Below, in pieces: positions 1 to 64,000 of a DNA stretch of 64,000 nucleotides. The notes below the pieces were generated by a model that worked only from the letters and a program-made list of their open reading frames with translations, ran no database searches and was not told where the DNA came from. How positions within the stretch are numbered: position 1 is the first letter of the stretch; every line of letters starts with the position of its first letter. The stretch is taken from positions 62,001 to 126,000 of the forward strand of contig JBCCIS010000005.1 in assembly GCA_039028155.1 (NCBI GenBank). The letters run 5' to 3'. Source of the stretch: Pseudomonadota bacterium (GTDB taxonomy: Bacteria; Pseudomonadota; Alphaproteobacteria; SP197). A program made the position numbers and the translations under genes.

Positions 1-1
1 C

Positions 2-295
2 CGCGAGGGGCTCGCCGCTCTGGCCGGACGCCACGAGGTCATCGGCAACGTCCGTGGCTCCGGTCTCTTCTTCGGCGCCGAGCTGGTGCTTGATCGCGCG
101 ACCAAGGAACCGGCGACGGCCTATGCGACGACAATTGCCAACGCAATGAGGGACCGGGGCGTTCTGCTCAATGTCCTCGGCATTCACTACAACACGCTCA
201 AGATCCGCCCACCGCTGCCGTTTACCAAGGAAGACGCCGGTATCCTCTTGGAAGCGCTCGACGACGCCTTGACAAATGTGCCTGTAATCTCATGA
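2..295 (+). CDS. Class III (PLP) aminotransferase, C-terminal part only
   Basis: The last 97 codons of a gene whose 5' part lies before the window. The opening residues (I read VRGSGLFFGAEL after a short lead) match the conserved C-terminal domain of class III pyridoxal-phosphate aminotransferases, and the ending, with a stretch about binding the small domain (LKIRPPLPF), is typical of the ornithine/GABA aminotransferase group. The PLP lysine would be upstream and cannot be checked. Its stop overlaps the ATG of the kinase gene by four bases (ATGA), so the two are translationally coupled. Class III aminotransferases paired with such kinases are known, for example in the hydroxylysine and phosphoethanolamine phospholyase groups, so this may be a phospholyase rather than a true transaminase. 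Confidence 0.8.
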   Translation, partial: REGLAALAGRHEVIGNVRGSGLFFGAELVLDRATKEPATAYATTIANAMRDRGVLLNVLGIHYNTLKIRPPLPFTKEDAGILLEALDDALTNVPVIS

Positions 296-1239
296 CGATG
301 GACCTGATTCAGTTGGCCGCGGCGCGCTGGGAGTTTGCCGAAGACACGCTGGATTTGGTCGCGGAGCGCGAGAACAAGATCTACAGCGCGCTCGATGCGA
401 AGGGTCGGCGGTTCGCGCTCCGGCTTCACCGCGATGGCTATGTCACCGAGCAGGAGATCCTCTCCGAACTCGCCTGGGCGGATGTGTTAAGCGCCGATGG
501 TGTCGCGGTGCCGTCACCCTTGGCATCGGCAGAGGGGCGGCTCGTCGAGTGTATCGACGGGCGGTTGTTCAGTGCGCTCACGTGGATGCCGGGTAGGCCG
601 ATGGGCGAGGGCGGCAAGCCGCTGGCGCTGAGAGACCGCCAGACTGTCTTTCGGAACATCGGTATCGCGTTGGCGCAATTGCATTCGACGTCCGACGGTT
701 GGTCGCCGCCGGCAACGTTCGTGCGGCGCTCGTGGGACCTCGAAGGTCTGTTGGGCGAGGCACCGGTCTGGGGCCGGTTCTGGGAGAATCCCTTTCTGAG
801 CGACGACGATCTCAGCGTGATCACGCATGCGCGTGCCGTTACCCGAGCTATGCTCGAGGATATCGGTCCGTCGCTCGACTATGGCCTTATCCACGCCGAT
901 GCGCTGCGCGAGAACATCCTGGTGGATGGCACCGACGTCATCCTGATCGACTTTGATGACAGTGGATACGGCTACCGCCTGTTCGAGATCGCGACGACAT
1001 TGTTGCGCAACAATGATGAGCCGGATGTCGCCGACCTCACAAAGGCACTGTTGGAAGGCTATCGGACGGTGCGGCCTCTCGATACGACGTACCTGCCGCT
1101 CTTCATGGTGCTGCGTACCTTCACGTATCTCGGCTGGATCGTGCCACGGATCGATGAACCCGAAGGGCACGACCGATGCGCGCTCTTCGTGCGCGAGGCC
1201 GTCGACTTCAGTCGCCGGTTTCTTGAGGAAAACGCCTAG
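292..1239 (+). CDS. APH-family small-molecule kinase (hydroxylysine/homoserine kinase-like)
   Basis: A 315-residue protein of the aminoglycoside phosphotransferase/choline kinase fold, the usual length for this family. The catalytic loop is intact: H201-x-D203-x4-N208, followed by the metal-binding IDFDD (D220 onward). These proteins move the gamma-phosphate of ATP or GTP to a hydroxyl of a small amine or amino acid in the cytoplasm. The gene begins inside the stop codon of the aminotransferase gene. This coupling suggests a two-step route in which the kinase phosphorylates a hydroxy-amine and the PLP enzyme then removes phosphate and ammonia, as for hydroxylysine. That substrate is an inference; homoserine or an antibiotic remain possible. 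Confidence 0.75.
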   Translation: MTMDLIQLAAARWEFAEDTLDLVAERENKIYSALDAKGRRFALRLHRDGYVTEQEILSELAWADVLSADGVAVPSPLASAEGRLVECIDGRLFSALTWMPGRPMGEGGKPLALRDRQTVFRNIGIALAQLHSTSDGWSPPATFVRRSWDLEGLLGEAPVWGRFWENPFLSDDDLSVITHARAVTRAMLEDIGPSLDYGLIHADALRENILVDGTDVILIDFDDSGYGYRLFEIATTLLRNNDEPDVADLTKALLEGYRTVRPLDTTYLPLFMVLRTFTYLGWIVPRIDEPEGHDRCALFVREAVDFSRRFLEENA

Positions 1240-1260
1240 CCTCAATGGGCTCCGTGGCCT

Positions 1261-2949
1261 TCATCCACCTCTATGCTTGAAGCTGTCGCGGCGAAAGCTG
1301 TAGAGCGCCGCCGGATCGACGGCGACATCGACCACGGCCGGTTTGCCGCATCGAAGTGCCGCCTCGACCGCGTCACCGACCTCGCCGATGCGCTCGACAC
1401 GGAAACCGGCGGCACCGTAGAGCTCGGCAGCCTTGTCGAAGGGCGGGCTGCTGACATCGGCGCCGATATAGCGCTCGCCAAAGAAGTCGCGCTGATAGGC
1501 CTTTTCCGCGCCCCAGCACGTGTTGTTCATGACCACGGTGACGGTGTTGATGCCGTGGTCGACGGCAGTGCTGAGTTCGGAGATGGTCATGCCGAAGCCG
1601 CCATCGCCCATCAGGCTGACGACCGGGCGCTCTGGACGACCGAGCTTGATGCCGAGACCACAGGCGAACGAGAAACCTACCAGGCCGAAGTCGAGAGGTG
1701 TGAAGAGGCTGGGCGGTTCCCAATAGTTCAACGCGTCGGTCGCCTGCAGACACAGTGTGCCGGCATCCAGCGTAATCGCGGCATCGCGCGGCAACACGTC
1801 GCGTAGGACCTTAAAGAGCCCGGATGGCTGGATCGGGTGGGTGTCGGTGGCCGCATCAGCGTCCCGTTTGTCCAAGTAAGCAGTGCGCTCTGTCGAGAAC
1901 TGGTCGGTCCACGCCTCGACTTCGTCGCGCCTTTCCCGATTGGCAACAGCGTCGCGCAGCTGTCGCGCAGCCGTTGGTGCGTCCGCCCAGATGCCGACGG
2001 CGACCGGGAAGTAGCGGCCAATGGCGGTCGGCTCCAGCTCGACCTGGATGATCGCCGCTTGTTCGTTGATGTTGTCGTAGGAGTAAAACGTCGAGTTGAA
2101 GCCGAGCCGTGTGCCGAGCGCCAGGATGACATCGGCTTCCTTGGCCAGGCGCGACGCGACGGGATTGCCGCGCGGCCCCATCTGGCCCGCATTCAGCGGA
2201 TGGCCGAAGGGAATGGCGTCGCCATGACCGGGCGCGGTGACGACGGGCGCATTGAGCGCCTCGGCGAGCTCCAGAGCCTCCGGGTGGCCGCCGGTGTTCT
2301 TGATGCCGCCGCCGGCGACGATGACCGGCCGCTCCGCGTCGCGCAACAGGTCCGCGGCCTGCATGATGGCTTCCGTTGCACCGGCGGGAGCGTGCTGCGA
2401 ACGGTAGGTCGCGGGATCCTGGAAGGCAGGATAGTTCGCCGTTGCTGACAACACGTCGCGTGGCAGGTTGAGCTGCACCGGTCCGCGCCGTGGCGTCATG
2501 GCAACGCGAAAGGCCTCGCGAAACATTTCCGGCACCCGCTCGACCTGGGTGGCGGTCCAGGTCTTCTTGGTGACCGGGGTGAAGAGCGCCTGCTGATCGA
2601 CCTCCTGAAAGGCATCGCGATAGACATGTCCTGTGGAGAGCGATCCGGCAATCGAGACGACCGGTGAGAAGGCGGCTGCTGCCTGGCTCAAACCGGTCAC
2701 CAGGTTGGTCGCGCCGGGGCCGTTCTGCCCGGCCAGGATCACGCCCGCCTTGCCGGTCGCGCGCGCGTAGCCATCGGCCATGTGCGTGCCCGTGCGTTCG
2801 TCGTGTACGCCGATGAAGTTGATCTCGGGTGCGTCATAAAGCGCATCGAACATCTCCATCGTCGCCGAGCCGATCAAGCCGAACACGTGCTCGACCCTTT
2901 CAACCTTCAGCGCTTCGACGGCGGCCTGCCCGCCAGACAGTTTCTGCAT
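1261..2949 (-). CDS. Thiamine-diphosphate-dependent enzyme, acetolactate synthase family (Xsc-like N-terminus)
   Basis: A 562-residue ThDP enzyme with the standard three-domain layout. The N-terminal pyrimidine-binding domain carries the activating glutamate E51 in a HDERTGTHMADGYAR context; the C-terminal domain has the GDG...NN diphosphate/Mg motif starting near residue 446. The N-terminus (FGLIGSATMEMFDAL) resembles sulfoacetaldehyde acetyltransferase, but family members also include acetolactate synthase, glyoxylate carboligase and benzoylformate decarboxylase, so the substrate is open. An AAGGAAG Shine-Dalgarno precedes the ATG. It ends 19 bases from the convergent kinase gene. The gene downstream of no obvious partner subunit suggests a single-subunit enzyme, not a biosynthetic AHAS, which would have a small regulatory subunit nearby. 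Confidence 0.75.
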   Translation of the reverse strand: MQKLSGGQAAVEALKVERVEHVFGLIGSATMEMFDALYDAPEINFIGVHDERTGTHMADGYARATGKAGVILAGQNGPGATNLVTGLSQAAAAFSPVVSIAGSLSTGHVYRDAFQEVDQQALFTPVTKKTWTATQVERVPEMFREAFRVAMTPRRGPVQLNLPRDVLSATANYPAFQDPATYRSQHAPAGATEAIMQAADLLRDAERPVIVAGGGIKNTGGHPEALELAEALNAPVVTAPGHGDAIPFGHPLNAGQMGPRGNPVASRLAKEADVILALGTRLGFNSTFYSYDNINEQAAIIQVELEPTAIGRYFPVAVGIWADAPTAARQLRDAVANRERRDEVEAWTDQFSTERTAYLDKRDADAATDTHPIQPSGLFKVLRDVLPRDAAITLDAGTLCLQATDALNYWEPPSLFTPLDFGLVGFSFACGLGIKLGRPERPVVSLMGDGGFGMTISELSTAVDHGINTVTVVMNNTCWGAEKAYQRDFFGERYIGADVSSPPFDKAAELYGAAGFRVERIGEVGDAVEAALRCGKPAVVDVAVDPAALYSFRRDSFKHRGG

Positions 2950-2984
2950 CGTGGTCTTCCTTTATCGCGAACGTGCGCGGCCCC

Positions 2985-3782
2985 TTACGGTAAGGTCTCG
3001 TCCAGAAACCGCAGCACGGGATTGGTAAAAAGTTCAGGCTCTTCCACGAGGCCCATGTGCTGGAGGCTCGGTATGATCACGATCTCGGCGCCAGCAATTT
3101 CGCGCGCGATCCCGTGTGACATGGCCGGTGTGCTGCCGCTGTCGTTCTCGGTCGTGATAACGAGCGAGGGTGCTGCGATCGGCGGCTGTGGGTGGACCAG
3201 TTCGACCACGCCTTGGGCCAGCACCTGACGGGCCTGGGCATAGACCTCAGGATCGTTGGCCAGGATCCACTGGCGGGCGAGTGCGATGATATCGGGCCGA
3301 GTTTCGCGAAAGTCGGGCGTGAACCAGCGCGCGATCGAGGTGTCGATATTGGCCGCCGGCCCGCCTGCGGCCGTGTCGGCGGCGCGCTCCTCGACCAGCT
3401 TCTGGGCTTCGGGCCCGCGTTCATGGGGCGAGTTAAGAATCACAAGCGCCGCGACCCGGTCAGGATGATCCATGGTGAAGCGCCGATTGATCATGCCGCC
3501 CAGCGAGTACCCGACGATGGCAGCCTTGGCGATGTCCGCGTGATCGAGCAACGCGCGTAATTGATCGGCAAACACCGGCAAGGACAGCCGGGCGTCAGGT
3601 CGCGTGCTCTCGCCGTGGCCACAGAGGTCGTAGCTGACCACGTGATAACGTTCCGCCAGCGCTGGCACATGCCACTGCCACATCTTCCGGCTCATGCCCA
3701 GACCGTGGATCAGAACGATGACCGGCGCATTGTCCGGCCCATTGATCTCGAAGGCTGTGCCGTCGCTGGTGCGATCCGCCAT
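2985..3782 (-). CDS. Alpha/beta hydrolase (3-oxoadipate enol-lactonase-like)
   Basis: A 265-residue cytoplasmic alpha/beta hydrolase. The oxyanion-hole HGLGMSRKMW lies at residues 26-35, the nucleophile elbow GYSLGG places the catalytic serine at S93, an acid is likely in TENDSG near residue 215, and the histidine in LQHMG near residue 242. The longer open frame that starts upstream would overlap the luciferase-like gene and has non-family residues, so I start at the ATG at 3782, which leaves a 13-base gap. The fold resembles PcaD enol-lactonases and ester or C-C hydrolases of aromatic pathways. The substrate is not readable from sequence. Confidence 0.75.
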   Translation of the reverse strand: MADRTSDGTAFEINGPDNAPVIVLIHGLGMSRKMWQWHVPALAERYHVVSYDLCGHGESTRPDARLSLPVFADQLRALLDHADIAKAAIVGYSLGGMINRRFTMDHPDRVAALVILNSPHERGPEAQKLVEERAADTAAGGPAANIDTSIARWFTPDFRETRPDIIALARQWILANDPEVYAQARQVLAQGVVELVHPQPPIAAPSLVITTENDSGSTPAMSHGIAREIAGAEIVIIPSLQHMGLVEEPELFTNPVLRFLDETLP

Positions 3783-3795
3783 GACGGCCGGTCGG

Positions 3796-4833
3796 TCAGG
3801 AGAACGCCGGAATGACCTCGGAACAGAACAGTTCGAGCGAACGTTTCTGTTCTTTGAGGCCCAGACCCATGCTGGCGTAGTAGACGAACTCGTCGACGCC
3901 CAGGTCGTCATACCGCTTCAGCTTGGCGATCACCTCGTCGGGCGTGCCGAACATCAGGTTCTCGCTGAGCATCTTGGGATCGTACTCGTCGCGGTTACCC
4001 AGCTCGTCGAACGGGATCGACCTCGGGAAACCGTCTTCGACATCGCCCAGGTTCTTGAACAGGTTCTCGAACTGGCTGAGCTGACGTTGCGCCGCCTTGA
4101 CCGGGATCTCCCACTCGTCCGCACTGTCGTAGACGGCGGTGTGCCGCATCATGGCGAAGATCGGCCGCTCGGCGCCGGGATGGGCATCCATCGCCTCGTC
4201 CAGACGCGACTTGTAGAGTTCGGCTTCCGAAAACGGACGGGTCAGCGGCCACGACACGATGTGGCAGCCATGCTTGACCGCGTAGTCATAGGTAATCGGC
4301 GCGCGCGCAGCGACCCAGATTGGCGGATGCGGTTTCTGGACCGGCTTCGGTACCGAGGTCGATGTCGGGAACGACCAGAACTCGCCATCGTGCTCATAGT
4401 CGCCGGCCCACAGCGCCTTCAACGCCGGCAGCATTTCGTGCATGTAGCGCCAGCCGTCGGTCTGCTTGAGGCCCGGCTGCATGCGGTCGAACTCACGCTG
4501 GTAGGCGCCGGAGCCGATGCCGAACTCCAGCCGGCCACCGCTGATCAGATCGACAAAGGCCGCTTCGCCCGCCAGTTCGATAGGGTGCCAGTAAGGCGCG
4601 ACGACAACGGCGGTACCCAGTCGAATGCGGTCCGTGTGATCGGCCCACCAGGTCAGGATCGAGAACGGGTTGGGCGCGATGGTCATTTCCAGCGCATGAT
4701 GCTCGGCGGCCCAGACGATATTGAAACCGCCCTGATCGGCCATCTGCACCATCTCGAGCGTGTGGCGCGCGACCTCGGCCATATCCTGGCTGCCGTCCAT
4801 GCGTTCCATGTTGATGGCGAGCTGAAATTTCAT
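3796..4833 (-). CDS. Luciferase-like (LLM class) flavin-dependent monooxygenase
   Basis: A 345-residue member of the bacterial luciferase/alkanesulfonate monooxygenase superfamily (TIM barrel binding FMNH2 or F420). Family features are the start KFQLAINMER, WAAEHHA near residues 45-50, a NPFSILTWWADHTDRIRLGTAVV-type strand/helix and a GSGAYQREFDR segment binding the flavin phosphate. I use the ATG at 4833, preceded by AAGGAAAAGGG, rather than an in-frame ATG 84 bases upstream, which lacks family residues. It precedes the alpha/beta hydrolase gene with a 13-base gap and follows the aldehyde dehydrogenase gene, an arrangement that suits oxygenative ring or C-C cleavage followed by hydrolysis and aldehyde oxidation. 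This pathway is inference. Confidence 0.8.
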   Translation of the reverse strand: MKFQLAINMERMDGSQDMAEVARHTLEMVQMADQGGFNIVWAAEHHALEMTIAPNPFSILTWWADHTDRIRLGTAVVVAPYWHPIELAGEAAFVDLISGGRLEFGIGSGAYQREFDRMQPGLKQTDGWRYMHEMLPALKALWAGDYEHDGEFWSFPTSTSVPKPVQKPHPPIWVAARAPITYDYAVKHGCHIVSWPLTRPFSEAELYKSRLDEAMDAHPGAERPIFAMMRHTAVYDSADEWEIPVKAAQRQLSQFENLFKNLGDVEDGFPRSIPFDELGNRDEYDPKMLSENLMFGTPDEVIAKLKRYDDLGVDEFVYYASMGLGLKEQKRSLELFCSEVIPAFS

Positions 4834-4938
4834 GGCGATCCCTTTTCCTTCGCAAGGCTCCATTTGGCGTCGGTCCGCTCTAGCCTCATGCGCGTCCTTT
4901 GGCCAGTCATTCCGCATGCGCCTTGTCGGAGTCGAACG

Positions 4939-6420
4939 TCATCGTGCGACGAACTGGCTGCCCAGCGGTTCGTCCGACGTGTTCATCCAGACGGTCTTGG
5001 GGCGCGTGTAGTCGTGCATGGCCTGTAGGCCACTCTCGCGGCCATAGCCGGAGCCTTTGACGCCGCCGAACTCGGCGATTGGCGAGACCGCGCGATAGGT
5101 GTTGACCCATACGATACCGGCCTTCACCGCACGCGCCATGCGGAGCGATCGCGCGCTGTCACGTGTGAAGATGCCGGCAGCGAGGCCGTGTTTGGTGTCA
5201 TTGGCAAGGCGAACGGCATCGGCCTCGTCCTTGAACCGAAGGACACTCAGGACTGGCCCGAAGAGTTCGGTATCGACGATCCGGAGATCCTGGCGGGGAC
5301 AGGCAATGATCGTAGGTTCGTAGTAGAGCCCTTCAAGGTGTTCCGGACGCCTACCACCACAAAGCAGTTGACCACCTTCGCTCTGCGCATGGGCGACTTC
5401 GCGTTCAATGTGGTCGAGCTGGGCTTGGGTGCAAAGAGGTCCCATCTGCGTGTCGTCGGCGAGCGGATCGCCTATCACAATCCGACCGGCCTGCTCGACC
5501 ATATGCTCAAGAAAGGCATCGGCGATTCCGTCCTGCAGATAAAGTCGCGAACCCGCCACGCAGCTCTGGCCTGCCGCGCCGAAAATTCCGGAAACGGCGC
5601 CGTTGACGGCACTCTCCAGGTTCACGTCATCGAAAACGATGAAGGGTGACTTGCCGCCGAGCTCCAGCGAGACCTCCGCGAAGTTGTTGGTGGAGTTTTG
5701 CAGCACGTGCTGCGCGGCCACCGGGCCGCCGGTGAACGAGATACGCGCAACCAAAGGATGGGAGGTCAGGGCCCGGCCACAAGGATCGCCGTGTCCGGTG
5801 ACGATGTTGACGACGCCGGGTGGGATGCCTGCCTGATCGATCAAGCGCCCGAACTCCAGCATCGCAGCCGAGGCATGTTCGGACGCCTTCAGCACAATGG
5901 TGTTGCCGGCTGCGAGGGCGGGGCCGATCTTGACCGCGCTCAAAAAGAGCTGCGAATTCCACGGTACCACCGCGGCGACAACGCCGAGCGGTTCGCGATC
6001 GGTAAAGACGAACATGTCCGGCTTGTCGATCGGCAGCGTTTCGCCGCTCACCTTGTCGGCGCAGCCTGCATAGAAATGGAAGAACTCGGCGATGTATCGG
6101 GCCTGCCATCGCGTCTCCTCGAACAGCTTGCCGGTATCGAGCGCTTCGATCCTGCCGAGCTCTTCTGACCGTTCGGCCAGCAGATCGGCCAGACGGCGCA
6201 GGCAGTGGCCGCGCTCGGTCGGCGTCATCATCGACCAGGGTCCGTCGTTGAAGGCGCGATCGGCGGCCTGCACCGCGCGGTCGACATCATCGGCAGTCGC
6301 CTCGGGAAGACGCGACCAAACCTCGCCGGACGCTGGATTGATGCTGTCGAACGACCCACCGTCTGACGCGTCGACCCACGCGCCATCAATGAGCATTTGA
6401 TAGGCCTGAACCCCAGTCAT
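4939..6420 (-). CDS. NAD(P)-dependent aldehyde dehydrogenase
   Basis: A 493-residue aldehyde dehydrogenase, standard length. The catalytic pair is intact: general base E253 in LELGGKSPF and nucleophile C287 in GQSCVAGS. VPWN at the substrate tunnel, KASEHAS for NAD ribose contact and ELFGPVLSV near the C-terminus are also present. I start at ATG 6420, which has GGAGGA seven bases upstream; a longer frame has no ribosome binding site. The closest families are betaine-, 4-aminobutyraldehyde- and hydroxymuconic-semialdehyde dehydrogenases. It is divergent from the LysR gene at 6536 and begins a minus-strand run with the luciferase-like and hydrolase genes, which the LysR may control. Confidence 0.9.
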   Translation of the reverse strand: MTGVQAYQMLIDGAWVDASDGGSFDSINPASGEVWSRLPEATADDVDRAVQAADRAFNDGPWSMMTPTERGHCLRRLADLLAERSEELGRIEALDTGKLFEETRWQARYIAEFFHFYAGCADKVSGETLPIDKPDMFVFTDREPLGVVAAVVPWNSQLFLSAVKIGPALAAGNTIVLKASEHASAAMLEFGRLIDQAGIPPGVVNIVTGHGDPCGRALTSHPLVARISFTGGPVAAQHVLQNSTNNFAEVSLELGGKSPFIVFDDVNLESAVNGAVSGIFGAAGQSCVAGSRLYLQDGIADAFLEHMVEQAGRIVIGDPLADDTQMGPLCTQAQLDHIEREVAHAQSEGGQLLCGGRRPEHLEGLYYEPTIIACPRQDLRIVDTELFGPVLSVLRFKDEADAVRLANDTKHGLAAGIFTRDSARSLRMARAVKAGIVWVNTYRAVSPIAEFGGVKGSGYGRESGLQAMHDYTRPKTVWMNTSDEPLGSQFVAR

Positions 6421-6535
6421 GGGACCGTCCTCCGCCACAAGCTGCCTACGAGCGCAATGTGACTGCACGACAATTATTTGTTAAACGAATTATATTGTAT
6501 ATTTAGTTCGATTTACCCGAACCATTGAGAAGCGA
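6421..6535. promoter_or_regulatory. AT-rich divergent promoter between aldehyde dehydrogenase and LysR genes
   Basis: The 115 bases between two divergent genes contain a sharply AT-rich core (about 6470-6520) in an otherwise GC-rich window. It holds an imperfect inverted repeat, AAACGAA near 6483 and TTCGATTT near 6508, the size expected for a LysR site. LysR proteins usually bind between themselves and the gene they regulate, so this is the likely control region for both. No exact -35/-10 pair can be assigned. Confidence 0.5.
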
Positions 6536-7372
6536 ATGAACGTCACCACGCTGCAGACTTTTCTGGCGATCGTTGAAACCGGGAGCCTGGTTCGCGCTTC
6601 AGAGCAGTTGAACGTCGCCCAATCGACTGTAACGGCTCGTTTGAACGCTTTGGAGGACGACCTTGGTCAGACACTCCTGCGCCGCCAGAAATCGGGTGCC
6701 GCGCTGACTGCCCCGGGCGTCAAGTTCAAACGCTATGCGGAGGTGATGACGGAACTCTGGCGTCAGGCGCGGCAGGAAACGTCGTTGCCGGCCGGTATTC
6801 AGACGGTTTGCAACATCGGCTGCGACATCGATCTATGGCCTGTGCTGGGCAGCCGGTTTTTCGGCGCGCTTGTGAAGGATCATCCGGATATCGCGGTCTC
6901 GGTTCTGCCCGGGGCCCCAGCAGACCTTGACCGTTGGCTTGGCAGTGGTCTGATCAATGCCGCCTTCACCTACCAGCCGACCGCGCACGAAAATCAGACG
7001 ATGACGGCGCTGCGCACCGAGCGCATGATCCTAATCTCGACACGACCGGATAGCCCGATCCGTTTTGATCCCGGCTACATCTACGTCGATGCCGGCGAAG
7101 ATTTCGGACGCCGGCACGCTGCCGCCTATGCCGATGCCGACACCGCCACGATCAGTTTCGGGTGCGCGGTCTGGGCGCTCGATCATCTGCTGGCACACGG
7201 CGGGTCGGCCTATTTGCCGGAAAGCCTCGCCGAGCAACATCTTGGTTCCGGCGCGCTTCACGCTATCGACGGCGCGCCGGTGTTCACCCGAACTGCCTTC
7301 CTGATCACCAACGATGAGGCGGCCGCAGATTGGCCGTGGATGCCCGGGTTGATCGAGCGGCTTACGGCGTGA
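6536..7372 (+). CDS. LysR-family transcriptional regulator
   Basis: A 278-residue LysR regulator. The N-terminal winged helix-turn-helix is clear (FLAIVETGSLVRASEQLNVAQSTVTARLNALE, about residues 9-41), followed by the linker helix and a shortened type 2 periplasmic-binding-like effector domain. It is slightly shorter than the usual 290-310 residues. A GAGAAG sequence precedes the ATG. Divergent placement from the aldehyde dehydrogenase gene suggests control of that minus-strand group. The effector is unknown. Confidence 0.9.
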   Translation: MNVTTLQTFLAIVETGSLVRASEQLNVAQSTVTARLNALEDDLGQTLLRRQKSGAALTAPGVKFKRYAEVMTELWRQARQETSLPAGIQTVCNIGCDIDLWPVLGSRFFGALVKDHPDIAVSVLPGAPADLDRWLGSGLINAAFTYQPTAHENQTMTALRTERMILISTRPDSPIRFDPGYIYVDAGEDFGRRHAAAYADADTATISFGCAVWALDHLLAHGGSAYLPESLAEQHLGSGALHAIDGAPVFTRTAFLITNDEAAADWPWMPGLIERLTA

Positions 7373-7379
7373 ATGCACT

Positions 7380-8726
7380 CTAGACCATGCTTTTGACGTC
7401 GGCGGAGAAGGTCGGGAAGGCGTAGATCTGGTCGCGCAGGTCGGCGGCCGGAATGCCGTGGCGCATGGCAAGCGCGAAGAGGTGGATCAACTCTTCGGCC
7501 TGATGGCCAACCATGTGCGCACCGACAATGCAGTCGCTGTCCGGATCGACCAGGGTCTTGGCGAAAGCGACCGTCTCGCCATAGGTGCGGCCCGAGAACC
7601 ACTCGGTCATGTCGGACGTCACCACCTTGACGTTGATATCGCGTTCCCGGGCTTGCTCCTCGGTCAGGCCGACGCTGCTCAGGGCCGGCACCGTATAGAC
7701 GCTGCTCGGGATCGCGTCGTAACTGGGTTTCTCGGATGGCCCGTTGACGATGTTGTGGCCAACGATCCGCCCTTCGTAAGTCGCGACGGGTGACAGTTGG
7801 GCGGAGTGCACGAGGGCGTCGCCCGCCACCCACACGGCGGGATTGGAGATCGAGCGCAGGTAGTCGTCAACCTCGACCCGGATGCCGTCATGGGCGATGC
7901 CGGCTGCTTCCAGATCCAGCGTATCGACATTGGCGACCCGGCCCGCGCCGTTCACGACCCGCGCGGTCACCTGGTGCTGTGCCTTGCCGTCGTGTTCGTA
8001 GTCGACACGAAGGCCGTCCGCAGTTTCGGAGATCGCCGTCACGGTGACGCCGGTCTTGACTGTGACGCCCAACCGTTCGGTCTCGGTACGGATCGCGTCC
8101 ACGGCATCGTGATCCAGGCGCGGCAGAAGCCTTGGCAGGGCTTCCAGGATTGTCACCTCCGCGCCGGCGCGGGCGTAGACATGGCTGAACTCCATGGCGA
8201 TGACACCGCCGCCGATGAAGATGACCGACTTGGGCATGGTGCGTTCTGACAAAACCTCATCCGACGTAATCATGTTTTCGCCGCCGGGTATCGGAAGGGA
8301 TCTCGGTTTCGATCCGGTGGCGATCACGATGTTCTCGCCCTCGATCACTCGGCCGTCGACCTCGATCGTATTGGGCCCCGTGAACCGGGCGTTGCCGGTG
8401 ATCGCGGTGCCGCGTTGTTCGGCGAGACCGCGCATATTGCCGGGGATGGCCGCGATCAGATCTTTCTCGCGGTCGATCATGGCCGACCAATCCAGGCGCG
8501 GCTCGCCGACGGTGATGCCGTGAACGCTGGCCCGCTCGATCTCGTGAAGGCTGTGGGCGGCGGCGACAAGCACCTTTTTGGGCGTGCAGCCGCGGTTGGG
8601 ACAGGTGCCGCCGAAGTCGCGGTCCTCGATCAGGGCCAGGCTCTTGCCGGCGCTGTGCACGATGCTGGATACGCCAAACCCGGCGTTACCGGCGCCCAGG
8701 ATGACAACGTCGAATTTCTCGGTCAT
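7380..8726 (-). CDS. FAD-dependent pyridine nucleotide-disulfide oxidoreductase lacking the C-terminal catalytic His
   Basis: A 448-residue flavoprotein of the glutathione reductase/dihydrolipoamide dehydrogenase family. GAGNAG (residues 11-16) binds FAD; the redox-active pair is C42-x4-C47 in GGTCPNRGCTPKK; a second GGGVIAMEF near 165 binds NAD(P)H; GDAL near 300 is the second FAD motif. The dimerisation domain ends with YAFPTFSAD, where the usual HPTxxE catalytic histidine-glutamate pair should be: histidine is replaced by F437. It therefore probably does not reduce a thiol substrate by the classic mechanism and may act on quinones, metals or another acceptor. The start at 8726 is taken from the family N-terminus. 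Confidence 0.85.
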   Translation of the reverse strand: MTEKFDVVILGAGNAGFGVSSIVHSAGKSLALIEDRDFGGTCPNRGCTPKKVLVAAAHSLHEIERASVHGITVGEPRLDWSAMIDREKDLIAAIPGNMRGLAEQRGTAITGNARFTGPNTIEVDGRVIEGENIVIATGSKPRSLPIPGGENMITSDEVLSERTMPKSVIFIGGGVIAMEFSHVYARAGAEVTILEALPRLLPRLDHDAVDAIRTETERLGVTVKTGVTVTAISETADGLRVDYEHDGKAQHQVTARVVNGAGRVANVDTLDLEAAGIAHDGIRVEVDDYLRSISNPAVWVAGDALVHSAQLSPVATYEGRIVGHNIVNGPSEKPSYDAIPSSVYTVPALSSVGLTEEQARERDINVKVVTSDMTEWFSGRTYGETVAFAKTLVDPDSDCIVGAHMVGHQAEELIHLFALAMRHGIPAADLRDQIYAFPTFSADVKSMV

Positions 8727-8816
8727 GGCAGATCTCCAATGTGTTCCCAAGCGGGATGCGCGGAACGGTGTTCGCGTTACAGGCCGAGGTCGGAAAGCCC
8801 CGGGTGATCGTCGCGC

Positions 8817-10916
8817 CTAGAGATCAAGCACGACGCCCAGATCGTTGCCGCAGCTCGCTTCGCCGGTTTCCGACCGGGGCGTCGCGCAGCAGATGAGCAC
8901 CTCGTCGTCGGCGCGCGGCGCGCTCGGCTCTTCGACATAATCCACACTGCCGCACGTGAGGCGCGTGGCGCAGGTGCCGCAGACGCCGGATCGGCAGGCG
9001 TAGTTGGGGCTAAGGCCGGCGGCTTCCGCCAACTCAAGCAATGTGCCGCTGTCCGGTGACCACGTCGCGGTGACATTGGACTGGGCGAAGTTGACGCTGA
9101 CCGGACCATCGACCGCCTCTCCAGGTGTCGGGGGCCGGTTCGGCCGCTTGTCGTGCTTGAGCACCGTTGCCGGCCCGAAGGATTCGTAGTGAATGCGTTC
9201 GTCACGTACGCCAAGCCCGGTCAGGCCGTCATAGAGCGACTGCATGAACGGCCCGGGCCCGCAGAGATAGAAATCGTAGTCGTCGAACGGCAGCAGAGAC
9301 TTCAGCAGATCGACATCGACAAACCCCTCGCTGTCGTGAGTCTCGCCGATTCTGTCGTCGTCGTCGGGGTCGCTGTATCGGATGTGGGCGTTGAACGTCT
9401 CATGCTCGGCAGCGAGTTGCCGAATGTGGCCGCCGAACGCGTGCAGCCGACCGTTTTGGGCGCCATGGACGAAGTAGGTCGGCCGAAACTGCCGGCTTCG
9501 CTTGCCTTTGGCGATGATGAAGTTCGCCATCGCCATCATGGGCGTGATGCCGACACCACCGGAGACCAACACCACCGGACGCTCGCTCTCTTGGTCCAGG
9601 ATGAACTTTCCGCGCGGCGCCATCGCCTCCAGCCGGAAGCCTTTCGCAGCGTTGTCGTGCAGGTAGTTGGAGACTAGTGCCGTGCCGCCCTCTTTCTTGA
9701 TTGAAAGGCGATAGGTCACGTCATTGGGTATGTCGGACAGCGTGTAGGTGCGCAGGGCCGGTTCGTCCTGGCCGGGAATGATCAGGCGGACCGGCAGGAA
9801 CTGGCCGGGTTGATGGCGTGCTGGGGCCTTGCCGTCGGCGCGGCGCAGGTAGAACGACGTGATGACGTCGCTTTCCGGTCTGACATCGCAGACCTCATAG
9901 GGGATATAGGTGTTGCGCTCCTTTTCGGCGGCGATCGACTCGGCCGCCTTTTCCCAGCTGCCGGTGTGGTCGAGCACCGGTGAATAGGTGTCGAAATCGA
10001 AGGCAAGCGGCAGGCTCGCTTCGATACGGATCATCTCGTCAAGGCGGAAGCGGATCAGCCGTTCGGCGCCGGCGAATGCATTGACCTCGTCGCCATCCCA
10101 GATGATGTCGGCCTTGCCGGTCATGGTGACGACATCTCGTGTCTCGAAGTCTACGAAAAGGAAACCGGCCCTGGGGTTCTGCACGATGTTGCCGATCGTG
10201 TTGAAATGGAAGTTGCCGGAGAAATCCGGAACGACGAATGTGCGGTCATCGTCGACCCGTACGAAACCCGGCTTGCCGCCGCGGTGTGAGACATCCGCGC
10301 CTTGTGATGGCGCATCAGCGTCAGCCGCATAGGCCGTCGCGATGAAGAGGGTGTCCGACCGTTCGATCAGATCGCGCGTCCCCTTGTCGAAGCGGTTGCC
10401 GCGGTGGATGGGCCGATCCTGTGAGGGGCTGTCGATTTCCGGCAGAAGCGTGATGGCGCGGCTTTGGATGTATTGGGGGCAATTGCCGAACGACTGGGTT
10501 ACGGCGATGGCGAAGCCGCCCTTCTGGATAGCGGCGATCTTGCCGGTCATGCGGTTGCGCCGCCGGGTCATGGGCTCAATGCCCAGCAGGCCGATAGGCG
10601 CGCCTTCTTTCAGCGTGTTGTTCAACGGGTCGCCGGCGAGCGGCAGGGCGCCGATGTGCAGGGATCGTTCATCGGGTGACGTCATGAAGCCTGGCCGGCC
10701 GGCGACAAGGGACGCCCACGGGCGCCCCTTGTCGTCGACGGTGCCGAGCAGCACGAAGGGTAACTGCGAGTAAAACTCCCGATGTTGGTCGGGCATGTGA
10801 TCGCGTACGAACTGGCGCGCGAATGGCTCGATCTTGTCGCGCACGCCGACGCGCTCCTGCGCCGCCAACTCGCCTTCGTGGAACGGTGAACCCGCATGCG
10901 GCCATCCCTCGGACAT
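8817..10916 (-). CDS. Three-domain fusion: PNPOx-like flavin domain, ferredoxin reductase and plant-type 2Fe-2S ferredoxin
   Basis: A 699-residue fusion. Residues about 40-300 are a pyridoxamine-phosphate-oxidase-like split-barrel flavin domain (FVLLGTVDDKGRPWASLV). Residues about 335-570 form a ferredoxin-NADP reductase module with an FAD-binding RTYTLSD and NAD-binding GGVGITPMMAM. The C-terminal domain binds a plant-type 2Fe-2S cluster with C641-x4-C646-x2-C649 and C676 or C677. It should pass electrons from NAD(P)H through flavin and the cluster to an acceptor, or to its own split-barrel domain. The gene lies 22 bases downstream of the VOC gene, so the two may form an operon. Similar fusions are known but of undefined function; detoxification of an electrophile is one possibility. 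Confidence 0.85.
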   Translation of the reverse strand: MSEGWPHAGSPFHEGELAAQERVGVRDKIEPFARQFVRDHMPDQHREFYSQLPFVLLGTVDDKGRPWASLVAGRPGFMTSPDERSLHIGALPLAGDPLNNTLKEGAPIGLLGIEPMTRRRNRMTGKIAAIQKGGFAIAVTQSFGNCPQYIQSRAITLLPEIDSPSQDRPIHRGNRFDKGTRDLIERSDTLFIATAYAADADAPSQGADVSHRGGKPGFVRVDDDRTFVVPDFSGNFHFNTIGNIVQNPRAGFLFVDFETRDVVTMTGKADIIWDGDEVNAFAGAERLIRFRLDEMIRIEASLPLAFDFDTYSPVLDHTGSWEKAAESIAAEKERNTYIPYEVCDVRPESDVITSFYLRRADGKAPARHQPGQFLPVRLIIPGQDEPALRTYTLSDIPNDVTYRLSIKKEGGTALVSNYLHDNAAKGFRLEAMAPRGKFILDQESERPVVLVSGGVGITPMMAMANFIIAKGKRSRQFRPTYFVHGAQNGRLHAFGGHIRQLAAEHETFNAHIRYSDPDDDDRIGETHDSEGFVDVDLLKSLLPFDDYDFYLCGPGPFMQSLYDGLTGLGVRDERIHYESFGPATVLKHDKRPNRPPTPGEAVDGPVSVNFAQSNVTATWSPDSGTLLELAEAAGLSPNYACRSGVCGTCATRLTCGSVDYVEEPSAPRADDEVLICCATPRSETGEASCGNDLGVVLDL

Positions 10917-10937
10917 CGACTTTCCCCGTTGCTTGCG

Positions 10938-11342
10938 TTAGGCGGCGATGAATTCGACGCGGATGCCGCCGGGAATGGCGCACATCATGTGGCTGGCGGG
11001 ACCGTCGCCTAGCGGTTCGGGCGCGAACTCCACGGTGACATCGTTATTGGCTTTGAGCGCGCCATAAAGATCGTCCAGCGCGTCGGTATTGTCGACGCCA
11101 AGCGCCAGATGGTGAAGGCCGATGATGTTCTTGCGGTCGAACGGCACGGCGGTCTCAGGATCGGCCGCCTGCCAAAGGGTAATCATCGTCGCGCCGTCGG
11201 AAAGGAAGACGGCGGGATAGGTTGGAACCTCGCCAACCTGTTGGTAGCCCAGCGTGTCGACGAAGAACGCGCGTGTCTTGGCGAGGTCGGGGACGGTCAA
11301 ACCGACATGGTGGGCGCCCCGGGTGCGTGCGGTATCTGACAT
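10938..11342 (-). CDS. VOC-superfamily (glyoxalase/dioxygenase fold) protein
   Basis: A 134-residue vicinal-oxygen-chelate protein with two beta-alpha-beta-beta-beta modules. Likely metal ligands are H12 in HHVGLTV, a histidine in GLHHLAL near 72 and E131 near the C-terminus (RVEFIAA). These enzymes include glyoxalase I, fosfomycin resistance proteins, extradiol dioxygenases and epimerases. It is the first gene of a minus-strand pair with the fusion oxidoreductase and is divergent from the LysR gene at 11487, the probable regulator. Confidence 0.85.
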   Translation of the reverse strand: MSDTARTRGAHHVGLTVPDLAKTRAFFVDTLGYQQVGEVPTYPAVFLSDGATMITLWQAADPETAVPFDRKNIIGLHHLALGVDNTDALDDLYGALKANNDVTVEFAPEPLGDGPASHMMCAIPGGIRVEFIAA

Positions 11343-11461
11343 GGTCTCATTCCCCTTGCTGAATGGTGTTCGGCGTCCGCGCGGTGCTGACCGTGTGAGG
11401 CGCCTTGAAGGGGAAATTTATATTTTTGTTCGTCAGATAGAATAGATATAGGATTCAAAAG

Positions 11462-11484
11462 ATTATTGCGTTGAACGGAATAAT
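11462..11484. promoter_or_regulatory. 23-bp near-perfect palindrome abutting the LysR start codon (candidate operator)
   Basis: The half-site ATTATTgCGTT is repeated in inverted form around a central base; only one symmetric position breaks the symmetry. It also fits the LysR T-N11-A rule. It ends two bases before the ATG at 11487, so it covers the ribosome binding position. Binding there would block both transcription and translation starts of the regulator, as in autorepression, and could also act on the divergent VOC gene. Confidence 0.65.
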
Positions 11485-11486
11485 AG

Positions 11487-12386
11487 ATGGATCGCCTACA
11501 AACCATGGCCGTGTTTGTCGCGGTCGCGGAGGAGTCCGGTTTTTCCCCAGCGGCACGCCGGCTGAACCTGTCGGCCGCTTCCGTGACGCGCGCCGTATCA
11601 TCGCTGGAGGACCGGCTTGGCGCGCGCCTCTTCCATCGCACGACCCGAACGGTCCGGCTGAGCGACGCGGGTGAGCGCTATCTCGACGACTGCCGGCGTA
11701 TTCTGGCGGAAGTCGACGAGGCCGATCGGCATGCCGCCGGCACCTACGCGGCGCCGCGCGGCGTCGTCTCGGTGACGGCCTCGGCCCTGTTCGGCCGAAT
11801 GATCATGGCGCCGGCGCTGTTGAACCTCTTGGACCGTTATCCCGAGATCGCCGTCCGCTCGGTCTATGTCGATCGGGTCGTTCATCTTGTCGAGGAAGGC
11901 ATCGACGTCGCGGTGCGGATCGCCGAACTGCCGGACTCATCGCTCAGCGCGGTGCGTGTCGGCCAGGTGCGGCGCGTCTTATGCGCAGCCCCCGACTATC
12001 TCGATCGCCGCGGCCGCCCGGTCGAACCATCCGACCTGCAAGAACACGACCTCATCGACTTCGCCCATATGACGCCTGGCGGCGAGTGGGTGTTCCATAG
12101 GGGAGGCAAGCGACAGGCCTTCAGGCCCCAAGCTCGGCTTCAGGTCAACAACGCGGACCCCGCGATTGCTGCCGCCATGGCTGGGCGCGGCATCACCCGG
12201 GTGCTCTCCTATATGATCGCGCCCTATCTGGCGTCCGGACGGTTGGAGTTGGTGCTTGATGACGTCGCACCGCCGGCGGTGCCGATCCACGTGGTGCACA
12301 AAGAAGCGGGCCAGACCTCCGCGCGCGTGCGTGCGGTCGTCGATCACCTGGTCGAACACCTCAGAAACAACGCGTCGATCCGATAG
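11487..12386 (+). CDS. LysR-family transcriptional regulator
   Basis: A 299-residue LysR regulator of the common CrgA/DmlR-like type: MDRLQTMAVFVAVAEESGFSPAARRLNLSAASVTRAVSSLE gives the winged helix-turn-helix in residues 1-41, with an effector domain from about 90 to 295. There is no clear Shine-Dalgarno; the position is occupied by the palindrome at 11462-11484. Divergent from the VOC/fusion oxidoreductase pair and 66 bases upstream of the co-oriented TauD-type gene, it could control either. Confidence 0.92.
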   Translation: MDRLQTMAVFVAVAEESGFSPAARRLNLSAASVTRAVSSLEDRLGARLFHRTTRTVRLSDAGERYLDDCRRILAEVDEADRHAAGTYAAPRGVVSVTASALFGRMIMAPALLNLLDRYPEIAVRSVYVDRVVHLVEEGIDVAVRIAELPDSSLSAVRVGQVRRVLCAAPDYLDRRGRPVEPSDLQEHDLIDFAHMTPGGEWVFHRGGKRQAFRPQARLQVNNADPAIAAAMAGRGITRVLSYMIAPYLASGRLELVLDDVAPPAVPIHVVHKEAGQTSARVRAVVDHLVEHLRNNASIR

Positions 12387-12452
12387 GCTTCACGGCTTGG
12401 GCTGGTGCTTCTACACTTGCTGGCCGCACGCTGAAGACCGGATGGCAGGACA

Positions 12453-13331
12453 ATGAGCCAGCTCAATATTGAACCGCTGCACGACGCCTTCGGTGCGCGC
12501 GTCACCGGTACTGCGCTGTCGGGTGATGTGGCGCCGTCTGCGATGGCCGAAATCCGCGATGCCATCGACCGTTACGCGCTGCTTTGTTTCCCCGACCAAG
12601 ACATGTCCGACGACAAGCAGCTTGCGTTCACCAGGCTGATTGGCGATCCCGAGCCTGAGCACGTGACATACGGCAAGACCGGCGAAGTCACCTATTTCGG
12701 CACCGTCGGCAACGTCGAGGATGACGGCACCAAACGTGGCAACGCCGACGCCAGTACCCACTATCAGACCGGCAACCAGCTATGGCACTCGGACTCGTCG
12801 TTTCGCGAAGTCCCATCCTTGGTCTCGATCGTTCATGCCTATGAGGTACCGGGCGAGGGCGGCGCAACGGCCTTCGCCAGCATGCGTTCGGCTTATGCCG
12901 CGTTACCGGACGCGCTGCGCGAGACGATCGATCCGCTCCAAGTCGTCCACGACTACGTCTTCTCGAGAAGCCAGGTCGCGCCGGTCGATCCGAACCATGC
13001 GGCATCGCTGCCGCCGGTCATGCATCGCCTGGTCCGTGAGAATCCGTCCAACGGCCTGAAGAACTACTATGTGGGATCACACGCCCGATCGATTCCCGGC
13101 TGGTCCGGCATCGAAAGCCGCCGGTTGCTCGACGACTTGCTGGAGCGCGCGACACAGCCGCAGCATGTCGTGACCCACCAATGGCAGGCTGGCGATTTCG
13201 TCATCTGGGATAACCGTTGTCTCTTGCACCGTGGCACCGGCTATGACGCCGACCGATGGCGCCGCCGCATGCGCCAGACCCGGGTTATCGGCAGCGAGCG
13301 CGGTGTGGTGCCAGGCGCTGCGGCAGCCTGA
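12453..13331 (+). CDS. TauD/TfdA-type Fe(II)/2-oxoglutarate-dependent dioxygenase
   Basis: A 292-residue dioxygenase. The iron triad is visible: H112-x-D114 in LWHSDSSF and H259 in CLLHRGTGYD, followed by an arginine-rich stretch (RRRMRQTRV, about 268-276) that holds the 2-oxoglutarate-binding arginine. Such enzymes hydroxylate taurine, 2,4-D, alkyl sulfates or similar acids using O2 and 2-oxoglutarate in the cytoplasm. AGGA precedes the ATG. It ends two bases before the convergent monooxygenase gene. The substrate is unknown; (R)-specific aryloxyalkanoate or taurine-like acids are plausible. Confidence 0.88.
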   Translation: MSQLNIEPLHDAFGARVTGTALSGDVAPSAMAEIRDAIDRYALLCFPDQDMSDDKQLAFTRLIGDPEPEHVTYGKTGEVTYFGTVGNVEDDGTKRGNADASTHYQTGNQLWHSDSSFREVPSLVSIVHAYEVPGEGGATAFASMRSAYAALPDALRETIDPLQVVHDYVFSRSQVAPVDPNHAASLPPVMHRLVRENPSNGLKNYYVGSHARSIPGWSGIESRRLLDDLLERATQPQHVVTHQWQAGDFVIWDNRCLLHRGTGYDADRWRRRMRQTRVIGSERGVVPGAAAA

Positions 13332-13333
13332 TA

Positions 13334-14950
13334 TCAGCGGCTGATTTCAAAGCCCTCGTAATCGTTGACGCGGATATCCTCGCAGATCTTGCGGTAGGTG
13401 CCGACGCCGCCGACATAGGGCAGGAATACGTGTGGCTTGCCGGGCACGTTGGCGCCGATGTACCAGGAGTTCGCTTGGGGATAGAGGGTTTCGTCGGCGG
13501 TTTCGCGAACATGGTCGACCCAGCGGTTCTCGGCCTCAACCGTCGCCTCAATCCGCGCCATCTGCCCATCGCGCACATGGGCCATGCAATCGGTGACCCA
13601 CTCCACATGCTGTTCGATGGAGGTCATCATGTTCGACAGCACGGACGGACTGCCGGGCCCTGTGATCATGAAGAGGTTGGGGAAACCGGCGACCGTCAGC
13701 CCCAGATAAGTGCGCGGTCCTTCCTGCCACTTCTCACGCAGCGACTGGCCGTCGCGGCCGCGGATGTCGACATTGGTGAGCGCGCCGGTCATGGCATCGA
13801 AGCCGGTGGCAAAGACAATCACGTCGAACGTGTAGTCTCCGTGGGTCGTGCGTACGCCCGTTTCGGTGATCGCCTCGATCGGTGTCGTCTGCAAATCGAC
13901 CAGGGTCACGTTGTTGCGGTTATAGGTCTCGTAGTAGTCGGTATCGACGCACAGGCGCTTGGAACCGAACGGGTGGGATTTCGGACACAAGAGTTCCGCG
14001 ATTTCGGGATCGTTGACGCGCGAGCGAATGTTGTTGCGCACGAACTCGGCGACGGCATCGTTGGCGTTCGCGTCGATCATGATGTCGCCGTAGACATCCA
14101 TGACGTAGAAGCCGCCTTCAGCCCAGCGTCGCTCAATCTCCTGTTGAACGGCGTGGTCCGGCTGTTCGATCAGGGCCTCGTCTTTTGCCGCGGAGTAAAA
14201 CCCGCCGCTTGACCAGCGGCTGAATTCGCGAACTTCGGCGTAGTTCTCCTTGCGCTCGCGCTCGTCATCCGGATCGAGCGGGCCGTTCCATGCGGGGACC
14301 GAGAAGTTCGGCGTGCGCTGGAAGACGGTCAGATGCTTGGCGTCCTGGGCAATGATGGGGATCGACTGAATGGCCGACGAGCCGGTGCCGATGATGCCGA
14401 CGTTGAGACCGCTGAAGTCAACGGGTTCATGGGGCCAAAGACCGGTGTGATAGGTATCGCCTTCGTAGCTCTCGATGCCGAGGATATCGGGCAGGCGCGA
14501 GGCCGAAAGGCAGCCGGTCGCCATAATGAACCAGGCAGCGGTGATAGGCTCGCCGGTGTCGGTTTCAATAGTCCAACGCCCGGCCTCTTGATCCCAGGAC
14601 GCGGCCGTCACCGTCGTGTCGAAGGTGATGTCGCGACGCAAGTCGAAGCGCTCGGTGACATGACTAGCATAGCGCAGGATGTCCGGCTGAACCGAGTAAC
14701 GATCAGGCCACGACCATTCCTGCTGCAGGTCCTCGTCGAACGAATAGGAATAGTCGAGGCTCTCGATATCGCAGCGCGCGCCCGGGTAGCGGTTCCAGTA
14801 CCAGGTGCCGCCGACGTCCGAGCCTTTCTCAAGAACGCGAACCGAAAAGCCCATACCGCGCAGGCGATGGAGCAGATAAAGGCCAGAGAAACCAGCGCCG
14901 ACGACAAGAACATCCAGTTGTCCCGGGCCGCGCCCGTTCTGCTCACTCAT
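13334..14950 (-). CDS. Flavin-containing monooxygenase, Baeyer-Villiger type
   Basis: A 538-residue NADPH/FAD monooxygenase. GAGFSG (residues 18-23) binds FAD; GTWYWNRYPGARCD near 48-61 is typical of cyclohexanone-monooxygenase relatives; YEGDTYHTGLWP near 163-174 matches the Baeyer-Villiger fingerprint (FxGxxxHTxxWP) with a tyrosine in the first place; GTGSSA is the NADP motif. It should insert oxygen next to a ketone in a cyclic or linear substrate. It follows the enoyl-CoA hydratase gene with a 3-base gap, so the two are co-transcribed, linking ketone oxygenation to acyl-CoA degradation. Confidence 0.9.
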   Translation of the reverse strand: MSEQNGRGPGQLDVLVVGAGFSGLYLLHRLRGMGFSVRVLEKGSDVGGTWYWNRYPGARCDIESLDYSYSFDEDLQQEWSWPDRYSVQPDILRYASHVTERFDLRRDITFDTTVTAASWDQEAGRWTIETDTGEPITAAWFIMATGCLSASRLPDILGIESYEGDTYHTGLWPHEPVDFSGLNVGIIGTGSSAIQSIPIIAQDAKHLTVFQRTPNFSVPAWNGPLDPDDERERKENYAEVREFSRWSSGGFYSAAKDEALIEQPDHAVQQEIERRWAEGGFYVMDVYGDIMIDANANDAVAEFVRNNIRSRVNDPEIAELLCPKSHPFGSKRLCVDTDYYETYNRNNVTLVDLQTTPIEAITETGVRTTHGDYTFDVIVFATGFDAMTGALTNVDIRGRDGQSLREKWQEGPRTYLGLTVAGFPNLFMITGPGSPSVLSNMMTSIEQHVEWVTDCMAHVRDGQMARIEATVEAENRWVDHVRETADETLYPQANSWYIGANVPGKPHVFLPYVGGVGTYRKICEDIRVNDYEGFEISR

Positions 14951-14953
14951 GTC

Positions 14954-15760
14954 CTAGCGACCCTTCCAGTTGGGCTTGCGCTTTTCGGCAAAGGCCCGTG
15001 GGCCTTCGATGGCGTCTTCGGAATCGGTCATGGCCTCAAACACCGGGACACCGCTGTTGCCGCGTTTGGTCGCGCGCATGGCTTCGTCGATGGGCAGGTT
15101 CATGATCGCCGGCATGATGGCTTTCATCGCCTGCAGGGCCAGTGATGCACCCTCGCTTAGCTGATCGGCCAGTTCGCGCGTGCGGTTCATCAGCTGGTCG
15201 GCGGGCAGGACCTCTTTGATCAGGCCCCAGTGTTTGGCTTCCTCGGCTGTCATGTGACGGCCGGTAAAGAACAGGTCCATGGCGACGTTGTAGGGAATAC
15301 GGCGCGGCAGGCGCTGGATGGCGCCGGCGCTGGCCAGAAAACCGCGCTCCATCTCTGGCAGCCAGAACTCCGCGTGTTCGGCGGCCAGGATAATGTCGCC
15401 GCATAGCGCAAGCTCGAAACCGCCACCGATCGCGAAGCCGTTGACCGCCGCGATGACCGGCTTGTGCAGATCCCAGAACTCGGTCAGACCGGCGAAACCG
15501 CCGGGCGATTCCTCGACTTCGACGTCTTCACGGGATTCCGCCGCGGCGACAGCCTTCAGGTCCCAGCCGGCGGAGAAGGCACGGTCGCCGGTGCCGGTGA
15601 TGATGCCGATCAGGAGGCCGTCATCGTCCTGCAGGGTCCGAAAGGCCTGGTAAAGCTCCATCGACGTCGCGGCATCAATCGCGTTGACCGGTGGCCTATT
15701 GAGCGTGACCTCCAGGACCTTGCCTCGGCGTGTTGTCGTGACGCTATCGGTTTGTGACAT
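14954..15760 (-). CDS. Enoyl-CoA hydratase/isomerase family protein (crotonobetainyl-CoA hydratase-like)
   Basis: A 268-residue crotonase-fold protein. The oxyanion-hole segments are FSAGWDLK near residue 57 and NGFAIGGGFELALCGD near residues 109-125; catalytic acid positions are in the EMERGFLASAGAIQRLPR region. The overall layout resembles CaiD and other single-domain hydratases. The ATG is preceded by GGCGGGAGGGAAACG. It leads a pair with the monooxygenase gene and follows the acyl-CoA dehydrogenase pair on the same strand after 147 bases, so the four likely serve one pathway. Confidence 0.88.
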   Translation of the reverse strand: MSQTDSVTTTRRGKVLEVTLNRPPVNAIDAATSMELYQAFRTLQDDDGLLIGIITGTGDRAFSAGWDLKAVAAAESREDVEVEESPGGFAGLTEFWDLHKPVIAAVNGFAIGGGFELALCGDIILAAEHAEFWLPEMERGFLASAGAIQRLPRRIPYNVAMDLFFTGRHMTAEEAKHWGLIKEVLPADQLMNRTRELADQLSEGASLALQAMKAIMPAIMNLPIDEAMRATKRGNSGVPVFEAMTDSEDAIEGPRAFAEKRKPNWKGR

Positions 15761-15907
15761 CGTTTCCCTCCCGCCGGGTAGCGCTGCCGTCGGTTGCGAA
15801 ACCAGCGCGCACTACGCCGCCGATCGCTTGCTAGGCATCAGCACTATGCGGCGTCAGGCTATTGAGTCCTCATGCCGGTTGACAACCCATATCCATGTCA
15901 GTCCGCG
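15761..15907. other. Non-coding gap between dehydrogenase and hydratase genes
   Basis: The 147-base gap holds no convincing gene. The GGGAGGG ribosome binding site of the hydratase gene lies at its left edge, and a promoter for the hydratase/monooxygenase pair probably lies here. I see no terminator hairpin. Confidence 0.4.
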
Positions 15908-17053
15908 CTAGGCAGCGGCCGCACGTACCGTCTGGGCGAGCAGGTTGAGGTGATGGCGCATGTCGCCGAAGGATGCGTTCATCATCATCGCGCGTTTCAG
16001 GTGGTGGCCGAGCGGCACATCCATGGTCATGCCCATACCGCCGTGCAGCTGGACGCCCTCCTCGCCGACATGGCGCGCGGCCTGACCGATCAGGAACTTG
16101 GCCGAGCTGGCCGCTTGCCGGCGCACGGTATCGTCCTTGTCCAGACTCAAGGTCACCTCGTAGACCGTCGACTGGGCGAGTTCACACTCGGTGTAGACAT
16201 CGACCATGCGGTGCTGAAGCGCCTGGAACGAGCCGAGTGTCTGACCGAACTGCTCACGGGTTTTCAGGTATTCAAGGGTGGTGCTGTAAACCTCCCACAT
16301 CGATCCCACGGCATCGGCGCAGGCGAACGCGATGGCGTGATCGATAACCCGTTCCAGAACAGGGCAAGCCTGGCCAGCTTCGCCCAGCAAGGCGTCGGCG
16401 CCGACCTTCACGCCATCGAGCAAGATGTTCGCGGCACGGCTGCCGTCCTGGGTGCCATAGCCGGTCATGGTCAGACCGGACACTGACGCCGGCACCAGAA
16501 ACAAACTGAGGCCGTCCCTGCTGCGCTGCCCACCGCTGGTTCGCGCGACGACCACGATGATGTCGGCGTCCTGGGCATAGAAGACGACGTCCTTCTGGCC
16601 GGCCAGCACGTAGCCGTCGCCATCCGGTTTGGCGGTCGTCACGACGTCGTCCAAAGTGTAGCGCGCCTGCCGCTCGCCATAGGCCAACGCCAGTTTCAGC
16701 GACCCATCCGCAACCTGAGGCAGAATATCGTGACGTTGTGCCTCGTTGCCGGCGAACAGGACGGCGTGGCCGCCCAGCACGACCGTCGCCATGTAGGGTG
16801 ACGTTACGAGGCCGCGACCGAACTGTTCGGCGATCAGCATCAGTTCGATCGGGCCGCCGTCCAGGCCGCCACAGGCCTCGGGGAACGGCGCGGCCATGCA
16901 GCCGAGTTCCGCGAGCTGTTGCCAGTGTTCGTCGAGATAACCCTTTGGTGTGGCGACCGCGGCCTGACGTTTGTCGAAGGGATAGAGGTCGGTGACGACC
17001 CTCTCGATGGACTCACGAAAGATGCGCTGGTCTTCGGTCAGGGAAAAATCCAT
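15908..17053 (-). CDS. Acyl-CoA dehydrogenase family protein (FadE-type, second subunit)
   Basis: A 381-residue acyl-CoA dehydrogenase fold. The FAD-binding C-terminal motif EEGVQLHGGMGMTMDVPLGHHLKR is kept (about residues 331-355), while the usual YEG(T) base motif is absent because the chain ends soon after. Paired genes of this kind form alpha2beta2 dehydrogenases for bulky CoA esters such as steroid side chains in actinobacteria and proteobacteria. GAGGAT lies upstream of the ATG, which is 11 bases after the stop of the partner gene, so they are one transcription unit. Confidence 0.88.
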   Translation of the reverse strand: MDFSLTEDQRIFRESIERVVTDLYPFDKRQAAVATPKGYLDEHWQQLAELGCMAAPFPEACGGLDGGPIELMLIAEQFGRGLVTSPYMATVVLGGHAVLFAGNEAQRHDILPQVADGSLKLALAYGERQARYTLDDVVTTAKPDGDGYVLAGQKDVVFYAQDADIIVVVARTSGGQRSRDGLSLFLVPASVSGLTMTGYGTQDGSRAANILLDGVKVGADALLGEAGQACPVLERVIDHAIAFACADAVGSMWEVYSTTLEYLKTREQFGQTLGSFQALQHRMVDVYTECELAQSTVYEVTLSLDKDDTVRRQAASSAKFLIGQAARHVGEEGVQLHGGMGMTMDVPLGHHLKRAMMMNASFGDMRHHLNLLAQTVRAAAA

Positions 17054-17064
17054 GGATCAGATCC

Positions 17065-18267
17065 TCAAAGGCCCAGCACGGCCTTGGCGATGATGTTCTT
17101 TTGGATTTCCGACGAGCCGCCCCAGATGGTCGCCTTGCGCATGTTGAAATAGGTGTGGGCGGCGAACTCTGTCGCTTCCGGTCCGGGCGGCAGGGCGTTG
17201 TCTTTTTCGTCACGCTCACTATCGGGCTCGACATGGCCGTAAGCACCGATGGCCTCGACCATCAGGGTCAGGATCTTCTGATGCAGCTCCGTTCCCTTGA
17301 CCTTCAGCAACGAGGCCTCGAACCCCATGGCGTCCGGGCCGCCGGGGCCGAACAGGAACCGTTGCTCGGTCAGCTCCAGCTGGCGCAAGGCGGCTTCGAC
17401 CGCGGCGATCTCACGGGCGAACTCCGGATCGTCAATCAACCGCTCGCCGTCCGCCGGTTCCCCGGATGCGATCTCCTTGAGACGCCTGAGCGTGCCGGTG
17501 CTCAAGCCGACCTCCGCCGAGCCGAATCGCTCCATGCCCAGAATGTATTTTCCGATCGACCAGCCCTTGTGTTCATCGCCCAGCCGGTTGGCGACGGGCA
17601 CGCGGACGTTGTCGAAATAGGTCTGATTGAGCTCGTCGCCACCTTCAAACGACAGGATCGGGCTGATCGAAAGGCCCGGCGACTTCATGTCGACGAACAG
17701 CACGGTGATGCCGTGCTGCTTCTTGCCGGACGAGTCCGTGCGGAACAGGCCGAACAGATAGTCTGCGTAGGGCGCACCGCTGGTCCATGTTTTGATGCCG
17801 TTAATGACGTACTCATCGCCCTCGCGCACCGCGCGGCACTGCAACGACGCCAGGTCCGACCCCGCGTTGGGTTCGGAGTAACCCTGACAGAGGATGATGT
17901 CGCCATTGGCGAGGCCTGGCAGAAACCGCTGTCTCAGGTCGGCGGTGCCGAACTCGATAAGCGCTGGCCCCACCATGCCAGCAGAAAAGAGATCGAGCGG
18001 TGGTGCGTCATTCTCCCGGAGTTCGCGTTCGAAGACATACTGCTGCTCGTAGCTCCAGCCCGGACCGCCGTACTCCGTCGGCCAGCTTGGACAGCTCCAT
18101 CCGCCGTGATCGTGCAGGATGCGGGTCCAGCGCTTCGTGTCGAAGGGCGTCAGACCGCTCCTCTCCCGGCGTACCTTGTCGCGGAGGTCATCGGGCAGGT
18201 TGGCGCGAACAAACGAGCGGACCTCGTCGCGGAAGCGCTCGATGTCATCGTCGAAGTCGATGTTCAA
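17065..18267 (-). CDS. Acyl-CoA dehydrogenase family protein (FadE-type, first subunit), TTG start
   Basis: A 400-residue acyl-CoA dehydrogenase. CQGYSEPNAGSDLASLQCRA near 120-140 is the substrate/flavin signature, and the C-terminal segment RKATIWGGSSEIQKNIIA replaces the canonical YEGTxxI base motif, as in heteromeric FadE subunits where glutamate comes from elsewhere. I choose TTG at 18267: AGGGAGAG sits at the right distance and the following NIDFDDDIERFRDEV is a normal family N-terminus, whereas the upstream extension to 18399 has no family character. It is divergent from the acyl-CoA synthetase gene, suggesting activation then oxidation of one acid. Confidence 0.85.
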   Translation of the reverse strand: MNIDFDDDIERFRDEVRSFVRANLPDDLRDKVRRERSGLTPFDTKRWTRILHDHGGWSCPSWPTEYGGPGWSYEQQYVFERELRENDAPPLDLFSAGMVGPALIEFGTADLRQRFLPGLANGDIILCQGYSEPNAGSDLASLQCRAVREGDEYVINGIKTWTSGAPYADYLFGLFRTDSSGKKQHGITVLFVDMKSPGLSISPILSFEGGDELNQTYFDNVRVPVANRLGDEHKGWSIGKYILGMERFGSAEVGLSTGTLRRLKEIASGEPADGERLIDDPEFAREIAAVEAALRQLELTEQRFLFGPGGPDAMGFEASLLKVKGTELHQKILTLMVEAIGAYGHVEPDSERDEKDNALPPGPEATEFAAHTYFNMRKATIWGGSSEIQKNIIAKAVLGL

Positions 18268-18476
18268 TCTGGGTCTCTCCCTGGCGTCGAGCGGCACGCG
18301 CCGCCGGGGCGTCAAACTATGTCGCGCGCCCCACGTTCTCAACCACAATACCTGGATGCTCTCCCGACGCGGTATCGGGCGTTGCCCGACTGACCCCAAG
18401 GCGTCTAGGTTTCACGCGCACGGGATCCCGAAGCCGCGACCGTGGCCACCAGAAGCCCTTGACCGGAGACCGCACA
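18268..18476. other. Divergent intergenic region between acyl-CoA dehydrogenase and acyl-CoA synthetase genes
   Basis: The 209 bases are where both divergent promoters must lie. They include the TTG-start ribosome binding site for the dehydrogenase and a GGAG site for the synthetase. I do not recognise an operator. Confidence 0.4.
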
Positions 18477-20582
18477 ATGGCACTCGACCGCCTGCTTGCA
18501 CCACGATCGATCGCCGTCGTCGGGGCATCCGAGCGCCCATCCATTGGGCGAACCATCATCGATTCCCTGGGTGTCTTGGGGTTCGAAGGCGCGGTTCACC
18601 CGGTTCACCCACGCTACGAGACGGTGCTGGGCCATCCCTGTCACAAGAGCCTGGAGGATGTTCCGGGCGATGTCGATCTGGCTGCGCTGTGCCTGGGCTA
18701 CGAACGCCTGATGCCGGAGGTCGAGAAGGCGGCCGCCAAGGGTGTTGGCGCACTGGTCATCTTCAGCGGCGGGTTTGCCGAGGCCGGCGAAGAGGGACGC
18801 GCCGCGCAGGCCCGCCTGATCGCGATCTGCCGCGACCATGACATCGCTTTGTGCGGGCCCAACTGCATGGGCGTCATGAGCGTTCAGAACAAGAGCCACG
18901 CCTACATGATGGATGTGTTCGATCCCAAGGCGCTTGCCGGCAATGTCGGCCTGATCTCGCAGAGCGGCTCGATTTCGATCGGCCTTCTGACGGATACGCG
19001 GCGCTTCGGGTTCAGCCATGTCATCTCGTCCGGCAACGAGGCCATGACAACAACCGCCGCCTACATGGAACACCTGATCGACGACCCCGCCACGGAGGTC
19101 ATCGCGATCTTCGCGGAGTCGATCAACGAACCCGAACGGTTCATCGCGGCACTCGATCGCGCCAGCGCGGCGGGCAAGCCGGTTGTTGTCCTCAAGGCCG
19201 GCAAGTCGGCGCGAGCGGCGGCCGCCATTCAGACCCATACCGGCGGCATGGCGGGTGAATCGCGGGTGCTCTCGGCGGTCTTGCGCGCGCACCGGGCGAT
19301 TGAGGTGAACGATCTGGAAGAAATGACCGAAGTGCTGGCGGCACTCCAGGGCCGCCGCTGGCCGAAGGGTGACCGGATCGCCATCGTGACCGGTTCGGGC
19401 GGACATGCCGAGCTGCTCCTGGACGCGGCAACCGAGGCCGATCTCAACGTGCCGCCGCTGGGTCAGGCGACGCGCCAGGCGATCGAATCGGAAATCGGGT
19501 CACTGACCGGCGACGGCAATCCGGCGGATGCCTGGGGACAGGGTGATTTCGCGGCAAACTTCACGGTCGCTTTGCGCGAGATCGCGGCATCCGGCGACTA
19601 CGACGCCATCGTCTTGTCGCTCGACGCCAATGACGGACAGGCCGTCGACTATGCCGACCAGGATGAGGCGATCAATGGCGTCATGCGTGGTGCACGGGCC
19701 GATCACGACCTGCCGCTCTATCTTATGTCGACACGTCACGGCGTGCACAAGACGGCGCAGATCAACGCCATGCGTGATGAGGGGATCCCCTCCTTGGGCG
19801 GCATGAAGCAGGCGTTGGGCGCGATTATGCGTGTTGCGCGCTGGGCCGAGGCGTCGTCGGCGGCCCATGCGGCGCCGGACGACGGCGGCGGCGAACGCCC
19901 CGACTGGGCATCCCGCGCCTCGGTCCACGAGTTCGATGCCAAGCGGCTTCTGGCCGGGGCCGGGCTTCCGACCGTGAACGAACGTCTGGTCGATGACCTG
20001 CCGGCGGCGCTCGAGGCCGCAAGCGACATCGGCTACCCGGTGGTTCTGAAGGTCGTTGGCGACGCCATTCCCCACCGCAGCGAACATGGCTTGATCGAAC
20101 TGCGCCTTTCCGACGCTGACGACGTGGCCGCCGCTTGGGCACGACTGCAGGAGCGTCTCGTGGCGATGCCGGTCGCATCGCTGCCGGTGCAGTTCGTCGT
20201 CCAGGCCATGGCGCCGTCCGGAGTCGAGGTGATTGCCGGTATCGCGCGCGACCCGGCCTTTGGCCTGGTGATGGCGGTTGGGGCGGGCGGTGTGCTCGCC
20301 GAACTGTTCGACGACGTCGCAATGTGCTGCCTGCCACCGCGTCAAGGCGACATCGAGGGTATGCTCACCGGCGGTCGGCTGGCGCACCTGTTGGCAGGAT
20401 TCCGAGGTTCAGGGCCGGCCGACACCGGCGCGCTGTGCGACGCGCTCAACGCGCTCGCCGGCTTTGCGACAGCCCATGCCGATGCCATTGAAGGCATCGA
20501 CATCAACCCGCTGCTTGTTTATCCCGAGGGCAAGGGTTGCCTGGTGGTTGACGCGCTGATCGTGCCGCGTTCAGAGAGCTGA
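18477..20582 (+). CDS. Fused acetate--CoA ligase (ADP-forming)-type acyl-CoA synthetase
   Basis: A 701-residue fused NDP-forming acyl-CoA synthetase. The N-terminal part (MALDRLLAPRSIAVVGASERPSIGRT) is the CoA-binding Rossmann domain; a succinyl-CoA-ligase-like domain follows with the phosphohistidine in an IQTHTGGMAGE context near residue 258; the last 220 residues are an ATP-grasp_5 domain (VLKVVGDAIPHRSEHGLIEL, with GVEVIAGIARDPAFG). The ATG at 18477 has GGAG upstream; earlier in-frame starts lie in the divergent promoter. It activates or releases an organic acid as its CoA ester with ATP. Pimeloyl-CoA and feruloyl-CoA synthetases share this layout, so the acid is undefined. Confidence 0.9.
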   Translation: MALDRLLAPRSIAVVGASERPSIGRTIIDSLGVLGFEGAVHPVHPRYETVLGHPCHKSLEDVPGDVDLAALCLGYERLMPEVEKAAAKGVGALVIFSGGFAEAGEEGRAAQARLIAICRDHDIALCGPNCMGVMSVQNKSHAYMMDVFDPKALAGNVGLISQSGSISIGLLTDTRRFGFSHVISSGNEAMTTTAAYMEHLIDDPATEVIAIFAESINEPERFIAALDRASAAGKPVVVLKAGKSARAAAAIQTHTGGMAGESRVLSAVLRAHRAIEVNDLEEMTEVLAALQGRRWPKGDRIAIVTGSGGHAELLLDAATEADLNVPPLGQATRQAIESEIGSLTGDGNPADAWGQGDFAANFTVALREIAASGDYDAIVLSLDANDGQAVDYADQDEAINGVMRGARADHDLPLYLMSTRHGVHKTAQINAMRDEGIPSLGGMKQALGAIMRVARWAEASSAAHAAPDDGGGERPDWASRASVHEFDAKRLLAGAGLPTVNERLVDDLPAALEAASDIGYPVVLKVVGDAIPHRSEHGLIELRLSDADDVAAAWARLQERLVAMPVASLPVQFVVQAMAPSGVEVIAGIARDPAFGLVMAVGAGGVLAELFDDVAMCCLPPRQGDIEGMLTGGRLAHLLAGFRGSGPADTGALCDALNALAGFATAHADAIEGIDINPLLVYPEGKGCLVVDALIVPRSES

Positions 20583-20587
20583 CGCGA

Positions 20588-21274
20588 TCAGGCGATCGTG
20601 CAGGTCAGTTTCGGCAGGCCGGTGATTTCGGCGACCAGACTGTCGCCGCGCTGTAGCGCGCCGACTCCCGCCGGCGTGCCCGTAAAGATGAGGTCGCCTG
20701 GCTTCAACTCGATCAACCGCGACAGATAGGCGATCGCCTCGCCGGTCTTCCAGATCATCTGGTTGAGGTGGCCCGACTGGCGGGTCTCGCCGTTAACCGT
20801 GAGCGTGATCGCCGCGTGGTCGATCCCCGTGCAGTTGGCTGCCGGCACCAGCGTGCCGACCGGACCTGAGGCGTCAAACCCCTTGGCCATGTCCCATGGC
20901 CTGCCCGCCTTCTTGGCGGTGGCCTGCAGATCGCGGCGCGTCAGGTCGATGCCGACCGCATAGCCGAAGACGCAGGCAAGGGCGTCGCTTTCGGCGATGT
21001 CGCGCCCGCCCTTTTCGAGCGCGGCCACCATCTCGACCTCGTGGTGCAGATCGTGGCTCGCCGGCGGATAGGGGATGGCGCCACCGCCGGGAACGATGGC
21101 GGTCGCTGGCTTGGCGAAGAAAAACGGCTCTTCGCGGTCGGGATTGCCACCCATTTCGATCGCGTGGTCCGCGTAGTTGCGGCCGATGCAAAACACTCTG
21201 GCGACCGGGAACAGGCTGTCGCCGCCGGCAATGGTCAGGCAGACAGGCTCCAGCGGGGGCACGGCAAAGGTCAT
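20588..21274 (-). CDS. Fumarylacetoacetate hydrolase family protein (fumarylpyruvate hydrolase/acylpyruvase-like)
   Basis: A 228-residue FAH-fold protein, the short single-domain class that includes FAHD1 and fumarylpyruvate hydrolase. The metal-binding glutamates are in DLHHEVEMV near residues 73-81, with an aspartate in GIDLTRRDLQ; RNYADHA near residue 32 and FTGTPAGVGAL near residue 200 are family hallmarks. It hydrolyses or decarboxylates acylpyruvates at the end of gentisate- or homoprotocatechuate-type pathways, or acts as oxaloacetate decarboxylase. It converges on the acyl-CoA synthetase gene with a 5-base gap. Confidence 0.88.
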   Translation of the reverse strand: MTFAVPPLEPVCLTIAGGDSLFPVARVFCIGRNYADHAIEMGGNPDREEPFFFAKPATAIVPGGGAIPYPPASHDLHHEVEMVAALEKGGRDIAESDALACVFGYAVGIDLTRRDLQATAKKAGRPWDMAKGFDASGPVGTLVPAANCTGIDHAAITLTVNGETRQSGHLNQMIWKTGEAIAYLSRLIELKPGDLIFTGTPAGVGALQRGDSLVAEITGLPKLTCTIA

Positions 21275-21400
21275 CGGTGGAAACTCCCGGCATTGGTCAT
21301 GATCGTCGGGTCATGGCTTGCGCTATTCTGCGCTTTTCCTCAAGGCCGAACTCGACCATACAGGGCCGGACAGCGCCTATGACGGCGAGAAGGGATGTTC

Positions 21401-22390
21401 ATGTCCGATAGGGTGGTTCTGGTGACGGGTGGCGCCGGCTATGTCGGCAGCCATGCCTGCAAGGCGCTGGCTGGCGCCGGCTACCTTCCGGTTACCTACG
21501 ACAACCTTTCCACCGGGCACCGCGACCTCGTGCGCTGGGGGCCTTTGGAGGAAGGTGACATCCTGGACGGCGATCGCCTCGACGAGGTGATCGAGCGCCA
21601 CGGCCCGCGTGCCGTCGTGCACTTCGCGGCGCTCTCCGAGGTCGCCGAATCGGTGCGCCACCCCGATCGCTACCGCCGCAACAATGTCGAGGGTTCGCAG
21701 AGCGTCCTGAGCGCCATGGTGCGGCACCGGATTGCGCGGATCGTTTTCTCCAGCACCGCCGCGGTTTACGGTCTGCCGGCCTCCGTCCCGATCCCGGAGG
21801 ATGCACCACGCCGGCCAATCAACCCTTATGGGGAAACCAAGACGGCGATTGAGGACGCGCTCGTGGATGCCGGCCGTGATCATGGCGTCGGTTGGATGGC
21901 CCTTCGGTACTTCAACGCGGCCGGCGCGGACCCGGACGGCGAAGCCGGCGAACATCATGAGCCTGAAAGCCACCTGATACCGCTGGTTCTGGATACGGCG
22001 TTGGGTCGGCGCGATACGATCTCTGTTTATGGCACCGACTATCCCACGCCGGATGGATCGTGCTTGCGTGACTTCGTGCATGTCACTGATCTGGCGGCAG
22101 CGCATGTCTTGGCGCTCGAACGCCTTGAAGACGGTGGATCGAGTCTCGCCGTCAACCTCGGTTCGGGACAGGGGGCATCGGTCCTGGAAATCATCGAGAC
22201 GGCGCGTCAGGTGACGGGGGCAACGATCGCTTCGGTGATCGGCGATCGCCGGCCCGGTGACCCGCCGTCGCTAGTCTGTTCGCCGCAGCGCGCCCGGCGT
22301 GAGCTCGGTTGGTCGACAACGTTCGATCTCGAAGCTCAAATCAGCCATGCCTGGGCTTGGCATCGCCGGCGTTTCGGTGGAACCGTCTGA
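21401..22390 (+). CDS. galE: UDP-glucose 4-epimerase
   Basis: A 329-residue extended short-chain dehydrogenase. TGGAGYVGSHACKAL at residues 7-21 binds NAD; SSTAAVYG near 122 gives the catalytic serine; the catalytic YxxxK is in NPYGETKTAIE near 146; RYFNAAGADPDGEAGE and LRDFVHVTDLA are GalE hallmarks. It interconverts UDP-glucose and UDP-galactose. I use ATG 21401, because AGAAGGG lies six bases before it while an ATG at 21395 directly abuts that site. With the decarboxylase gene downstream it forms a small nucleotide-sugar cluster for surface polysaccharide supply. Confidence 0.9.
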   Translation: MSDRVVLVTGGAGYVGSHACKALAGAGYLPVTYDNLSTGHRDLVRWGPLEEGDILDGDRLDEVIERHGPRAVVHFAALSEVAESVRHPDRYRRNNVEGSQSVLSAMVRHRIARIVFSSTAAVYGLPASVPIPEDAPRRPINPYGETKTAIEDALVDAGRDHGVGWMALRYFNAAGADPDGEAGEHHEPESHLIPLVLDTALGRRDTISVYGTDYPTPDGSCLRDFVHVTDLAAAHVLALERLEDGGSSLAVNLGSGQGASVLEIIETARQVTGATIASVIGDRRPGDPPSLVCSPQRARRELGWSTTFDLEAQISHAWAWHRRRFGGTV

Positions 22391-22471
22391 TCGTGACGTC
22401 CCTATCCGTGTTTCTTAAGACAGGAGGCCTACGGCTATCGCTTTTCCGGTTTTTGACGGATCGGCGTGGTG

Positions 22472-22538
22472 CCAGCCCACTCCCCTCCCGGCCACCCATG
22501 GCAGCATCCTCGGGGTGGCCGGGAGGGGAGTGGACTGG
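22472..22538. repeat. Long intergenic palindrome (21-bp perfect stem plus outer 4 bp)
   Basis: The arms 22477-22497 and 22513-22533 are perfect inverted copies of 21 bases, around a 15-base loop; after one mismatch the stem continues for four base pairs (CCAG/CTGG). The stem is almost pure GC and polypyrimidine on one side (CCACTCCCCTCCCGG at its start). No T-run follows on either strand, so it does not look like an ordinary Rho-independent terminator. It may be a REP-type or non-autonomous mobile element, or an mRNA-stabilising hairpin after galE. Confidence 0.85.
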
Positions 22539-22609
22539 TGATGCCGTACGAACGAAAAATGCTCAAAATTCCGGGCGCGCTCCCAGCGGGTTTTGGGTTA
22601 TGAACGCCC

Positions 22610-23560
22610 ATGCTTAAGCAAATGACGATGCTGGTTACGGGCGGCGCGGGATTTCTGGGCTCGCATCTGTGCGAACGGCTGCTTGAAGAAGGACACGCTG
22701 TTCTCGCCGTGGACAATTTCTTTACCGGCGACAGGCGGAAGGTCCGCGGCCTGATGGACCACCCGGATTTCGAGCTGATCCGTCATGACGTCACGCATCC
22801 GCTGCATATCGAGGTTGACGCTATCTTCAACTTCGCCTGCCCGGCCTCGCCCATCCATTATCAGCACGATCCCGTCCAGACGACCAAGACCAGCGTGCAC
22901 GGCGCCATCAACATGCTTGGTCTGGCCAAGCGGCTGAAGGCGCCGATCCTGCAGGCCTCGACGTCGGAGGTCTATGGCGATCCGGCCGTGCATCCGCAGG
23001 CCGAAGACTACTGGGGCCACGTCAACCCGATTGGACCGCGATCCTGCTACGATGAAGGCAAGCGCTGCGCCGAGACTCTTTTCTTCGACTACCACCGTCA
23101 GCACGAACTGCCGATCAAGGTGGTTCGTATCTTCAACACCTATGGTCCGCGCATGCACGTCTCTGACGGGCGCGTGGTGTCGAACTTCGTGGTTCAGGCG
23201 CTTAAGGGTGAGCCGATCACGCTTTATGGCGACGGCGAGCAGACACGGTCGTTCTGTTATGTCGACGACCTGATCGACGGATGCCTCAGGATGATGGAGG
23301 GGTCGCGCGATTTTATCGGGCCCGTCAATCTGGGTAACCCGCACGAGGTCACGATCCGCGAACTCGCGGAGACAATCATCGACATGACGGGTTCATCGTC
23401 GACTTTCGATTTCAGGCCGCGGCCAGACGACGACCCGCAGCGACGTTGTCCCGACATCTCGTTGGCCGCCGACGAATTGGACTGGCGGCCGACGACGCCC
23501 TTAAAGGACGGTTTGGCGGCGACCATCGATTATTTCGATGCGCTGTTGAAGGAAACCTGA
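22610..23560 (+). CDS. UDP-glucuronic acid decarboxylase (UDP-xylose synthase)-type NAD-dependent epimerase
   Basis: A 316-residue SDR protein matching UXS enzymes: [16 protein letters not shown] for [26 protein letters not shown] (a very characteristic UXS stretch near 75-97), the STSEVYGDP serine, and YDEGKR with the catalytic tyrosine and lysine near 148-152. [11 protein letters not shown]-like and [12 protein letters not shown] follow. It oxidises and decarboxylates UDP-glucuronate to UDP-xylose or the 4-keto pentose. It sits 219 bases after galE, separated by the long palindrome, so the two may be differently expressed. Confidence 0.9.
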
Positions 23561-23608
23561 TGGCGCGACCCAATCGGTGGGGCGCGACAGCCAATCAGGC
23601 ATGATGCG

Positions 23609-24091
23609 ATGTTGCAGTTCGACACCGGCGAAACACGCGCCTTTTGGGAAAAAGCCTGTCTGACCATAGGCTTGGACGTTAACACGCCCCATCACGCGGG
23701 CACGTTCGCCGAGCCGGTTAGCGAAGACCGCGCCGCCTTCATCGACGCGCTCGCCGTCATGGCGCGCGATGGGACGAAACGCGGCACCGCGCATATGTTG
23801 CTGCAGTTCGTGACCGAGGAAATCCGTATCCGCGAGCCCGGCGATTGCTGGATCGTCACGACGACACAGGGTCGGCCGGTCTGTGTCGTCCAGATCACCG
23901 GCGTTGCCATCACACCGTTCGAGGAGGTCGGCGAGGCCTTCGCCGCGTCGGAAGGCGAGGGTGATCTGAGTGTCGACCACTGGCGCGGCGCGCACATCAA
24001 TTATTTCAAGCGCCAATGCGCGCGATGGAACCGCTTGTGGCACGACCGCCAGCCCATCGTGTGCGAGAGCTTCGAGCTGATTTATCCATAG
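23609..24091 (+). CDS. ASCH-domain protein
   Basis: A 160-residue protein whose C-terminal half carries the ASCH signature (EVGEAFAASEGEGDLSVDHWRGAHINYFKRQ, about residues 108-138), a PUA-like RNA- or nucleoside-binding fold. Family members include N4-acetylcytidine amidohydrolases (YqfB), but the catalytic residues of that small group cannot be confirmed here. It may act in RNA or nucleotide metabolism. It follows the decarboxylase gene by 48 bases on the same strand, which may be coincidental. Confidence 0.75.
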   Translation: MLQFDTGETRAFWEKACLTIGLDVNTPHHAGTFAEPVSEDRAAFIDALAVMARDGTKRGTAHMLLQFVTEEIRIREPGDCWIVTTTQGRPVCVVQITGVAITPFEEVGEAFAASEGEGDLSVDHWRGAHINYFKRQCARWNRLWHDRQPIVCESFELIYP

Positions 24092-24141
24092 CGGTGTGTG
24101 GCGGAGACCAACCGCGACCTTGATCTAGGGGGCTGAACATC

Positions 24142-24669
24142 ATGAGGGTCATCGATCTAACCTTGCCGATGCACGCGGACATGGATGTCTATCCCGGCGA
24201 TCCGCCGCCGCGCTACGACCTGATCGAAGTGTTCGCGGAGACCGGCTGGAACATGAAGCGCCTGGAGATGAACGGCCATGACGGGACCCACGTCAACGTG
24301 CCCCTGCACGCCACCGCCGATGGCAAGAACCTGGACGACTATGATCTCTCAGCCTTCGTTGGCGAGGCGGTTCTCTACGAGTCCGATGACGACATCACGC
24401 CCGACATGGGTCTTATCTTTCATGCGACGGATATCTCATGGCCAACGGCCCAAGCGATCGTGGACATCGGCCCGCGCTTTATCGGGCTGCCGGCACGGTT
24501 CGAATTCGACATCGCCATCGAGCGCTGGCTCCTGGAGCGCGATGTCGTCTCGTTCGAACGCCTGATCAACACCGACCAGCTGCCCAAAACCTTCTTTTTC
24601 CACGGTGCGCCGCTGAAGATCGTTCATGGCGATGGCAGTCCGGTGCGCGCCTACGCGTTGGTCGATTAG
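24142..24669 (+). CDS. Cyclase family protein (kynurenine formamidase-like metal hydrolase)
   Basis: A 175-residue protein of the cyclase/arylformamidase family. The signature HDGTHVNVPLH near residues 47-57 corresponds to the family's HxGTHxDxPxH metal motif, but the aspartate is asparagine here. A later histidine and glutamate usually complete the two-zinc site; TEEHSF-type C-terminal residues are not obvious. At 175 residues it is shorter than the usual 205-260. It may hydrolyse an amide or a formyl group, or be a cyclase. The ribosome site AGGGGGC is 8 bases before the ATG. Confidence 0.7.
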   Translation: MRVIDLTLPMHADMDVYPGDPPPRYDLIEVFAETGWNMKRLEMNGHDGTHVNVPLHATADGKNLDDYDLSAFVGEAVLYESDDDITPDMGLIFHATDISWPTAQAIVDIGPRFIGLPARFEFDIAIERWLLERDVVSFERLINTDQLPKTFFFHGAPLKIVHGDGSPVRAYALVD

Positions 24670-24892
24670 CGGCACTTCGGTCGGCCTGAACGAGGCCGGG
24701 GAGTCCACTATCATCGATAAGTATCAATGTAAGATATCAGACCTTAAGATTTATCAAACTAAGCGCCTTGGCGACGATGATACCGTGAATGGCAGTATCC
24801 GACCGGACCAGACCGTATGGGTGGCCAAGGGCAGGCCCGGGTCGGTCGCGGTCGTTGCTGCAGACTCCGAAAGAACCCAGGGAGGCGGGAGT
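24670..24892. promoter_or_regulatory. Promoter region of the first NMT1-type ABC importer; contains a GTATCAATGTAA motif
   Basis: The 223 bases before the binding-protein gene contain an AT-rich patch at about 24710-24765. The 12-base sequence GTATCAATGTAA (24721-24732) occurs again at 45595-45606, in front of a LysR gene and a second NMT1-type importer. Here it continues to GATA (TATC-N7-GATA). It is a likely regulator-binding site and probably part of the promoter. Confidence 0.5.
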
Positions 24893-25957
24893 ATGTCTAA
24901 GGATTTTGAGGGCAAAGGTTTTAGCGGGCGGCATTGTGCCGGCCGGATTAGCGCCATGGTGGCGGGCGTCGCGGTCAGCGCGGCCATCGGATTGGCTACC
25001 ATGGTCGCGGCGCCGGCTCAGGCGGAAGAAGGCGTGATCCGTTGCGCCTATCCCTATTGGTTCGGTTTCGCGCCGGTGCCGGTGGCGAGCGCCATGGGTT
25101 ACTTCGAGGAAGAGGGTCTTGAGGTCACGACCGTCTTCGACAACGACCGCGCGAACGTCTACCCCGGCCTCGAAATCGGCGACCTCGACTGCACCATGCG
25201 CACGATCGGCGAACACATGTCGCGTCCGCTTGCCGCCGACTCGAACTTCGTCGTCATTGGCCTGATCGACATTTCGGTTGGCGCCGACGGCGTTGTCGCC
25301 GCGCCCGACGTTAACGAGGTTACCGACCTCATCGGTCGCACCTTCGCCGGCGAGATCAACCATCCGGGCACCTTGATGACGGCCCACGCCTTGAAGGAGG
25401 CCGGTCACAGTTTCTCCGATGTCAACATTCGGCTCATCAACACCGATGACAGCCAGGCCGTGTTTGAAGACGACGACGTGGCAGCCGTCGCGACCTGGGA
25501 ACCGATGATGAGTGAGATCGTCGACAACACGTCGCGCGAGGGGTCGAAGATCCTGCTGTCGTCAGCGGACTTTGATGGCCTTATCACCGACGTCGTCATC
25601 GTCAACAAGGAAGACTACGAGGCCGACCGCGAGAAGTACGCGGCGTTCATGCGTGGCATCTATCGCGCCGTCGACCTCTACAACAACGACCCCGAAAAGT
25701 TCCTCGAGGTCGCGGCCCCGGCCTATGAAGTGACGCCGGAGCAGATGAAGATCGACATCGAGGGCGTCTACTACACCTCCTATGAGGATGCGGTGGAGTA
25801 CTTCGGCACTGGCGGCCAGCCGGCCAAGCTCGAAGAGGTGATCAACGCGCTGAACGACATTCAGGTCGAACTGGACCTGATGGACGAAGCGATTCCGATG
25901 GAGGCCATGTCAGATCCGAGCCTGACCGACGGCCTGTTCGACGGCAAAACGCGCTAA
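24893..25957 (+). CDS. ABC transporter substrate-binding protein, NMT1/THI5 family
   Basis: A 354-residue periplasmic protein. Residues 1-46 form a Sec signal with a long basic start and a hydrophobic core ending in APAQA-EEG. The mature part begins IRCAYPYWFGFAPVPVASAMGYFEEEGLEVTTVF, the classic start of NMT1/THI5- and SsuA/TauA-like proteins for pyrimidine precursors, sulfonates or related small anions. GGGAGGCGGGAGT precedes the ATG. A terminator-like hairpin follows the stop, and a permease and ATPase follow it, so this is the first gene of an importer operon. The ligand is unknown. Confidence 0.9.
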   Translation: MSKDFEGKGFSGRHCAGRISAMVAGVAVSAAIGLATMVAAPAQAEEGVIRCAYPYWFGFAPVPVASAMGYFEEEGLEVTTVFDNDRANVYPGLEIGDLDCTMRTIGEHMSRPLAADSNFVVIGLIDISVGADGVVAAPDVNEVTDLIGRTFAGEINHPGTLMTAHALKEAGHSFSDVNIRLINTDDSQAVFEDDDVAAVATWEPMMSEIVDNTSREGSKILLSSADFDGLITDVVIVNKEDYEADREKYAAFMRGIYRAVDLYNNDPEKFLEVAAPAYEVTPEQMKIDIEGVYYTSYEDAVEYFGTGGQPAKLEEVINALNDIQVELDLMDEAIPMEAMSDPSLTDGLFDGKTR

Positions 25958-25978
25958 ACGTCTAGCGTCTGTTTTTTT
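25951..25978 (+). terminator. Rho-independent terminator/attenuator after the binding-protein gene
   Basis: A short stem CGCTA/TAGCG with an extra G-T pair and a 6-base loop overlaps the stop codon and is followed by CTG and seven Ts. The stem is modest, so it probably terminates only part of the transcripts and keeps binding-protein expression above that of the permease and ATPase. Confidence 0.55.
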
Positions 25979-25983
25979 GGTAT

Positions 25984-26027
25984 CCCACACCGGCTTTGCG
26001 GGCCTAGCCTGCAGGGCCGGTGATGGG
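25984..26027 (+). other. Long GC-rich hairpin between binding-protein and permease genes
   Basis: The arms 25988-26002 and 26008-26022 pair over 15 positions (12 Watson-Crick, 3 G-U) around a 5-base loop, and the stem extends four further pairs after a one-base bulge. No T-run follows. Such hairpins after periplasmic binding-protein genes commonly stabilise the upstream mRNA against exonucleases. Confidence 0.6.
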
Positions 26028-26086
26028 TGCCTCCTCGTGTGTCCGGTCCCGGCGCACCGCGCGTTCCATCCAGGAGGACTGACCTG

Positions 26087-26875
26087 ATGGCCCTCAGATC
26101 GGCGCTGTTCGCCTATCGTGGCGAATCCTCGCCCCGCACCGACCTCATCTTGGCGGTCGTTGCCTTGGCCGGCTTCTTCGTCATCTGGTACCTGATTTCG
26201 GCCTTCGAAATCGTGCCGCAGCGGTTCCTGCCGACCCCGATCGATGTCGTTGCGGCGTTGTGGACTATGCTGACGGTCAACAACTTCATCGAGGATATCT
26301 GGATCTCGGTGGCGCGTGTCTGGGGCGCGTTCGCACTTTCCGTCGTGTTCGCCGTGCCGATTGGCATCTGGATGAGCAGCTATCGCATCGTCGGCACGCT
26401 GATCGAACCGGTTGTCGACTTCATCCGCTACCTGCCGGTACCAGCACTTGTGCCGCTCTTGATCATCTGGTTCGGCATCGGCGAGGCGTCGAAGATCGCG
26501 GTTCTGTTCATGGGCACGTTCTTCCAGCTCGTCCTGCTCGTCGCCGATGATGCCAAGCGCGTGCCCAAGGAGTTCATCGAGATCGGCTATACGCTCGGCG
26601 GCAAGCCGCGCAACATCACCAAGGACATCGTGTTTCGCTCGATGATGCCGAACCTGGTCGACAACCTCCGGATCACACTGGGCTGGTGTTGGACCTGGAT
26701 CATCGTCGCCGAGATCGTTGCGGCCAACAGCGGCATCGGCCACGCCATCTGGTCGATGCGCCGGTTCCTCAAGACGCCGGAGGTGATGGCCGGCATCCTG
26801 ACCATCGGCATTATCGGCTTGGTGACCGATCAGCTGATCCGCGTCGCCCATCGCCGTTACTTCCGATACTTGTAG
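26087..26875 (+). CDS. ABC transporter permease (SsuC/TauC type)
   Basis: A 262-residue inner-membrane permease with about six membrane segments (first near residues 22-42). The cytoplasmic coupling segment EIGYTLGGKPRNITKDIVF around 165-183 is the EAA-like loop that contacts the ATPase. The ATG has AGGAGG eight bases upstream; a longer frame is not supported. The gene overlaps no neighbour and is followed after nine bases by the ATPase gene. It forms a homodimeric channel with the NMT1-type binding protein. Confidence 0.9.
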   Translation: MALRSALFAYRGESSPRTDLILAVVALAGFFVIWYLISAFEIVPQRFLPTPIDVVAALWTMLTVNNFIEDIWISVARVWGAFALSVVFAVPIGIWMSSYRIVGTLIEPVVDFIRYLPVPALVPLLIIWFGIGEASKIAVLFMGTFFQLVLLVADDAKRVPKEFIEIGYTLGGKPRNITKDIVFRSMMPNLVDNLRITLGWCWTWIIVAEIVAANSGIGHAIWSMRRFLKTPEVMAGILTIGIIGLVTDQLIRVAHRRYFRYL

Positions 26876-26884
26876 GAGCGCGTG

Positions 26885-27697
26885 ATGGTCGACTCTTCCA
26901 CATTTGTTGATGTGCGCGGCGTCTCGAAGACCTTCGAGACGGGCGGCCGCAATACAGAACCCATTGCCGTCATCAACAACGTTTCAATGACCTTGGCGGA
27001 GGGCGAGTTTGTCGTCTATCTGGGGCCTTCCGGCTGCGGCAAGACGACATTGATGCGCGTTGTCGGCGGGCTGGAGACCGCGACGTCAGGCGAGGTCCTG
27101 CTGGCCGGCGAAAAGGTCACCGGTCCCGATCGGCGCAAAGGCATGGTGTTCCAGACCTACACGTCGTTTCCCTGGTTGACCGTGTCCGAGAACATCCAGT
27201 TCGGCACCAAGTACCGCACCGATATTCCACCGAAGCAGAAGCAGGAGATTGCCGACCACTACCTTGATCTCGTCGGTCTCAATAAGTTCGCCGACTTTCA
27301 CGTCAATCGGATCTCCGGCGGCATGCGTCAGCGCGTCGCCATCGCGCGCACACTGGCGGCCGAGCCCGATATTCTGTTGATGGACGAGCCGTTCGGCGCG
27401 CTTGACGCACAGACGCGCGAACATCTGCAGGTCCAGATGCGCGAGATTTCGCGGATCGAGAACAAGACCGTGATCTTCGTGACCCACGACGTCGAGGAGG
27501 CGATCTTCCTGGCCGATCGAATCGTGATCTTCTCCGCGCGCCCGGCAACGATCGTCGAGGAAATCGACGTGATGCAGAAACTGCCGGTTCACCGCGATAT
27601 GACGACCAAGGAGACCGAAGACTTCTTTCACCTGCGCAATCATGTACGCGACACAATGCGCCACTTGGAGACGGATGACGATGCGGTGGATGTCTAG
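26885..27697 (+). CDS. ABC transporter ATP-binding protein (SsuB/TauB type)
   Basis: A 270-residue ATPase. Walker A is GPSGCGKTT near residue 48, the signature ISGGMRQRVAIARTLA near 140, Walker B ILLMDEPFGALD near 160 and the H-loop FVTHDVEEA near 195, all intact. It powers the permease encoded just upstream. I start at ATG 26885, where AGGAG is at six bases, rather than the GTG one codon earlier. It is the third gene of the importer operon; an SDR gene follows after nine bases. Confidence 0.92.
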   Translation: MVDSSTFVDVRGVSKTFETGGRNTEPIAVINNVSMTLAEGEFVVYLGPSGCGKTTLMRVVGGLETATSGEVLLAGEKVTGPDRRKGMVFQTYTSFPWLTVSENIQFGTKYRTDIPPKQKQEIADHYLDLVGLNKFADFHVNRISGGMRQRVAIARTLAAEPDILLMDEPFGALDAQTREHLQVQMREISRIENKTVIFVTHDVEEAIFLADRIVIFSARPATIVEEIDVMQKLPVHRDMTTKETEDFFHLRNHVRDTMRHLETDDDAVDV

Positions 27698-27706
27698 GTA
27701 ACTGAC

Positions 27707-28483
27707 ATGGCGACGATGGGACTCAAAGGCAAGAAGGTTGTGATCACCGGCGGTAGCCGCGGGATCGGTTTGGGCATCGCTGAGGGGTTCGCCGGCGCCG
27801 GCTGCGATCTAACCCTGATCGCTCTGGATGATGAGGTCGAGGAGGTTGCCCAGCAGTTGGCCGACAAGTACGGCTGCCCCGCATGCGGCTTTTTGTGTGA
27901 CATCACCGACCGGAGCAGCCTGGATGCCGTGACCCAGCAGATCGACCGGGTCGATGTCCTGGTCAACAATGCCGGCTTGGAATTGATCACGCCGATCGAG
28001 GATGATGATCCGGAGATCGAGGAGACCTTCCGGCGTATCGTCGACATCAATGTCATGGGGACCTACTACGTCACGCGGCGCTGCCTGCCGAAAATACCGG
28101 ACGGCGGGCGCATCATCATGACCGCATCACAGTGGGCCAAGTCGGCGGTCGGCGAGTTCAGTGCCTATAGCGCATCGAAACACGCCAATCTGGGTTTCAT
28201 GCGCAGCCTGGCCAAGGAACTGGGGCCGCGCGGCATCAGCGTCAACGCGGTCTGCCCGGGCTGGGTCCGCACCATCGCCAGCATGCGCTCGCTGGCCGCC
28301 ATGGCGCGCCGCGCCGACCAGGCCGAAAGCGAGCTGTTGGACGAGATTGTTGGCGCCCAGGCGTTTCCTGGTCTGATGGAACCGCACGAGATGGCGGATA
28401 CCTATCTGTTCCTGGCGTCGGACGCCGCGCGCAACATCACCGGCCAGGCGATTACCGTCGACCGCGGCGACCTGCTGATCTGA
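27707..28483 (+). CDS. Short-chain dehydrogenase/reductase
   Basis: A 258-residue classical SDR. TGGSRGIG (residues 14-21) is the NAD(P) motif, LVNNAGLEL the structural NAG, and the catalytic YxxxK is Y154/K158 in YSASKHA with a serine in TASQW near 142. It ends GQAITVDRGDLLI, typical of 3-oxoacyl-ACP reductase-like SDRs. As the fourth gene of the importer operon it probably oxidises or reduces the imported compound or a first breakdown product; the alcohol/ketone specificity is unknown. Confidence 0.9.
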   Translation: MATMGLKGKKVVITGGSRGIGLGIAEGFAGAGCDLTLIALDDEVEEVAQQLADKYGCPACGFLCDITDRSSLDAVTQQIDRVDVLVNNAGLELITPIEDDDPEIEETFRRIVDINVMGTYYVTRRCLPKIPDGGRIIMTASQWAKSAVGEFSAYSASKHANLGFMRSLAKELGPRGISVNAVCPGWVRTIASMRSLAAMARRADQAESELLDEIVGAQAFPGLMEPHEMADTYLFLASDAARNITGQAITVDRGDLLI

Positions 28484-28502
28484 CCTGCTCCCAATCTATG
28501 AG

Positions 28503-28565
28503 TAGAGCGGATTCACCTGTCCTGATGTCATCGCGAAGCGAATCCATCAAACGGTATCCGCTCTA
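28503..28565. repeat. Palindromic intergenic element between convergent genes
   Basis: TAGAGCGGAT (28503-28512) and its exact inverse (28556-28565) flank a 43-base interior that holds further internal complementarity (GGATTC with GAATCC near 28538, and ACC with GGT). Such palindromes starting TAGAGC are common dispersed intergenic repeats in alphaproteobacteria. It lies between the convergent SDR and glycerate kinase genes and could also work as a bidirectional transcription stop. Confidence 0.6.
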
Positions 28566-28569
28566 GGGT

Positions 28570-29931
28570 TCAGACGCCGATCACGACCAGTTTCAGATCG
28601 TTGACATTGGTGCCGGTCGCGCCGGTAACGATCAGCGACCCCATGGTGGCCAACGCCGCGGTCGCGTCGTGGCGGCGCAGGACGTCATCAAGGTCCAAGC
28701 CCGCGGCTCTAGCGCGTGTCAGGCTGGCGCCGTCGACCAGGCCGCCCGCTGCGTCGGACGGGCCGTCCGTACCGTCCGTGTCGATGCCCAGCAACGCGAC
28801 GTTCTCAAGACCGTCCAGATAAAGCGCGCCGGCCACGGCGAACTCCTGGTTGGGACCACCGATACCGTGTTCGCTATCGATGGTCACCGTGGTTTCGCCG
28901 CCGCCGATCAGAACGCAGGGTGCGGGAAGCGGATGACCGCTCAGCCGGACCTCGCGCGCGATGGCTGAGAGGGTTCGTCCGAGTTCCCGGCTTTCCCCCT
29001 CGAACGCCGTCGACAGCAGGAGTGAGTTGAATCCGAGCGACTCGGCACGACGGGCCGCAGCGTGGCAGGCGGCATCGGCGGCGACGAGAATATGGTCGAT
29101 CCGGTCGAGATGGGCCAAATCGGCTTCCTTCGGCGTTTCGTCCGACGGCCCGGCGTTTTTTAGATAGTCGGCGATCGAGGCCGGAATGGACTGCCACAGC
29201 CCGTACTTGTCGAGCGTAAGCCGCGCGTCGTCGAGGGTCGCCGTATCCGGGACCGTCGGGTCGGTGATGTAGTCGAGCGCATCGCCGATGACGTCGGAGA
29301 CGGTCAGATTGATCAAGATCGTTCCGGCCGGTAACGCGGCGGCCAGACGACCGCCTTTGACCGTGCTGACATGTTTGCGCACCGCGTTGATCTCACGAAT
29401 GTTGGCACCGCATGTCAGCAGTTTGCGACTAAGCGCCTTCTTGTCGTCGAGGGAGACGCCGGGAACGGGGGAGACGAACAAGGCGGAGCTGCCGCCCGTT
29501 ACGGCCGCAATGACCACGTCGCCCGGCCGCACGGCCTGCAGCAGCTCGACCGTACGCTTGGCGCCTTCCAGGGACATCTCATCCGGGACGGGATGGGCGG
29601 CAAGCGCGAGATCGATGTGCGTCAGGCTGCCCTCTTGACCGGCCTTGCAAACGACCAGGCTGGCGTCGATGCGCTCGCCCAGCAGGTCGTCAAGGACCTT
29701 GGCAATGGGATAGGTCGCCTTGCCCGTGCCGATGACGAAGACTTGGCGTCCATCGAGATCGATGGCGCGATCGCCGACGATAAGCGTGCTGCCTTGAAGA
29801 GACAGCAGGTTCGCGGCTGCGACGCCGGGATCCGATGCTGCTAATGCGTGATCGACAAGATCCAGCACGGCCTGGCGCGCCGGATTGGCTGCATCATCCA
29901 GCGTATCGCGGTTGCTGATAAACGACCTCAT
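28570..29931 (-). CDS. Glycerate 2-kinase (type II, MOFRL family)
   Basis: A 453-residue class II glycerate kinase. The N-terminal DUF4147 domain has VIGTGKATYPIAKVLDDLL near 67-85 and TGGSSALFVSPVPG near 147; the C-terminal MOFRL domain has CVLIGGGETTVTI and GTDGTDGPSDAAGGLVDGAS. It makes 2-phosphoglycerate from D-glycerate. The gene lies 33 bases downstream of the enolase paralogue on the same strand, so its product could in principle feed, or be made together with, that enzyme's product. It may act on a related hydroxy acid. Confidence 0.88.
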   Translation of the reverse strand: MRSFISNRDTLDDAANPARQAVLDLVDHALAASDPGVAAANLLSLQGSTLIVGDRAIDLDGRQVFVIGTGKATYPIAKVLDDLLGERIDASLVVCKAGQEGSLTHIDLALAAHPVPDEMSLEGAKRTVELLQAVRPGDVVIAAVTGGSSALFVSPVPGVSLDDKKALSRKLLTCGANIREINAVRKHVSTVKGGRLAAALPAGTILINLTVSDVIGDALDYITDPTVPDTATLDDARLTLDKYGLWQSIPASIADYLKNAGPSDETPKEADLAHLDRIDHILVAADAACHAAARRAESLGFNSLLLSTAFEGESRELGRTLSAIAREVRLSGHPLPAPCVLIGGGETTVTIDSEHGIGGPNQEFAVAGALYLDGLENVALLGIDTDGTDGPSDAAGGLVDGASLTRARAAGLDLDDVLRRHDATAALATMGSLIVTGATGTNVNDLKLVVIGV

Positions 29932-29964
29932 GATCGAACAGCACGTCGTGCGGTCGGCCGGGCC

Positions 29965-31248
29965 TTAGCCAGGCCGATGAAAGCCGTGCCCGGCGTACAC
30001 CGATGTCGTGCCGAGCTCTTCTTCGATCAACAGCAGGCGATTGTGCTTGGCTGTGCGTTCGCCGCGCACCGGCATGCCGGTCTTGATCTGGCCGCTGTCG
30101 AGCGCGACCACGAGATCGGAGATCAACGGATCCTCGGTCTCGCCGGATCGCTCGGAGACCTGCACGCCGTAGCCGTGGCGGTAGGCGAAACCGGCGGCAT
30201 CAAGCGCCTCGCTCAGCGAGCCGATCTGGTTGACCTTAAACAGCATGGCATTGGCGGCGCCGATATCCACGCCCAGCTTCAGCCGCTCCACATTGGTGAC
30301 GAACAAATCGTCGCCGACGATCTGCGTCTGCGGCAGCTCGGCGGTCACCTTGACGAAACCCTCCAGGTCGTCTTCGTCCAACGGGTCTTCCATGGAACCA
30401 AGGGGATACTTGGCGGCGACCTGCTTGTAGAGATCGATCAGGGCGTCGCGGTCGTAGTCGGTATTGTCGAGCACATAAACATCGCGCTCTTTGTCGAACC
30501 AGTGGGTCGACGCGCAATCCATACCGTAGACAATGTCTTCGCCGAAGCCCGCGCGATAACCGGCTGCATCGCAGGCGCGCTGCATGAACTCGAAAGGTTC
30601 CCAGATGCCGCGCATGGGTGTGGCAAAGCCGCCTTCATCGCCGGTATTGGTGGCGAGGATACCGTACTTTTCGATGACGATATCGCGCAGCGCCTCGTTG
30701 ATCTCGGTGGTGACCTGCAGCGCGTGGGCGTAGCTCTCCGCGCCGACGGGCATGATGATGAACTCCTGGATCTCCAGGTCGTTGGCGGTCAGCTTGCCGC
30801 CGTTGAGGCAGTTCATCAGCGGTACCGGCAAGATACGGCTGATCGGGTTGATGTAGCGATAAAGCGGCACGCCACTGACCTCGGCGCCGGCGCGCGCGAC
30901 CGCCAGGGACACGCCCAGAATGGCGTTGGCGCCCAATCGGTTCTTGTTGGGCGTGCCGTCCAGTTCACACATCACCTGATCGATCCGGCGCTGCTCGGTA
31001 ACATCCATGCCCAGGATGGCTTCGGCAATCTCACCCATGACGTTGGCGACGGCCTGGCGGACGCCCTGGCCGAAATAGCGGTTGCCGCCATCGTGCAGGA
31101 CGCGAGCTTCGTGGGTGCCGGTTGAGCGGCCCTGGGGCACGTCGGCTCGCCCGGCCAGCATCCCGTCAACCGAGACATCGACCTGGACGGTCGGCCAGCC
31201 TCGGCAATCGATGATTTCGCGTGCTTTGACGTCGGTGATTTCGTTCAT
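29965..31248 (-). CDS. Enolase paralogue with altered active site
   Basis: A 427-residue protein collinear with enolase. Metal ligands D244, E287 and D313/D314, the acid E205 in TGDEGG, E162 in QEF, the catalytic base K338 in FKVNQIG and K389 in GQIKTG are kept. Three conserved positions are not: the loop GASTG is GRSTG (R41), the histidine of NGGxHA is L153, and the histidine of SHRSGET is E366. Those histidines (His159 and His370/373 in E. coli and yeast) contact the substrate phosphate and hydroxyl. So it may not be an ordinary glycolytic enolase. It sits between ureohydrolase and glycerate kinase genes, which suits a role in degrading a hydroxy acid. Alignment errors near the loop are unlikely because flanking residues match. 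Confidence 0.85.
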   Translation of the reverse strand: MNEITDVKAREIIDCRGWPTVQVDVSVDGMLAGRADVPQGRSTGTHEARVLHDGGNRYFGQGVRQAVANVMGEIAEAILGMDVTEQRRIDQVMCELDGTPNKNRLGANAILGVSLAVARAGAEVSGVPLYRYINPISRILPVPLMNCLNGGKLTANDLEIQEFIIMPVGAESYAHALQVTTEINEALRDIVIEKYGILATNTGDEGGFATPMRGIWEPFEFMQRACDAAGYRAGFGEDIVYGMDCASTHWFDKERDVYVLDNTDYDRDALIDLYKQVAAKYPLGSMEDPLDEDDLEGFVKVTAELPQTQIVGDDLFVTNVERLKLGVDIGAANAMLFKVNQIGSLSEALDAAGFAYRHGYGVQVSERSGETEDPLISDLVVALDSGQIKTGMPVRGERTAKHNRLLLIEEELGTTSVYAGHGFHRPG

Positions 31249-31335
31249 GGCTGTGTCTTTCGCATTCGGTGATGGCGAACCAGCAACAAAGGCGGTTCGC
31301 AGAACTGTTGGGCCAGAGCCCGGACGGTGGTTAAT

Positions 31336-32259
31336 CTAGCGCCGCTGGTCAATCGACTCGGCGAGCAAGCATAAGAGTTCATACATCATGGTGGCGCCGA
31401 CCAGAGCGGTATTGCCGCTGGGGTCGAACGGCGGCGAGACCTCGACGAGGTCGGCGCCGCGCAGGTCGAGGCCGCGCAGGCCGCGCAGCAGTTTCTGGGC
31501 TTCGATCGGCATGATACCGCCGACCTCAGGCGTGCCGGTGCCCGGCGCGAAAGCGGGATCCAAGGCGTCGATATCGAACGAGATATAGGTTGGTCCGTCG
31601 CCGACAACGCGGCGCGCCTCGGCGATCACGTTGTCGACGCCGATCTCGGCAAACTCCTCCATGAAGATCACGCGCATGCCGCTGTCGATCGAGTACTGCC
31701 AGCCCTCGGCGGTATTTTGGGCACCGCGAATGCCGATCTGCACCGTACGCTTGGGGTCAAGCAGACCGTCCTCGACGGAGCGTCGGAAGGGTGCGCCATG
31801 GGTGAACTTGGAGCCTAGGAACTCGTCCCACGTATCGGTGTGGGCGTCGATATGGATCATGCCGACCGGCTGCTCGGCGGCAATGCCGCCGAAAATCGGA
31901 TAGGTGATCGAGTGATCGCCGCCTGCCGACAGCGGCACCACGCCCTTTGCGTGCAGGTGGCCATAGAAGTCGCGGATATCGGCAATCACCGCTTCAATCT
32001 CGAACACCCGGCTAAGCGGTATGTCACCGGCGTCGACGACCTTGCATAAATCGTAAGGGTTGACCCGCGTGACATGATGGATCGCGCGCATCAGGCTCGA
32101 CTGGTTGCGGATTTCCCGCGGACCATGGCGCGCGCCCGGCCGGTTGGTCAGGGCGCCGTCATAGGGCACACCGATCATGGCGATGTCGACATCGTCGAAA
32201 TCGGTTGCCAGCGGCGCACGCATGAAGGTCGGGATCTCGGTATAGCGCGGCGCGGTCAT
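31336..32259 (-). CDS. Ureohydrolase (agmatinase/guanidinobutyrase family)
   Basis: A 307-residue arginase-family enzyme. The two-metal ligands are complete: H116 in GGDHS, D138/H140/D142 in DAHTD, and D229/D231 in SFDIDALDP, followed by PGTGTPEVGG. It releases urea from a guanidino compound; specificity residues do not identify agmatine over guanidinobutyrate or guanidinopropionate. I start at ATG 32259. A TTG at 32310 would add 17 residues without any ribosome site. It is the first gene of a minus-strand operon with the enolase paralogue and glycerate kinase and is divergent from a LysR gene, its likely regulator. Confidence 0.88.
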   Translation of the reverse strand: MTAPRYTEIPTFMRAPLATDFDDVDIAMIGVPYDGALTNRPGARHGPREIRNQSSLMRAIHHVTRVNPYDLCKVVDAGDIPLSRVFEIEAVIADIRDFYGHLHAKGVVPLSAGGDHSITYPIFGGIAAEQPVGMIHIDAHTDTWDEFLGSKFTHGAPFRRSVEDGLLDPKRTVQIGIRGAQNTAEGWQYSIDSGMRVIFMEEFAEIGVDNVIAEARRVVGDGPTYISFDIDALDPAFAPGTGTPEVGGIMPIEAQKLLRGLRGLDLRGADLVEVSPPFDPSGNTALVGATMMYELLCLLAESIDQRR

Positions 32260-32418
32260 CGGATCGCGGCGTTGGTCGCTGTTCGACGTCACCGGCTTGA
32301 AACTCCCCAAAATTCAGATTTGACGGGACGATGGTGGCATTGACAATGTGTTGATAAAATCTGATTTAACGCATAATTAATTCAATATCCTTCGAACTGC
32401 GAAACGAGGCTGTTGACG
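32260..32418. promoter_or_regulatory. Divergent control region with CATTG-A-CAATG palindrome
   Basis: The AT-rich 159 bases between the ureohydrolase and LysR genes contain a perfect 11-bp palindrome, CATTGACAATG (32338-32348). A wider inverted repeat, CAGATTT (32315-32321) and AAATCTG (32357-32363), brackets it. The CAATG half also occurs in the palindrome before the related LysR gene at 45691. This is the probable LysR site controlling the operon and the regulator. Confidence 0.6.
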
Positions 32419-33360
32419 ATGCTTCATTCGCTTCATACCCCGGACATCCGCTTGCTGCGGGTGTTCATGACCGTCGTGGAATGCGGTGGGTTCTCCGCCG
32501 CCCAGATCGCGCTCAATGTCGGCCAGTCGACGATTAGCACGCAGATGAGTGATCTGGAAAGCCGGCTCGGCATGCGGCTGTGCCGGCGCGGACGCAGCGG
32601 TTTCGCGCTGACCGAGGACGGCAAATTCGTCTATGAGTCCGCGAAGTCGTTGTTCCGCTCGATCGACCAGTTCACCTCTGCGGTGAATGGCGCGCGCGGT
32701 GGCCTTAGCGGCGAGCTGCGCATCGCCTTTGCCGACGTGCTCTATCGCAACCCGGACTTCCGTCTTGCCCAGGCGATCGCCGTCTTTCTGGAACGCGGCG
32801 CTGATGTGCGTTTCGACCTGAGTACCGCCAACCCGCTCGATATCGAACATGGTGTGCTCGGCGAGCGCTACCATCTGGGGATCCACACCTATCCCAGTCA
32901 CGTGCCGGGCCTGCGCTATTACCCCGCCTTCACCGAGGAGCAGACGCTTTACTGCGGGCGCAAACATCCGTTGTTCGAGCGTGCCAACAAGGGCCGGGTC
33001 AGTCTGGACGACGTCCAGAAGTTCGACTACGTGCAGCGCTCCTATTACGGTGGCGCGCTCTCGACCGGACCTTTCAAACCAGCCAACATCGCCGCCTCGG
33101 CCGACAACATGGAAGCGCTGCTGGTGCTGCTGATGTCCGGCCACTATATCGGCCACCTGCCGACGGCGTGGGCGAACGAGTACGTCACACAAGGCGAACT
33201 GACGCCAGTCCTGGCGAAGAAGTCACGCTATTACACGCTGTTCGAGGTTGCCGTGCGGGTCGGCGGACCACAGTCCATGCTGATCGAGACCTTCCTGTCG
33301 GATCTGCGCGAACTGCTGCCCGGCAACGGTTCGGACAAGTCGCTGGCCAAGGCGGGTTAG
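32419..33360 (+). CDS. LysR-family transcriptional regulator
   Basis: A 313-residue LysR regulator with the helix-turn-helix near residues 12-45 (FMTVVECGGFSAAQIALNVGQSTISTQMSDLESRLG). It is closely similar to the regulator at 45691, sharing VVECxGF, LNxGQSTISxQM and RLCxRGRxGFxLT. I start at ATG 32419 with ACGAGG upstream, not the in-frame TTG two codons earlier. It is divergent from the ureohydrolase-enolase-glycerate kinase operon and just upstream of the nickel-pincer operon, so it may control both. Confidence 0.93.
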   Translation: MLHSLHTPDIRLLRVFMTVVECGGFSAAQIALNVGQSTISTQMSDLESRLGMRLCRRGRSGFALTEDGKFVYESAKSLFRSIDQFTSAVNGARGGLSGELRIAFADVLYRNPDFRLAQAIAVFLERGADVRFDLSTANPLDIEHGVLGERYHLGIHTYPSHVPGLRYYPAFTEEQTLYCGRKHPLFERANKGRVSLDDVQKFDYVQRSYYGGALSTGPFKPANIAASADNMEALLVLLMSGHYIGHLPTAWANEYVTQGELTPVLAKKSRYYTLFEVAVRVGGPQSMLIETFLSDLRELLPGNGSDKSLAKAG

Positions 33361-33489
33361 GTCGGCGGTGCCCGATGTATGGATCGTGAACGCCCTATTC
33401 AGGGGTCTGCGTACCGCTGGCACAATCATGACGCCGGCGGCTTGAAGCTGCGCGGCGCATCCGGCTGACACTAGGTCGAGGAAACAACC

Positions 33490-34752
33490 ATGCTGCCCAC
33501 GGTCGTGCGTGTTCGCCAAGCCATCAAAGCCGACCCGCTCGGTGATATCGACGCTGCCGTCAGCGGGGGCGTTGCCAAGCTCGATCTTGCATCGCGCACG
33601 AAACCCGGCGACACGGTCGCGGTCGGCTGCAGCAGCCGCGGGATCGCCAATTACGGGCAGGTCGTCGCCAGCACGGTGATCGCGCTTAAAGAAGCCGGCC
33701 TCAAACCCTTTCTGTTCCCGGCCATGGGCAGCCACGGCGCGGCGACGGCCGAAGGTCAGCGTCAGGTCCTGATTGGACAGGGGATCGAGCCGGGCGCGCT
33801 GGATGTCACCATCGAGTCGTCGCTGGACTTTGACCAGATCGCCGACCTCGACGACCTCGGTATTCCCGTCCTGATCGACCGCCATGCCAACGGCGCCGAC
33901 CACATCGTCCTGATCAACCGCGTGAAGTCGCACACGGAGTTCACCCACAGCTTCGAAAGCGGCCTGATGAAGATGATGGCGATTGGTATGGGCAAGGAAG
34001 AGGGCGCCACCCTCTATCACAAGGCCTTCATGGTGCATGGTTATGCGCCGGTCATCCGCGCCATCGCCGACACCATCCTCGACAGCGGCAAGATTCTGTT
34101 CGGTGTCGGCATCGTCGAGGACGGGCGTGCGCAGACCGCCGCGATCGACGTGTTGGCGGCCGACGAGCTGGTCGCCGGCGAGGAGGCGCTGTTGCGCCAG
34201 TCCAAGGCGTTCGAGCCGCGCCTGCCACTCGACGACATCGACGTGCTGCTGATCGACGAGATGGGCAAGGATATCTCCGGCTCCGGTTTCGATACCAAGG
34301 TGGTCGGGCGCATCAATATGCCGCTGGTGACGGAGGACCCGGAAACGCCGCGCATCAAACGTATCGTCGTCTGCGATCTGACTGCGGCCTCGGCCGGTAA
34401 CGCGGATGGCGTCGGCAGCGCCGACTTCATCACCAAACGCCTCTACGACAAGATCGATATCAAGGCGCTCTACGTGAACGCTATTGCCGGCTCCGAACCG
34501 GAGCACGCGCGCATTCCCATGGTCATGGAAACGGCGCGTGAAGCGACGGCAGCGGCGGCCGGGTCGGTCGGCCTAGTCGCTACCGACGACCTCAGGCTGG
34601 TGCGCATCCGCAACACCTTGCGTCTGGAGGAGATCGACGTGTCGACGGCGTGCCTGACGGACCTCGCCGGTAAGCCCGATGTCACGGTGATGGGTGAGCC
34701 GGGCGCGCTCGATTTCGGCGCCGATGATGAACTCCTGCCATTTGATGGTTAA
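33490..34752 (+). CDS. LarA-like nickel-pincer racemase/epimerase homologue (DUF2088 family)
   Basis: A 420-residue LarA/DUF2088-family protein. Conserved positions seen are H82 in AMGSHGAATAEGQ, K146/H148/H153 in NRVKSHTEFTHSFESG, K161 in GLMKMMAIG and H177. In LarA these correspond to the histidines and the cofactor-bound lysine; the exact pairing with LarA numbering is inferred. It heads an operon with larC, larE and larB. LarA homologues racemise or epimerise various alpha-hydroxy acids (lactate, malate, gluconate and others); the arginine-like substrate contacts differ, so the acid is unknown. GAGGAAACAACC precedes the ATG. Confidence 0.8.
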   Translation: MLPTVVRVRQAIKADPLGDIDAAVSGGVAKLDLASRTKPGDTVAVGCSSRGIANYGQVVASTVIALKEAGLKPFLFPAMGSHGAATAEGQRQVLIGQGIEPGALDVTIESSLDFDQIADLDDLGIPVLIDRHANGADHIVLINRVKSHTEFTHSFESGLMKMMAIGMGKEEGATLYHKAFMVHGYAPVIRAIADTILDSGKILFGVGIVEDGRAQTAAIDVLAADELVAGEEALLRQSKAFEPRLPLDDIDVLLIDEMGKDISGSGFDTKVVGRINMPLVTEDPETPRIKRIVVCDLTAASAGNADGVGSADFITKRLYDKIDIKALYVNAIAGSEPEHARIPMVMETAREATAAAAGSVGLVATDDLRLVRIRNTLRLEEIDVSTACLTDLAGKPDVTVMGEPGALDFGADDELLPFDG

Positions 34753-34782
34753 GCTCGTGCGGTACCTGTTCGGCAACACCGC

Positions 34783-35994
34783 ATGACCACAGCGCGCCAT
34801 ATTCATCTCGACCTGCTCGGTGGTATCGCCGGCGACATGTTTGCCGCTGCAATGTTGGATGCGGTGCCGTCATTGCGCCCGGGACTGGCAAAGGCGCTGG
34901 ACATTGATGGGCTGACATCGCTCGCCCGGTTGACGTGGAAGACATCGACAAGCGCCGGCATCGCAGGCCTTCAGGTTTCTGTCGTGCCAACCCGGCCGGC
35001 GGCCGAACAGCATCACCGGTCCTACCGCGACATTATGGGGATTCTGGCCGGTCTGCCGCTGGATCACGCGGTTCGCGCCCGGGCAGAAGCGGTCTTCACG
35101 CTGCTGGCCGATGCCGAGGCCGGGATCCACGGCGTCGATCGCGCGAGCGTGGTGTTTCACGAGGTCGGCGCGGTCGATTCGATCTTCGACATCATCGCCG
35201 GCGCCTGGCTGATTGAAGCGGTCGGGGATGCGGCGTGGTCATGCTCGCCGATCCCACTGGGCAGCGGCCGGGTCAAGACCGATCACGGTCCCCTTCCGGT
35301 GCCCGCGCCGGCCACCGCCCTCCTGCTTGAAGGTATGCCGACCTTCACCGATGGCCTTGCTGGCGAGCGCGTCACCCCGACAGGCGCTGCGCTGCTGCGC
35401 AGCCTGGATCCGTCCTTTGAGCCACCGGAACAGGTGATGACACTCGCCGCGACCGGGCACGGCCTGGGCAGTCGGTCATTGGACGGTATGGCCAACCTGC
35501 TGCGCGTCGTCGTCTTCGACGAGATCAGCGTCTGCGGACACGACAACATCCTCGTCTGCACGTTCGAGGTCGATGATCAAACGCCGGAGGACTTGGCGCT
35601 TGCCCTCGACCGGATGCGATCCCTGGCCGGCGTTATCGATGTGCTGCAAGTGCCCGCCATCGGCAAGCGGGGGCGGATGTGCACCCACATCCAGGTATTG
35701 GCCACGCCGGGGCGACTGGAGCCGGTCGTCGAGACGATCTTTCGGGAGACGACGACGCTTGGTCTGCGCTGGCAGCGTGTTGCCCGGCGCACGCTGGCGC
35801 GCGAGACGGTCCGGATAGGCGACGGTGATGCGACGGTTGACGTCAAGCTCGCGAACCGTCCCGGCGGCACGACGACCGCGAAGGCGGAGATGGCCGATCT
35901 GGCCGACGTGTCGGGTGGCCACGACGGACGCCGCGTCGCACGCGCCCGTGCTGAAGCGGCGGCCCGTGACCGCGGAGAGGCCGGCGATGGCTGA
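34783..35994 (+). CDS. larC: Nickel-pincer cofactor synthesis protein LarC (nickel insertion)
   Basis: A 403-residue LarC. The start HIHLDLLGGIAGDMFAAAMLDA matches the family (LDxxxGIAGDM), and VVFHEVGAVDSIFDIIAGAWLIEAV and ERVTPTGAALLRSL are typical. LarC inserts nickel into the pyridinium dithiocarboxylic acid mononucleotide using CTP. In Lactobacillus plantarum larC is made from two frames by a programmed shift; here it is one continuous frame. It follows the LarA-like gene by 30 bases and overlaps larE by 8 bases, so it is in the same operon. Confidence 0.88.
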   Translation: MTTARHIHLDLLGGIAGDMFAAAMLDAVPSLRPGLAKALDIDGLTSLARLTWKTSTSAGIAGLQVSVVPTRPAAEQHHRSYRDIMGILAGLPLDHAVRARAEAVFTLLADAEAGIHGVDRASVVFHEVGAVDSIFDIIAGAWLIEAVGDAAWSCSPIPLGSGRVKTDHGPLPVPAPATALLLEGMPTFTDGLAGERVTPTGAALLRSLDPSFEPPEQVMTLAATGHGLGSRSLDGMANLLRVVVFDEISVCGHDNILVCTFEVDDQTPEDLALALDRMRSLAGVIDVLQVPAIGKRGRMCTHIQVLATPGRLEPVVETIFRETTTLGLRWQRVARRTLARETVRIGDGDATVDVKLANRPGGTTTAKAEMADLADVSGGHDGRRVARARAEAAARDRGEAGDG

Positions 35995-36832
35995 GACCCA
36001 GGCCGGATTGCTGGCGCTTATCGCCTTGCCCAAGGGCGCTGCGCTGGTGAACGTGCTGACCGGCATCGGCGACAAGGCGATCGCGGTCAGCGGTGGCGTC
36101 GACAGCATGACCCTTGCCGTCGTCGCCCATCGGGCCGACCCGGAACGAACGACGGTCTGCCACGCGGTGTCGCCGGCGGTGCCGCCGGAGGCGACGGATC
36201 GCGTGCGCCAATACGCTGTCCGCGAAGGCTGGAAGCTCGTCGTGATCGATGCAGGCGAGTTCGACGACCAGCGTTATCTCGCCAACCCACTTGACCGGTG
36301 CTTCTACTGCAAGACCGATCTTTATGGTGCCATCGCCACGCGGCGGGCGGGTACGCTGATGTCGGGGACCAATCTGGACGACCTCGGGGATTTCCGGCCC
36401 GGTCTCAAGGCGGCGGCCGCGCACGGGGTGGTGCACCCATTTGTCGAGGCGGGCTTTGCCAAGGTCGATGTCCGCGCAGCGGCGGCGGCGCTCGGCCTCG
36501 ATGACATCAAGGCGCTGCCGGCCATGCCATGCCTGGCGAGCCGTATCGAGACCGGCATCGCCGTCTCGCCCGACCTGGTGCGCGGCGTGCACGCTGCCGA
36601 GAGACTGGTTGGTGCCGCGGTGACCGCTGATACGGTGCGCTGTCGGGTCGCCCATGACGGCATTCGCATTGAACTCGACGATGACGCGCTCGCACGGTTG
36701 AGCACGTCGCGCCGCACCATGCTTTCCAACAAGGTACGAAATGTTTTCAGCGCGACGGACGCAGCCGATACCGTGACCTTTGCCGCCTACAGGCGAGGCA
36801 GCGCGTTCCTCGGCAAGCCGGGCGATGACTGA
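35987..36832 (+). CDS. larE: Nickel-pincer cofactor sulfur-insertion protein LarE
   Basis: A 281-residue PP-loop ATP pyrophosphatase. The ATP-binding SGGVDS is residues 35-40 (AVSGGVDSMTLAVV). RCFYCKTDLY gives C105 and C108, and PCLASRIETG gives C182. LarE adenylates the cofactor precursor and supplies sulfur either from its own cysteine or, in some species, through a 4Fe-4S cluster; which version this is cannot be told from the cysteines alone. The start at 35987 overlaps the larC stop by 8 bases; earlier frames are shadow sequence. Its stop overlaps larB by 8 bases. Confidence 0.9.
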   Translation: MAETQAGLLALIALPKGAALVNVLTGIGDKAIAVSGGVDSMTLAVVAHRADPERTTVCHAVSPAVPPEATDRVRQYAVREGWKLVVIDAGEFDDQRYLANPLDRCFYCKTDLYGAIATRRAGTLMSGTNLDDLGDFRPGLKAAAAHGVVHPFVEAGFAKVDVRAAAAALGLDDIKALPAMPCLASRIETGIAVSPDLVRGVHAAERLVGAAVTADTVRCRVAHDGIRIELDDDALARLSTSRRTMLSNKVRNVFSATDAADTVTFAAYRRGSAFLGKPGDD

Positions 36833-37496
36833 GACGTCTGCATTCCGGTTCGACCGCGATCGCGAAGCGCGGATCGGCTTTGGTGAGGCGGTGTTCTGCG
36901 AAAGCAAATCGGCCGACCAGATCGCCGCGATCCTGCATGAGGTCGGTGAGGACACGCCGATTCTGCTGACCAGACTTGATTCTGATAAAGCCGATGCGTT
37001 GCCGGCTGTGCTGCGGCAGCGCCTGGATGTCGACGAATTGTCGCGGACGGCCTATCTGCGAGTCCGACACCCGCTGCGTGATACCGCGCGCGTCGCTGTC
37101 CTGAGCGGGGGAACGTCAGACCTGCCGGTCGCGCAGGAGGCGGTGAGAACCCTGGCGTTTCACGGCGAGTCCAGCCAGACCCACCACGATGTCGGTGTCG
37201 CGGGCCTGTGGCGTTTGGAGGCGTGTCTGGACGACATCCGCGCCATGCCGGTGGTGATCGTTACCGCCGGGATGGAAGGCGCCTTGGTCAGCGTCGTCGC
37301 CGGCCTGGTGCCCGGTGTCGTCATCGCGCTGCCGACCTCGGTCGGCTACGGCGCGGCGGAGGGCGGGCGGACGGCGATGTTCGCCGCACTGACGTCATGC
37401 GCGCCGGGCATCACCGTCGTCAACATCGACAACGGCTATGGCGCAGCCTGCGCCGCGCTGCGCCATCTCAACATGCTGGATCGCGCTCAAAGCTGA
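36825..37496 (+). CDS. larB: Nickel-pincer cofactor biosynthesis protein LarB
   Basis: A 223-residue LarB, related to the PurE carboxylase fold in its C-terminal half. RVAVLSGGTSDLPVAQEAVRTLAFHG near residues 86-111 and TAGMEGALVSVVAGLVPGVVIALPTSVGYGAAEGGRTAMFAALTSCAPG are diagnostic. It carboxylates and hydrolyses nicotinic acid adenine dinucleotide at the first step of nickel-pincer synthesis. It starts inside the larE stop region with an 8-base overlap and ends the plus-strand operon, six bases before a convergent ureohydrolase gene. Confidence 0.92.
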   Translation: MTETSAFRFDRDREARIGFGEAVFCESKSADQIAAILHEVGEDTPILLTRLDSDKADALPAVLRQRLDVDELSRTAYLRVRHPLRDTARVAVLSGGTSDLPVAQEAVRTLAFHGESSQTHHDVGVAGLWRLEACLDDIRAMPVVIVTAGMEGALVSVVAGLVPGVVIALPTSVGYGAAEGGRTAMFAALTSCAPGITVVNIDNGYGAACAALRHLNMLDRAQS

Positions 37497-37502
37497 CGGC
37501 GA

Positions 37503-38468
37503 TCAGGCGCTCATGCCTTTTTCGTGGAAGATGAAGCCCAGCACATTCATCAGAAACTGGGCGGCCAGGAAGGCGGTCGATCCGGTGTGATCGTAGTCGG
37601 GCGCGACCTCGACGAAGTCGATGCCGACAATGTCGCCTTTCTTCACCAGCCCTTGGAAGATCTCCAAGACTTCGTAGTAGAGGAACCCGCCATGGCTCGG
37701 CGTGCCCGTCCCCGGCGCGATCGAGGGATCGAAGCCGTCGACGTCGATGGTCGCGTAGTAGCGCACGCCGTCGGGGATGCGGTCGAGCACCCCTTGCGTT
37801 CCCAGCCGTCGGACATCGCGGACTGACAGAATGTCGGAGCCCGCCTTGCGCGCGGCCGCGTAGTCGTCGCGGTTTGACGATGAGACATTGCGGATGCCGA
37901 GTTGGCTGAAACCGGTGACATGCTCCATTTCGGATGCTCGCCGCAATGGATTGCCGTGGCCGTAGCGCACGCCGTGTCGCTCGTCGACAAAGTCCAGGTG
38001 GGCGTCGATTTGGATGATGTGCACGGGCTCCTGATCGGAGAAGGCGCGAATGCAGGGAGCATGCACGGAGTGATCGCCGCCCAGCACGACCGGCAGCGCG
38101 CCGGCGTCCAGGATCGCCCGGACGCCCAGTTCGATGTTGTCGTGACTCTTGATCGTGTCGGTATGAATCATGTCGGCATCGCCGATATCGACCATGCGCA
38201 CCTGGTCGACCGGCATGTAGCTGATGTCGTCTTCGAAGTCGTACGCGCCGCCATGACCGAACGAGAACAGCGTCGAGGCTTCGCGGATGGCGCGCGGGCC
38301 GAAGCGGGCGCCGGCGCGGTACTGGGTACCCATATCGAACGGCGCGCCGAGCACGGCGACATGGGCGTCTATTGCCGACCAGTCCAGGCACGGCGGCTGC
38401 TTGCCGAAGGTACAGTGGCCGACAAATGGCAGATTCAGGCGTCCGGTTTCATACGTGTTCGAGGTCAC
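37503..38468 (-). CDS. Ureohydrolase (agmatinase family), second copy
   Basis: A 321-residue arginase-family enzyme with all two-metal ligands: H133 in GGDHS, D155/H157/D159 in DAHLD, D242/D244 in TIDVDGFDP. It is clearly different from the ureohydrolase at 31336. Guanidinobutyrase, agmatinase and nickel-dependent guanidine hydrolase are family possibilities; sequence alone does not choose. The GTG at 38468 has GGGAGG five bases upstream, whereas the GTG at 38474 overlaps that site, so I use 38468. It converges on the nickel-pincer operon and has the molybdenum hydroxylase genes behind it. Confidence 0.85.
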   Translation of the reverse strand: MTSNTYETGRLNLPFVGHCTFGKQPPCLDWSAIDAHVAVLGAPFDMGTQYRAGARFGPRAIREASTLFSFGHGGAYDFEDDISYMPVDQVRMVDIGDADMIHTDTIKSHDNIELGVRAILDAGALPVVLGGDHSVHAPCIRAFSDQEPVHIIQIDAHLDFVDERHGVRYGHGNPLRRASEMEHVTGFSQLGIRNVSSSNRDDYAAARKAGSDILSVRDVRRLGTQGVLDRIPDGVRYYATIDVDGFDPSIAPGTGTPSHGGFLYYEVLEIFQGLVKKGDIVGIDFVEVAPDYDHTGSTAFLAAQFLMNVLGFIFHEKGMSA

Positions 38469-38580
38469 GAACACCTCCCTTTTGTTGTGTCATGGTTGCC
38501 GCGCAGCGCGCGTGGGCGAGGAGGACACGTTTAGTGGCAACACCCCGCCCAGATCAAGCGTCTACGACGAAAGCCCGGGT

Positions 38581-40929
38581 TCAAACGCCGCCCAGCGCGC
38601 GCACGACACGCTCCGGCGTCATGGGCAGATCGACCCAGACACCGGTCGCGTTATAGACCGCCTGGGCCACGGCCGCGATCGAGGCGGCGATCGGCGATTC
38701 GCCCGCACCACGCGCGCCGAACGGTCCGACGGGGTCATAGGATTCGCTGAACATGACCTTGGCCTGGTGTGGGAAATCGGCCGCGCGCAGCAGCTTGTAG
38801 TCCAAGAGATTGGCGTTCTTTATGGCACCGGTCTCTTCGTCGAACACCAAGTGTTCATAGATGGCGAAGCCGGCGCCGCAGATAGCGCCGCCGATGACCT
38901 GGTTCTTCAGGACTTGGGGGTTGACCACGGTCCCGCTGTCCTGAGCCGCCAGAAAGTCCAAAAGTTTGATCTGGCCGGTTTCGATATCGACCTCGACCTC
39001 GACGAACTGGGCGGCGAACTGACGCGCGAACGTGGTCGCGGGCGGCATCGGCACCGATGGACGTCCGGTGATCGACGAGGTCTGGCCCAGCGTATCGGAT
39101 CGGATCTCGTGCAGGACCTGGGTGATGGGAAAGCGCCGGTTGGAATCGGGCTGTCCTTTGGGATGGACCACGCCGTCGGTGATGTCGAGTTCGGCGGGGT
39201 CGGCGCCGTCGAACAGCTCGCGCGCGGCGATCTCCAGAAGCTGGCGGCGCGCATCCATGGTTGCCGCGCGGGTCGCCCAGCCGACCCGGTACATGGTGTT
39301 GCTGGCGAGCGAACCGTGGCTCCAGGGACAGGAATCGGTGTCGCCGGTCTCTATCTCGACCATATCGAGCGAGACGCCCATGGCCTCGGCGGCGACCTGT
39401 GATTGGGTGGTTTCACTGCCTTGTCCCTGGCGGCCAACGCTGCAATGCACCTTCAGGCTACCGTCGGGGTTGATGCGCACGACCGCCGAAGTGCTGCCCT
39501 CGAACTCGACGCCGCAAACATGGGCGCCGGTGCCGACACCGACCGCGCGGCGCAGGGGGCCGTCAACCGTATGCGGCTTGCCCCAGCCCTTCCATCGCTC
39601 CTTCCAGCCGAACGCGTCGGCACCCATGGTCAGGATGTCCTCGGTCGAGCCGCTGGAGAGGTGGAACAGCTCCGGCCAGTCCTCCTTCAGGTCCTCGCGA
39701 ATGCCGTCGATGTACTCTTTGATGTTGCCCTTCATGTTGTGCTTGCTGTGCTGCATGCGCAGCTCTTCGCCGGGCTTGATCTGGTTTTTGATGCGAAAAT
39801 CGACGGGATCCATGCCGACCTTCTCGGCCAGCTGGTCGGCGACCCGCTCGACGCTGGCGCCAAGCGTACAGTCACCGACGCCGCGCATGCAGCCGGCGGT
39901 CAGAAGGTTCGTGTTGATGCCGTGAACGGCATAGTGGCCGTGTCGGGCGCGGCCCCACATGTCGACGCAGAAGAAGCCGACGTCGTCCTTGAAGCCATAG
40001 CCGCCGTTGTCGATGAGATGGTCGAACTGAGCCAGCGTGATCTGGCCGTCCTTGGTGCAGCCCATACGACCGCGCGTGCGTTCCAGGTGGCGACGCTTGA
40101 CCGTCGCCATGCACTCCTCATTGGTCAGCTCGATCTTCACCGCCCGGCGGGCCTTCTTGGCCAGCAGCACAGTGATGATCATGAAATTGTTGCTCCACCA
40201 CTGGCCGAAGGAACTGCCGCACGGAAGCGCCATGACGCGGATCTTGCTGAGCGGAATGCCGAGCGCTTCGTGCACGCCGTCACGCAATTCCGACGGCGTC
40301 TGTGACGACGTCCACAAGGTCACCTTGTCGCCCATCCATTCAGCGATGGCCGCGTTGCGACCAAGCGGCGCGTATTGCTGGCTCTCGTAGAAGATGTCGC
40401 AGTCGACGGTGACCTCGGCGTCCTTTTCGCCTTCCGCCACATCGCCCCACTCGACGATGTAGGGGTCGCGTTCATTGCCCTCGTCGCGGATCTGCGGCGC
40501 GTCCATCTTTCGCGCTTCTTCCATGTCGAAGACGTGGGGCAGGACTTCGTATTCAACCTCGATCAGGCGCACCGCCTGTTCGGCAATTTCCTCGCTTACC
40601 GCGGCGACCGCCGCCATGTCGTCGCCGACAAAGCGGCCTATGCCATCAAGCACCTTGCCGCGGTAGTTGAACCAGGCGGCTTCCCAGTCCAGGCCCGGTG
40701 TGTCCAGGTGGGTCAGGACGCCATAGACGCCGGCCAACGCCTCGGCCTTGCTGGTATCGATGCGGGTAATGCGCGCGTGCGGGTGCGGGCAGCGCAGGAT
40801 CTTGCCATAGGCCATGTTCTGGACCTTAAGATCGACCGCGTATTTGAGCGCGCCCGTCACCTTTTCGCTGGCATCCTTGACGTGAACGCCCTTGCCGACG
40901 ACGGAGAAGTTTCTGTCTTCGTATCCCAT
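38581..40929 (-). CDS. Molybdenum hydroxylase, large (molybdopterin-cytosine/dinucleotide) subunit, xanthine dehydrogenase family
   Basis: A 782-residue XdhA/CoxL-family large subunit. It starts FSVVGKGVHVKDASEKVTGALKYAVDLKVQNMAYGKILRCPHPHARI, the usual N-terminal domain. VGRQGQGSETTQSQVAAEAMGVSLDMV near residues 490-510 and the catalytic glutamate in FGARGAGESPIAASIAAVAQAVY near 725-745 are family marks. It hydroxylates a C-H next to nitrogen or in an aromatic/CoA substrate. GGAGGA lies six bases before the ATG, and the gene follows the 2Fe-2S subunit by 11 bases. The substrate may be a heterocycle; xanthine is possible but not shown. Confidence 0.9.
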   Translation of the reverse strand: MGYEDRNFSVVGKGVHVKDASEKVTGALKYAVDLKVQNMAYGKILRCPHPHARITRIDTSKAEALAGVYGVLTHLDTPGLDWEAAWFNYRGKVLDGIGRFVGDDMAAVAAVSEEIAEQAVRLIEVEYEVLPHVFDMEEARKMDAPQIRDEGNERDPYIVEWGDVAEGEKDAEVTVDCDIFYESQQYAPLGRNAAIAEWMGDKVTLWTSSQTPSELRDGVHEALGIPLSKIRVMALPCGSSFGQWWSNNFMIITVLLAKKARRAVKIELTNEECMATVKRRHLERTRGRMGCTKDGQITLAQFDHLIDNGGYGFKDDVGFFCVDMWGRARHGHYAVHGINTNLLTAGCMRGVGDCTLGASVERVADQLAEKVGMDPVDFRIKNQIKPGEELRMQHSKHNMKGNIKEYIDGIREDLKEDWPELFHLSSGSTEDILTMGADAFGWKERWKGWGKPHTVDGPLRRAVGVGTGAHVCGVEFEGSTSAVVRINPDGSLKVHCSVGRQGQGSETTQSQVAAEAMGVSLDMVEIETGDTDSCPWSHGSLASNTMYRVGWATRAATMDARRQLLEIAARELFDGADPAELDITDGVVHPKGQPDSNRRFPITQVLHEIRSDTLGQTSSITGRPSVPMPPATTFARQFAAQFVEVEVDIETGQIKLLDFLAAQDSGTVVNPQVLKNQVIGGAICGAGFAIYEHLVFDEETGAIKNANLLDYKLLRAADFPHQAKVMFSESYDPVGPFGARGAGESPIAASIAAVAQAVYNATGVWVDLPMTPERVVRALGGV

Positions 40930-40940
40930 CTCAGTTCCTC

Positions 40941-41432
40941 CTAGTCCGCGGCGCGACGATCGGCGCCGTCACGGGCGCGCAACTTTTCTGCCGCATTCAT
41001 GACCGCGTCGACGATATAGGGGTAGGCGCCGCAGCGGCAGATGTTGCCGCTCATGGCAAACGCCGTTTCCTCACGTGTTGGGTTCGGGTTCTCGGCCAAG
41101 AACGCCTTGGCGCTCATAACGAAGCCAGGCGTGCAAAAGGCGCACTGAAAACCCTGTTGCTCGACGAATGCCTGCTGGATCGGGTGCAGATCGTCGGAGG
41201 TGCCCAATCCTTCGATTGTCTGAAGTTCATGCTGTTCACCCTGGTCGACCAGCATCATGCACGAGGTCACCGGTTCGCCGTCGACCAGGACCGTGCACGA
41301 GCCGCACTCGCCCTCGGAACAGGACACCCGAACACCAATCAGGCCGAGTTCGTTGCGCAGGACGTCGGCAAGCGTGCGGTTCGGCGCGACATCCAGGGTA
41401 TGGGTCTGGCCGTTGACCTTGAGCGTTGTCAT
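40941..41432 (-). CDS. Molybdenum hydroxylase, 2Fe-2S small subunit
   Basis: A 163-residue iron-sulfur subunit with both clusters. The plant-type cluster uses C38, C43, C46 and C58; the second cluster uses C97, C100, C132 and C134 (GFQCAFCTPGF and GNICRCGAYP). It carries electrons from the molybdenum centre to FAD. Its ATG overlaps the stop of the FAD-subunit gene by four bases (ATGA) with GGAGGG upstream, so these two are coupled. Confidence 0.93.
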   Translation of the reverse strand: MTTLKVNGQTHTLDVAPNRTLADVLRNELGLIGVRVSCSEGECGSCTVLVDGEPVTSCMMLVDQGEQHELQTIEGLGTSDDLHPIQQAFVEQQGFQCAFCTPGFVMSAKAFLAENPNPTREETAFAMSGNICRCGAYPYIVDAVMNAAEKLRARDGADRRAAD

Positions 41433-42316
41433 GTGACCGTCCCTCCAAGTTTGGTGATTGCGTCGTTAAGGGCGCGCTTGACCATCACCTTGATCATGGC
41501 GCGGCGATAGTCAGCGCTGGCACGGACGTCGGAAATTGGTCTGGCATCGGCTGCGGCCAACTCGCCCGCCTTGACCAGCAAGCCGCCGTCGATGCCGTTG
41601 AGGTCAGCGCCGATCAGCACCGCTTCCGCCGCGGACGATCGAATGATGACGGGCGCCACGGCGCCAAGCGCGATCCGCGTGCCGGCAACGCGCGAGGCCG
41701 CATCGACCGACACCGAGACTGACGCGTTGACCAGGGCGATATCGACAACCGTGCGATCGATACGCCGATAGGACGCCCCAACACGGTGGTCTGACGGTAG
41801 GGGAATGTCGATCTCCGACAACAGGTCGCCGTTCGAGACGACCGTGTGGTTCACGCCTTCGAAGAAATCTTCCATGGCGATGCGGCGCTCGCCATCGGGA
41901 CGCAGGATAACGGCTTCGGCGTCCAGGGCGACAAAGGCCGGCGACAGGTCGGCCGCTGGCGACGCGTTGCACAGGTTGCCGCCGACGGTTGCGATGGACC
42001 GGGTCTGCGGTGTGCACATCAGCTTGGTGATGTCGCTTAGCGTCTTGAGGTGCGCGTGGCGGTCGGCCGAACGTTCCAGCGCCGCCAGCGTCGCCATGGC
42101 ACCGATACGAATGCGGTCGTCGGCGACGTCCATGAACCGGAGCTCATCGAGGTAGGTGAGGTCGATGCAATGATCAAGCGACACCTCCTCGCGTTGCCAC
42201 ATAAGGGTCATATCCGTGCCGCCCGCCCAGAAGCGCGCGCCGTCGCCAAGGTTGGCCCGCATGGCGACGGCCTCTTGCGGCGAGGTCGGGCGTGAATAGT
42301 CAAACTGTGATCGCAT
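41429..42316 (-). CDS. Molybdenum hydroxylase, FAD-binding medium subunit
   Basis: A 295-residue CoxM/XdhB-type subunit. AGGTDMTLMW (residues 31-40) and TVGGNLCNASPAADLSPAFVALDAEAVI near 110-137 bind FAD; the CO-dehydrogenase-type C-terminal domain follows from about 175. I use ATG 42316 with GGAG close by; the longer frame runs into the terminator region. It is the first gene of the three-subunit operon in the order medium, small, large. Confidence 0.9.
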   Translation of the reverse strand: MRSQFDYSRPTSPQEAVAMRANLGDGARFWAGGTDMTLMWQREEVSLDHCIDLTYLDELRFMDVADDRIRIGAMATLAALERSADRHAHLKTLSDITKLMCTPQTRSIATVGGNLCNASPAADLSPAFVALDAEAVILRPDGERRIAMEDFFEGVNHTVVSNGDLLSEIDIPLPSDHRVGASYRRIDRTVVDIALVNASVSVSVDAASRVAGTRIALGAVAPVIIRSSAAEAVLIGADLNGIDGGLLVKAGELAAADARPISDVRASADYRRAMIKVMVKRALNDAITKLGGTVT

Positions 42317-42353
42317 ATCGGTTCTCCAACTTTGCCTCTGGCGTGAGACGGAG

Positions 42354-42392
42354 AAAAAAGGTGCGGACAAGAGCTGGGTCTCTTGCCCGCAC
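42354..42392 (-). terminator. Rho-independent terminator after the second binding-protein gene
   Basis: On the minus strand a 13-position stem (two perfect 6-bp blocks around one mismatch) with a 6-base loop is followed by C and six Ts (42359-42354). It lies right after the stop of the binding-protein gene and before the molybdenum hydroxylase genes, so it limits read-through from the importer to the enzyme operon. Confidence 0.88.
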
Positions 42393-42404
42393 AGGGTCAT
42401 CAAC

Positions 42405-43556
42405 TCATGGACCGACGCGGCCGATCCACTTGTTGGAACCGTACTCCTGGTCGTATCCCTCGGCGTTCAGCCATTCGATGATGCTGTTGTCGATACCATC
42501 GGCGGCCGAGACACGTTCGTCCATGACACCGGCTTCGGAGTAGACATCGGCGAACAGTTCCCAGGTATCGGCGAGATAGCCGGCCTCGCAGTCGGCCTTG
42601 TCGCCGACCATCTGGCCCCAGCCGCTGGCAGCGGCCGGCGGTTCCGGCGCGCCCTCGGGAATGCTCGCGCAAAGCGGCTCACCGCCTTCAAGGCCGACGG
42701 CGCCCATGTTCTGGTTGATGTTCAGCATCACCGCGCCGTACTGGGTCAGGCTCACGTCCTCGACCGGCCAGTCGAGGCCGGCGGCGACGATCTCGTTGCC
42801 TTCGTCCGGGTTTTCCTTCCACCAGTTGACCGCTTCGAACCACGCTCGGATGACCTCGCGTGCGGTGTCGGGATTGGCGTCCAGCCATTCCTGATTGCAC
42901 GCGATCGAATCGGAGATCAGACCGCGTTCCCAGGTCTTGTCGGTGAAGCTGGACTTCAACATGTGGGAGTCCTCGCGCTCCAAGGACTGGGTCGAAAAGG
43001 GTATCCACGTGACGTCGACATCCAGCGCACCGCTGGCGAACGCCGCCGTCGATTCCTGCGGCAGCATGATGGTGTGGTTGACCTCATCGAACGGAATACC
43101 CGCCCGTTTCAGGGTCAGCAGCATCCACATGTGGTTCAAGAAACCGTAATCGGCGGCGAAGGTGCGGCCGCGCAGATCCGCTTCGGTCTGAATGTCGTTG
43201 GAAACGACCATCTGGTCGAGGCCATAGGACATCAGCGGCACCGCGACATGCTTGACCGGCACGGCTGACGATGCGGTGACGACCGTGTTGTCCATGGTCG
43301 TCATGATGCACTGGATGGAATTGTTCGAGAGGCCGGCGTTACGCGCGGTCGTGTCCTCGATGATCTTGACGTCGACATTGATGCCGTCGGCCAGACCCTT
43401 CTCCTTGACGATGAACCAGGGTCCATAGACCGAGACGGAGATGATGGAGACGGTGAAGTCCTCCTCGGCGTGAGGTGACGCCGTGGGGATCGTGCTGCCT
43501 GCAAGGGCAAGGCAAAACACAAGCGCTGCGGTTGGCAGCGAAAGCAATGTTCTCAT
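42405..43556 (-). CDS. ABC transporter substrate-binding protein, NMT1/THI5-like, second system
   Basis: A 383-residue periplasmic binding protein with a signal peptide of about 30 residues (MRTLLSLPTAALVFCLALAG, cleavage near PHA-EED). The mature part starts FTVSIISVSVYGPWFIVKEKGLADGINVDVKIIEDTTARNAGLS, as in NMT1/THI5-type proteins. I use ATG 43556, with a strong GGAGGAGGA in front. It is read last in a permease-ATPase-binding-protein order, and is followed by a strong terminator. Its ligand is probably the substrate of the molybdenum hydroxylase, which is encoded next. Confidence 0.88.
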   Translation of the reverse strand: MRTLLSLPTAALVFCLALAGSTIPTASPHAEEDFTVSIISVSVYGPWFIVKEKGLADGINVDVKIIEDTTARNAGLSNNSIQCIMTTMDNTVVTASSAVPVKHVAVPLMSYGLDQMVVSNDIQTEADLRGRTFAADYGFLNHMWMLLTLKRAGIPFDEVNHTIMLPQESTAAFASGALDVDVTWIPFSTQSLEREDSHMLKSSFTDKTWERGLISDSIACNQEWLDANPDTAREVIRAWFEAVNWWKENPDEGNEIVAAGLDWPVEDVSLTQYGAVMLNINQNMGAVGLEGGEPLCASIPEGAPEPPAAASGWGQMVGDKADCEAGYLADTWELFADVYSEAGVMDERVSAADGIDNSIIEWLNAEGYDQEYGSNKWIGRVGP

Positions 43557-43624
43557 GGGTCCTCCTCCTTGTGGTCGTTCTTTGTTGTTGGCCGGCACGC
43601 AAAGACGTTGCCGGCGCATGCCCG

Positions 43625-44434
43625 TCACTGGGCCTGGATTTCTTCGCGCATCCAGGCGAACAACTGACGTTCGGTCTCGATGTAGCCAGGCTCCGCCAGA
43701 AGCTCTTCCTTCTTGGCGAAGCGCCGTCCGTTCTTGAACTCCAGCAGGATGTCCTGCTTGATCCGGCCGGGGTTGCGGGTGAAGAAGACGATGCGGTCGG
43801 CCAGGTAGATCGCCTCTTGGATGTCGTGCGTCACCGCGATGACGGTCTTCTTTTCCGCCTCGATGATCTCGATCATCATCTCCTGCATTTCCCAGCGCAC
43901 CTGGGCGTCGAGAGCACCAAACGGTTCGTCCATCAGCAGGACCGTGGGGTTTTGCGCCAGCGTGCGGGCGATCGCCACGCGCTGTTTCATGCCGCCGGAG
44001 AGTTCGCTGGGATAGGACTTGGCGGCGTGGCTCAGATGCACCTCTTCAAGGAGTTGCGTGGCCTTGGCTTCGCGCTCTTTTTTCGGCATGCCCAGGATCT
44101 TCATGCCGTATTCGATGTTGCCGAGCGCGGTGAGCCAGGGGAACGACGTATAGGCCTGGAACACCATGCCGCGATCGGGACCGGGCCCGACGATCGGCTT
44201 GTCGTAGACGGTGATCGTGCCTTCGGTCGGCAATTCGAGGCCCGCGATCATGCGCAGCATGGTTGTCTTGCCGCAGCCCGACGGTCCGATGAAGGCGGTC
44301 ACCTGGCCCTCCGGCAGATCGAGCGTGATGTCGTCGACCGCCGTGAAGCTGCCGCCCAAATAGCGCCGGGTGACGCCGGCGGCGCGAATGGCGATGTTGT
44401 CCGACGTCTGGGTCATGGTTGCCGTTTGCGCCAT
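43625..44434 (-). CDS. ABC transporter ATP-binding protein, second system
   Basis: A 269-residue ATPase of the SsuB/TauB class. Walker A GPSGCGKTTMLR near residue 46, signature LSGGMKQRVAIARTLAQ near 144, Walker B VLLMDEPFGALDAQ near 164 and H-loop AVTHDIQEA near 200 are intact. It lies four bases after the permease stop. Its short C-terminal extension (about 60 residues) is common in this class. Confidence 0.92.
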   Translation of the reverse strand: MAQTATMTQTSDNIAIRAAGVTRRYLGGSFTAVDDITLDLPEGQVTAFIGPSGCGKTTMLRMIAGLELPTEGTITVYDKPIVGPGPDRGMVFQAYTSFPWLTALGNIEYGMKILGMPKKEREAKATQLLEEVHLSHAAKSYPSELSGGMKQRVAIARTLAQNPTVLLMDEPFGALDAQVRWEMQEMMIEIIEAEKKTVIAVTHDIQEAIYLADRIVFFTRNPGRIKQDILLEFKNGRRFAKKEELLAEPGYIETERQLFAWMREEIQAQ

Positions 44435-44437
44435 CGC

Positions 44438-45313
44438 TCAACCCCGCCGCTTGCGGTTCCAGGGGAACAGATAATGGGCGGCGATGCGGAAGCTGATATC
44501 CGTCAGCACGCCCAGAATGCCGATGGTCAAGATGCCCGCCATGATGATATCGACTTTCAAGAATCGTCCCGCGCGCATCATCACCGCGCCAATGCCGTCC
44601 TGGGCAGCGACGATCTCGGCAATGACCAGATAGGTCCAGCTCACCGCGATCATGTTGCGCATGGAATCGACGATTGCCGGCGACGCCGCGCGGACCACGA
44701 CGCCCATGACGATCTGACGCCGCGTCGCGCCCATGGTCAGCGCCGCTTCAACCAGGGCTTTCTCGATCGCCTCGGTGTTGTCGAGTATCAGCGCGACCAG
44801 GAAGAAGATGACACCCAGGAACAGCAACGCGAGTTTTTGCGTGTCGGTCGGGCCAAACCAGACCAGCAGCAGCGGGATGAACGAAGCCGCCGGCAGATAG
44901 CGCGCGCCGGAGAAGATCGGATTGATCAGCGCGCGCATGTTCGAGAAGCAGCCCATAAAGACGCCCAGCGGCACGGCGATGAGGCAGGCCGCGAAGAAAC
45001 TGGCGAAGACGCGCGCGACCGAGATGCCAACATCGGACATGTAGTCTTTCTCAGTGACCAGCATGACGAGCGTTGAGATGACGTGCTGCGGTGACGGCAA
45101 AAACCGCCGACTTTCTTCCGGCGTCAGGTAATGGCCGGCTTCCCACAGCAGAAAAAACGCGACGCCGCCGGTCAGACCGTAGATCGCCGTCTGACGCGAG
45201 TTGACCGGCGTCAGCAGCCGTAGCACCTGCCGGCGCCGCCCTCCCGCGACGTTGTTTTTGGGTTGTGTGTTGGTGGCGGATTCCGCCTTAGCGACCTTTG
45301 CCGCGTCGACCAT
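44438..45313 (-). CDS. ABC transporter permease, second system
   Basis: A 291-residue SsuC-type permease: a polar, lysine- and asparagine-containing N-terminus of about 30 residues, then about six membrane segments. The coupling loop MGATRRQIVMGVVVRAASPAIVDS near 205-228 has the EAA character. The start at 45313 has GGGA upstream; the frame extending to 45415 lies in the promoter. It leads the operon of permease, ATPase and binding protein, opposite to the LysR gene at 45691. Confidence 0.9.
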   Translation of the reverse strand: MVDAAKVAKAESATNTQPKNNVAGGRRRQVLRLLTPVNSRQTAIYGLTGGVAFFLLWEAGHYLTPEESRRFLPSPQHVISTLVMLVTEKDYMSDVGISVARVFASFFAACLIAVPLGVFMGCFSNMRALINPIFSGARYLPAASFIPLLLVWFGPTDTQKLALLFLGVIFFLVALILDNTEAIEKALVEAALTMGATRRQIVMGVVVRAASPAIVDSMRNMIAVSWTYLVIAEIVAAQDGIGAVMMRAGRFLKVDIIMAGILTIGILGVLTDISFRIAAHYLFPWNRKRRG

Positions 45314-45690
45314 CTGTCCCTTGCCCCTTTGCGCTCCGGCATCCTTCCTTTTTGTGGGATGCCTTGGCGTAAGACTGCACTGCCGATAAGGTCTATCGAA
45401 TCGCTGAGTACGCACCTATTCATTGAACTAGAAGAATGTATGGGTTCGGTATCGGCACGGCAGCCAGTCCGCGCGTGACCATCGCTACCGTGGTCCAGAG
45501 CCGGGGTAACCCGAACGAAATGGTGCTCAGAGACTGCGTTGGGCCGGCAAGCGCCTTGACGGAAGCCGGCTTGTAGCGTTGGATCATTGTGACTGTATCA
45601 ATGTAAAACGTATTTGCATTGATGGCATTAGGGCTAAAGCGGCGCGATCGTTCGTGTCATGCCGTTGCGACAAGCCGAAGGAGAGACGCC
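45314..45690. other. 377-base non-coding region between permease and LysR genes
   Basis: No gene is recognisable. It must hold the divergent promoters. The 45597-45623 palindrome is the main feature; there is a direct GCCGGC repeat at about 45543 and 45564. The long gap for this compact genome suggests several regulatory sites. Confidence 0.45.
45597..45623. promoter_or_regulatory. Candidate LysR operator: inverted repeat ATCAATG ... CATTGAT
   Basis: Two 11-base half-sites (ATCAATGTAAA and its inverse, one mismatch) flank a 5-base centre, 68 bases before the TTG start of the LysR gene. The left half with its preceding GT, GTATCAATGTAA, is identical to the motif at 24721-24732 in front of the first NMT1-type importer. 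It fits a LysR-type binding site. Confidence 0.65.
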
Positions 45691-46620
45691 TTGACCATTC
45701 GCATCAGCGATGTCGATATCCGCCAGTTGCACGTGTTCTGCGCCGTCGTCGAGTGCCGCGGCTTCACCAGCGCCCAGTCGGTGCTGAACATCGGCCAATC
45801 GACCATCAGCAACCAGATGGCCCAGCTCGAAACCCGTCTGGGCGTCCGCCTGTGCGAGCGTGGCCGGACCGGATTCGAACTGACGCCCAAGGGGCGGCGG
45901 GTTTACGAGGAGACGCTCAAGCTGTTCCGGGCCCATGAAGATTTCCAGAACATCACCGCCGAGTTGAAAGGCCGCTTGAGCGGCTATCTGAACATCGCGC
46001 TGATCGACAACGTGGCGACCGATCCGGAATGCCCGATCGTGCGCGCCCTCAATCTCTTCAACAGCCGCGATCACGAGGTCAGCGTGCGCATGGAGATCAT
46101 GCCGCCAGGCGACATCGAGCGCGCGGTGCTGGACCTGGATATCGACGTGGCGATCGGCACGTTTCATCATCGCGTGCCCGGCCTCGACTATCGCGACATC
46201 TATATCGAGGAAAACTCACTTCTTTGCGGGTACCAGAATCCGATCTTCTCGATGACCGACGACGCCGAGATTCACGAGGCCGTGCGCATGGCGCGCAAGG
46301 TGACGCGCTCCTACCTCGACAAGCACGACATCACGTCGCTGGGCGAAGACGAAGGGGCGCCGTCGGCGGTCGTGCAGCATCTGGAGGCCGCCGCCATCCT
46401 TATCCTGGGCGGCGGTCACATTGGCTTTCTGCCGCGTCATCTCGCCCAGTTGTGGATATCGCGCGACGAGATGAAGACAGTGCTGCCCCAGGAATACGTC
46501 TATAAATCCGTCTTCTCGATCGTGACGCGCAAGGCGCCGAGGAGATCGATGATCCTGAAGGCGTTCCTGGCGGATCTGACGGAAGCCTCGCAACTGGGCG
46601 ACGAACTTCGCGTCGCGTAG
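45691..46620 (+). CDS. LysR-family transcriptional regulator (TTG start)
   Basis: A 309-residue LysR regulator, helix-turn-helix at about residues 13-46 (FCAVVECRGFTSAQSVLNIGQSTISNQMAQLETRLG). Its DNA-binding part strongly resembles that of the regulator at 32419. I start at TTG 45691: AAGGAGAG lies 6 bases upstream and the following residues match family N-termini, while the frame starting at 45619 is not supported. The palindrome at 45597-45623 is upstream. It is divergent from the second importer, which it probably controls. Confidence 0.9.
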   Translation: MTIRISDVDIRQLHVFCAVVECRGFTSAQSVLNIGQSTISNQMAQLETRLGVRLCERGRTGFELTPKGRRVYEETLKLFRAHEDFQNITAELKGRLSGYLNIALIDNVATDPECPIVRALNLFNSRDHEVSVRMEIMPPGDIERAVLDLDIDVAIGTFHHRVPGLDYRDIYIEENSLLCGYQNPIFSMTDDAEIHEAVRMARKVTRSYLDKHDITSLGEDEGAPSAVVQHLEAAAILILGGGHIGFLPRHLAQLWISRDEMKTVLPQEYVYKSVFSIVTRKAPRRSMILKAFLADLTEASQLGDELRVA

Positions 46621-46708
46621 CCGACACCACCAGGGTAGTCTTCCGTCCCCACGGTTGGCGTGATCCGATTGGTCGCCGGTTTCAGGTTTATTTAGGAGCA
46701 AACAACAG

Positions 46709-47533
46709 GTGTCTAGAGCCGGGCTGACAATCTACGATTTCGGTCGCACGACGTTTTATGCGTCACGGTTCGATCAGCGATTTGCGTACTGCCTCTATGT
46801 GCCGCGCGACTACGAAGAGAACGGCAGCAAGACCTATCATTTGGCCATTACCGTTCACGGAACAGGGCGCAACGCCACGGGCTATCGCGACAACCTGGCG
46901 GACTTCGCCGATGCCAGCGACTGCATCATCCTGGCGCCGCTTTTCCCCGCCGGCATTGTCAAACCCGGTGATCTGTCCGGTTACAAGCTGATCAGTTCTC
47001 ACGGAATTCGTTACGACCACGTCCTCTTGTCGATGGTTGATGAGGTCGCGGAAAAGTACCGCGTCAAGGCCGACCGTTTTCTGCTTTATGGCTTTTCCGG
47101 GGGCGGGCACTTCACGCATCGATTCTTCACCCTCCATCCCGAACGCCTGCTGGCCGCGTCGATCGGTGCGCCGGGCGTCGTGACACTTCTGGATCAAACC
47201 CGCGACTGGTGGGTCGGCGTCAGAAACATCGAGGCGGTGTTCGGCAAAGCGTTGGACATCCAGCACATGCGCGAGGTCGCGGTTCAGATGGTGATCGGTG
47301 AAGAAGACACCGAGACCTGGGAGATCACCATCCGTCCCGGCAGTTCGTGGTGGATGGAGGATGCCAACATGGCGGGCGAGACCCGCATCGACCGCATCAA
47401 CGCACTGCGCGAGAGCTACGAGGCCGAGGGCATCGCCGTCAGACTGGATACCGTGCCCGGTACCGCCCATGATCCCGACGCGGTAATGGGACCGGTGAGA
47501 CGCTTCTTTGCGGAGGTCCTGCGAGGCCGCTAG
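46709..47533 (+). CDS. Alpha/beta hydrolase, PHB-depolymerase/esterase-like (GTG start)
   Basis: A 274-residue alpha/beta hydrolase of the esterase/PHB-depolymerase-like class with no signal peptide. The nucleophile is S130 in GFSGGG, the oxyanion region is ITVHGTGRNATGYRDNL near 48-62 and the histidine is in GTAHDPDAV near 256. AGGAG precedes the GTG at 46709. It is 88 bases after the LysR gene and may be in its regulon. The substrate is an unknown ester or polymer. Confidence 0.7.
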   Translation: MSRAGLTIYDFGRTTFYASRFDQRFAYCLYVPRDYEENGSKTYHLAITVHGTGRNATGYRDNLADFADASDCIILAPLFPAGIVKPGDLSGYKLISSHGIRYDHVLLSMVDEVAEKYRVKADRFLLYGFSGGGHFTHRFFTLHPERLLAASIGAPGVVTLLDQTRDWWVGVRNIEAVFGKALDIQHMREVAVQMVIGEEDTETWEITIRPGSSWWMEDANMAGETRIDRINALRESYEAEGIAVRLDTVPGTAHDPDAVMGPVRRFFAEVLRGR

Positions 47534-47545
47534 AGCCTCTTCCCC

Positions 47546-48448
47546 TTACTGCGCGGCGGCTTCGACCGCGACCGGCCCATCATAATAGGGCAGACGGTCG
47601 ATCCGCGGTGTGTGGCGGCCGGCCTCGATCTCGGCCCTTACGTGAGCGGCGATGTCCTCCATGCGCGCGAACCAGACACCGCCCTTGTCCTGCATGTAAT
47701 TGATCAGGCCCTCGACCGCGCGAAGCCTGGCCAACCGGCCGGAGACGAAGGGATGCCATACCGCGATCCAAAGACCGCCATACTCCCAGGCGGCGTCAAA
47801 CTCTTCGCGAAAGCCGGCGATGGCCTCGCTCGGCGACTTGATCGACATCATGTAGTCAATATCGATCATGTGCACATAAGGCGGCCAGTCATCGAGACCC
47901 CAATGGGTCGGAAGTTCGACGAGATCGCCTTGGTCCGACTGGATGAGATAGGGAATATCATCGCCCATCAACGAGGCGTCATACATGAAGCCTTCTTCCA
48001 GCAGAAGGTCGAGCGTGTGGTCGGAGAAGTTGTAGAGCGGCGCCCGAAAACCGCGAGGGCGTTGGCCCGTGTGGCGCTCGATGATCTCGATGCCGCGGCG
48101 CAGCCAGTGGCGTTCTTCCTCGCGCGACAGCTCGTTGGGATGTTCGTGGATGTAACCGTGATGGGCGACCTCGTGACCGTCCTTGACCATGGCAGCGACG
48201 GCATCGGGATAACGCTCGATACACCATGCGGGCACATAGAAGGTCTGCTTCATGTCGTGGCGGCGGTAGAGATCGAGAATGCGCGGGACAGCGATCGACG
48301 GTCCATAGCGCAACTGCGACAGCGCGGAGACCCGCCGGTGCGCGTCATTAGGGTGGGCAAGGTGCAGGATGCTGTCGGCATCCATGTCGAAGGTGAAAGC
48401 GACCGCGCATCGCGCGCCGTTCGGCCATGTAATGCCGTTCTCGATCAT
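47546..48448 (-). CDS. Polysaccharide deacetylase-family protein (PuuE/NodB homology)
   Basis: A 300-residue NodB-fold deacetylase without signal peptide. D21/D23 in TFDMDADS bind metal, as does H-x3-H in AHHGYIHEHP near 100-104; RGFRAPLYNFSDHTLDLLLEEGFMYDASLMGDD is a characteristic later segment. Cytosolic members of this branch act on amides or small molecules, such as allantoinase PuuE, rather than on polymers. GGAGAG is upstream of the ATG at 48448. It is convergent with the hydrolase gene by 12 bases. Confidence 0.85.
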   Translation of the reverse strand: MIENGITWPNGARCAVAFTFDMDADSILHLAHPNDAHRRVSALSQLRYGPSIAVPRILDLYRRHDMKQTFYVPAWCIERYPDAVAAMVKDGHEVAHHGYIHEHPNELSREEERHWLRRGIEIIERHTGQRPRGFRAPLYNFSDHTLDLLLEEGFMYDASLMGDDIPYLIQSDQGDLVELPTHWGLDDWPPYVHMIDIDYMMSIKSPSEAIAGFREEFDAAWEYGGLWIAVWHPFVSGRLARLRAVEGLINYMQDKGGVWFARMEDIAAHVRAEIEAGRHTPRIDRLPYYDGPVAVEAAAQ

Positions 48449-48614
48449 AGCGTTCTCTCCGTCGCCAGCGCCGCTGCGGTCGCGCCACCGTGCTGAGGCA
48501 CGTACCCGCGCGCCAATTTGGGGTAAATGACATTAGCCGATAGCTTGGGCAATGAAACGAAATCTTCATCGGTTGGAACGTGGGGCGTTCTCGCCGGCGG
48601 CGGATAAACGTCGA
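48449..48614. other. Non-coding gap between deacetylase and membrane-protein genes
   Basis: The 166 bases hold no gene I can support. The region includes the deacetylase promoter and has no clear terminator. Confidence 0.35.
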
Positions 48615-49499
48615 TCAGAAGACTGGGTTTGTCGTCAGGTCGACCTGCACGCCCTCGCGCACAAAACTGAAGGTGCCCTCCTTGACGTAGACGGCGAAGC
48701 AGTCGTGATAAAGGCCAAGCGTGCCGGTCAGGCAGACACGGTTGTCGTCAAAGCGATACCAGCCGTACTCCACATCACCCAGTTGATCGGGACTATCGCC
48801 GCGCTTTGTGTAGACGGCATGGTTGTTAGAGAAAAACACCATCTGAAAGTTCGCCGCGCTGTCGGTGTCGGCAAGTTTTCCGGCATGGGCCATGCCGTCG
48901 ATGGCGAGACGCAACTGCTCGTCAAGCAGGCGCGTCGCCGTGGGATCCAATTCCGCCGAGGGTGCCGAAGGCACAAACCACGACGTCACTTGGTTGTCTT
49001 CGTCGAGATAACTGTAGGTGTCGCCGGTGGCGTATACGTCCGAGCATTCGTAGTCGCCGTCGTACCGGGTGCAGATCTTGCCGTCCTCAAACTTCCATAC
49101 GCCGGAATAGGACCACTGCTCTGGATTGTTCTCCGGTCCCATCTTGCCGCGAATGCCACCGCTGGCCAGATAGTTCTCCTTGTAATGCAGCCAGGCGTTC
49201 GACGTGTCGTCATAGAACTTGCCGGCATGCACCTGACCTTCGAACAGGGCCAGCAACTCGTCGCCCTCGACCAATTGGGCGTCGGCGCTAATCTCTGAGA
49301 CGCTTGGGTCGCCGAACAACTCGACCAGCAGTCCCGGCCCGGCGAACCAGCCGAGGAAGTAGAGATAGATCAAGGCGGGCACCAGCATGGTGACGCCGAC
49401 GGGCCAATTGTCGCGACGCACGATCCGGTAGATACCGGCCAACGCCACGACGACGCCGGCGGCAAAAAAGATCACGGCGATCACGATACCGAGCCACAT
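48615..49499 (-). CDS. Membrane-anchored protein with two related extracytoplasmic repeats (unknown function)
   Basis: A 294-residue protein I do not recognise. Residues 3-25 and about 36-58 are two membrane segments; the remainder is polar and probably periplasmic. It has an internal duplication: residues about 83-165 and 196-281 share HAGK, W-x-F-x-D-(G/N)-x-(I/V)-C, a second cysteine 9 or 11 residues later and Y-x(3)-G-x-(Y/F)-S-(Y/F). C143/C152 and C256/C267 are the cysteine pairs, perhaps disulfides. The start at 49499 has AGAGG upstream. The next gene on this strand is a decayed ATPase, so it is probably in an unrelated position. Confidence 0.75.
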   Translation of the reverse strand: MWLGIVIAVIFFAAGVVVALAGIYRIVRRDNWPVGVTMLVPALIYLYFLGWFAGPGLLVELFGDPSVSEISADAQLVEGDELLALFEGQVHAGKFYDDTSNAWLHYKENYLASGGIRGKMGPENNPEQWSYSGVWKFEDGKICTRYDGDYECSDVYATGDTYSYLDEDNQVTSWFVPSAPSAELDPTATRLLDEQLRLAIDGMAHAGKLADTDSAANFQMVFFSNNHAVYTKRGDSPDQLGDVEYGWYRFDDNRVCLTGTLGLYHDCFAVYVKEGTFSFVREGVQVDLTTNPVF

Positions 49500-49500
49500 G

Positions 49501-49782
49501 TCAGGCCTCTTTCCTCTCGACGTTCGCGTCGAAATCACCGAGAAAATGACAAGCGCTGCGGTGCTTGTCACGAACAGGTTTCAGGGCGCGATCCTCAACG
49601 CCGCAACGGGCGGAGTTGCCGATCCTCTCCTTGGGCCAGCAGCGCGCGAAAGCGGCAATCCGACAGCGACTTGATCGCACTGGGCAGGTCGCCTCCGGGC
49701 ACGAAACGCCGTTGACCGCATGAACGACGCCGTTCTCCGCGCGGTAAGACATGCGCAGATCGTCAAGCCCCAGCCGGCTCAT
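49501..49782 (-). pseudogene. Remnant of a peptide ABC transporter ATPase (DppD/OppD type), internally deleted
   Basis: A 93-codon open frame that begins LGLDDLRMSYRAENGVVHAVNGVS, the N-terminus of DppD-type ATPases. It then jumps to sequence that, in the frame next to it, reads GDLPSAIKSLSDCRFRA, the cysteine-rich C-terminal tail of the same protein, before the frame breaks again near RHSACHF (HRVACH in relatives). Walker A, signature and Walker B are missing. About 200 residues are thus lost and at least one frameshift is present. It borders the dipeptide importer genes on the opposite strand, so it is likely a leftover of that system. Confidence 0.75.
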
Positions 49783-49876
49783 CGCACAGATTCGTCATCG
49801 CCATGCGCTTATCTTAGACATTTCTGCCCATAATGAGATACTTTTGTCTTCCTTAGGGCATTAAGGAACTCTGGCC
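49783..49876. promoter_or_regulatory. Promoter region of the peptide importer
   Basis: The 94 bases upstream of the binding-protein gene have an AT-rich patch (about 49810-49850). AAGGAACTCTGGCC immediately precedes the ATG and gives a weak ribosome site. I cannot assign -35/-10 boxes confidently. Confidence 0.4.
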
Positions 49877-51514
49877 ATGATCCGACCGTCGCAGAAAAAC
49901 CCCCCGTTCTCGCTGGATCGGCGCCAGTTGATGACCAGCGCCGCGGCGGCCGGCGTCGCCCTGATGCCGTGGCGCGCGACCCAGGCCAGTGTCGACCTGC
50001 CAGCCATCAGCGGCCGCGACCCCAGGACCCTGGTGATCGCGATCGACACGGAAGTGCCCAATCTCGATCCCGCGACGAATGTCGAGTGGGCCTATGGCCT
50101 GGCGCCGGTCTACGAGACCCTGATGCGTCTGAAGGGGACATCGCCGAGCGAGGTGGAGCCGGCCCTGGCGACCGCCGTGTGGCCGCACCAGAAGCGCGGC
50201 TACGAGTATCAGATCTGGGAGATGACACTTCGCGAGGGTGTCAACTTTCATGACGGCACCGCATGCAACGCCGAATCGGTCAAGCAGGCCATTCTGCGCA
50301 CGGTCGATCACCCGTTCGGCTTGGGCATCGTCTGGTGGATGGAGAACGGTGCTGAGCAGATCACCGTGCTGGACGACTATCGGCTGCGTTTCGAGTTCAC
50401 CTTTCAGCGGCCGTTCTTTCCGCTTGAGCTGGCCAGCCAGTACGGCTTTTGGATCCAAAGTCCGACAGCGGCCGAGATCATTCCACCGGCGGCGCGGCCG
50501 GTCGGCACGGGGCCGTACATCTTCGAGTCGCACGATCCCGGCCAGACCCTGACTTACAAGCGCAACAACGAGTACTGGCGCGGTTGGGATCATGGCGGCT
50601 TCGAGCGTGTCGTCACGCGGACCGTGCCGATTGCCAGCACGCGCCGTCAGCTCATCGAGCAGGGTGCCGCCGACATCATCTTTCCGGGGTCGGCCGACGA
50701 CATCTACAGCTATCGCGAAGACCCGCGTTTCATCGTGACCGATGCGCCGACCATGGTCATCGATTACATCTGCCTGGGCTGCTACGGCCCGCTGGCCGAT
50801 CCGCGTGCGCGCCAGGCAATGAACCATGCCTTCGACAAGAAGACCTATATCGAAGACGCGTTGCTTAACACGGCGCGGCCCGCGCACGGCGTCTTCCCAA
50901 GCGAGCTGGCAACGGCCAATCCGGATATCGAGGGGTTGCAGTTCGACCTGGGTAAGGCCAAGGAACTCTTCGATGCCGCCGGAGTCGAGGAAGGCACCGT
51001 CCTGACTTACGAGTTCTGGACCGGCGGCGGCAATATCGCCGGCGAGCTGTTGCAGATCTGGCTTGCGGAGATCGGCATCATTCTCGAGCTGAAAGAGGTG
51101 TCGCTGAGTGCATGGTTGGCCGATTTCTTCACCTCCGCGCCGCCGGAGCAGCGGCCCAACATGTACTATTCCTCATGGTGGCCGGGCTGGAACCACCCCG
51201 AGAACTACGCGTCCGGCTTGTTCTTCACGACAGAGCTGGTCGAAGGTGCTGGTAATGCGGGGCTCTACTCGAATGCCGAAGTCGACCAGCTGCTTTGGGA
51301 CATGTTCCAACATCCGTTCGGTGAAAAGCTGACGGCGATGTCCCACCGGCTGCAGGACATTCTTGCGCGTGAAGATCCGCCTTGGGTGCCACTCAGCCAC
51401 TTCGACACGAACCTCGTCGTGCGCAAGGATATCAAAGGCCTGGAGCTCAACCCCGTCTACTACGCCGCCTGGGACAACTACCGCGCCTACCGCGAAGGCT
51501 ATAGCGAGGCGTGA
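49877..51514 (+). CDS. Peptide/oligopeptide ABC transporter substrate-binding protein (Tat-type signal)
   Basis: A 545-residue SBP_bac_5 protein, usual length for DppA/OppA-like proteins. The N-terminus has a twin-arginine motif (SLDRRQLMTSAAAAGVALMP, residues 12-31), suggesting Tat export. The mature part contains LVIAIDTEVPNLDPATNVEWAYGLAPVYETLMR, characteristic of the family. It could bind dipeptides, nickel or other oligomers. Its stop overlaps the GTG of the first permease gene (GTGA), so it starts an operon of binding protein and two permeases. Confidence 0.9.
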   Translation: MIRPSQKNPPFSLDRRQLMTSAAAAGVALMPWRATQASVDLPAISGRDPRTLVIAIDTEVPNLDPATNVEWAYGLAPVYETLMRLKGTSPSEVEPALATAVWPHQKRGYEYQIWEMTLREGVNFHDGTACNAESVKQAILRTVDHPFGLGIVWWMENGAEQITVLDDYRLRFEFTFQRPFFPLELASQYGFWIQSPTAAEIIPPAARPVGTGPYIFESHDPGQTLTYKRNNEYWRGWDHGGFERVVTRTVPIASTRRQLIEQGAADIIFPGSADDIYSYREDPRFIVTDAPTMVIDYICLGCYGPLADPRARQAMNHAFDKKTYIEDALLNTARPAHGVFPSELATANPDIEGLQFDLGKAKELFDAAGVEEGTVLTYEFWTGGGNIAGELLQIWLAEIGIILELKEVSLSAWLADFFTSAPPEQRPNMYYSSWWPGWNHPENYASGLFFTTELVEGAGNAGLYSNAEVDQLLWDMFQHPFGEKLTAMSHRLQDILAREDPPWVPLSHFDTNLVVRKDIKGLELNPVYYAAWDNYRAYREGYSEA

Positions 51515-52518
51515 GACGCTACATCCTTCGCAGGGTGACGTTCACCGTCATTCTGCTCTTCGGCATCTCCGTCCTGACGTTCTTCCTTGCGCGCGTCTTG
51601 CCAGGCGATCCCGGGCGCATGATTGCCGGCCAACGGGCAAGCGACGAAGCGGTCGAGAACATCCGCGAATTCTACGGTCTTAACGGCAACATCTTTGAAC
51701 AGTACATCCACTACATGGGCAATCTGCTGCAGGGCGACCTGGGCGTCTCCATCGTCTCGCAGCGCGCCGTCGCTGACGACTTGGGGCGCCTGTTGCCGGC
51801 GACCTTGGAGCTGGTGCTCGCCTCGCTGATCATAGGCGCGATCATCGGTATCGCAGTCGGTCTGATATCGGCCATTCGCCGCGGCAAGGCGACGGATGTC
51901 GGCAGTCGGCTGTTTGCCAGCGGCTGCCTGTCGGTACCCGATTTCTGGCTCGGCATTCTGGCCCAGATCGTCTTTTTCTCGATGCTGGGCATTCTGCCCT
52001 TCGGCGACCGCTTGTCGCTCGGCGTGACGCCGCCACCCTCGGTGACCGGTCTCTACACAGTCGATGCGCTTATTGCGGGCCAGTTCGGTGTCTTCATCGA
52101 CGCGCTCGCGCACTTGGTGATGCCGGCGGCAATCTTGATGCTGCCGCTTGTCGGTTTTCTGATTCGCTACGTCCGCATGGCCATGCTGAATGTGTTGTCC
52201 CAGGACTTCATCCGCACGGCGCGCGCGAAAGGTCTGTCGCCGAGCCGTATCTATGTGCACCATGCGCTGCGCAACGCGATGATCCCGGCGTTGACGATCA
52301 CGGGACTCAGCCTTGCTTTCATGATGTCGGGCGCCGTCCTGGTCGAGTACGTGTTCGCTTGGCCGGGTATCGGCCGTTTCACCGCCGAGGCGATCGCCAG
52401 CTCCGACTACAACGCGATCATGGCCGTGACGATCCTGGCGGCGTCCGCCTATACCATGGTCAACCTGATCATCGACCTGCTTTACACCAAACTCGATCCC
52501 CGGATACGCCTGACATGA
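51511..52518 (+). CDS. Peptide ABC transporter permease, DppB type
   Basis: A 335-residue permease: RRYILRRVTFTVILLFGISVLTFFLARVLPGDPGRMIAG at the N-terminus is the classic DppB signature, with six predicted membrane segments; DFIRTARAKGLSPSRIYVHHALRNAMIP near 230-258 is the cytoplasmic coupling loop. The GTG start overlaps the preceding stop by 4 bases, and its own stop overlaps the DppC start by 4 bases (ATGA). Confidence 0.92.
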   Translation: MRRYILRRVTFTVILLFGISVLTFFLARVLPGDPGRMIAGQRASDEAVENIREFYGLNGNIFEQYIHYMGNLLQGDLGVSIVSQRAVADDLGRLLPATLELVLASLIIGAIIGIAVGLISAIRRGKATDVGSRLFASGCLSVPDFWLGILAQIVFFSMLGILPFGDRLSLGVTPPPSVTGLYTVDALIAGQFGVFIDALAHLVMPAAILMLPLVGFLIRYVRMAMLNVLSQDFIRTARAKGLSPSRIYVHHALRNAMIPALTITGLSLAFMMSGAVLVEYVFAWPGIGRFTAEAIASSDYNAIMAVTILAASAYTMVNLIIDLLYTKLDPRIRLT

Positions 52519-53435
52519 GCGACGGCGCGATAGCACGGCCTAAGCGCGGCGCCAGTGTGTTGTCGGGCGTCTGGCGTTTCATGAAGGGCTCGCCGCTTAA
52601 CTTCGCGTCCGTGGTGATTATCGTCACCGCAATCCTGATCGCGGCTGTGGCCACGCTGGGACACCAGCTCGATATCCAGGTGACACCCTGGGATCCCTAT
52701 GCGCCCAACCTGCAAAGCCGCATGGAAGCGCCGAGCTTGCTGCATCCCCTGGGCACCGATCATCTGGGCCGCGACACGTTTTCACGGGTTGTCGAGGGCA
52801 GCCGGGTCACCCTGCAAGTCGCGCTCCTGGTTCTGGCTGTCGCATCCCTGGTCGGGCTCACAGCCGGTGTCGTCGCCGGGTATTTTGGCGGTCTTGTCGA
52901 TGAGATCCTGATGCGGCTGACCGACCTCTTCCTCGCCTTTCCCTTCATCATCCTGGCGGCGGCGATCTCGATCGCCTTGGGCGGCAACATCGCGACCACG
53001 ACCATCGCGCTCGCTACCGTGTTCTGGCCCTGGTACGCCAGGCTGGCGCGTGGCGTGGTGATGGAGGCGCGTGAACTGGACTTCGTTAAGGCGGCCGAAG
53101 CGTTGGGCGCGACGCGGACGCGGATGATGGTGCGTACCTTGCTGCCGGTCGTGCTGCCCTACACCCTGGTTCAGATGACGCTGGATGCCGGTTTCGTCAT
53201 GCTCTCGGCGGCCGGCCTCGCCTTCCTTGGCCTGGGCGCGGCGCCGCCGACGCCGGAATGGGGCACCATGATCTTCGATGCGCTGACCTATCAGCCGGAC
53301 GCCTGGTGGCTGATCGCAGGGCCAGGCGGTGCGCTGGCCATCACCGCCCTTGGCTTCAATCTGATGGGCGATGGTTTGCGCGACTGGCTCGATCCCCGCT
53401 CCGGAGGTGCCGCTATGTCGGACACGGCAGGCTAG
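52515..53435 (+). CDS. Peptide ABC transporter permease, DppC type
   Basis: A 306-residue DppC-type permease. The N-terminal part HPLGTDHLGRDTFSRVVEGSRVTLQVAL is a family hallmark, and VKAAEALGATRTRMMVRTLLPVVLPYTLVQ near 195-224 is the coupling loop. I start at ATG 52515. No dedicated ATPase gene follows; the agmatine deiminase gene is next after 134 bases. ATPase subunits may be shared from another locus. Confidence 0.92.
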   Translation: MSDGAIARPKRGASVLSGVWRFMKGSPLNFASVVIIVTAILIAAVATLGHQLDIQVTPWDPYAPNLQSRMEAPSLLHPLGTDHLGRDTFSRVVEGSRVTLQVALLVLAVASLVGLTAGVVAGYFGGLVDEILMRLTDLFLAFPFIILAAAISIALGGNIATTTIALATVFWPWYARLARGVVMEARELDFVKAAEALGATRTRMMVRTLLPVVLPYTLVQMTLDAGFVMLSAAGLAFLGLGAAPPTPEWGTMIFDALTYQPDAWWLIAGPGGALAITALGFNLMGDGLRDWLDPRSGGAAMSDTAG

Positions 53436-53440
53436 AGCAA

Positions 53441-53454
53441 AAGTCACGTGACTT
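53441..53454. promoter_or_regulatory. Perfect 14-bp palindrome after the permease gene
   Basis: AAGTCACGTGACTT is a perfect dyad eight bases after the permease stop. It has no central loop, so it is a weak RNA hairpin but a good DNA-binding site. A TCATCGATGA palindrome is nearby. It may be a regulator site for the agmatine deiminase gene, which starts 115 bases downstream. Confidence 0.45.
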
Positions 53455-53569
53455 GGTCATCGATGAGCCGGATCGATCAGATGGTTGAAAACGTTTCGCT
53501 GCCCATTCAGTGCGCGGTCAGATAGGACGGCAAGGCCTCCCATTGGCAGATCAACAGTGAGGTTCTGGC

Positions 53570-54652
53570 ATGTTGACGTCCGTTGAAGATCGATCCGCCT
53601 TCGTCCCCGACTATGCGTCGGTTGGCGCGAACGTCGTCGCCGGGACGCCGCAAGGTAATGGTTTCCGCATGCCCGCCGAATGGACGCCGCACGAACGGAC
53701 GGTGATGATCTTTCCGGCCCGGCATAACACGTACGAAGGAAATGGCCGCGACAACTGGTACGAAGCGGCATGCGACAACTGGTCGAAGGTCGCGCTGGCC
53801 GTTGCCGCCTTCGAGCCCGTCTTGATGATCGCCCACACCGGAGAGGCTGACATCGCACGGCATTGGTGCGGTGACGCCGTCGATATCGTCGAGATGCCGA
53901 TGAACGATCCGTGGTCGCGCGACAACGGACCGAGCATTTTGTGCAATGATAAAGGCGAGCGCTGCGCCGCCGGCTACGTGTTTAACGGCTGGGGCGACGG
54001 ACATGACGAATGCCCCGAGGACGGCTTGATCAAGGGGCGAATCGCCCACCATCTCGATCTGTCGATCTACCCCTCGCCGCTGGTGCTTGAAGGTGGCGCG
54101 ATCACGGTCGATGGCGAAGGTACGCTGATCACGACCGAGCATTGCGTGATGAACCGTAACCGAAATCCGACGATGACCAAGGCCGAGGTCGAGGCTGAGA
54201 TGGGCCGCCAGCTTGGCATCGAAAAGGTGATCTGGTTGCCGAACGGCCTGGTCCCCGACCCCATTACCGACGGTCACGTCGACGGGATCTGCGCCTTCAT
54301 CGCGCCAGGCGCGGTGATGGTGCATACAATCGACGACAGGGACGATCCCAACCACGAGATCTGCAACGCCGCCCGGCGTGTACTGGAGTCAGCTACCGAC
54401 GCCAAGGGCCGCGGGTTCGACATTGTCGAGATACCCTTGGCTGGCGAGGTCGCCCACATGAACTATTTCATCGCGAACGATGGCGTGGTTGTGCCGACCT
54501 GTGGCGACGCCAAGGCCGATGACCGCGCGCTTGGCATCATTCGCGAGGCCTTTCCCGGACGCAAGATTGTCGGGATCGAGGCGATCACGATCGCGGAAGG
54601 CGGAGGCGGCGTCCACTGCATCACCCAGCAGGTACCGCAAGCCGGCGCTTGA
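53570..54652 (+). CDS. aguA: Agmatine deiminase (peptidylarginine-deiminase family)
   Basis: A 360-residue agmatine deiminase. Motifs are EWTPHERTVMIFPARHNTY at residues 32-50, DPWSRDNGPSIL near 110-121, LEGGAITVDGEGTLITTEHCVMNRNRNP near 169-196, DGHVDGICAF near 230 and the nucleophile C350 in GGGGVHCITQQVP at the C-terminus. It hydrolyses agmatine to N-carbamoylputrescine and ammonia. GAGG lies 8 bases before the ATG. It follows the peptide permeases on the same strand and precedes a convergent TetR gene. Together with two ureohydrolases this locus has three guanidino-degrading enzymes in 23 kb. Confidence 0.93.
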   Translation: MLTSVEDRSAFVPDYASVGANVVAGTPQGNGFRMPAEWTPHERTVMIFPARHNTYEGNGRDNWYEAACDNWSKVALAVAAFEPVLMIAHTGEADIARHWCGDAVDIVEMPMNDPWSRDNGPSILCNDKGERCAAGYVFNGWGDGHDECPEDGLIKGRIAHHLDLSIYPSPLVLEGGAITVDGEGTLITTEHCVMNRNRNPTMTKAEVEAEMGRQLGIEKVIWLPNGLVPDPITDGHVDGICAFIAPGAVMVHTIDDRDDPNHEICNAARRVLESATDAKGRGFDIVEIPLAGEVAHMNYFIANDGVVVPTCGDAKADDRALGIIREAFPGRKIVGIEAITIAEGGGGVHCITQQVPQAGA

Positions 54653-54669
54653 TCGGAGGGGTGTTTCGG

Positions 54670-55239
54670 CTAGTCCGGCGCCGCCGGCCTGGCGCCCAGG
54701 CCGTTCATGAATGTCTCATAGGCCAACTGGGCGGCATCGCGTCGTGCGATACTGCCGTCGTGCACGGCGGACCAGGCGGCCCAGATAATGGCGTCGATCA
54801 TGGTGATTGCCCAATCGGTGCTGACGTGCTGACCGAGGTGGCCGTCGGCTTGCAGACGTTCGACAACCGGTACCAACCAGACCAGTTGCGTCTCGTAGAC
54901 TGCGGAAACTTCGGCGTCGTAGCCGGACATTTCCGAGCAGAGAAATTGATACTTGTCGCCCAGCGGTACGGTCGCCGCGAAAAGCTGGCGCAACGCGGTC
55001 GGGGGGTCCGCATCCATGTCGACCGTGTCGGCCACGGCAGCGTTAACCTCTTCGATACTGCGCAGGGCGAGGTCGCGAATAAGGTCCTCGCGTTTGGCGA
55101 AGTGGCGATGCAGCGTGGCGCGCCCGACACCGGCTTTGAGCGCGATCTCACCCAAGGACGCACCGGGGTTGTGGGCCAGTACATAGGTCGCCGCGTCCAA
55201 GATGCTGTCGCGAGACGACTTTCGTTGCAGGGCTTGCAT
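54670..55239 (-). CDS. TetR-family transcriptional regulator
   Basis: A 189-residue TetR regulator. The helix-turn-helix is ILDAATYVLAHNPGASLGEIALKAGVGRATLHRHFAKREDLIRDL at about residues 12-56, followed by a typical TetR C-terminal ligand domain. I choose ATG 55239 since AAGGG is six bases upstream; ATGs at 55257 and 55275 would place their first residues in the operator. The operator at 55238-55257 overlaps this start, so it probably represses itself. The adjacent divergent gene encodes a small membrane protein. Confidence 0.85.
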   Translation of the reverse strand: MQALQRKSSRDSILDAATYVLAHNPGASLGEIALKAGVGRATLHRHFAKREDLIRDLALRSIEEVNAAVADTVDMDADPPTALRQLFAATVPLGDKYQFLCSEMSGYDAEVSAVYETQLVWLVPVVERLQADGHLGQHVSTDWAITMIDAIIWAAWSAVHDGSIARRDAAQLAYETFMNGLGARPAAPD

Positions 55240-55257
55240 AAGACACCCTTGTCTCAT
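55238..55257. promoter_or_regulatory. TetR operator candidate overlapping the regulator start
   Basis: On the minus strand the half-site ATGAGACA and the inverted TGTCTTAT (one mismatch) flank a 4-base AGGG spacer. The site covers the ribosome site and start codon of the regulator, as in autorepression. It is also close to the divergent gene. Confidence 0.7.
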
Positions 55258-55404
55258 ATTAGTCATTGATGTCAAGAGATCGATGGCGGTGATGATTAGT
55301 GTGAGAACCGCTCATCGATTGGGCGCGTAGAAGGGCTTGGCGCTTCGGATGGCCGGTTGCGGCATTGGAGAACGGTCTCGAGGATCTGCTAGGATAGTGA
55401 GGCA

Positions 55405-55764
55405 ATGACGGACAAACAAAGTGCTCAAGAGCGGTTCGAGGCGCGCCGGCGGGAAGCCGAACGGCTTCGTGTCGCCGCGCGTTCGACGACGCCGAACGCC
55501 TACAAGCAGACCGAACGTCCGGCGATCCCCGACACCGCCGTGGTCGACACGAGCGTCAACGCCGGAGAATCCTATTCCTCGCTATTCGGTTCGTTCACGC
55601 GAAGTCGCTCCATCCGCGAGCACATCTCGACCGCTATGATGCTGGGCGCCCAGGGGTTGGCCTATATCGGGCTGGTCGCCGTGCTCAGTCTGGCCCAGTG
55701 CTCGTGGTGGTACGAGCCCGGCATGTACTCCGATCCCGATCGCATCGAGTCCGTCGGACGCTGA
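55405..55764 (+). CDS. Small membrane protein of unknown function
   Basis: A 119-residue protein I do not recognise. Residues 1-30 are strongly charged (RFEARRREAERLR), compatible with a short coiled coil or RNA binding; one membrane segment is near residues 78-98 (MLGAQGLAYIGLVAVLSL), and the C-terminus (WWYEPGMYSDPD) would be short and outside. It is divergent from the TetR gene with a 165-base gap, so it may be its target. The codon pattern suits a real gene, but evidence is thin. Confidence 0.55.
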   Translation: MTDKQSAQERFEARRREAERLRVAARSTTPNAYKQTERPAIPDTAVVDTSVNAGESYSSLFGSFTRSRSIREHISTAMMLGAQGLAYIGLVAVLSLAQCSWWYEPGMYSDPDRIESVGR

Positions 55765-55780
55765 GGCACGCGCTATTGTT

Positions 55781-56992
55781 CTAGGCGACGCCGCCCGCCT
55801 CGCGTAACGCGGCAATCTCCTCGTCCGTCAGGCCTGCTTCCTTCAGCACCGTATCGGTATGTTCGCCCGCCCGCGGCGCGGGACCGGTCACGCCGCCCTG
55901 GGTCCGCGTCATGCGGATCGGCGTGTTGGCGATCCGCGCGGTACGGCTGGATCCCGCGTGGGGCACTTCGGCCAGCATATCGCGCGCCGCCAGGTGAGGG
56001 TCGTCGAATAGATCTTCGACGGTGTTGACCGGACCGAATGGCACACGCCCACCAATGGCCTCGGCAATCTCCGCCTTGGTCCGTGACTGCGTCCACGCGG
56101 TGACGAGGGCGACGATCTCGTCGCGCCGCGCCGTGCGCCCAGCGTTGTCGCGATAATGCGGGTCGTCTCCCAGTTCCGGCCGCCCCATGGCGCTGCTCAG
56201 GAGCTGCCAGAAATGATCGCGCGGGCAGCCGATGGCGACCCAACCGTCCTTGCACGGGAAGGTGCCGAAGGGCGCGAATAGAGGGTGGTGGTTGCCGTCG
56301 CGGCCCGATACCTCGCCACGATAGCTGTAGACCATGGCGGCGCGCTCACAGACGGCGAAGATACCGTCGACCATGGCGACGTCGAGGAACTGGCCTTCGC
56401 CGGTCTCGCGCGCGTGCAGCACGGCCGAGACGATGCCGAACGCGGTCATCATGGCGGGGATGGTGTCACCGACACCGGGGCCGATCTTGGTCGGCGCGCC
56501 GTCGGGCTCGCCGGTCACCTGCATGATGCCGCCCATGGCCTGGGCGACGATGTCGTAGGCCGGCCAGTCCTGATAGGGGCTCTCGCCCGTACGCGGGTCG
56601 CCGAACCCACGGATTGCGGCATAGACCAGCTTCGGGTTGATCGCCGCCAGGCTCTCGTAGCCGAGATCGAGACGATCCATGACGCCGGCACGAAAGTTCT
56701 CGATCACCACGTCGGCTGTTTCGACCAGGCGCCGAAACGCCGCTTTGCCGGCATCGCTCTTCAAATCGATGCGGATCGAGCGTTTGCCACGATTGATGCT
56801 CTTGAAGTAGCCGCCGTAAGCGCGCGTTTCGTCATCGTCGAAATGCGGTCCGAACACGCGCGTCGCCTCGCCACCCGGCGGTTCGATCTTGATCACATCC
56901 GCGCCTTGGTCGGCCAGCATCATGGTGCAGAACGGCCCCGCCATCATTTGGCTGAGGTCGAGCACACGCAGGCCGGCAAGTGCGCCGGTCAC
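55781..56992 (-). CDS. CaiB/BaiF-family (class III) CoA-transferase (GTG start)
   Basis: A 403-residue family III CoA-transferase. The N-terminus GLRVLDLSQMMAGPFCTMMLADQGADVIKIEPPGGE is the family signature, and the catalytic aspartate lies in GPGVGDTIPAMM near residue 166. It moves CoA between acids, such as formyl-CoA or carnitine-CoA with oxalate or carnitine. I use GTG 56992, because GGAAGG is 5 bases upstream and the longer frame adds atypical residues. It stands alone; it may act with the acyl-CoA genes elsewhere in the window. Confidence 0.9.
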   Translation of the reverse strand: MTGALAGLRVLDLSQMMAGPFCTMMLADQGADVIKIEPPGGEATRVFGPHFDDDETRAYGGYFKSINRGKRSIRIDLKSDAGKAAFRRLVETADVVIENFRAGVMDRLDLGYESLAAINPKLVYAAIRGFGDPRTGESPYQDWPAYDIVAQAMGGIMQVTGEPDGAPTKIGPGVGDTIPAMMTAFGIVSAVLHARETGEGQFLDVAMVDGIFAVCERAAMVYSYRGEVSGRDGNHHPLFAPFGTFPCKDGWVAIGCPRDHFWQLLSSAMGRPELGDDPHYRDNAGRTARRDEIVALVTAWTQSRTKAEIAEAIGGRVPFGPVNTVEDLFDDPHLAARDMLAEVPHAGSSRTARIANTPIRMTRTQGGVTGPAPRAGEHTDTVLKEAGLTDEEIAALREAGGVA

Positions 56993-57141
56993 GAGGACCT
57001 TCCAAGCAGGCGGCAAACGGCGGGTAGACTGATTGTCATGAGACAGCTGTCCGAGTCGAAAGGCGGCGGGCAGCAACCGTCTTGCCGGATGACCACGGCT
57101 CTGTCAAAGCATCCGCGGCGTTTCCGCGACAGCCTTTCTGG

Positions 57142-58689
57142 TCAGCCTTTACCAACCATGGTCATGTTGTCTCGCCCCGTTCGCGTTGCTTGGCCGCGCA
57201 TCCAAAGGTCGAGATCACGCGCTTGCCCCTCGGTCAACCGCAGGCCGAGCTTGGTGCGGCGCCAGAGCACATCCTCTGCCGAACACGCCCACTCGTTCTC
57301 CATCAACCAACGGACCTCTGCCTCTGTCAGGTTGCTGCCGAAGGATCGGCCGAGGTCGGCTGCGTTGTGTGCGTTCCCCAGCATGGCTGCCGCTTCCGAG
57401 CCATAGGTGCGCACCAGCCGCCGCGCCCACGGCTCATCCAGGAACGGGTAGTCGGCGCATAGCTTGGCCTCTGCCTCCATGTGCGCATCAACCGGCATGT
57501 TGCCGCCGGGTAGAGCGGTATCGGCGGTCCAAGGCTCGCCCATCGAGGGCAGGTACTGTTTGAGTTTCGCGAGGGCGGCTTCCGCGAGCCGGCGATAAGT
57601 GGTGATCTTGCCGCCGAACACGTTGAGCAGCGGTGTGATACCCCCCGACGTGTCGACCATCAGGACGTAATCGCGCGTTGCCTTGGTGCTGCTGCGTGCA
57701 CCGTCGTCATAGAGTGGTCGCACGCCGGAATAGGTCCAGACGATATCCTTCTCTTCGACCGGCTGGGAAAAGTGGGCGTTGGCGGCATTAAGCAGATAGG
57801 CGCGTTCTTCCGCCGTGCAGGTTGCTGTCTCGGGTGAACCGTCATGGTCCATTTCGGTCGTGCCGATCAGCGTGAAGTCGTCCTCGTAGGGAATCGCAAA
57901 GACGATACGACCGTCATCCATCTGGAAGATGTAAGACTTGTCGTGCTCGTACTGTCGGGCGACGACGAGGTGGCTGCCGCGCACCAAACGGGTGTGGGCG
58001 GGCGCGTTGCGGTGCAGCTTGTAGCGGATGATGTCATCGACCCATGGACCGCCCGCGTTGATCAGGCAACGCGCCTGGATCTGCCGAGTCGCGCCGGTCT
58101 GGCCGTCTTCCAAGGTGACCTGCCATAGGCCATCCCGCCGCTCGGCCAGGACACAGGTCGTGCCGACTGCGATCGTAGCGCCGCGGGCCTCGGCATCGCG
58201 TGCGTTCAAGACGACAAGTCTGGCGTCGTCGATCCAGCAATCCGAGTATTCGAAGGCGCGCTTGAGCGAAGGTTTAAGCGGTTCGCCCGTTTTGTCCTGT
58301 TGGAGGTCCAGGGTCTGCGTTGCCGGCAAGAGGCGGCGGCCACCCAGGTTGTCATAGAGGAAGAGACCAAAACGGACGAGCCAAGCCGGTCGCAGTCCCG
58401 GATTGTGCGGCAAGACAAACCGCATGGGCCACGCGATGTGCGGCACCGCGCGCAGCAAAACCTCACGTTCGACCAGAGCCTCGCGAACCAACCGAAACTT
58501 GAGAAACTCGAGGTATCGCAGTCCTCCGTGGATCAGTTTGGTCGACGCCGACGACGTTCCCTGGCCGAGATCGCCCTGCTCGCACAGGAAGACGCTGAGC
58601 CCGCGTCCCGCCGCGTCGCGAGCGATACCACAACCGTTGATGCCGCCGCCGATGATGGCGACGTCAAAGATGTCGTCGCTCTCAGTCAT
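57142..58689 (-). CDS. glpD: Glycerol-3-phosphate dehydrogenase, aerobic (FAD-dependent)
   Basis: A 515-residue GlpD. FAD motif is IIGGGINGCGIARDAAGRG at residues 12-30; GQGTSSASTKLIHGGLRYLE near 44-63 is the diagnostic stretch, and SVFGGKITTYRRLAEAALAKL-type sequence lies near 360. It oxidises glycerol-3-phosphate to dihydroxyacetone phosphate at the membrane and passes electrons to quinone. I use ATG 58689, since the longer frame overlaps the regulator. It overlaps the upstream glpR by 8 bases and is co-transcribed, next to the glycerol importer genes. Confidence 0.95.
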   Translation of the reverse strand: MTESDDIFDVAIIGGGINGCGIARDAAGRGLSVFLCEQGDLGQGTSSASTKLIHGGLRYLEFLKFRLVREALVEREVLLRAVPHIAWPMRFVLPHNPGLRPAWLVRFGLFLYDNLGGRRLLPATQTLDLQQDKTGEPLKPSLKRAFEYSDCWIDDARLVVLNARDAEARGATIAVGTTCVLAERRDGLWQVTLEDGQTGATRQIQARCLINAGGPWVDDIIRYKLHRNAPAHTRLVRGSHLVVARQYEHDKSYIFQMDDGRIVFAIPYEDDFTLIGTTEMDHDGSPETATCTAEERAYLLNAANAHFSQPVEEKDIVWTYSGVRPLYDDGARSSTKATRDYVLMVDTSGGITPLLNVFGGKITTYRRLAEAALAKLKQYLPSMGEPWTADTALPGGNMPVDAHMEAEAKLCADYPFLDEPWARRLVRTYGSEAAAMLGNAHNAADLGRSFGSNLTEAEVRWLMENEWACSAEDVLWRRTKLGLRLTEGQARDLDLWMRGQATRTGRDNMTMVGKG

Positions 58690-59473
58690 GGTGGTTGTTC
58701 GGGTCGGGCGCACCGCTGGCGATGTTGATATCAACACCGTCGCGCTCGCAGGCATCACAGAAGGCTCGGGGCGGCCGTCGATCACTGACAAAGTGATCGA
58801 TATCGGAGAGATCGCAGATGCGCACGGGCGCGCTGCGTTCAAACTTCGTGTGGTCGCAGACCAGGATGGTTCGACGCGCATTGGCCGCGATGGCGCGCGC
58901 GACAGCCACTTCGCGTACGTCGAAATCCATGATCGAGCCGTCTTCGTCCAGCGCGGACGCGCCGATCACCGCATAGTCGACCCTGAACTTCCGAATAAAC
59001 TCGACCGCGTCGTTGCCGACGATGGCGCCATCGGACTGGCGCACGGCGCCGCCCGCCAGGATGATCTCCTTGGTCGTCGTGCCCGACAAAATGTTGACGA
59101 CGTTGATGTTGTTGGTGACGACAAAGAGGTCGTGGCGTTCACGCAGCGCCAAGGCGACCTGCTCGGTCGTGGTGCCGATATTGATGATCAGCGAGCAGCC
59201 ATTCGGGATCATCGCCGCAGCGTGCTGTCCGATCGCGCGCTTTTCTTCCAACGCCAACGCGCGCCGTTCCGCATAGTCCAGATTGGTCACGCTGGTCGCC
59301 GGCACCGCGCCGCCATGGACGCGGGTCAGCAGGCCACCCTGACTCATGAGATTGAGGTCGCGGCGAATCGTCTGCGTGGTCACGCCGAAATCAGCCGCCA
59401 GACCGTCGACCGTGACGCGACCTTCGACGCGCGCCCGCGCCATGATTTCCGTTTGGCGATCGCTCAATACCAT
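58682..59473 (-). CDS. glpR: DeoR-family regulator, glycerol repressor type
   Basis: A 263-residue DeoR-family protein. The helix-turn-helix is RQTEIMARARVEGRVTVDGLAADFGVTTQTIRRDLNLM, residues 6-43, and the sugar-phosphate sensing domain has IINIGTTTEQVALAL. DeoR repressors of glp operons sense glycerol-3-phosphate. It is divergent from the importer operon, with two TTTC-GAAA dyads between them that could be its sites, and overlaps glpD. This supports assignment as GlpR. Confidence 0.9.
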   Translation of the reverse strand: MVLSDRQTEIMARARVEGRVTVDGLAADFGVTTQTIRRDLNLMSQGGLLTRVHGGAVPATSVTNLDYAERRALALEEKRAIGQHAAAMIPNGCSLIINIGTTTEQVALALRERHDLFVVTNNINVVNILSGTTTKEIILAGGAVRQSDGAIVGNDAVEFIRKFRVDYAVIGASALDEDGSIMDFDVREVAVARAIAANARRTILVCDHTKFERSAPVRICDLSDIDHFVSDRRPPRAFCDACERDGVDINIASGAPDPNNHHD

Positions 59474-59630
59474 TGGGACCGGCTTTCCTGCACTCTTTCA
59501 GATGATACATATTTTGTTTTCGGATGAAATGCATGAGTTTCGCTTGACGGAAACTGAAAAAATAAATGAACATTCTGAGCAGTGAACCGGGTGCGTTACC
59601 GGGATGCAGGAGGAACAGGGGAGAACAGCC
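59474..59630. promoter_or_regulatory. Divergent glpR/glycerol importer control region with two TTTC...GAAA dyads
   Basis: The 157-base AT-rich region holds TTTC-GGAT-GAAA (59518-59529) and GTTTC-N8-GAAAC (59537-59554), inverted repeats that resemble sites for DeoR-type regulators. TTGACG (59544-59549), inside the second one, could be a -35 box, so binding would block the promoter of the importer. The ribosome site GGGGAG precedes the binding-protein ATG. Confidence 0.6.
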
Positions 59631-61376
59631 ATGCGCACAGGATTTAAGTCGGCGGCCCTGGCGATCGGATTGATCGTCGCGGCGCCGGCGGCCTACGCCG
59701 ATATTGAGAAGGCGGAACAGTGGGTTAACGACGAATTTCAGCCCTCGACGCTGACGGTTGAGGAGCAGATGGCGGAGATGCAGTGGTTCATCGACGCCGC
59801 CAAGCCATTCGCCGGCATGGAGATCAACGTGCTGTCGGAGACGATCCCGACGCATACCTACGAGTCGCAGGTACTGACCCAGGCGTTCGAGGATATCACC
59901 GGCATCAAGGTCAACCATCAGCTGCTTGGTGAAGGCGAAGTGGTTCAGGCGGTTCAGACCCAGCTGCAGACCGGCCGTAACCTCTATGACGCCTACATCA
60001 ACGACAGCGACCTGATTGGCACCCATTCGCGCCTCCAGCTTGCCGTCAATCTGACGGAATGGATGGCGGGCGAGGGCGCCGACGTCACCAACCCGAACCT
60101 GGATATCAACGACTTCATCGGTATCTCGTTCACCACAGGGCCCGACGGCAACGTCTATCAGCTGCCCGACCAGCAGTTCGCGAACCTCTACTGGTTCCGC
60201 AAGGACTGGTTCGACCGCGAGGACCTTCAGGCCCAGTTCAAGGAAATCTACGGCTATGACCTCGGCGTGCCCGTGAACTGGTCGGCCTATGAGGACATCG
60301 CCGAATTCTTCACCGTGCATGTCGGCGAGATCGACGGCGTCACCGTCTATGGCCACATGGACTATGGCAAACGCGCGCCGGATCTCGGTTGGCGTATGAC
60401 CGACGCCTGGCTCTCGATGGCCGGCGCCGGCGATAAAGGCTTGCCCAACGGCGTCCCGGTTGATGAGTGGGGCATTCGCATGGAAGAGGGCACCTGCAAT
60501 CCGGTCGGCGCCAGCGTCAGCCGTGGCGGCGCTGCCAACGGCCCGGCTGCCATCTATGCCATCCGCAAGTGGGACGAGTGGCTGCGCGAGTACGCGCCGC
60601 CGGCCGCCGCCAGTTACGACTTCTATCAGTCGCTGCCGGCGCTGGCCCAAGGCAACGTGGCCCAGCAGATCTTCTGGTACACGGCGTTCACGGCCTCCAT
60701 GGTTGCGCCCCAGGAAGACGGCAACAACACGGTTGATGCGGCAGGCAACCCGCTGTGGCGCATGGCGCCCAGCCCGCACGGTCCCTATTGGGAAGAAGGT
60801 CAGAAGCTTGGCTATCAGGACGCCGGTTCTTGGACGATCCTGAAGTCGACGCCGACCGACCGTGCCAAAGCCGCCTGGCTCTACGCGCAGTTCGTCGTCT
60901 CCAAGACGGTCGACGTCAAGAAGAGTCATGTCGGCCTGACGTTTATCCGTGACAGCACCGTGCGTCACGAGAGCTTTACCGAGCGCGCGCCGCAGCTCGG
61001 TGGACTGGTTGAGTTTTACCGGTCGCCTGATCGTGTCCTCTGGACACCGACGGGCATCAACGTGCCTGACTATCCGAAGCTGGCCCAGATCTGGTGGCAG
61101 CAGATCGGTGACGTCAACTCCGGCGCCTTTACGCCACAGGAGGCAATGGACAGGTTGGCCGCCGAAATGGATCAGGTCATGGCGCGTATGCAGGCAGCCG
61201 ACGAGCAAGCGGACGTGTACGGGGGGTGCGGGCCGCGGCTCAACGAAGAAAGCGATCCCGAGTACTGGTTGTCGCAACCGGGATCGCCCAAGCCGATGCT
61301 GGAGAACGAAAAGCCGATGGGTGAGACCATCAGCTATGACGAGTTGGTCCAGCGCTGGGCTGCTTCGGACGAGTGA
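59631..61376 (+). CDS. glpV: Glycerol ABC transporter substrate-binding protein (GlpV-like)
   Basis: A 581-residue extracytoplasmic binding protein with a signal peptide ending AAPAAYA-DIE near residue 23 (MRTGFKSAALAIGLIVAAPAAYA). The sequence DAAKPFAGMEINVLSETIPTHTYESQVLTQAFEDITGIKVNHQLLGEGEVVQAVQTQ matches the large glycerol-binding GlpV of Rhizobium leguminosarum. I start at ATG 59631. It is the first gene of the operon, before two ATPases and the permease, divergent from glpR. A strong terminator follows it. Confidence 0.85.
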   Translation: MRTGFKSAALAIGLIVAAPAAYADIEKAEQWVNDEFQPSTLTVEEQMAEMQWFIDAAKPFAGMEINVLSETIPTHTYESQVLTQAFEDITGIKVNHQLLGEGEVVQAVQTQLQTGRNLYDAYINDSDLIGTHSRLQLAVNLTEWMAGEGADVTNPNLDINDFIGISFTTGPDGNVYQLPDQQFANLYWFRKDWFDREDLQAQFKEIYGYDLGVPVNWSAYEDIAEFFTVHVGEIDGVTVYGHMDYGKRAPDLGWRMTDAWLSMAGAGDKGLPNGVPVDEWGIRMEEGTCNPVGASVSRGGAANGPAAIYAIRKWDEWLREYAPPAAASYDFYQSLPALAQGNVAQQIFWYTAFTASMVAPQEDGNNTVDAAGNPLWRMAPSPHGPYWEEGQKLGYQDAGSWTILKSTPTDRAKAAWLYAQFVVSKTVDVKKSHVGLTFIRDSTVRHESFTERAPQLGGLVEFYRSPDRVLWTPTGINVPDYPKLAQIWWQQIGDVNSGAFTPQEAMDRLAAEMDQVMARMQAADEQADVYGGCGPRLNEESDPEYWLSQPGSPKPMLENEKPMGETISYDELVQRWAASDE

Positions 61377-61385
61377 GGCTGCCTT

Positions 61386-61439
61386 GGGAACTACGGTCGC
61401 CGTGCTGGGTAAACGGCGGCCGTAGTTTCCACCTTTTTT
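61386..61439 (+). terminator. Strong Rho-independent terminator inside the glycerol importer operon
   Basis: The arms 61386-61403 and 61413-61430 form an 18-pair stem (two G-U pairs) with a 9-base loop, followed by ACC and six Ts. It lies between the binding-protein and first ATPase genes, so it should cut transcription after the binding protein and leave the ATPase and permease less expressed, or make them use another promoter. Confidence 0.92.
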
Positions 61440-61506
61440 CCTGCTCCCCCACGACGCACGGGCGTCGCCTGGTACGGGTGCCGACTGCACAGGCGGGAAG
61501 CGTCGC

Positions 61507-62574
61507 ATGACCCTGGAGTTCCGGAACGTCGCAAAACGCAGCGGCGGCGAGACGTTGATCCACGCGTGTTCGTTCACATTCGAAGCGCCTGGATTCAATA
61601 TCCTCCTGGGTGCCACCAATGCCGGCAAGACGACCCTGATCAAGCTGATGGCGAACCTGGAGCGGCCATCGGACGGCGAGATCTGGTTTGATGGTAAGAA
61701 CGTGACCCGCGCGGCAACGCAAAAGCGCAATGTCAGCCTGGTCCACCAGTTCTTCGTCAATTACCCACACATGACGGTTTACGAGAACATCGCCTCGCCG
61801 CTGAAGATCGAGCGCGTGCCGTCAGCCGAGATCAAACGCCGGGTCGGCGAGGCGGCGGAGCTCTTGAAACTCGAACCGTTTCTAGCGCGTCGCCCGGCGG
61901 AACTCTCCGGTGGCCAGCAGCAGCGCACGGCGCTCGCCCGCTCGCTGGTCAAGGAAAGCAGCCTGGTATTGCTCGACGAACCATTGGTCAATCTCGACTA
62001 CAAGCTGCGCGAGGAATTGCGCGACGAACTGCCGCGATTGTTCTCCGGCCGCAGCGCCATCGTCGTCTACGCGACATCGGAGCCGACCGAGGCGCTGATG
62101 CTGGGCGGACGCACGGCAACGGTGTTCGAGGGCCGGGTAACGCAGGTCGGCGAGACGGCCGATGTCTACCGCCGACCCGACACATTGGAGACGGCGCAGG
62201 TCTTTTCCGATCCGCCGATCAACACCGCGCCGGTGGTGAAGGCGGATGGTGAGATTCGCCTTGGCGATGCCGCGCGCTGGCCTGCCGAAGGCGATGTCGC
62301 AGGCATGCCCGACGGTACCTATACTGTCGCTGTCAGGCCGCACTTCGTCTCGCCGATCGCCGGAGAAACGGTGGGTGTACCAATCACCGGCCGCGTCTTG
62401 ATCACGGAACTGTCGGGTTCGGAGAGCACGGCACATTTCGAATTCGAGGGCCTGACCTGGGTCTCGCAAAGTCACGGCGTCCATCCCTACCGGGTTGGCG
62501 AGGTCCATGGCTTCACGATCGACACCAAGGGCTGTCTCTATTTCCGCGAAGACGGCACGCGGGTAACGGGCTAG
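61507..62574 (+). CDS. glpS: Glycerol ABC transporter ATPase GlpS-like, with non-canonical H-loop
   Basis: A 355-residue ATPase of the MalK/UgpC class with a C-terminal OB-type domain from about 240. Walker A GATNAGKT is residues 35-42, signature LSGGQQQR residues 133-140 and Walker B LVLLDEPLVNLD near 158. The H-loop histidine, normally in THD, is S191 (TSEPTEA). This half-site is therefore predicted to be weak or inactive on its own histidine side, while its signature is good. It is paired with GlpT, which shows the opposite pattern. Gene order and homology give the name. Confidence 0.85.
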   Translation: MTLEFRNVAKRSGGETLIHACSFTFEAPGFNILLGATNAGKTTLIKLMANLERPSDGEIWFDGKNVTRAATQKRNVSLVHQFFVNYPHMTVYENIASPLKIERVPSAEIKRRVGEAAELLKLEPFLARRPAELSGGQQQRTALARSLVKESSLVLLDEPLVNLDYKLREELRDELPRLFSGRSAIVVYATSEPTEALMLGGRTATVFEGRVTQVGETADVYRRPDTLETAQVFSDPPINTAPVVKADGEIRLGDAARWPAEGDVAGMPDGTYTVAVRPHFVSPIAGETVGVPITGRVLITELSGSESTAHFEFEGLTWVSQSHGVHPYRVGEVHGFTIDTKGCLYFREDGTRVTG

Positions 62575-62586
62575 GAGGCGGGCGCG

Positions 62587-63669
62587 ATGGCGAAAATCGA
62601 GCTGAAGGGGCTGCGGCACAGTTATGTTGCGTCACCCACTGGTCCTGATGACTACGCGCTAAAGGGTATCGACCTGGCGTGGGACGACGGCGGTGCCTAT
62701 GCCCTGCTTGGACCGTCCGGCTGCGGCAAGACGACCTTGCTCAATATCATCTCGGGCCTCATCGCGCCGTCCGAAGGCCAGATCCTGTTCGACGGCCAGG
62801 ACGTCACACAGCTTCCGCCATCGCAGCGCAATATCGCGCAGGTGTTCCAGTTTCCGGTCATCTACGACACCATGACCGTCTATGACAACCTGGCCTTTCC
62901 GCTGCGCAACCGCGGTGTTGACCACGGCCGCATCGACGCCCGCGTCAATGAGATTGCCGAGCTCCTGGAGCTCAGCGATATCCTGCGTCGTCGCGCGTCC
63001 GGCCTGACGCCGGACGTCAAACAGAAGCTCTCCATGGGACGCGGTCTGGTGCGCGAAGACGTCAACGTCATCATGTTCGACGAGCCGTTGACGGTCATCG
63101 ACCCGCATCTGAAGTGGAAGCTGCGTTCCAAGCTGAAGGAGCTGCATCACAAGGTCGGCGCGACGATGATTTACGTCACGCATGATCAAACGGAGGCGCT
63201 GACCTTCGCTGATCAGGTCGTCGTCATGCGCGAGGGCGAGGTCGTGCAGGTCGGTACGCCGGTCGATCTATTCGAGACGCCGGCCCACACCTTTGTCGGC
63301 CATTTCATCGGGTCGCCGGGCATGAATGTCATGCCGTGCGAGCTTCGTGACGGTGTGGTGTTCGTGCAGGGCGTCAGAATTCCGATGGCGTCACCGATCA
63401 AGGTGGCGCCGGGTTCCGGCTTCCTGGAAATCGGCGTACGTCCGGAATACATCGACGTTTCCGATGACGGCCTGCCGGTGGAGGTCACGCGTGTCGCCGA
63501 TTCCGGGCGGTTTCGAATCGTTGAAGCCCGCGCTGGCGGCGAACGGATCAACGTCTTGACCCGCGAGGACCAGGTGACGCCCCTGGGGCCGGCAAAACTG
63601 CGGTTCGACCCCGCGCACACCCATGTCTATGCCGACGGCCGCCTGGTCGCCGGCGGTTCGGAGAGCTAG
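62587..63669 (+). CDS. glpT: Glycerol ABC transporter ATPase GlpT-like, with degenerate signature
   Basis: A 360-residue ATPase of the same class. Walker A GPSGCGKTT begins at residue 42; Walker B VIMFDEPLTVID is near 163, with isoleucine in the D-loop; the H-loop THD is intact at H199. The signature motif, expected to read LSGGQQQR, is LTPDVKQK (residues 140-147). So this ATPase has a good Walker A and H-loop but a broken signature, complementary to GlpS. Together they should form a heterodimer with one canonical and one degenerate site. AGGAGG precedes the ATG. Confidence 0.88.
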   Translation: MAKIELKGLRHSYVASPTGPDDYALKGIDLAWDDGGAYALLGPSGCGKTTLLNIISGLIAPSEGQILFDGQDVTQLPPSQRNIAQVFQFPVIYDTMTVYDNLAFPLRNRGVDHGRIDARVNEIAELLELSDILRRRASGLTPDVKQKLSMGRGLVREDVNVIMFDEPLTVIDPHLKWKLRSKLKELHHKVGATMIYVTHDQTEALTFADQVVVMREGEVVQVGTPVDLFETPAHTFVGHFIGSPGMNVMPCELRDGVVFVQGVRIPMASPIKVAPGSGFLEIGVRPEYIDVSDDGLPVEVTRVADSGRFRIVEARAGGERINVLTREDQVTPLGPAKLRFDPAHTHVYADGRLVAGGSES

Positions 63670-63672
63670 GCG

Positions 63673-64000
63673 ATGTTGTCCAAGGTACAGACACAGCGCG
63701 CATGGATTTTCGTCATCCCGGTCGTGCTGCTGGTCGCATTCAACGCGTTGGTGCCGTTGATGACGGTGGTCAACTACTCCGTCCAGGAGACCTTTGGCGA
63801 CAATCTGTTCTTCTGGCACGGCGTTGGCTGGTTCGAGGACGTCCTGCATTCCGAACGGTTCCACGCCGCGTTGGGGCGCCAGCTCCTGTTCACCTTCACC
63901 ATCCTCTTCATCGAGATCCCGCTCGGCGTCATCATCGCACTCGCCATGCCCCGGCGCGGTCTCTGGGTGCCTGTGTGCCTGGTCTTGATGGCGTTGCCAC
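63673..64000 (+). CDS. glpP: Glycerol ABC transporter permease (GlpP-like), 5' part only
   Basis: The first 109 codons of a permease, cut by the window end. A membrane segment (IFVIPVVLLVAFNALVPLMTVVNYSV, residues 12-37) and a second near 75-95 with a RQLLFTFTILFIEIPLGVIIALAM context match sugar-type ABC permeases. The ATG lies 3 bases after the GlpT stop. Further permease and glpK genes would be expected after the window, by analogy with the rhizobial glpSTPQUV cluster. Confidence 0.85.
   Translation, partial: MLSKVQTQRAWIFVIPVVLLVAFNALVPLMTVVNYSVQETFGDNLFFWHGVGWFEDVLHSERFHAALGRQLLFTFTILFIEIPLGVIIALAMPRRGLWVPVCLVLMALP

Follow-up and report, generated by a model that had tools for sequence, protein, structure and literature searches.

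Complementary motif departures in GlpS and GlpT, the paired MalK-type ATPases of a predicted glycerol importer

The glp locus and its likely substrate

The window, i.e., the whole stretch of 64,000 nucleotides that was analyzed, ends within an operon for an ABC importer. Two genes on the minus strand are divergent from this operon: glpD (57142..58740), encoding glycerol-3-phosphate dehydrogenase (DAO and DAO_C domains), and glpR (58682..59473), encoding a DeoR-family regulator. The importer genes lie on the plus strand in the order glpV-glpS-glpT-glpP. The first, glpV (59604..61376), encodes a periplasmic solute-binding protein (SBP_bac_1). The next two encode ABC ATPases of the MalK/UgpC type: glpS (61507..62574; 355 aa), with an intact signature motif and without the H-loop histidine, and glpT (62587..63669; 360 aa), with an intact nucleotide-binding side and without LSGGQ. 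The original prediction had placed both genes correctly. They are separated by 12 bases and share one reading frame, as is the case for 48 of 154 orthologous pairs. The gene for the first permease, glpP (63673..64000; BPD_transp_1), continues beyond the window end; glpQ and then glpU come next, outside the window. The window genome has an S-T-P-Q-U block, as do nearly all complete loci.

Orthologous loci were collected from several sources. A genome-contig scan with GlpT yielded 68 loci carrying a GlpS/GlpT pair, and a GlpT orthologue was found in 85 of 398 sampled Pseudomonadota genomes; this unbiased sample covers Pseudomonadota only. E values set the GlpT orthologues (1e-115 or better) cleanly apart from other MalK-like proteins (1e-75 or worse). 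The combined set of 155 GlpS and 156 GlpT sequences, drawn from the scan loci, the sampled genomes, and the relatives of the window, spans several orders of Pseudomonadota. Every GlpT adjoins a GlpS. One of these GlpS genes, in Mesorhizobium sediminum (L037:3775-4988), carries a frameshift that divides it between two overlapping frames; the adjoining glpT is intact.

The last gene of the block, glpU, encodes a 93-aa DUF2160 membrane protein 3' of glpQ (L178:8365-8643, corresponding to window coordinate about 65364, past the window end), with a PF09928 match at an E value of 1.8e-31. In the sample of Pseudomonadota genomes, full-length DUF2160 proteins and GlpT orthologues occur in one identical set of 85 genomes, and because of this coincidence GlpU looks like an obligate subunit of the importer.

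The closest characterized system is GlpSTPQUV of Rhizobium leguminosarum VF39, a glycerol importer (Ding et al. 2012, as cited in the relevant passages of PMC7912956). The two systems have glpR, D, S, T, P, Q, U, and V in common; in the window, however, glpV precedes glpS, and glpD and glpR are divergent. Given the VF39 literature and the 62% identity between the window GlpV and that of R. leguminosarum, we infer by analogy that glycerol is the substrate in this species. The surroundings support this reading: glpD and glpR adjoin the importer genes in the window; glpK, glpD, and glpR occur among orthologous loci, with glpK in many of them; and the window proteins are 50-77% identical to those of the R. 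leguminosarum WSM1325 glp locus. No glpK was seen beside the window locus.

Motifs of GlpS and GlpT and their conservation

Both proteins contain an ABC_tran domain (PF00005), and their best PDB matches are MalK-type ATPases by sequence as well as by fold. The Pfam OB_MalK domain is barely above the cut-off in GlpT and was undetected in GlpS. The motif coordinates that follow are all on the plus strand.

The nucleotide-binding side of GlpT is canonical throughout. The A-loop tyrosine, Tyr13 (62623..62625), is Tyr in 155 of 156 orthologues and Phe in the other one. Walker A (GPSGCGKT, residues 42-49; 62710..62733), the conserved Gln, the catalytic glutamate (Glu166, in FDEP), and the H-loop histidine (His199, in YVTHDQTEA; 63181..63183) are each canonical in 156/156. 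In place of LSGGQ stands LTPDVKQK (residues 140-147; 63004..63027), with Asp143 at the position of the second signature glycine. This segment aligns without gaps over the LSGGQxQR of solved MalK-type ATPases. No GlpT orthologue has LSGGQ (0/156). Instead, the orthologues share the consensus L-[TS]-[AP]-D-x-K-Q-K, with L140, K145, and Q146 invariant (156 each), [APV] at position 142 in all 156, D143 in 155, K147 in 153, and [TS] at position 141 in 145. Because these positions are near-invariant, the replacement reads as a conserved motif and not mere decay. The D-loop is also unusual: alignments with PDB entries set LTVID (63088..63102) against the MalK-type consensus LSNLD, and TVID is conserved with almost no exceptions among the 156 orthologues.

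GlpS departs from the canonical pattern on its nucleotide-binding side. At the A-loop position, residue 12 (61540..61542), the window protein has Ser, where the orthologues have Val in 140/155 and an aromatic residue in 1/155. The position aligns with a Phe of the structure 1v43, and by this alignment the stacking residue is lost. Walker A reads GATNAGKT (residues 35-42; 61609..61632), with Asn for the fourth-position glycine, and this position is non-Gly in 143/155. Other parts of the nucleotide-binding side are invariant (155/155), i.e., the Walker A Lys (Lys41) and Thr, Gln81, and the catalytic Glu158 of Walker B (LLDEP, residues 155-159; 61963..61980). At the H-loop position is Ser191 (62077..62079), in a segment, YATSEPTEA, that aligns without gaps over the YVTHDQVEA of solved MalK-type ATPases. 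Across the orthologues this residue is Thr in 137, Ser in 18, and His in none. The GlpS signature, LSGGQ (residues 133-137; 61903..61917), is invariant in 155/155.

Thus, neither subunit has LSGGQ together with the H-loop histidine, as CUT1/MalK-type ATPases do. The original prediction had described GlpS as having a good LSGGQ with Ser191 for the H-loop histidine, and GlpT as having a good Walker A and His199 with LTPDVKQK for LSGGQ, and both losses, of the histidine and of LSGGQ, hold across the orthologues. Its list of losses was incomplete, however: the H-loop and the signature stand, but the Walker A glycine and A-loop aromatic of GlpS and the D-loop of GlpT had been missed.

Several comparisons place these departures in context. 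In 39 control ATPases, i.e., 33 of the MalK type (paralogues from the window's own genome, plus ATPases of scan loci) and six from sister systems, the H-loop histidine is always kept (39/39). R. leguminosarum WSM1325 shows the same substitution pattern as the window, with YATTEPSEA in GlpS and GLTADQKQK in GlpT; the window differs in having Ser rather than Thr at the H-loop position and LTPD rather than LTAD. A genome of the same genus encodes a GlpS 97% identical to that of the window, with identical motif residues. The two genomes give dN/dS values of 0.035 and 0.069 for GlpS and GlpT, respectively, and both proteins are under strong purifying selection.

A 101-sequence tree places GlpS in one clade and GlpT in another (support 100 each), both on long stems nested among MalK/UgpC-like ATPases, and the order of branching in the one clade runs broadly parallel to that in the other. 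Raw counts give an impression of strong covariation of GlpT Pro/Ala142 with GlpS Ser/Thr191, but on the joint tree this comes down to only two changes, between Ser and Thr at the H-loop position.

The six sister importers (L199-L204) are arranged in the order V, P, Q, ATPase, with a short, weak DUF2160-like gene near each ATPase. Each encodes a single ATPase (about 40% identity to GlpT) in which LSGGQ and the H-loop His are both canonical, and which presumably forms a symmetric homodimer. In three of the six (L201, L202, and L204), a downstream protein is weakly similar to the glycerol kinase GlpK. No system in the sample shows just one of the two losses, and the sister systems are fully canonical. 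Since the sister systems have a single canonical ATPase, the sequences suggest that a symmetric ATPase was duplicated and that complementary losses followed.

A predicted canonical and a predicted degenerate ATP site

Within each nucleotide-binding domain (NBD), we place the D-loop on the signature side. Together with the head-to-tail architecture of NBD dimers (PMC7756269, PMC5626490), this assigns all five departures (A-loop, Walker A Gly, and H-loop of GlpS; signature and D-loop of GlpT) to the site that would hold the GlpS nucleotide, and none to the site that would hold the GlpT nucleotide. The original prediction, pairing the Walker A and H-loop of each protein with the signature of the other, had called for one canonical and one degenerate site. 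This follows from the head-to-tail dimer, and the three departures that it had not listed also lie in the predicted degenerate site. If five departures are placed at random on two sites, the probability that all fall in one is 2/32. The clustering by itself is therefore modest evidence; its strength comes from its conservation.

A fused GlpS-GlpT model, in which the stop codon was read as Gly purely as a modeling device, was used for single-chain folds and helix starts. The model (pLDDT 84; pTM 0.50, which is too low to establish the dimer arrangement) has MalK-type fold matches, and in both proteins the predicted helix behind the signature or pseudo-signature begins at an equivalent residue (GlpS 135, GlpT 142).

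We favor, with good confidence, a MalK-type (type I, CUT1) glycerol importer whose ATPase is an obligate heterodimer of GlpS and GlpT, in which one site hydrolyzes ATP and the other is degenerate. In this arrangement, the nucleotide side of GlpT (Tyr13, Walker A, Glu166, and His199) would join the LSGGQ and D-loop of GlpS in one complete, ATP-hydrolyzing site. The nucleotide side of GlpS, with Lys41 and Glu158 kept, would face the L[TS][AP]DxKQK of GlpT in a site with poor or no hydrolysis, whose main role would be structural or allosteric. With one site hydrolyzing poorly or not at all, about one ATP would probably be spent per glycerol. We infer the heterodimer assembly, single-site hydrolysis, and stoichiometry from sequence. 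A heterodimer is favored because a homodimer of either protein would be without a complete site. The one-site heterodimer is further supported by the lack of reversion in any orthologue, the adjacency of the genes, the clustered departures, the conserved pseudo-signature, the parallel clades, and the purifying selection.

Four alternatives bear on this reading. The first, a version of the one-site model, is that the GlpS side binds no ATP, so that this site contains ADP or nothing, and the dimer closes with a single nucleotide bound. The losses of the A-loop aromatic and of the Walker A glycine in GlpS would fit this, as would GlpT Asp143. The position of Asp143 is that of CFTR G551, with Asp being the normal state in GlpT, and the CFTR substitution G551D reportedly leads to repulsion of the gamma-phosphate by the Asp (PMC13082197). 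However, the invariance of the GlpS Walker A Lys/Thr and Gln (155/155) is what would be expected with a bound nucleotide, and we consider an ATP-free GlpS side unlikely, if worth keeping in mind.

The second alternative is that both sites hydrolyze ATP at unequal rates, with the GlpS Glu, the Thr/Ser at the H-loop position, and the Lys-rich pseudo-signature making up an alternative working site. Loss of the catalytic Glu is usual in a degenerate site, and GlpS keeps it (Glu158, 155/155), together with Lys41 and Gln81; the pseudo-signature is conserved as well. The invariant Glu and Walker A Lys would not be expected of a simply dead site. Indeed, the kept Glu counts against such a site because most degenerate exporters lose it (PMC7756269, PMC7544095). 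Against hydrolysis at both sites, H-loop mutations drastically lower the ATPase activity of HisP, MalK, and HlyB (PMC11774805), the side without the H-loop His has also lost the A-loop aromatic and P-loop Gly, and both signature glycines are missing from the side that faces it. On balance, we regard unequal two-site hydrolysis as improbable.

Third, GlpS and GlpT could be separate homodimers serving different permeases, in line with the single-ATPase systems that make up most of their MalK-type PDB relatives; since neither protein has a complete site, and the genes always adjoin and share an operon that has a single pair of permeases, this is very hard to sustain. Lastly, although one orthologous glpS is frameshifted, a sequencing error, pseudogene, or lineage-specific change has practically no chance of accounting for a pattern found in 155/155 orthologues at dN/dS values this low, and sequencing error or decay is ruled out on these grounds. 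The original prediction had proposed aligning relatives as the check, holding that canonical motifs in them would make the asymmetry a sequencing or lineage-specific change; canonical motifs are never restored in the 155 GlpS and 156 GlpT sequences, and the residues of the same-genus genome agree.

Returning to the one-site heterodimer, a further-reaching version of it, which we put forward tentatively and would not bet on, is that this family of MalK-type importers became permanently asymmetric before it spread through several classes of Pseudomonadota. Such importers would spend one ATP per cycle, and the second site, with its kept Glu and Lys and fixed G551D-type Asp, would be purpose-built as a regulatory or latch element rather than a worn-out catalytic one.

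Comparison with known asymmetric and symmetric systems

Asymmetric ATP sites are already known from exporters, from CFTR, and from importers of the RbsA/NupO type. In TAP1/2, TM287/288, ABCG5/G8, Pdr5, and CFTR, all non-canonical motifs lie in one composite site, as in GlpS-GlpT; Pdr5, with Tyr for the H-loop His in NBD1 and an LNVEQ signature in NBD2, follows the same logic as GlpS/GlpT (PMC7756269). Making the degenerate site of Pdr5 canonical reportedly led to inactive or uncoupled transport (PMC7756269). These proteins, which are exporters or, for CFTR, a channel, differ in their transmembrane fold, and most have lost the catalytic Glu that GlpS keeps. ABCG5/G8, with a signature and Walker A pattern, is an exception to the usual Glu loss. 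Among importers, the type II systems RbsA and NupO have one degenerate ATP site, as proposed here for GlpS-GlpT (PMC11466899), and this precedent is consistent with the description of such asymmetry in the original prediction as less usual for importers. In RbsA and NupO, however, which belong to another importer class, the two NBDs are fused in one chain, and the Walker A Lys is lost rather than the H-loop His.

The ATPases of CUT1 importers, i.e., MalK (of MalFGK2), UgpC, SugC, and AlgS, share their fold and sequence family with GlpS and GlpT. Unlike GlpS/GlpT, they generally serve single-ATPase systems with two canonical sites. To go by the title of a 1997 paper by Davidson and Sharma, a single mutated MalK subunit reportedly impairs maltose transport severely, while one intact HisP is said to be enough in the title of a 1999 paper by Nikaido and Ames (both cited in PMC11774805). 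No description of asymmetric ATP sites in a MalK-type importer was found in the papers searched, nor was any biochemistry or structure of GlpS/GlpT found; the passages of PMC7912956 that concern the R. leguminosarum glycerol importer make no mention of ATPase asymmetry.

The debate over whether a type I importer needs to hydrolyze two ATPs per cycle has so far drawn largely on engineered mutants. In GlpS-GlpT, a single-site MalK-type importer appears to have arisen by evolution and to have been retained across many bacteria. With sites that could be mutated one at a time in a naturally occurring heterodimer, GlpS-GlpT would be suited to testing the need for two ATPs. It would also show whether the behavior of degenerate sites in exporters and CFTR works in importers, and tell the role of a conserved signature Asp as a normal state rather than a disease mutation.

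Two other tandem ATPase pairs were seen. One, of the MalK type, is in the window's own genome, beside a dhaL-like gene (L179:335-2700; contig C4, about 115.2-117.6 kb); its signatures are LAGGD in the first ATPase and LSGGE in the second, with the H-loop His in both, and the pair may represent a milder asymmetry. The other, in Leptolinea (L088:3875-6098), has the Q-loops FENY and FETY, i.e., Glu for the usual Gln, and MSSGQAQKV in the second ATPase, with His kept in both.
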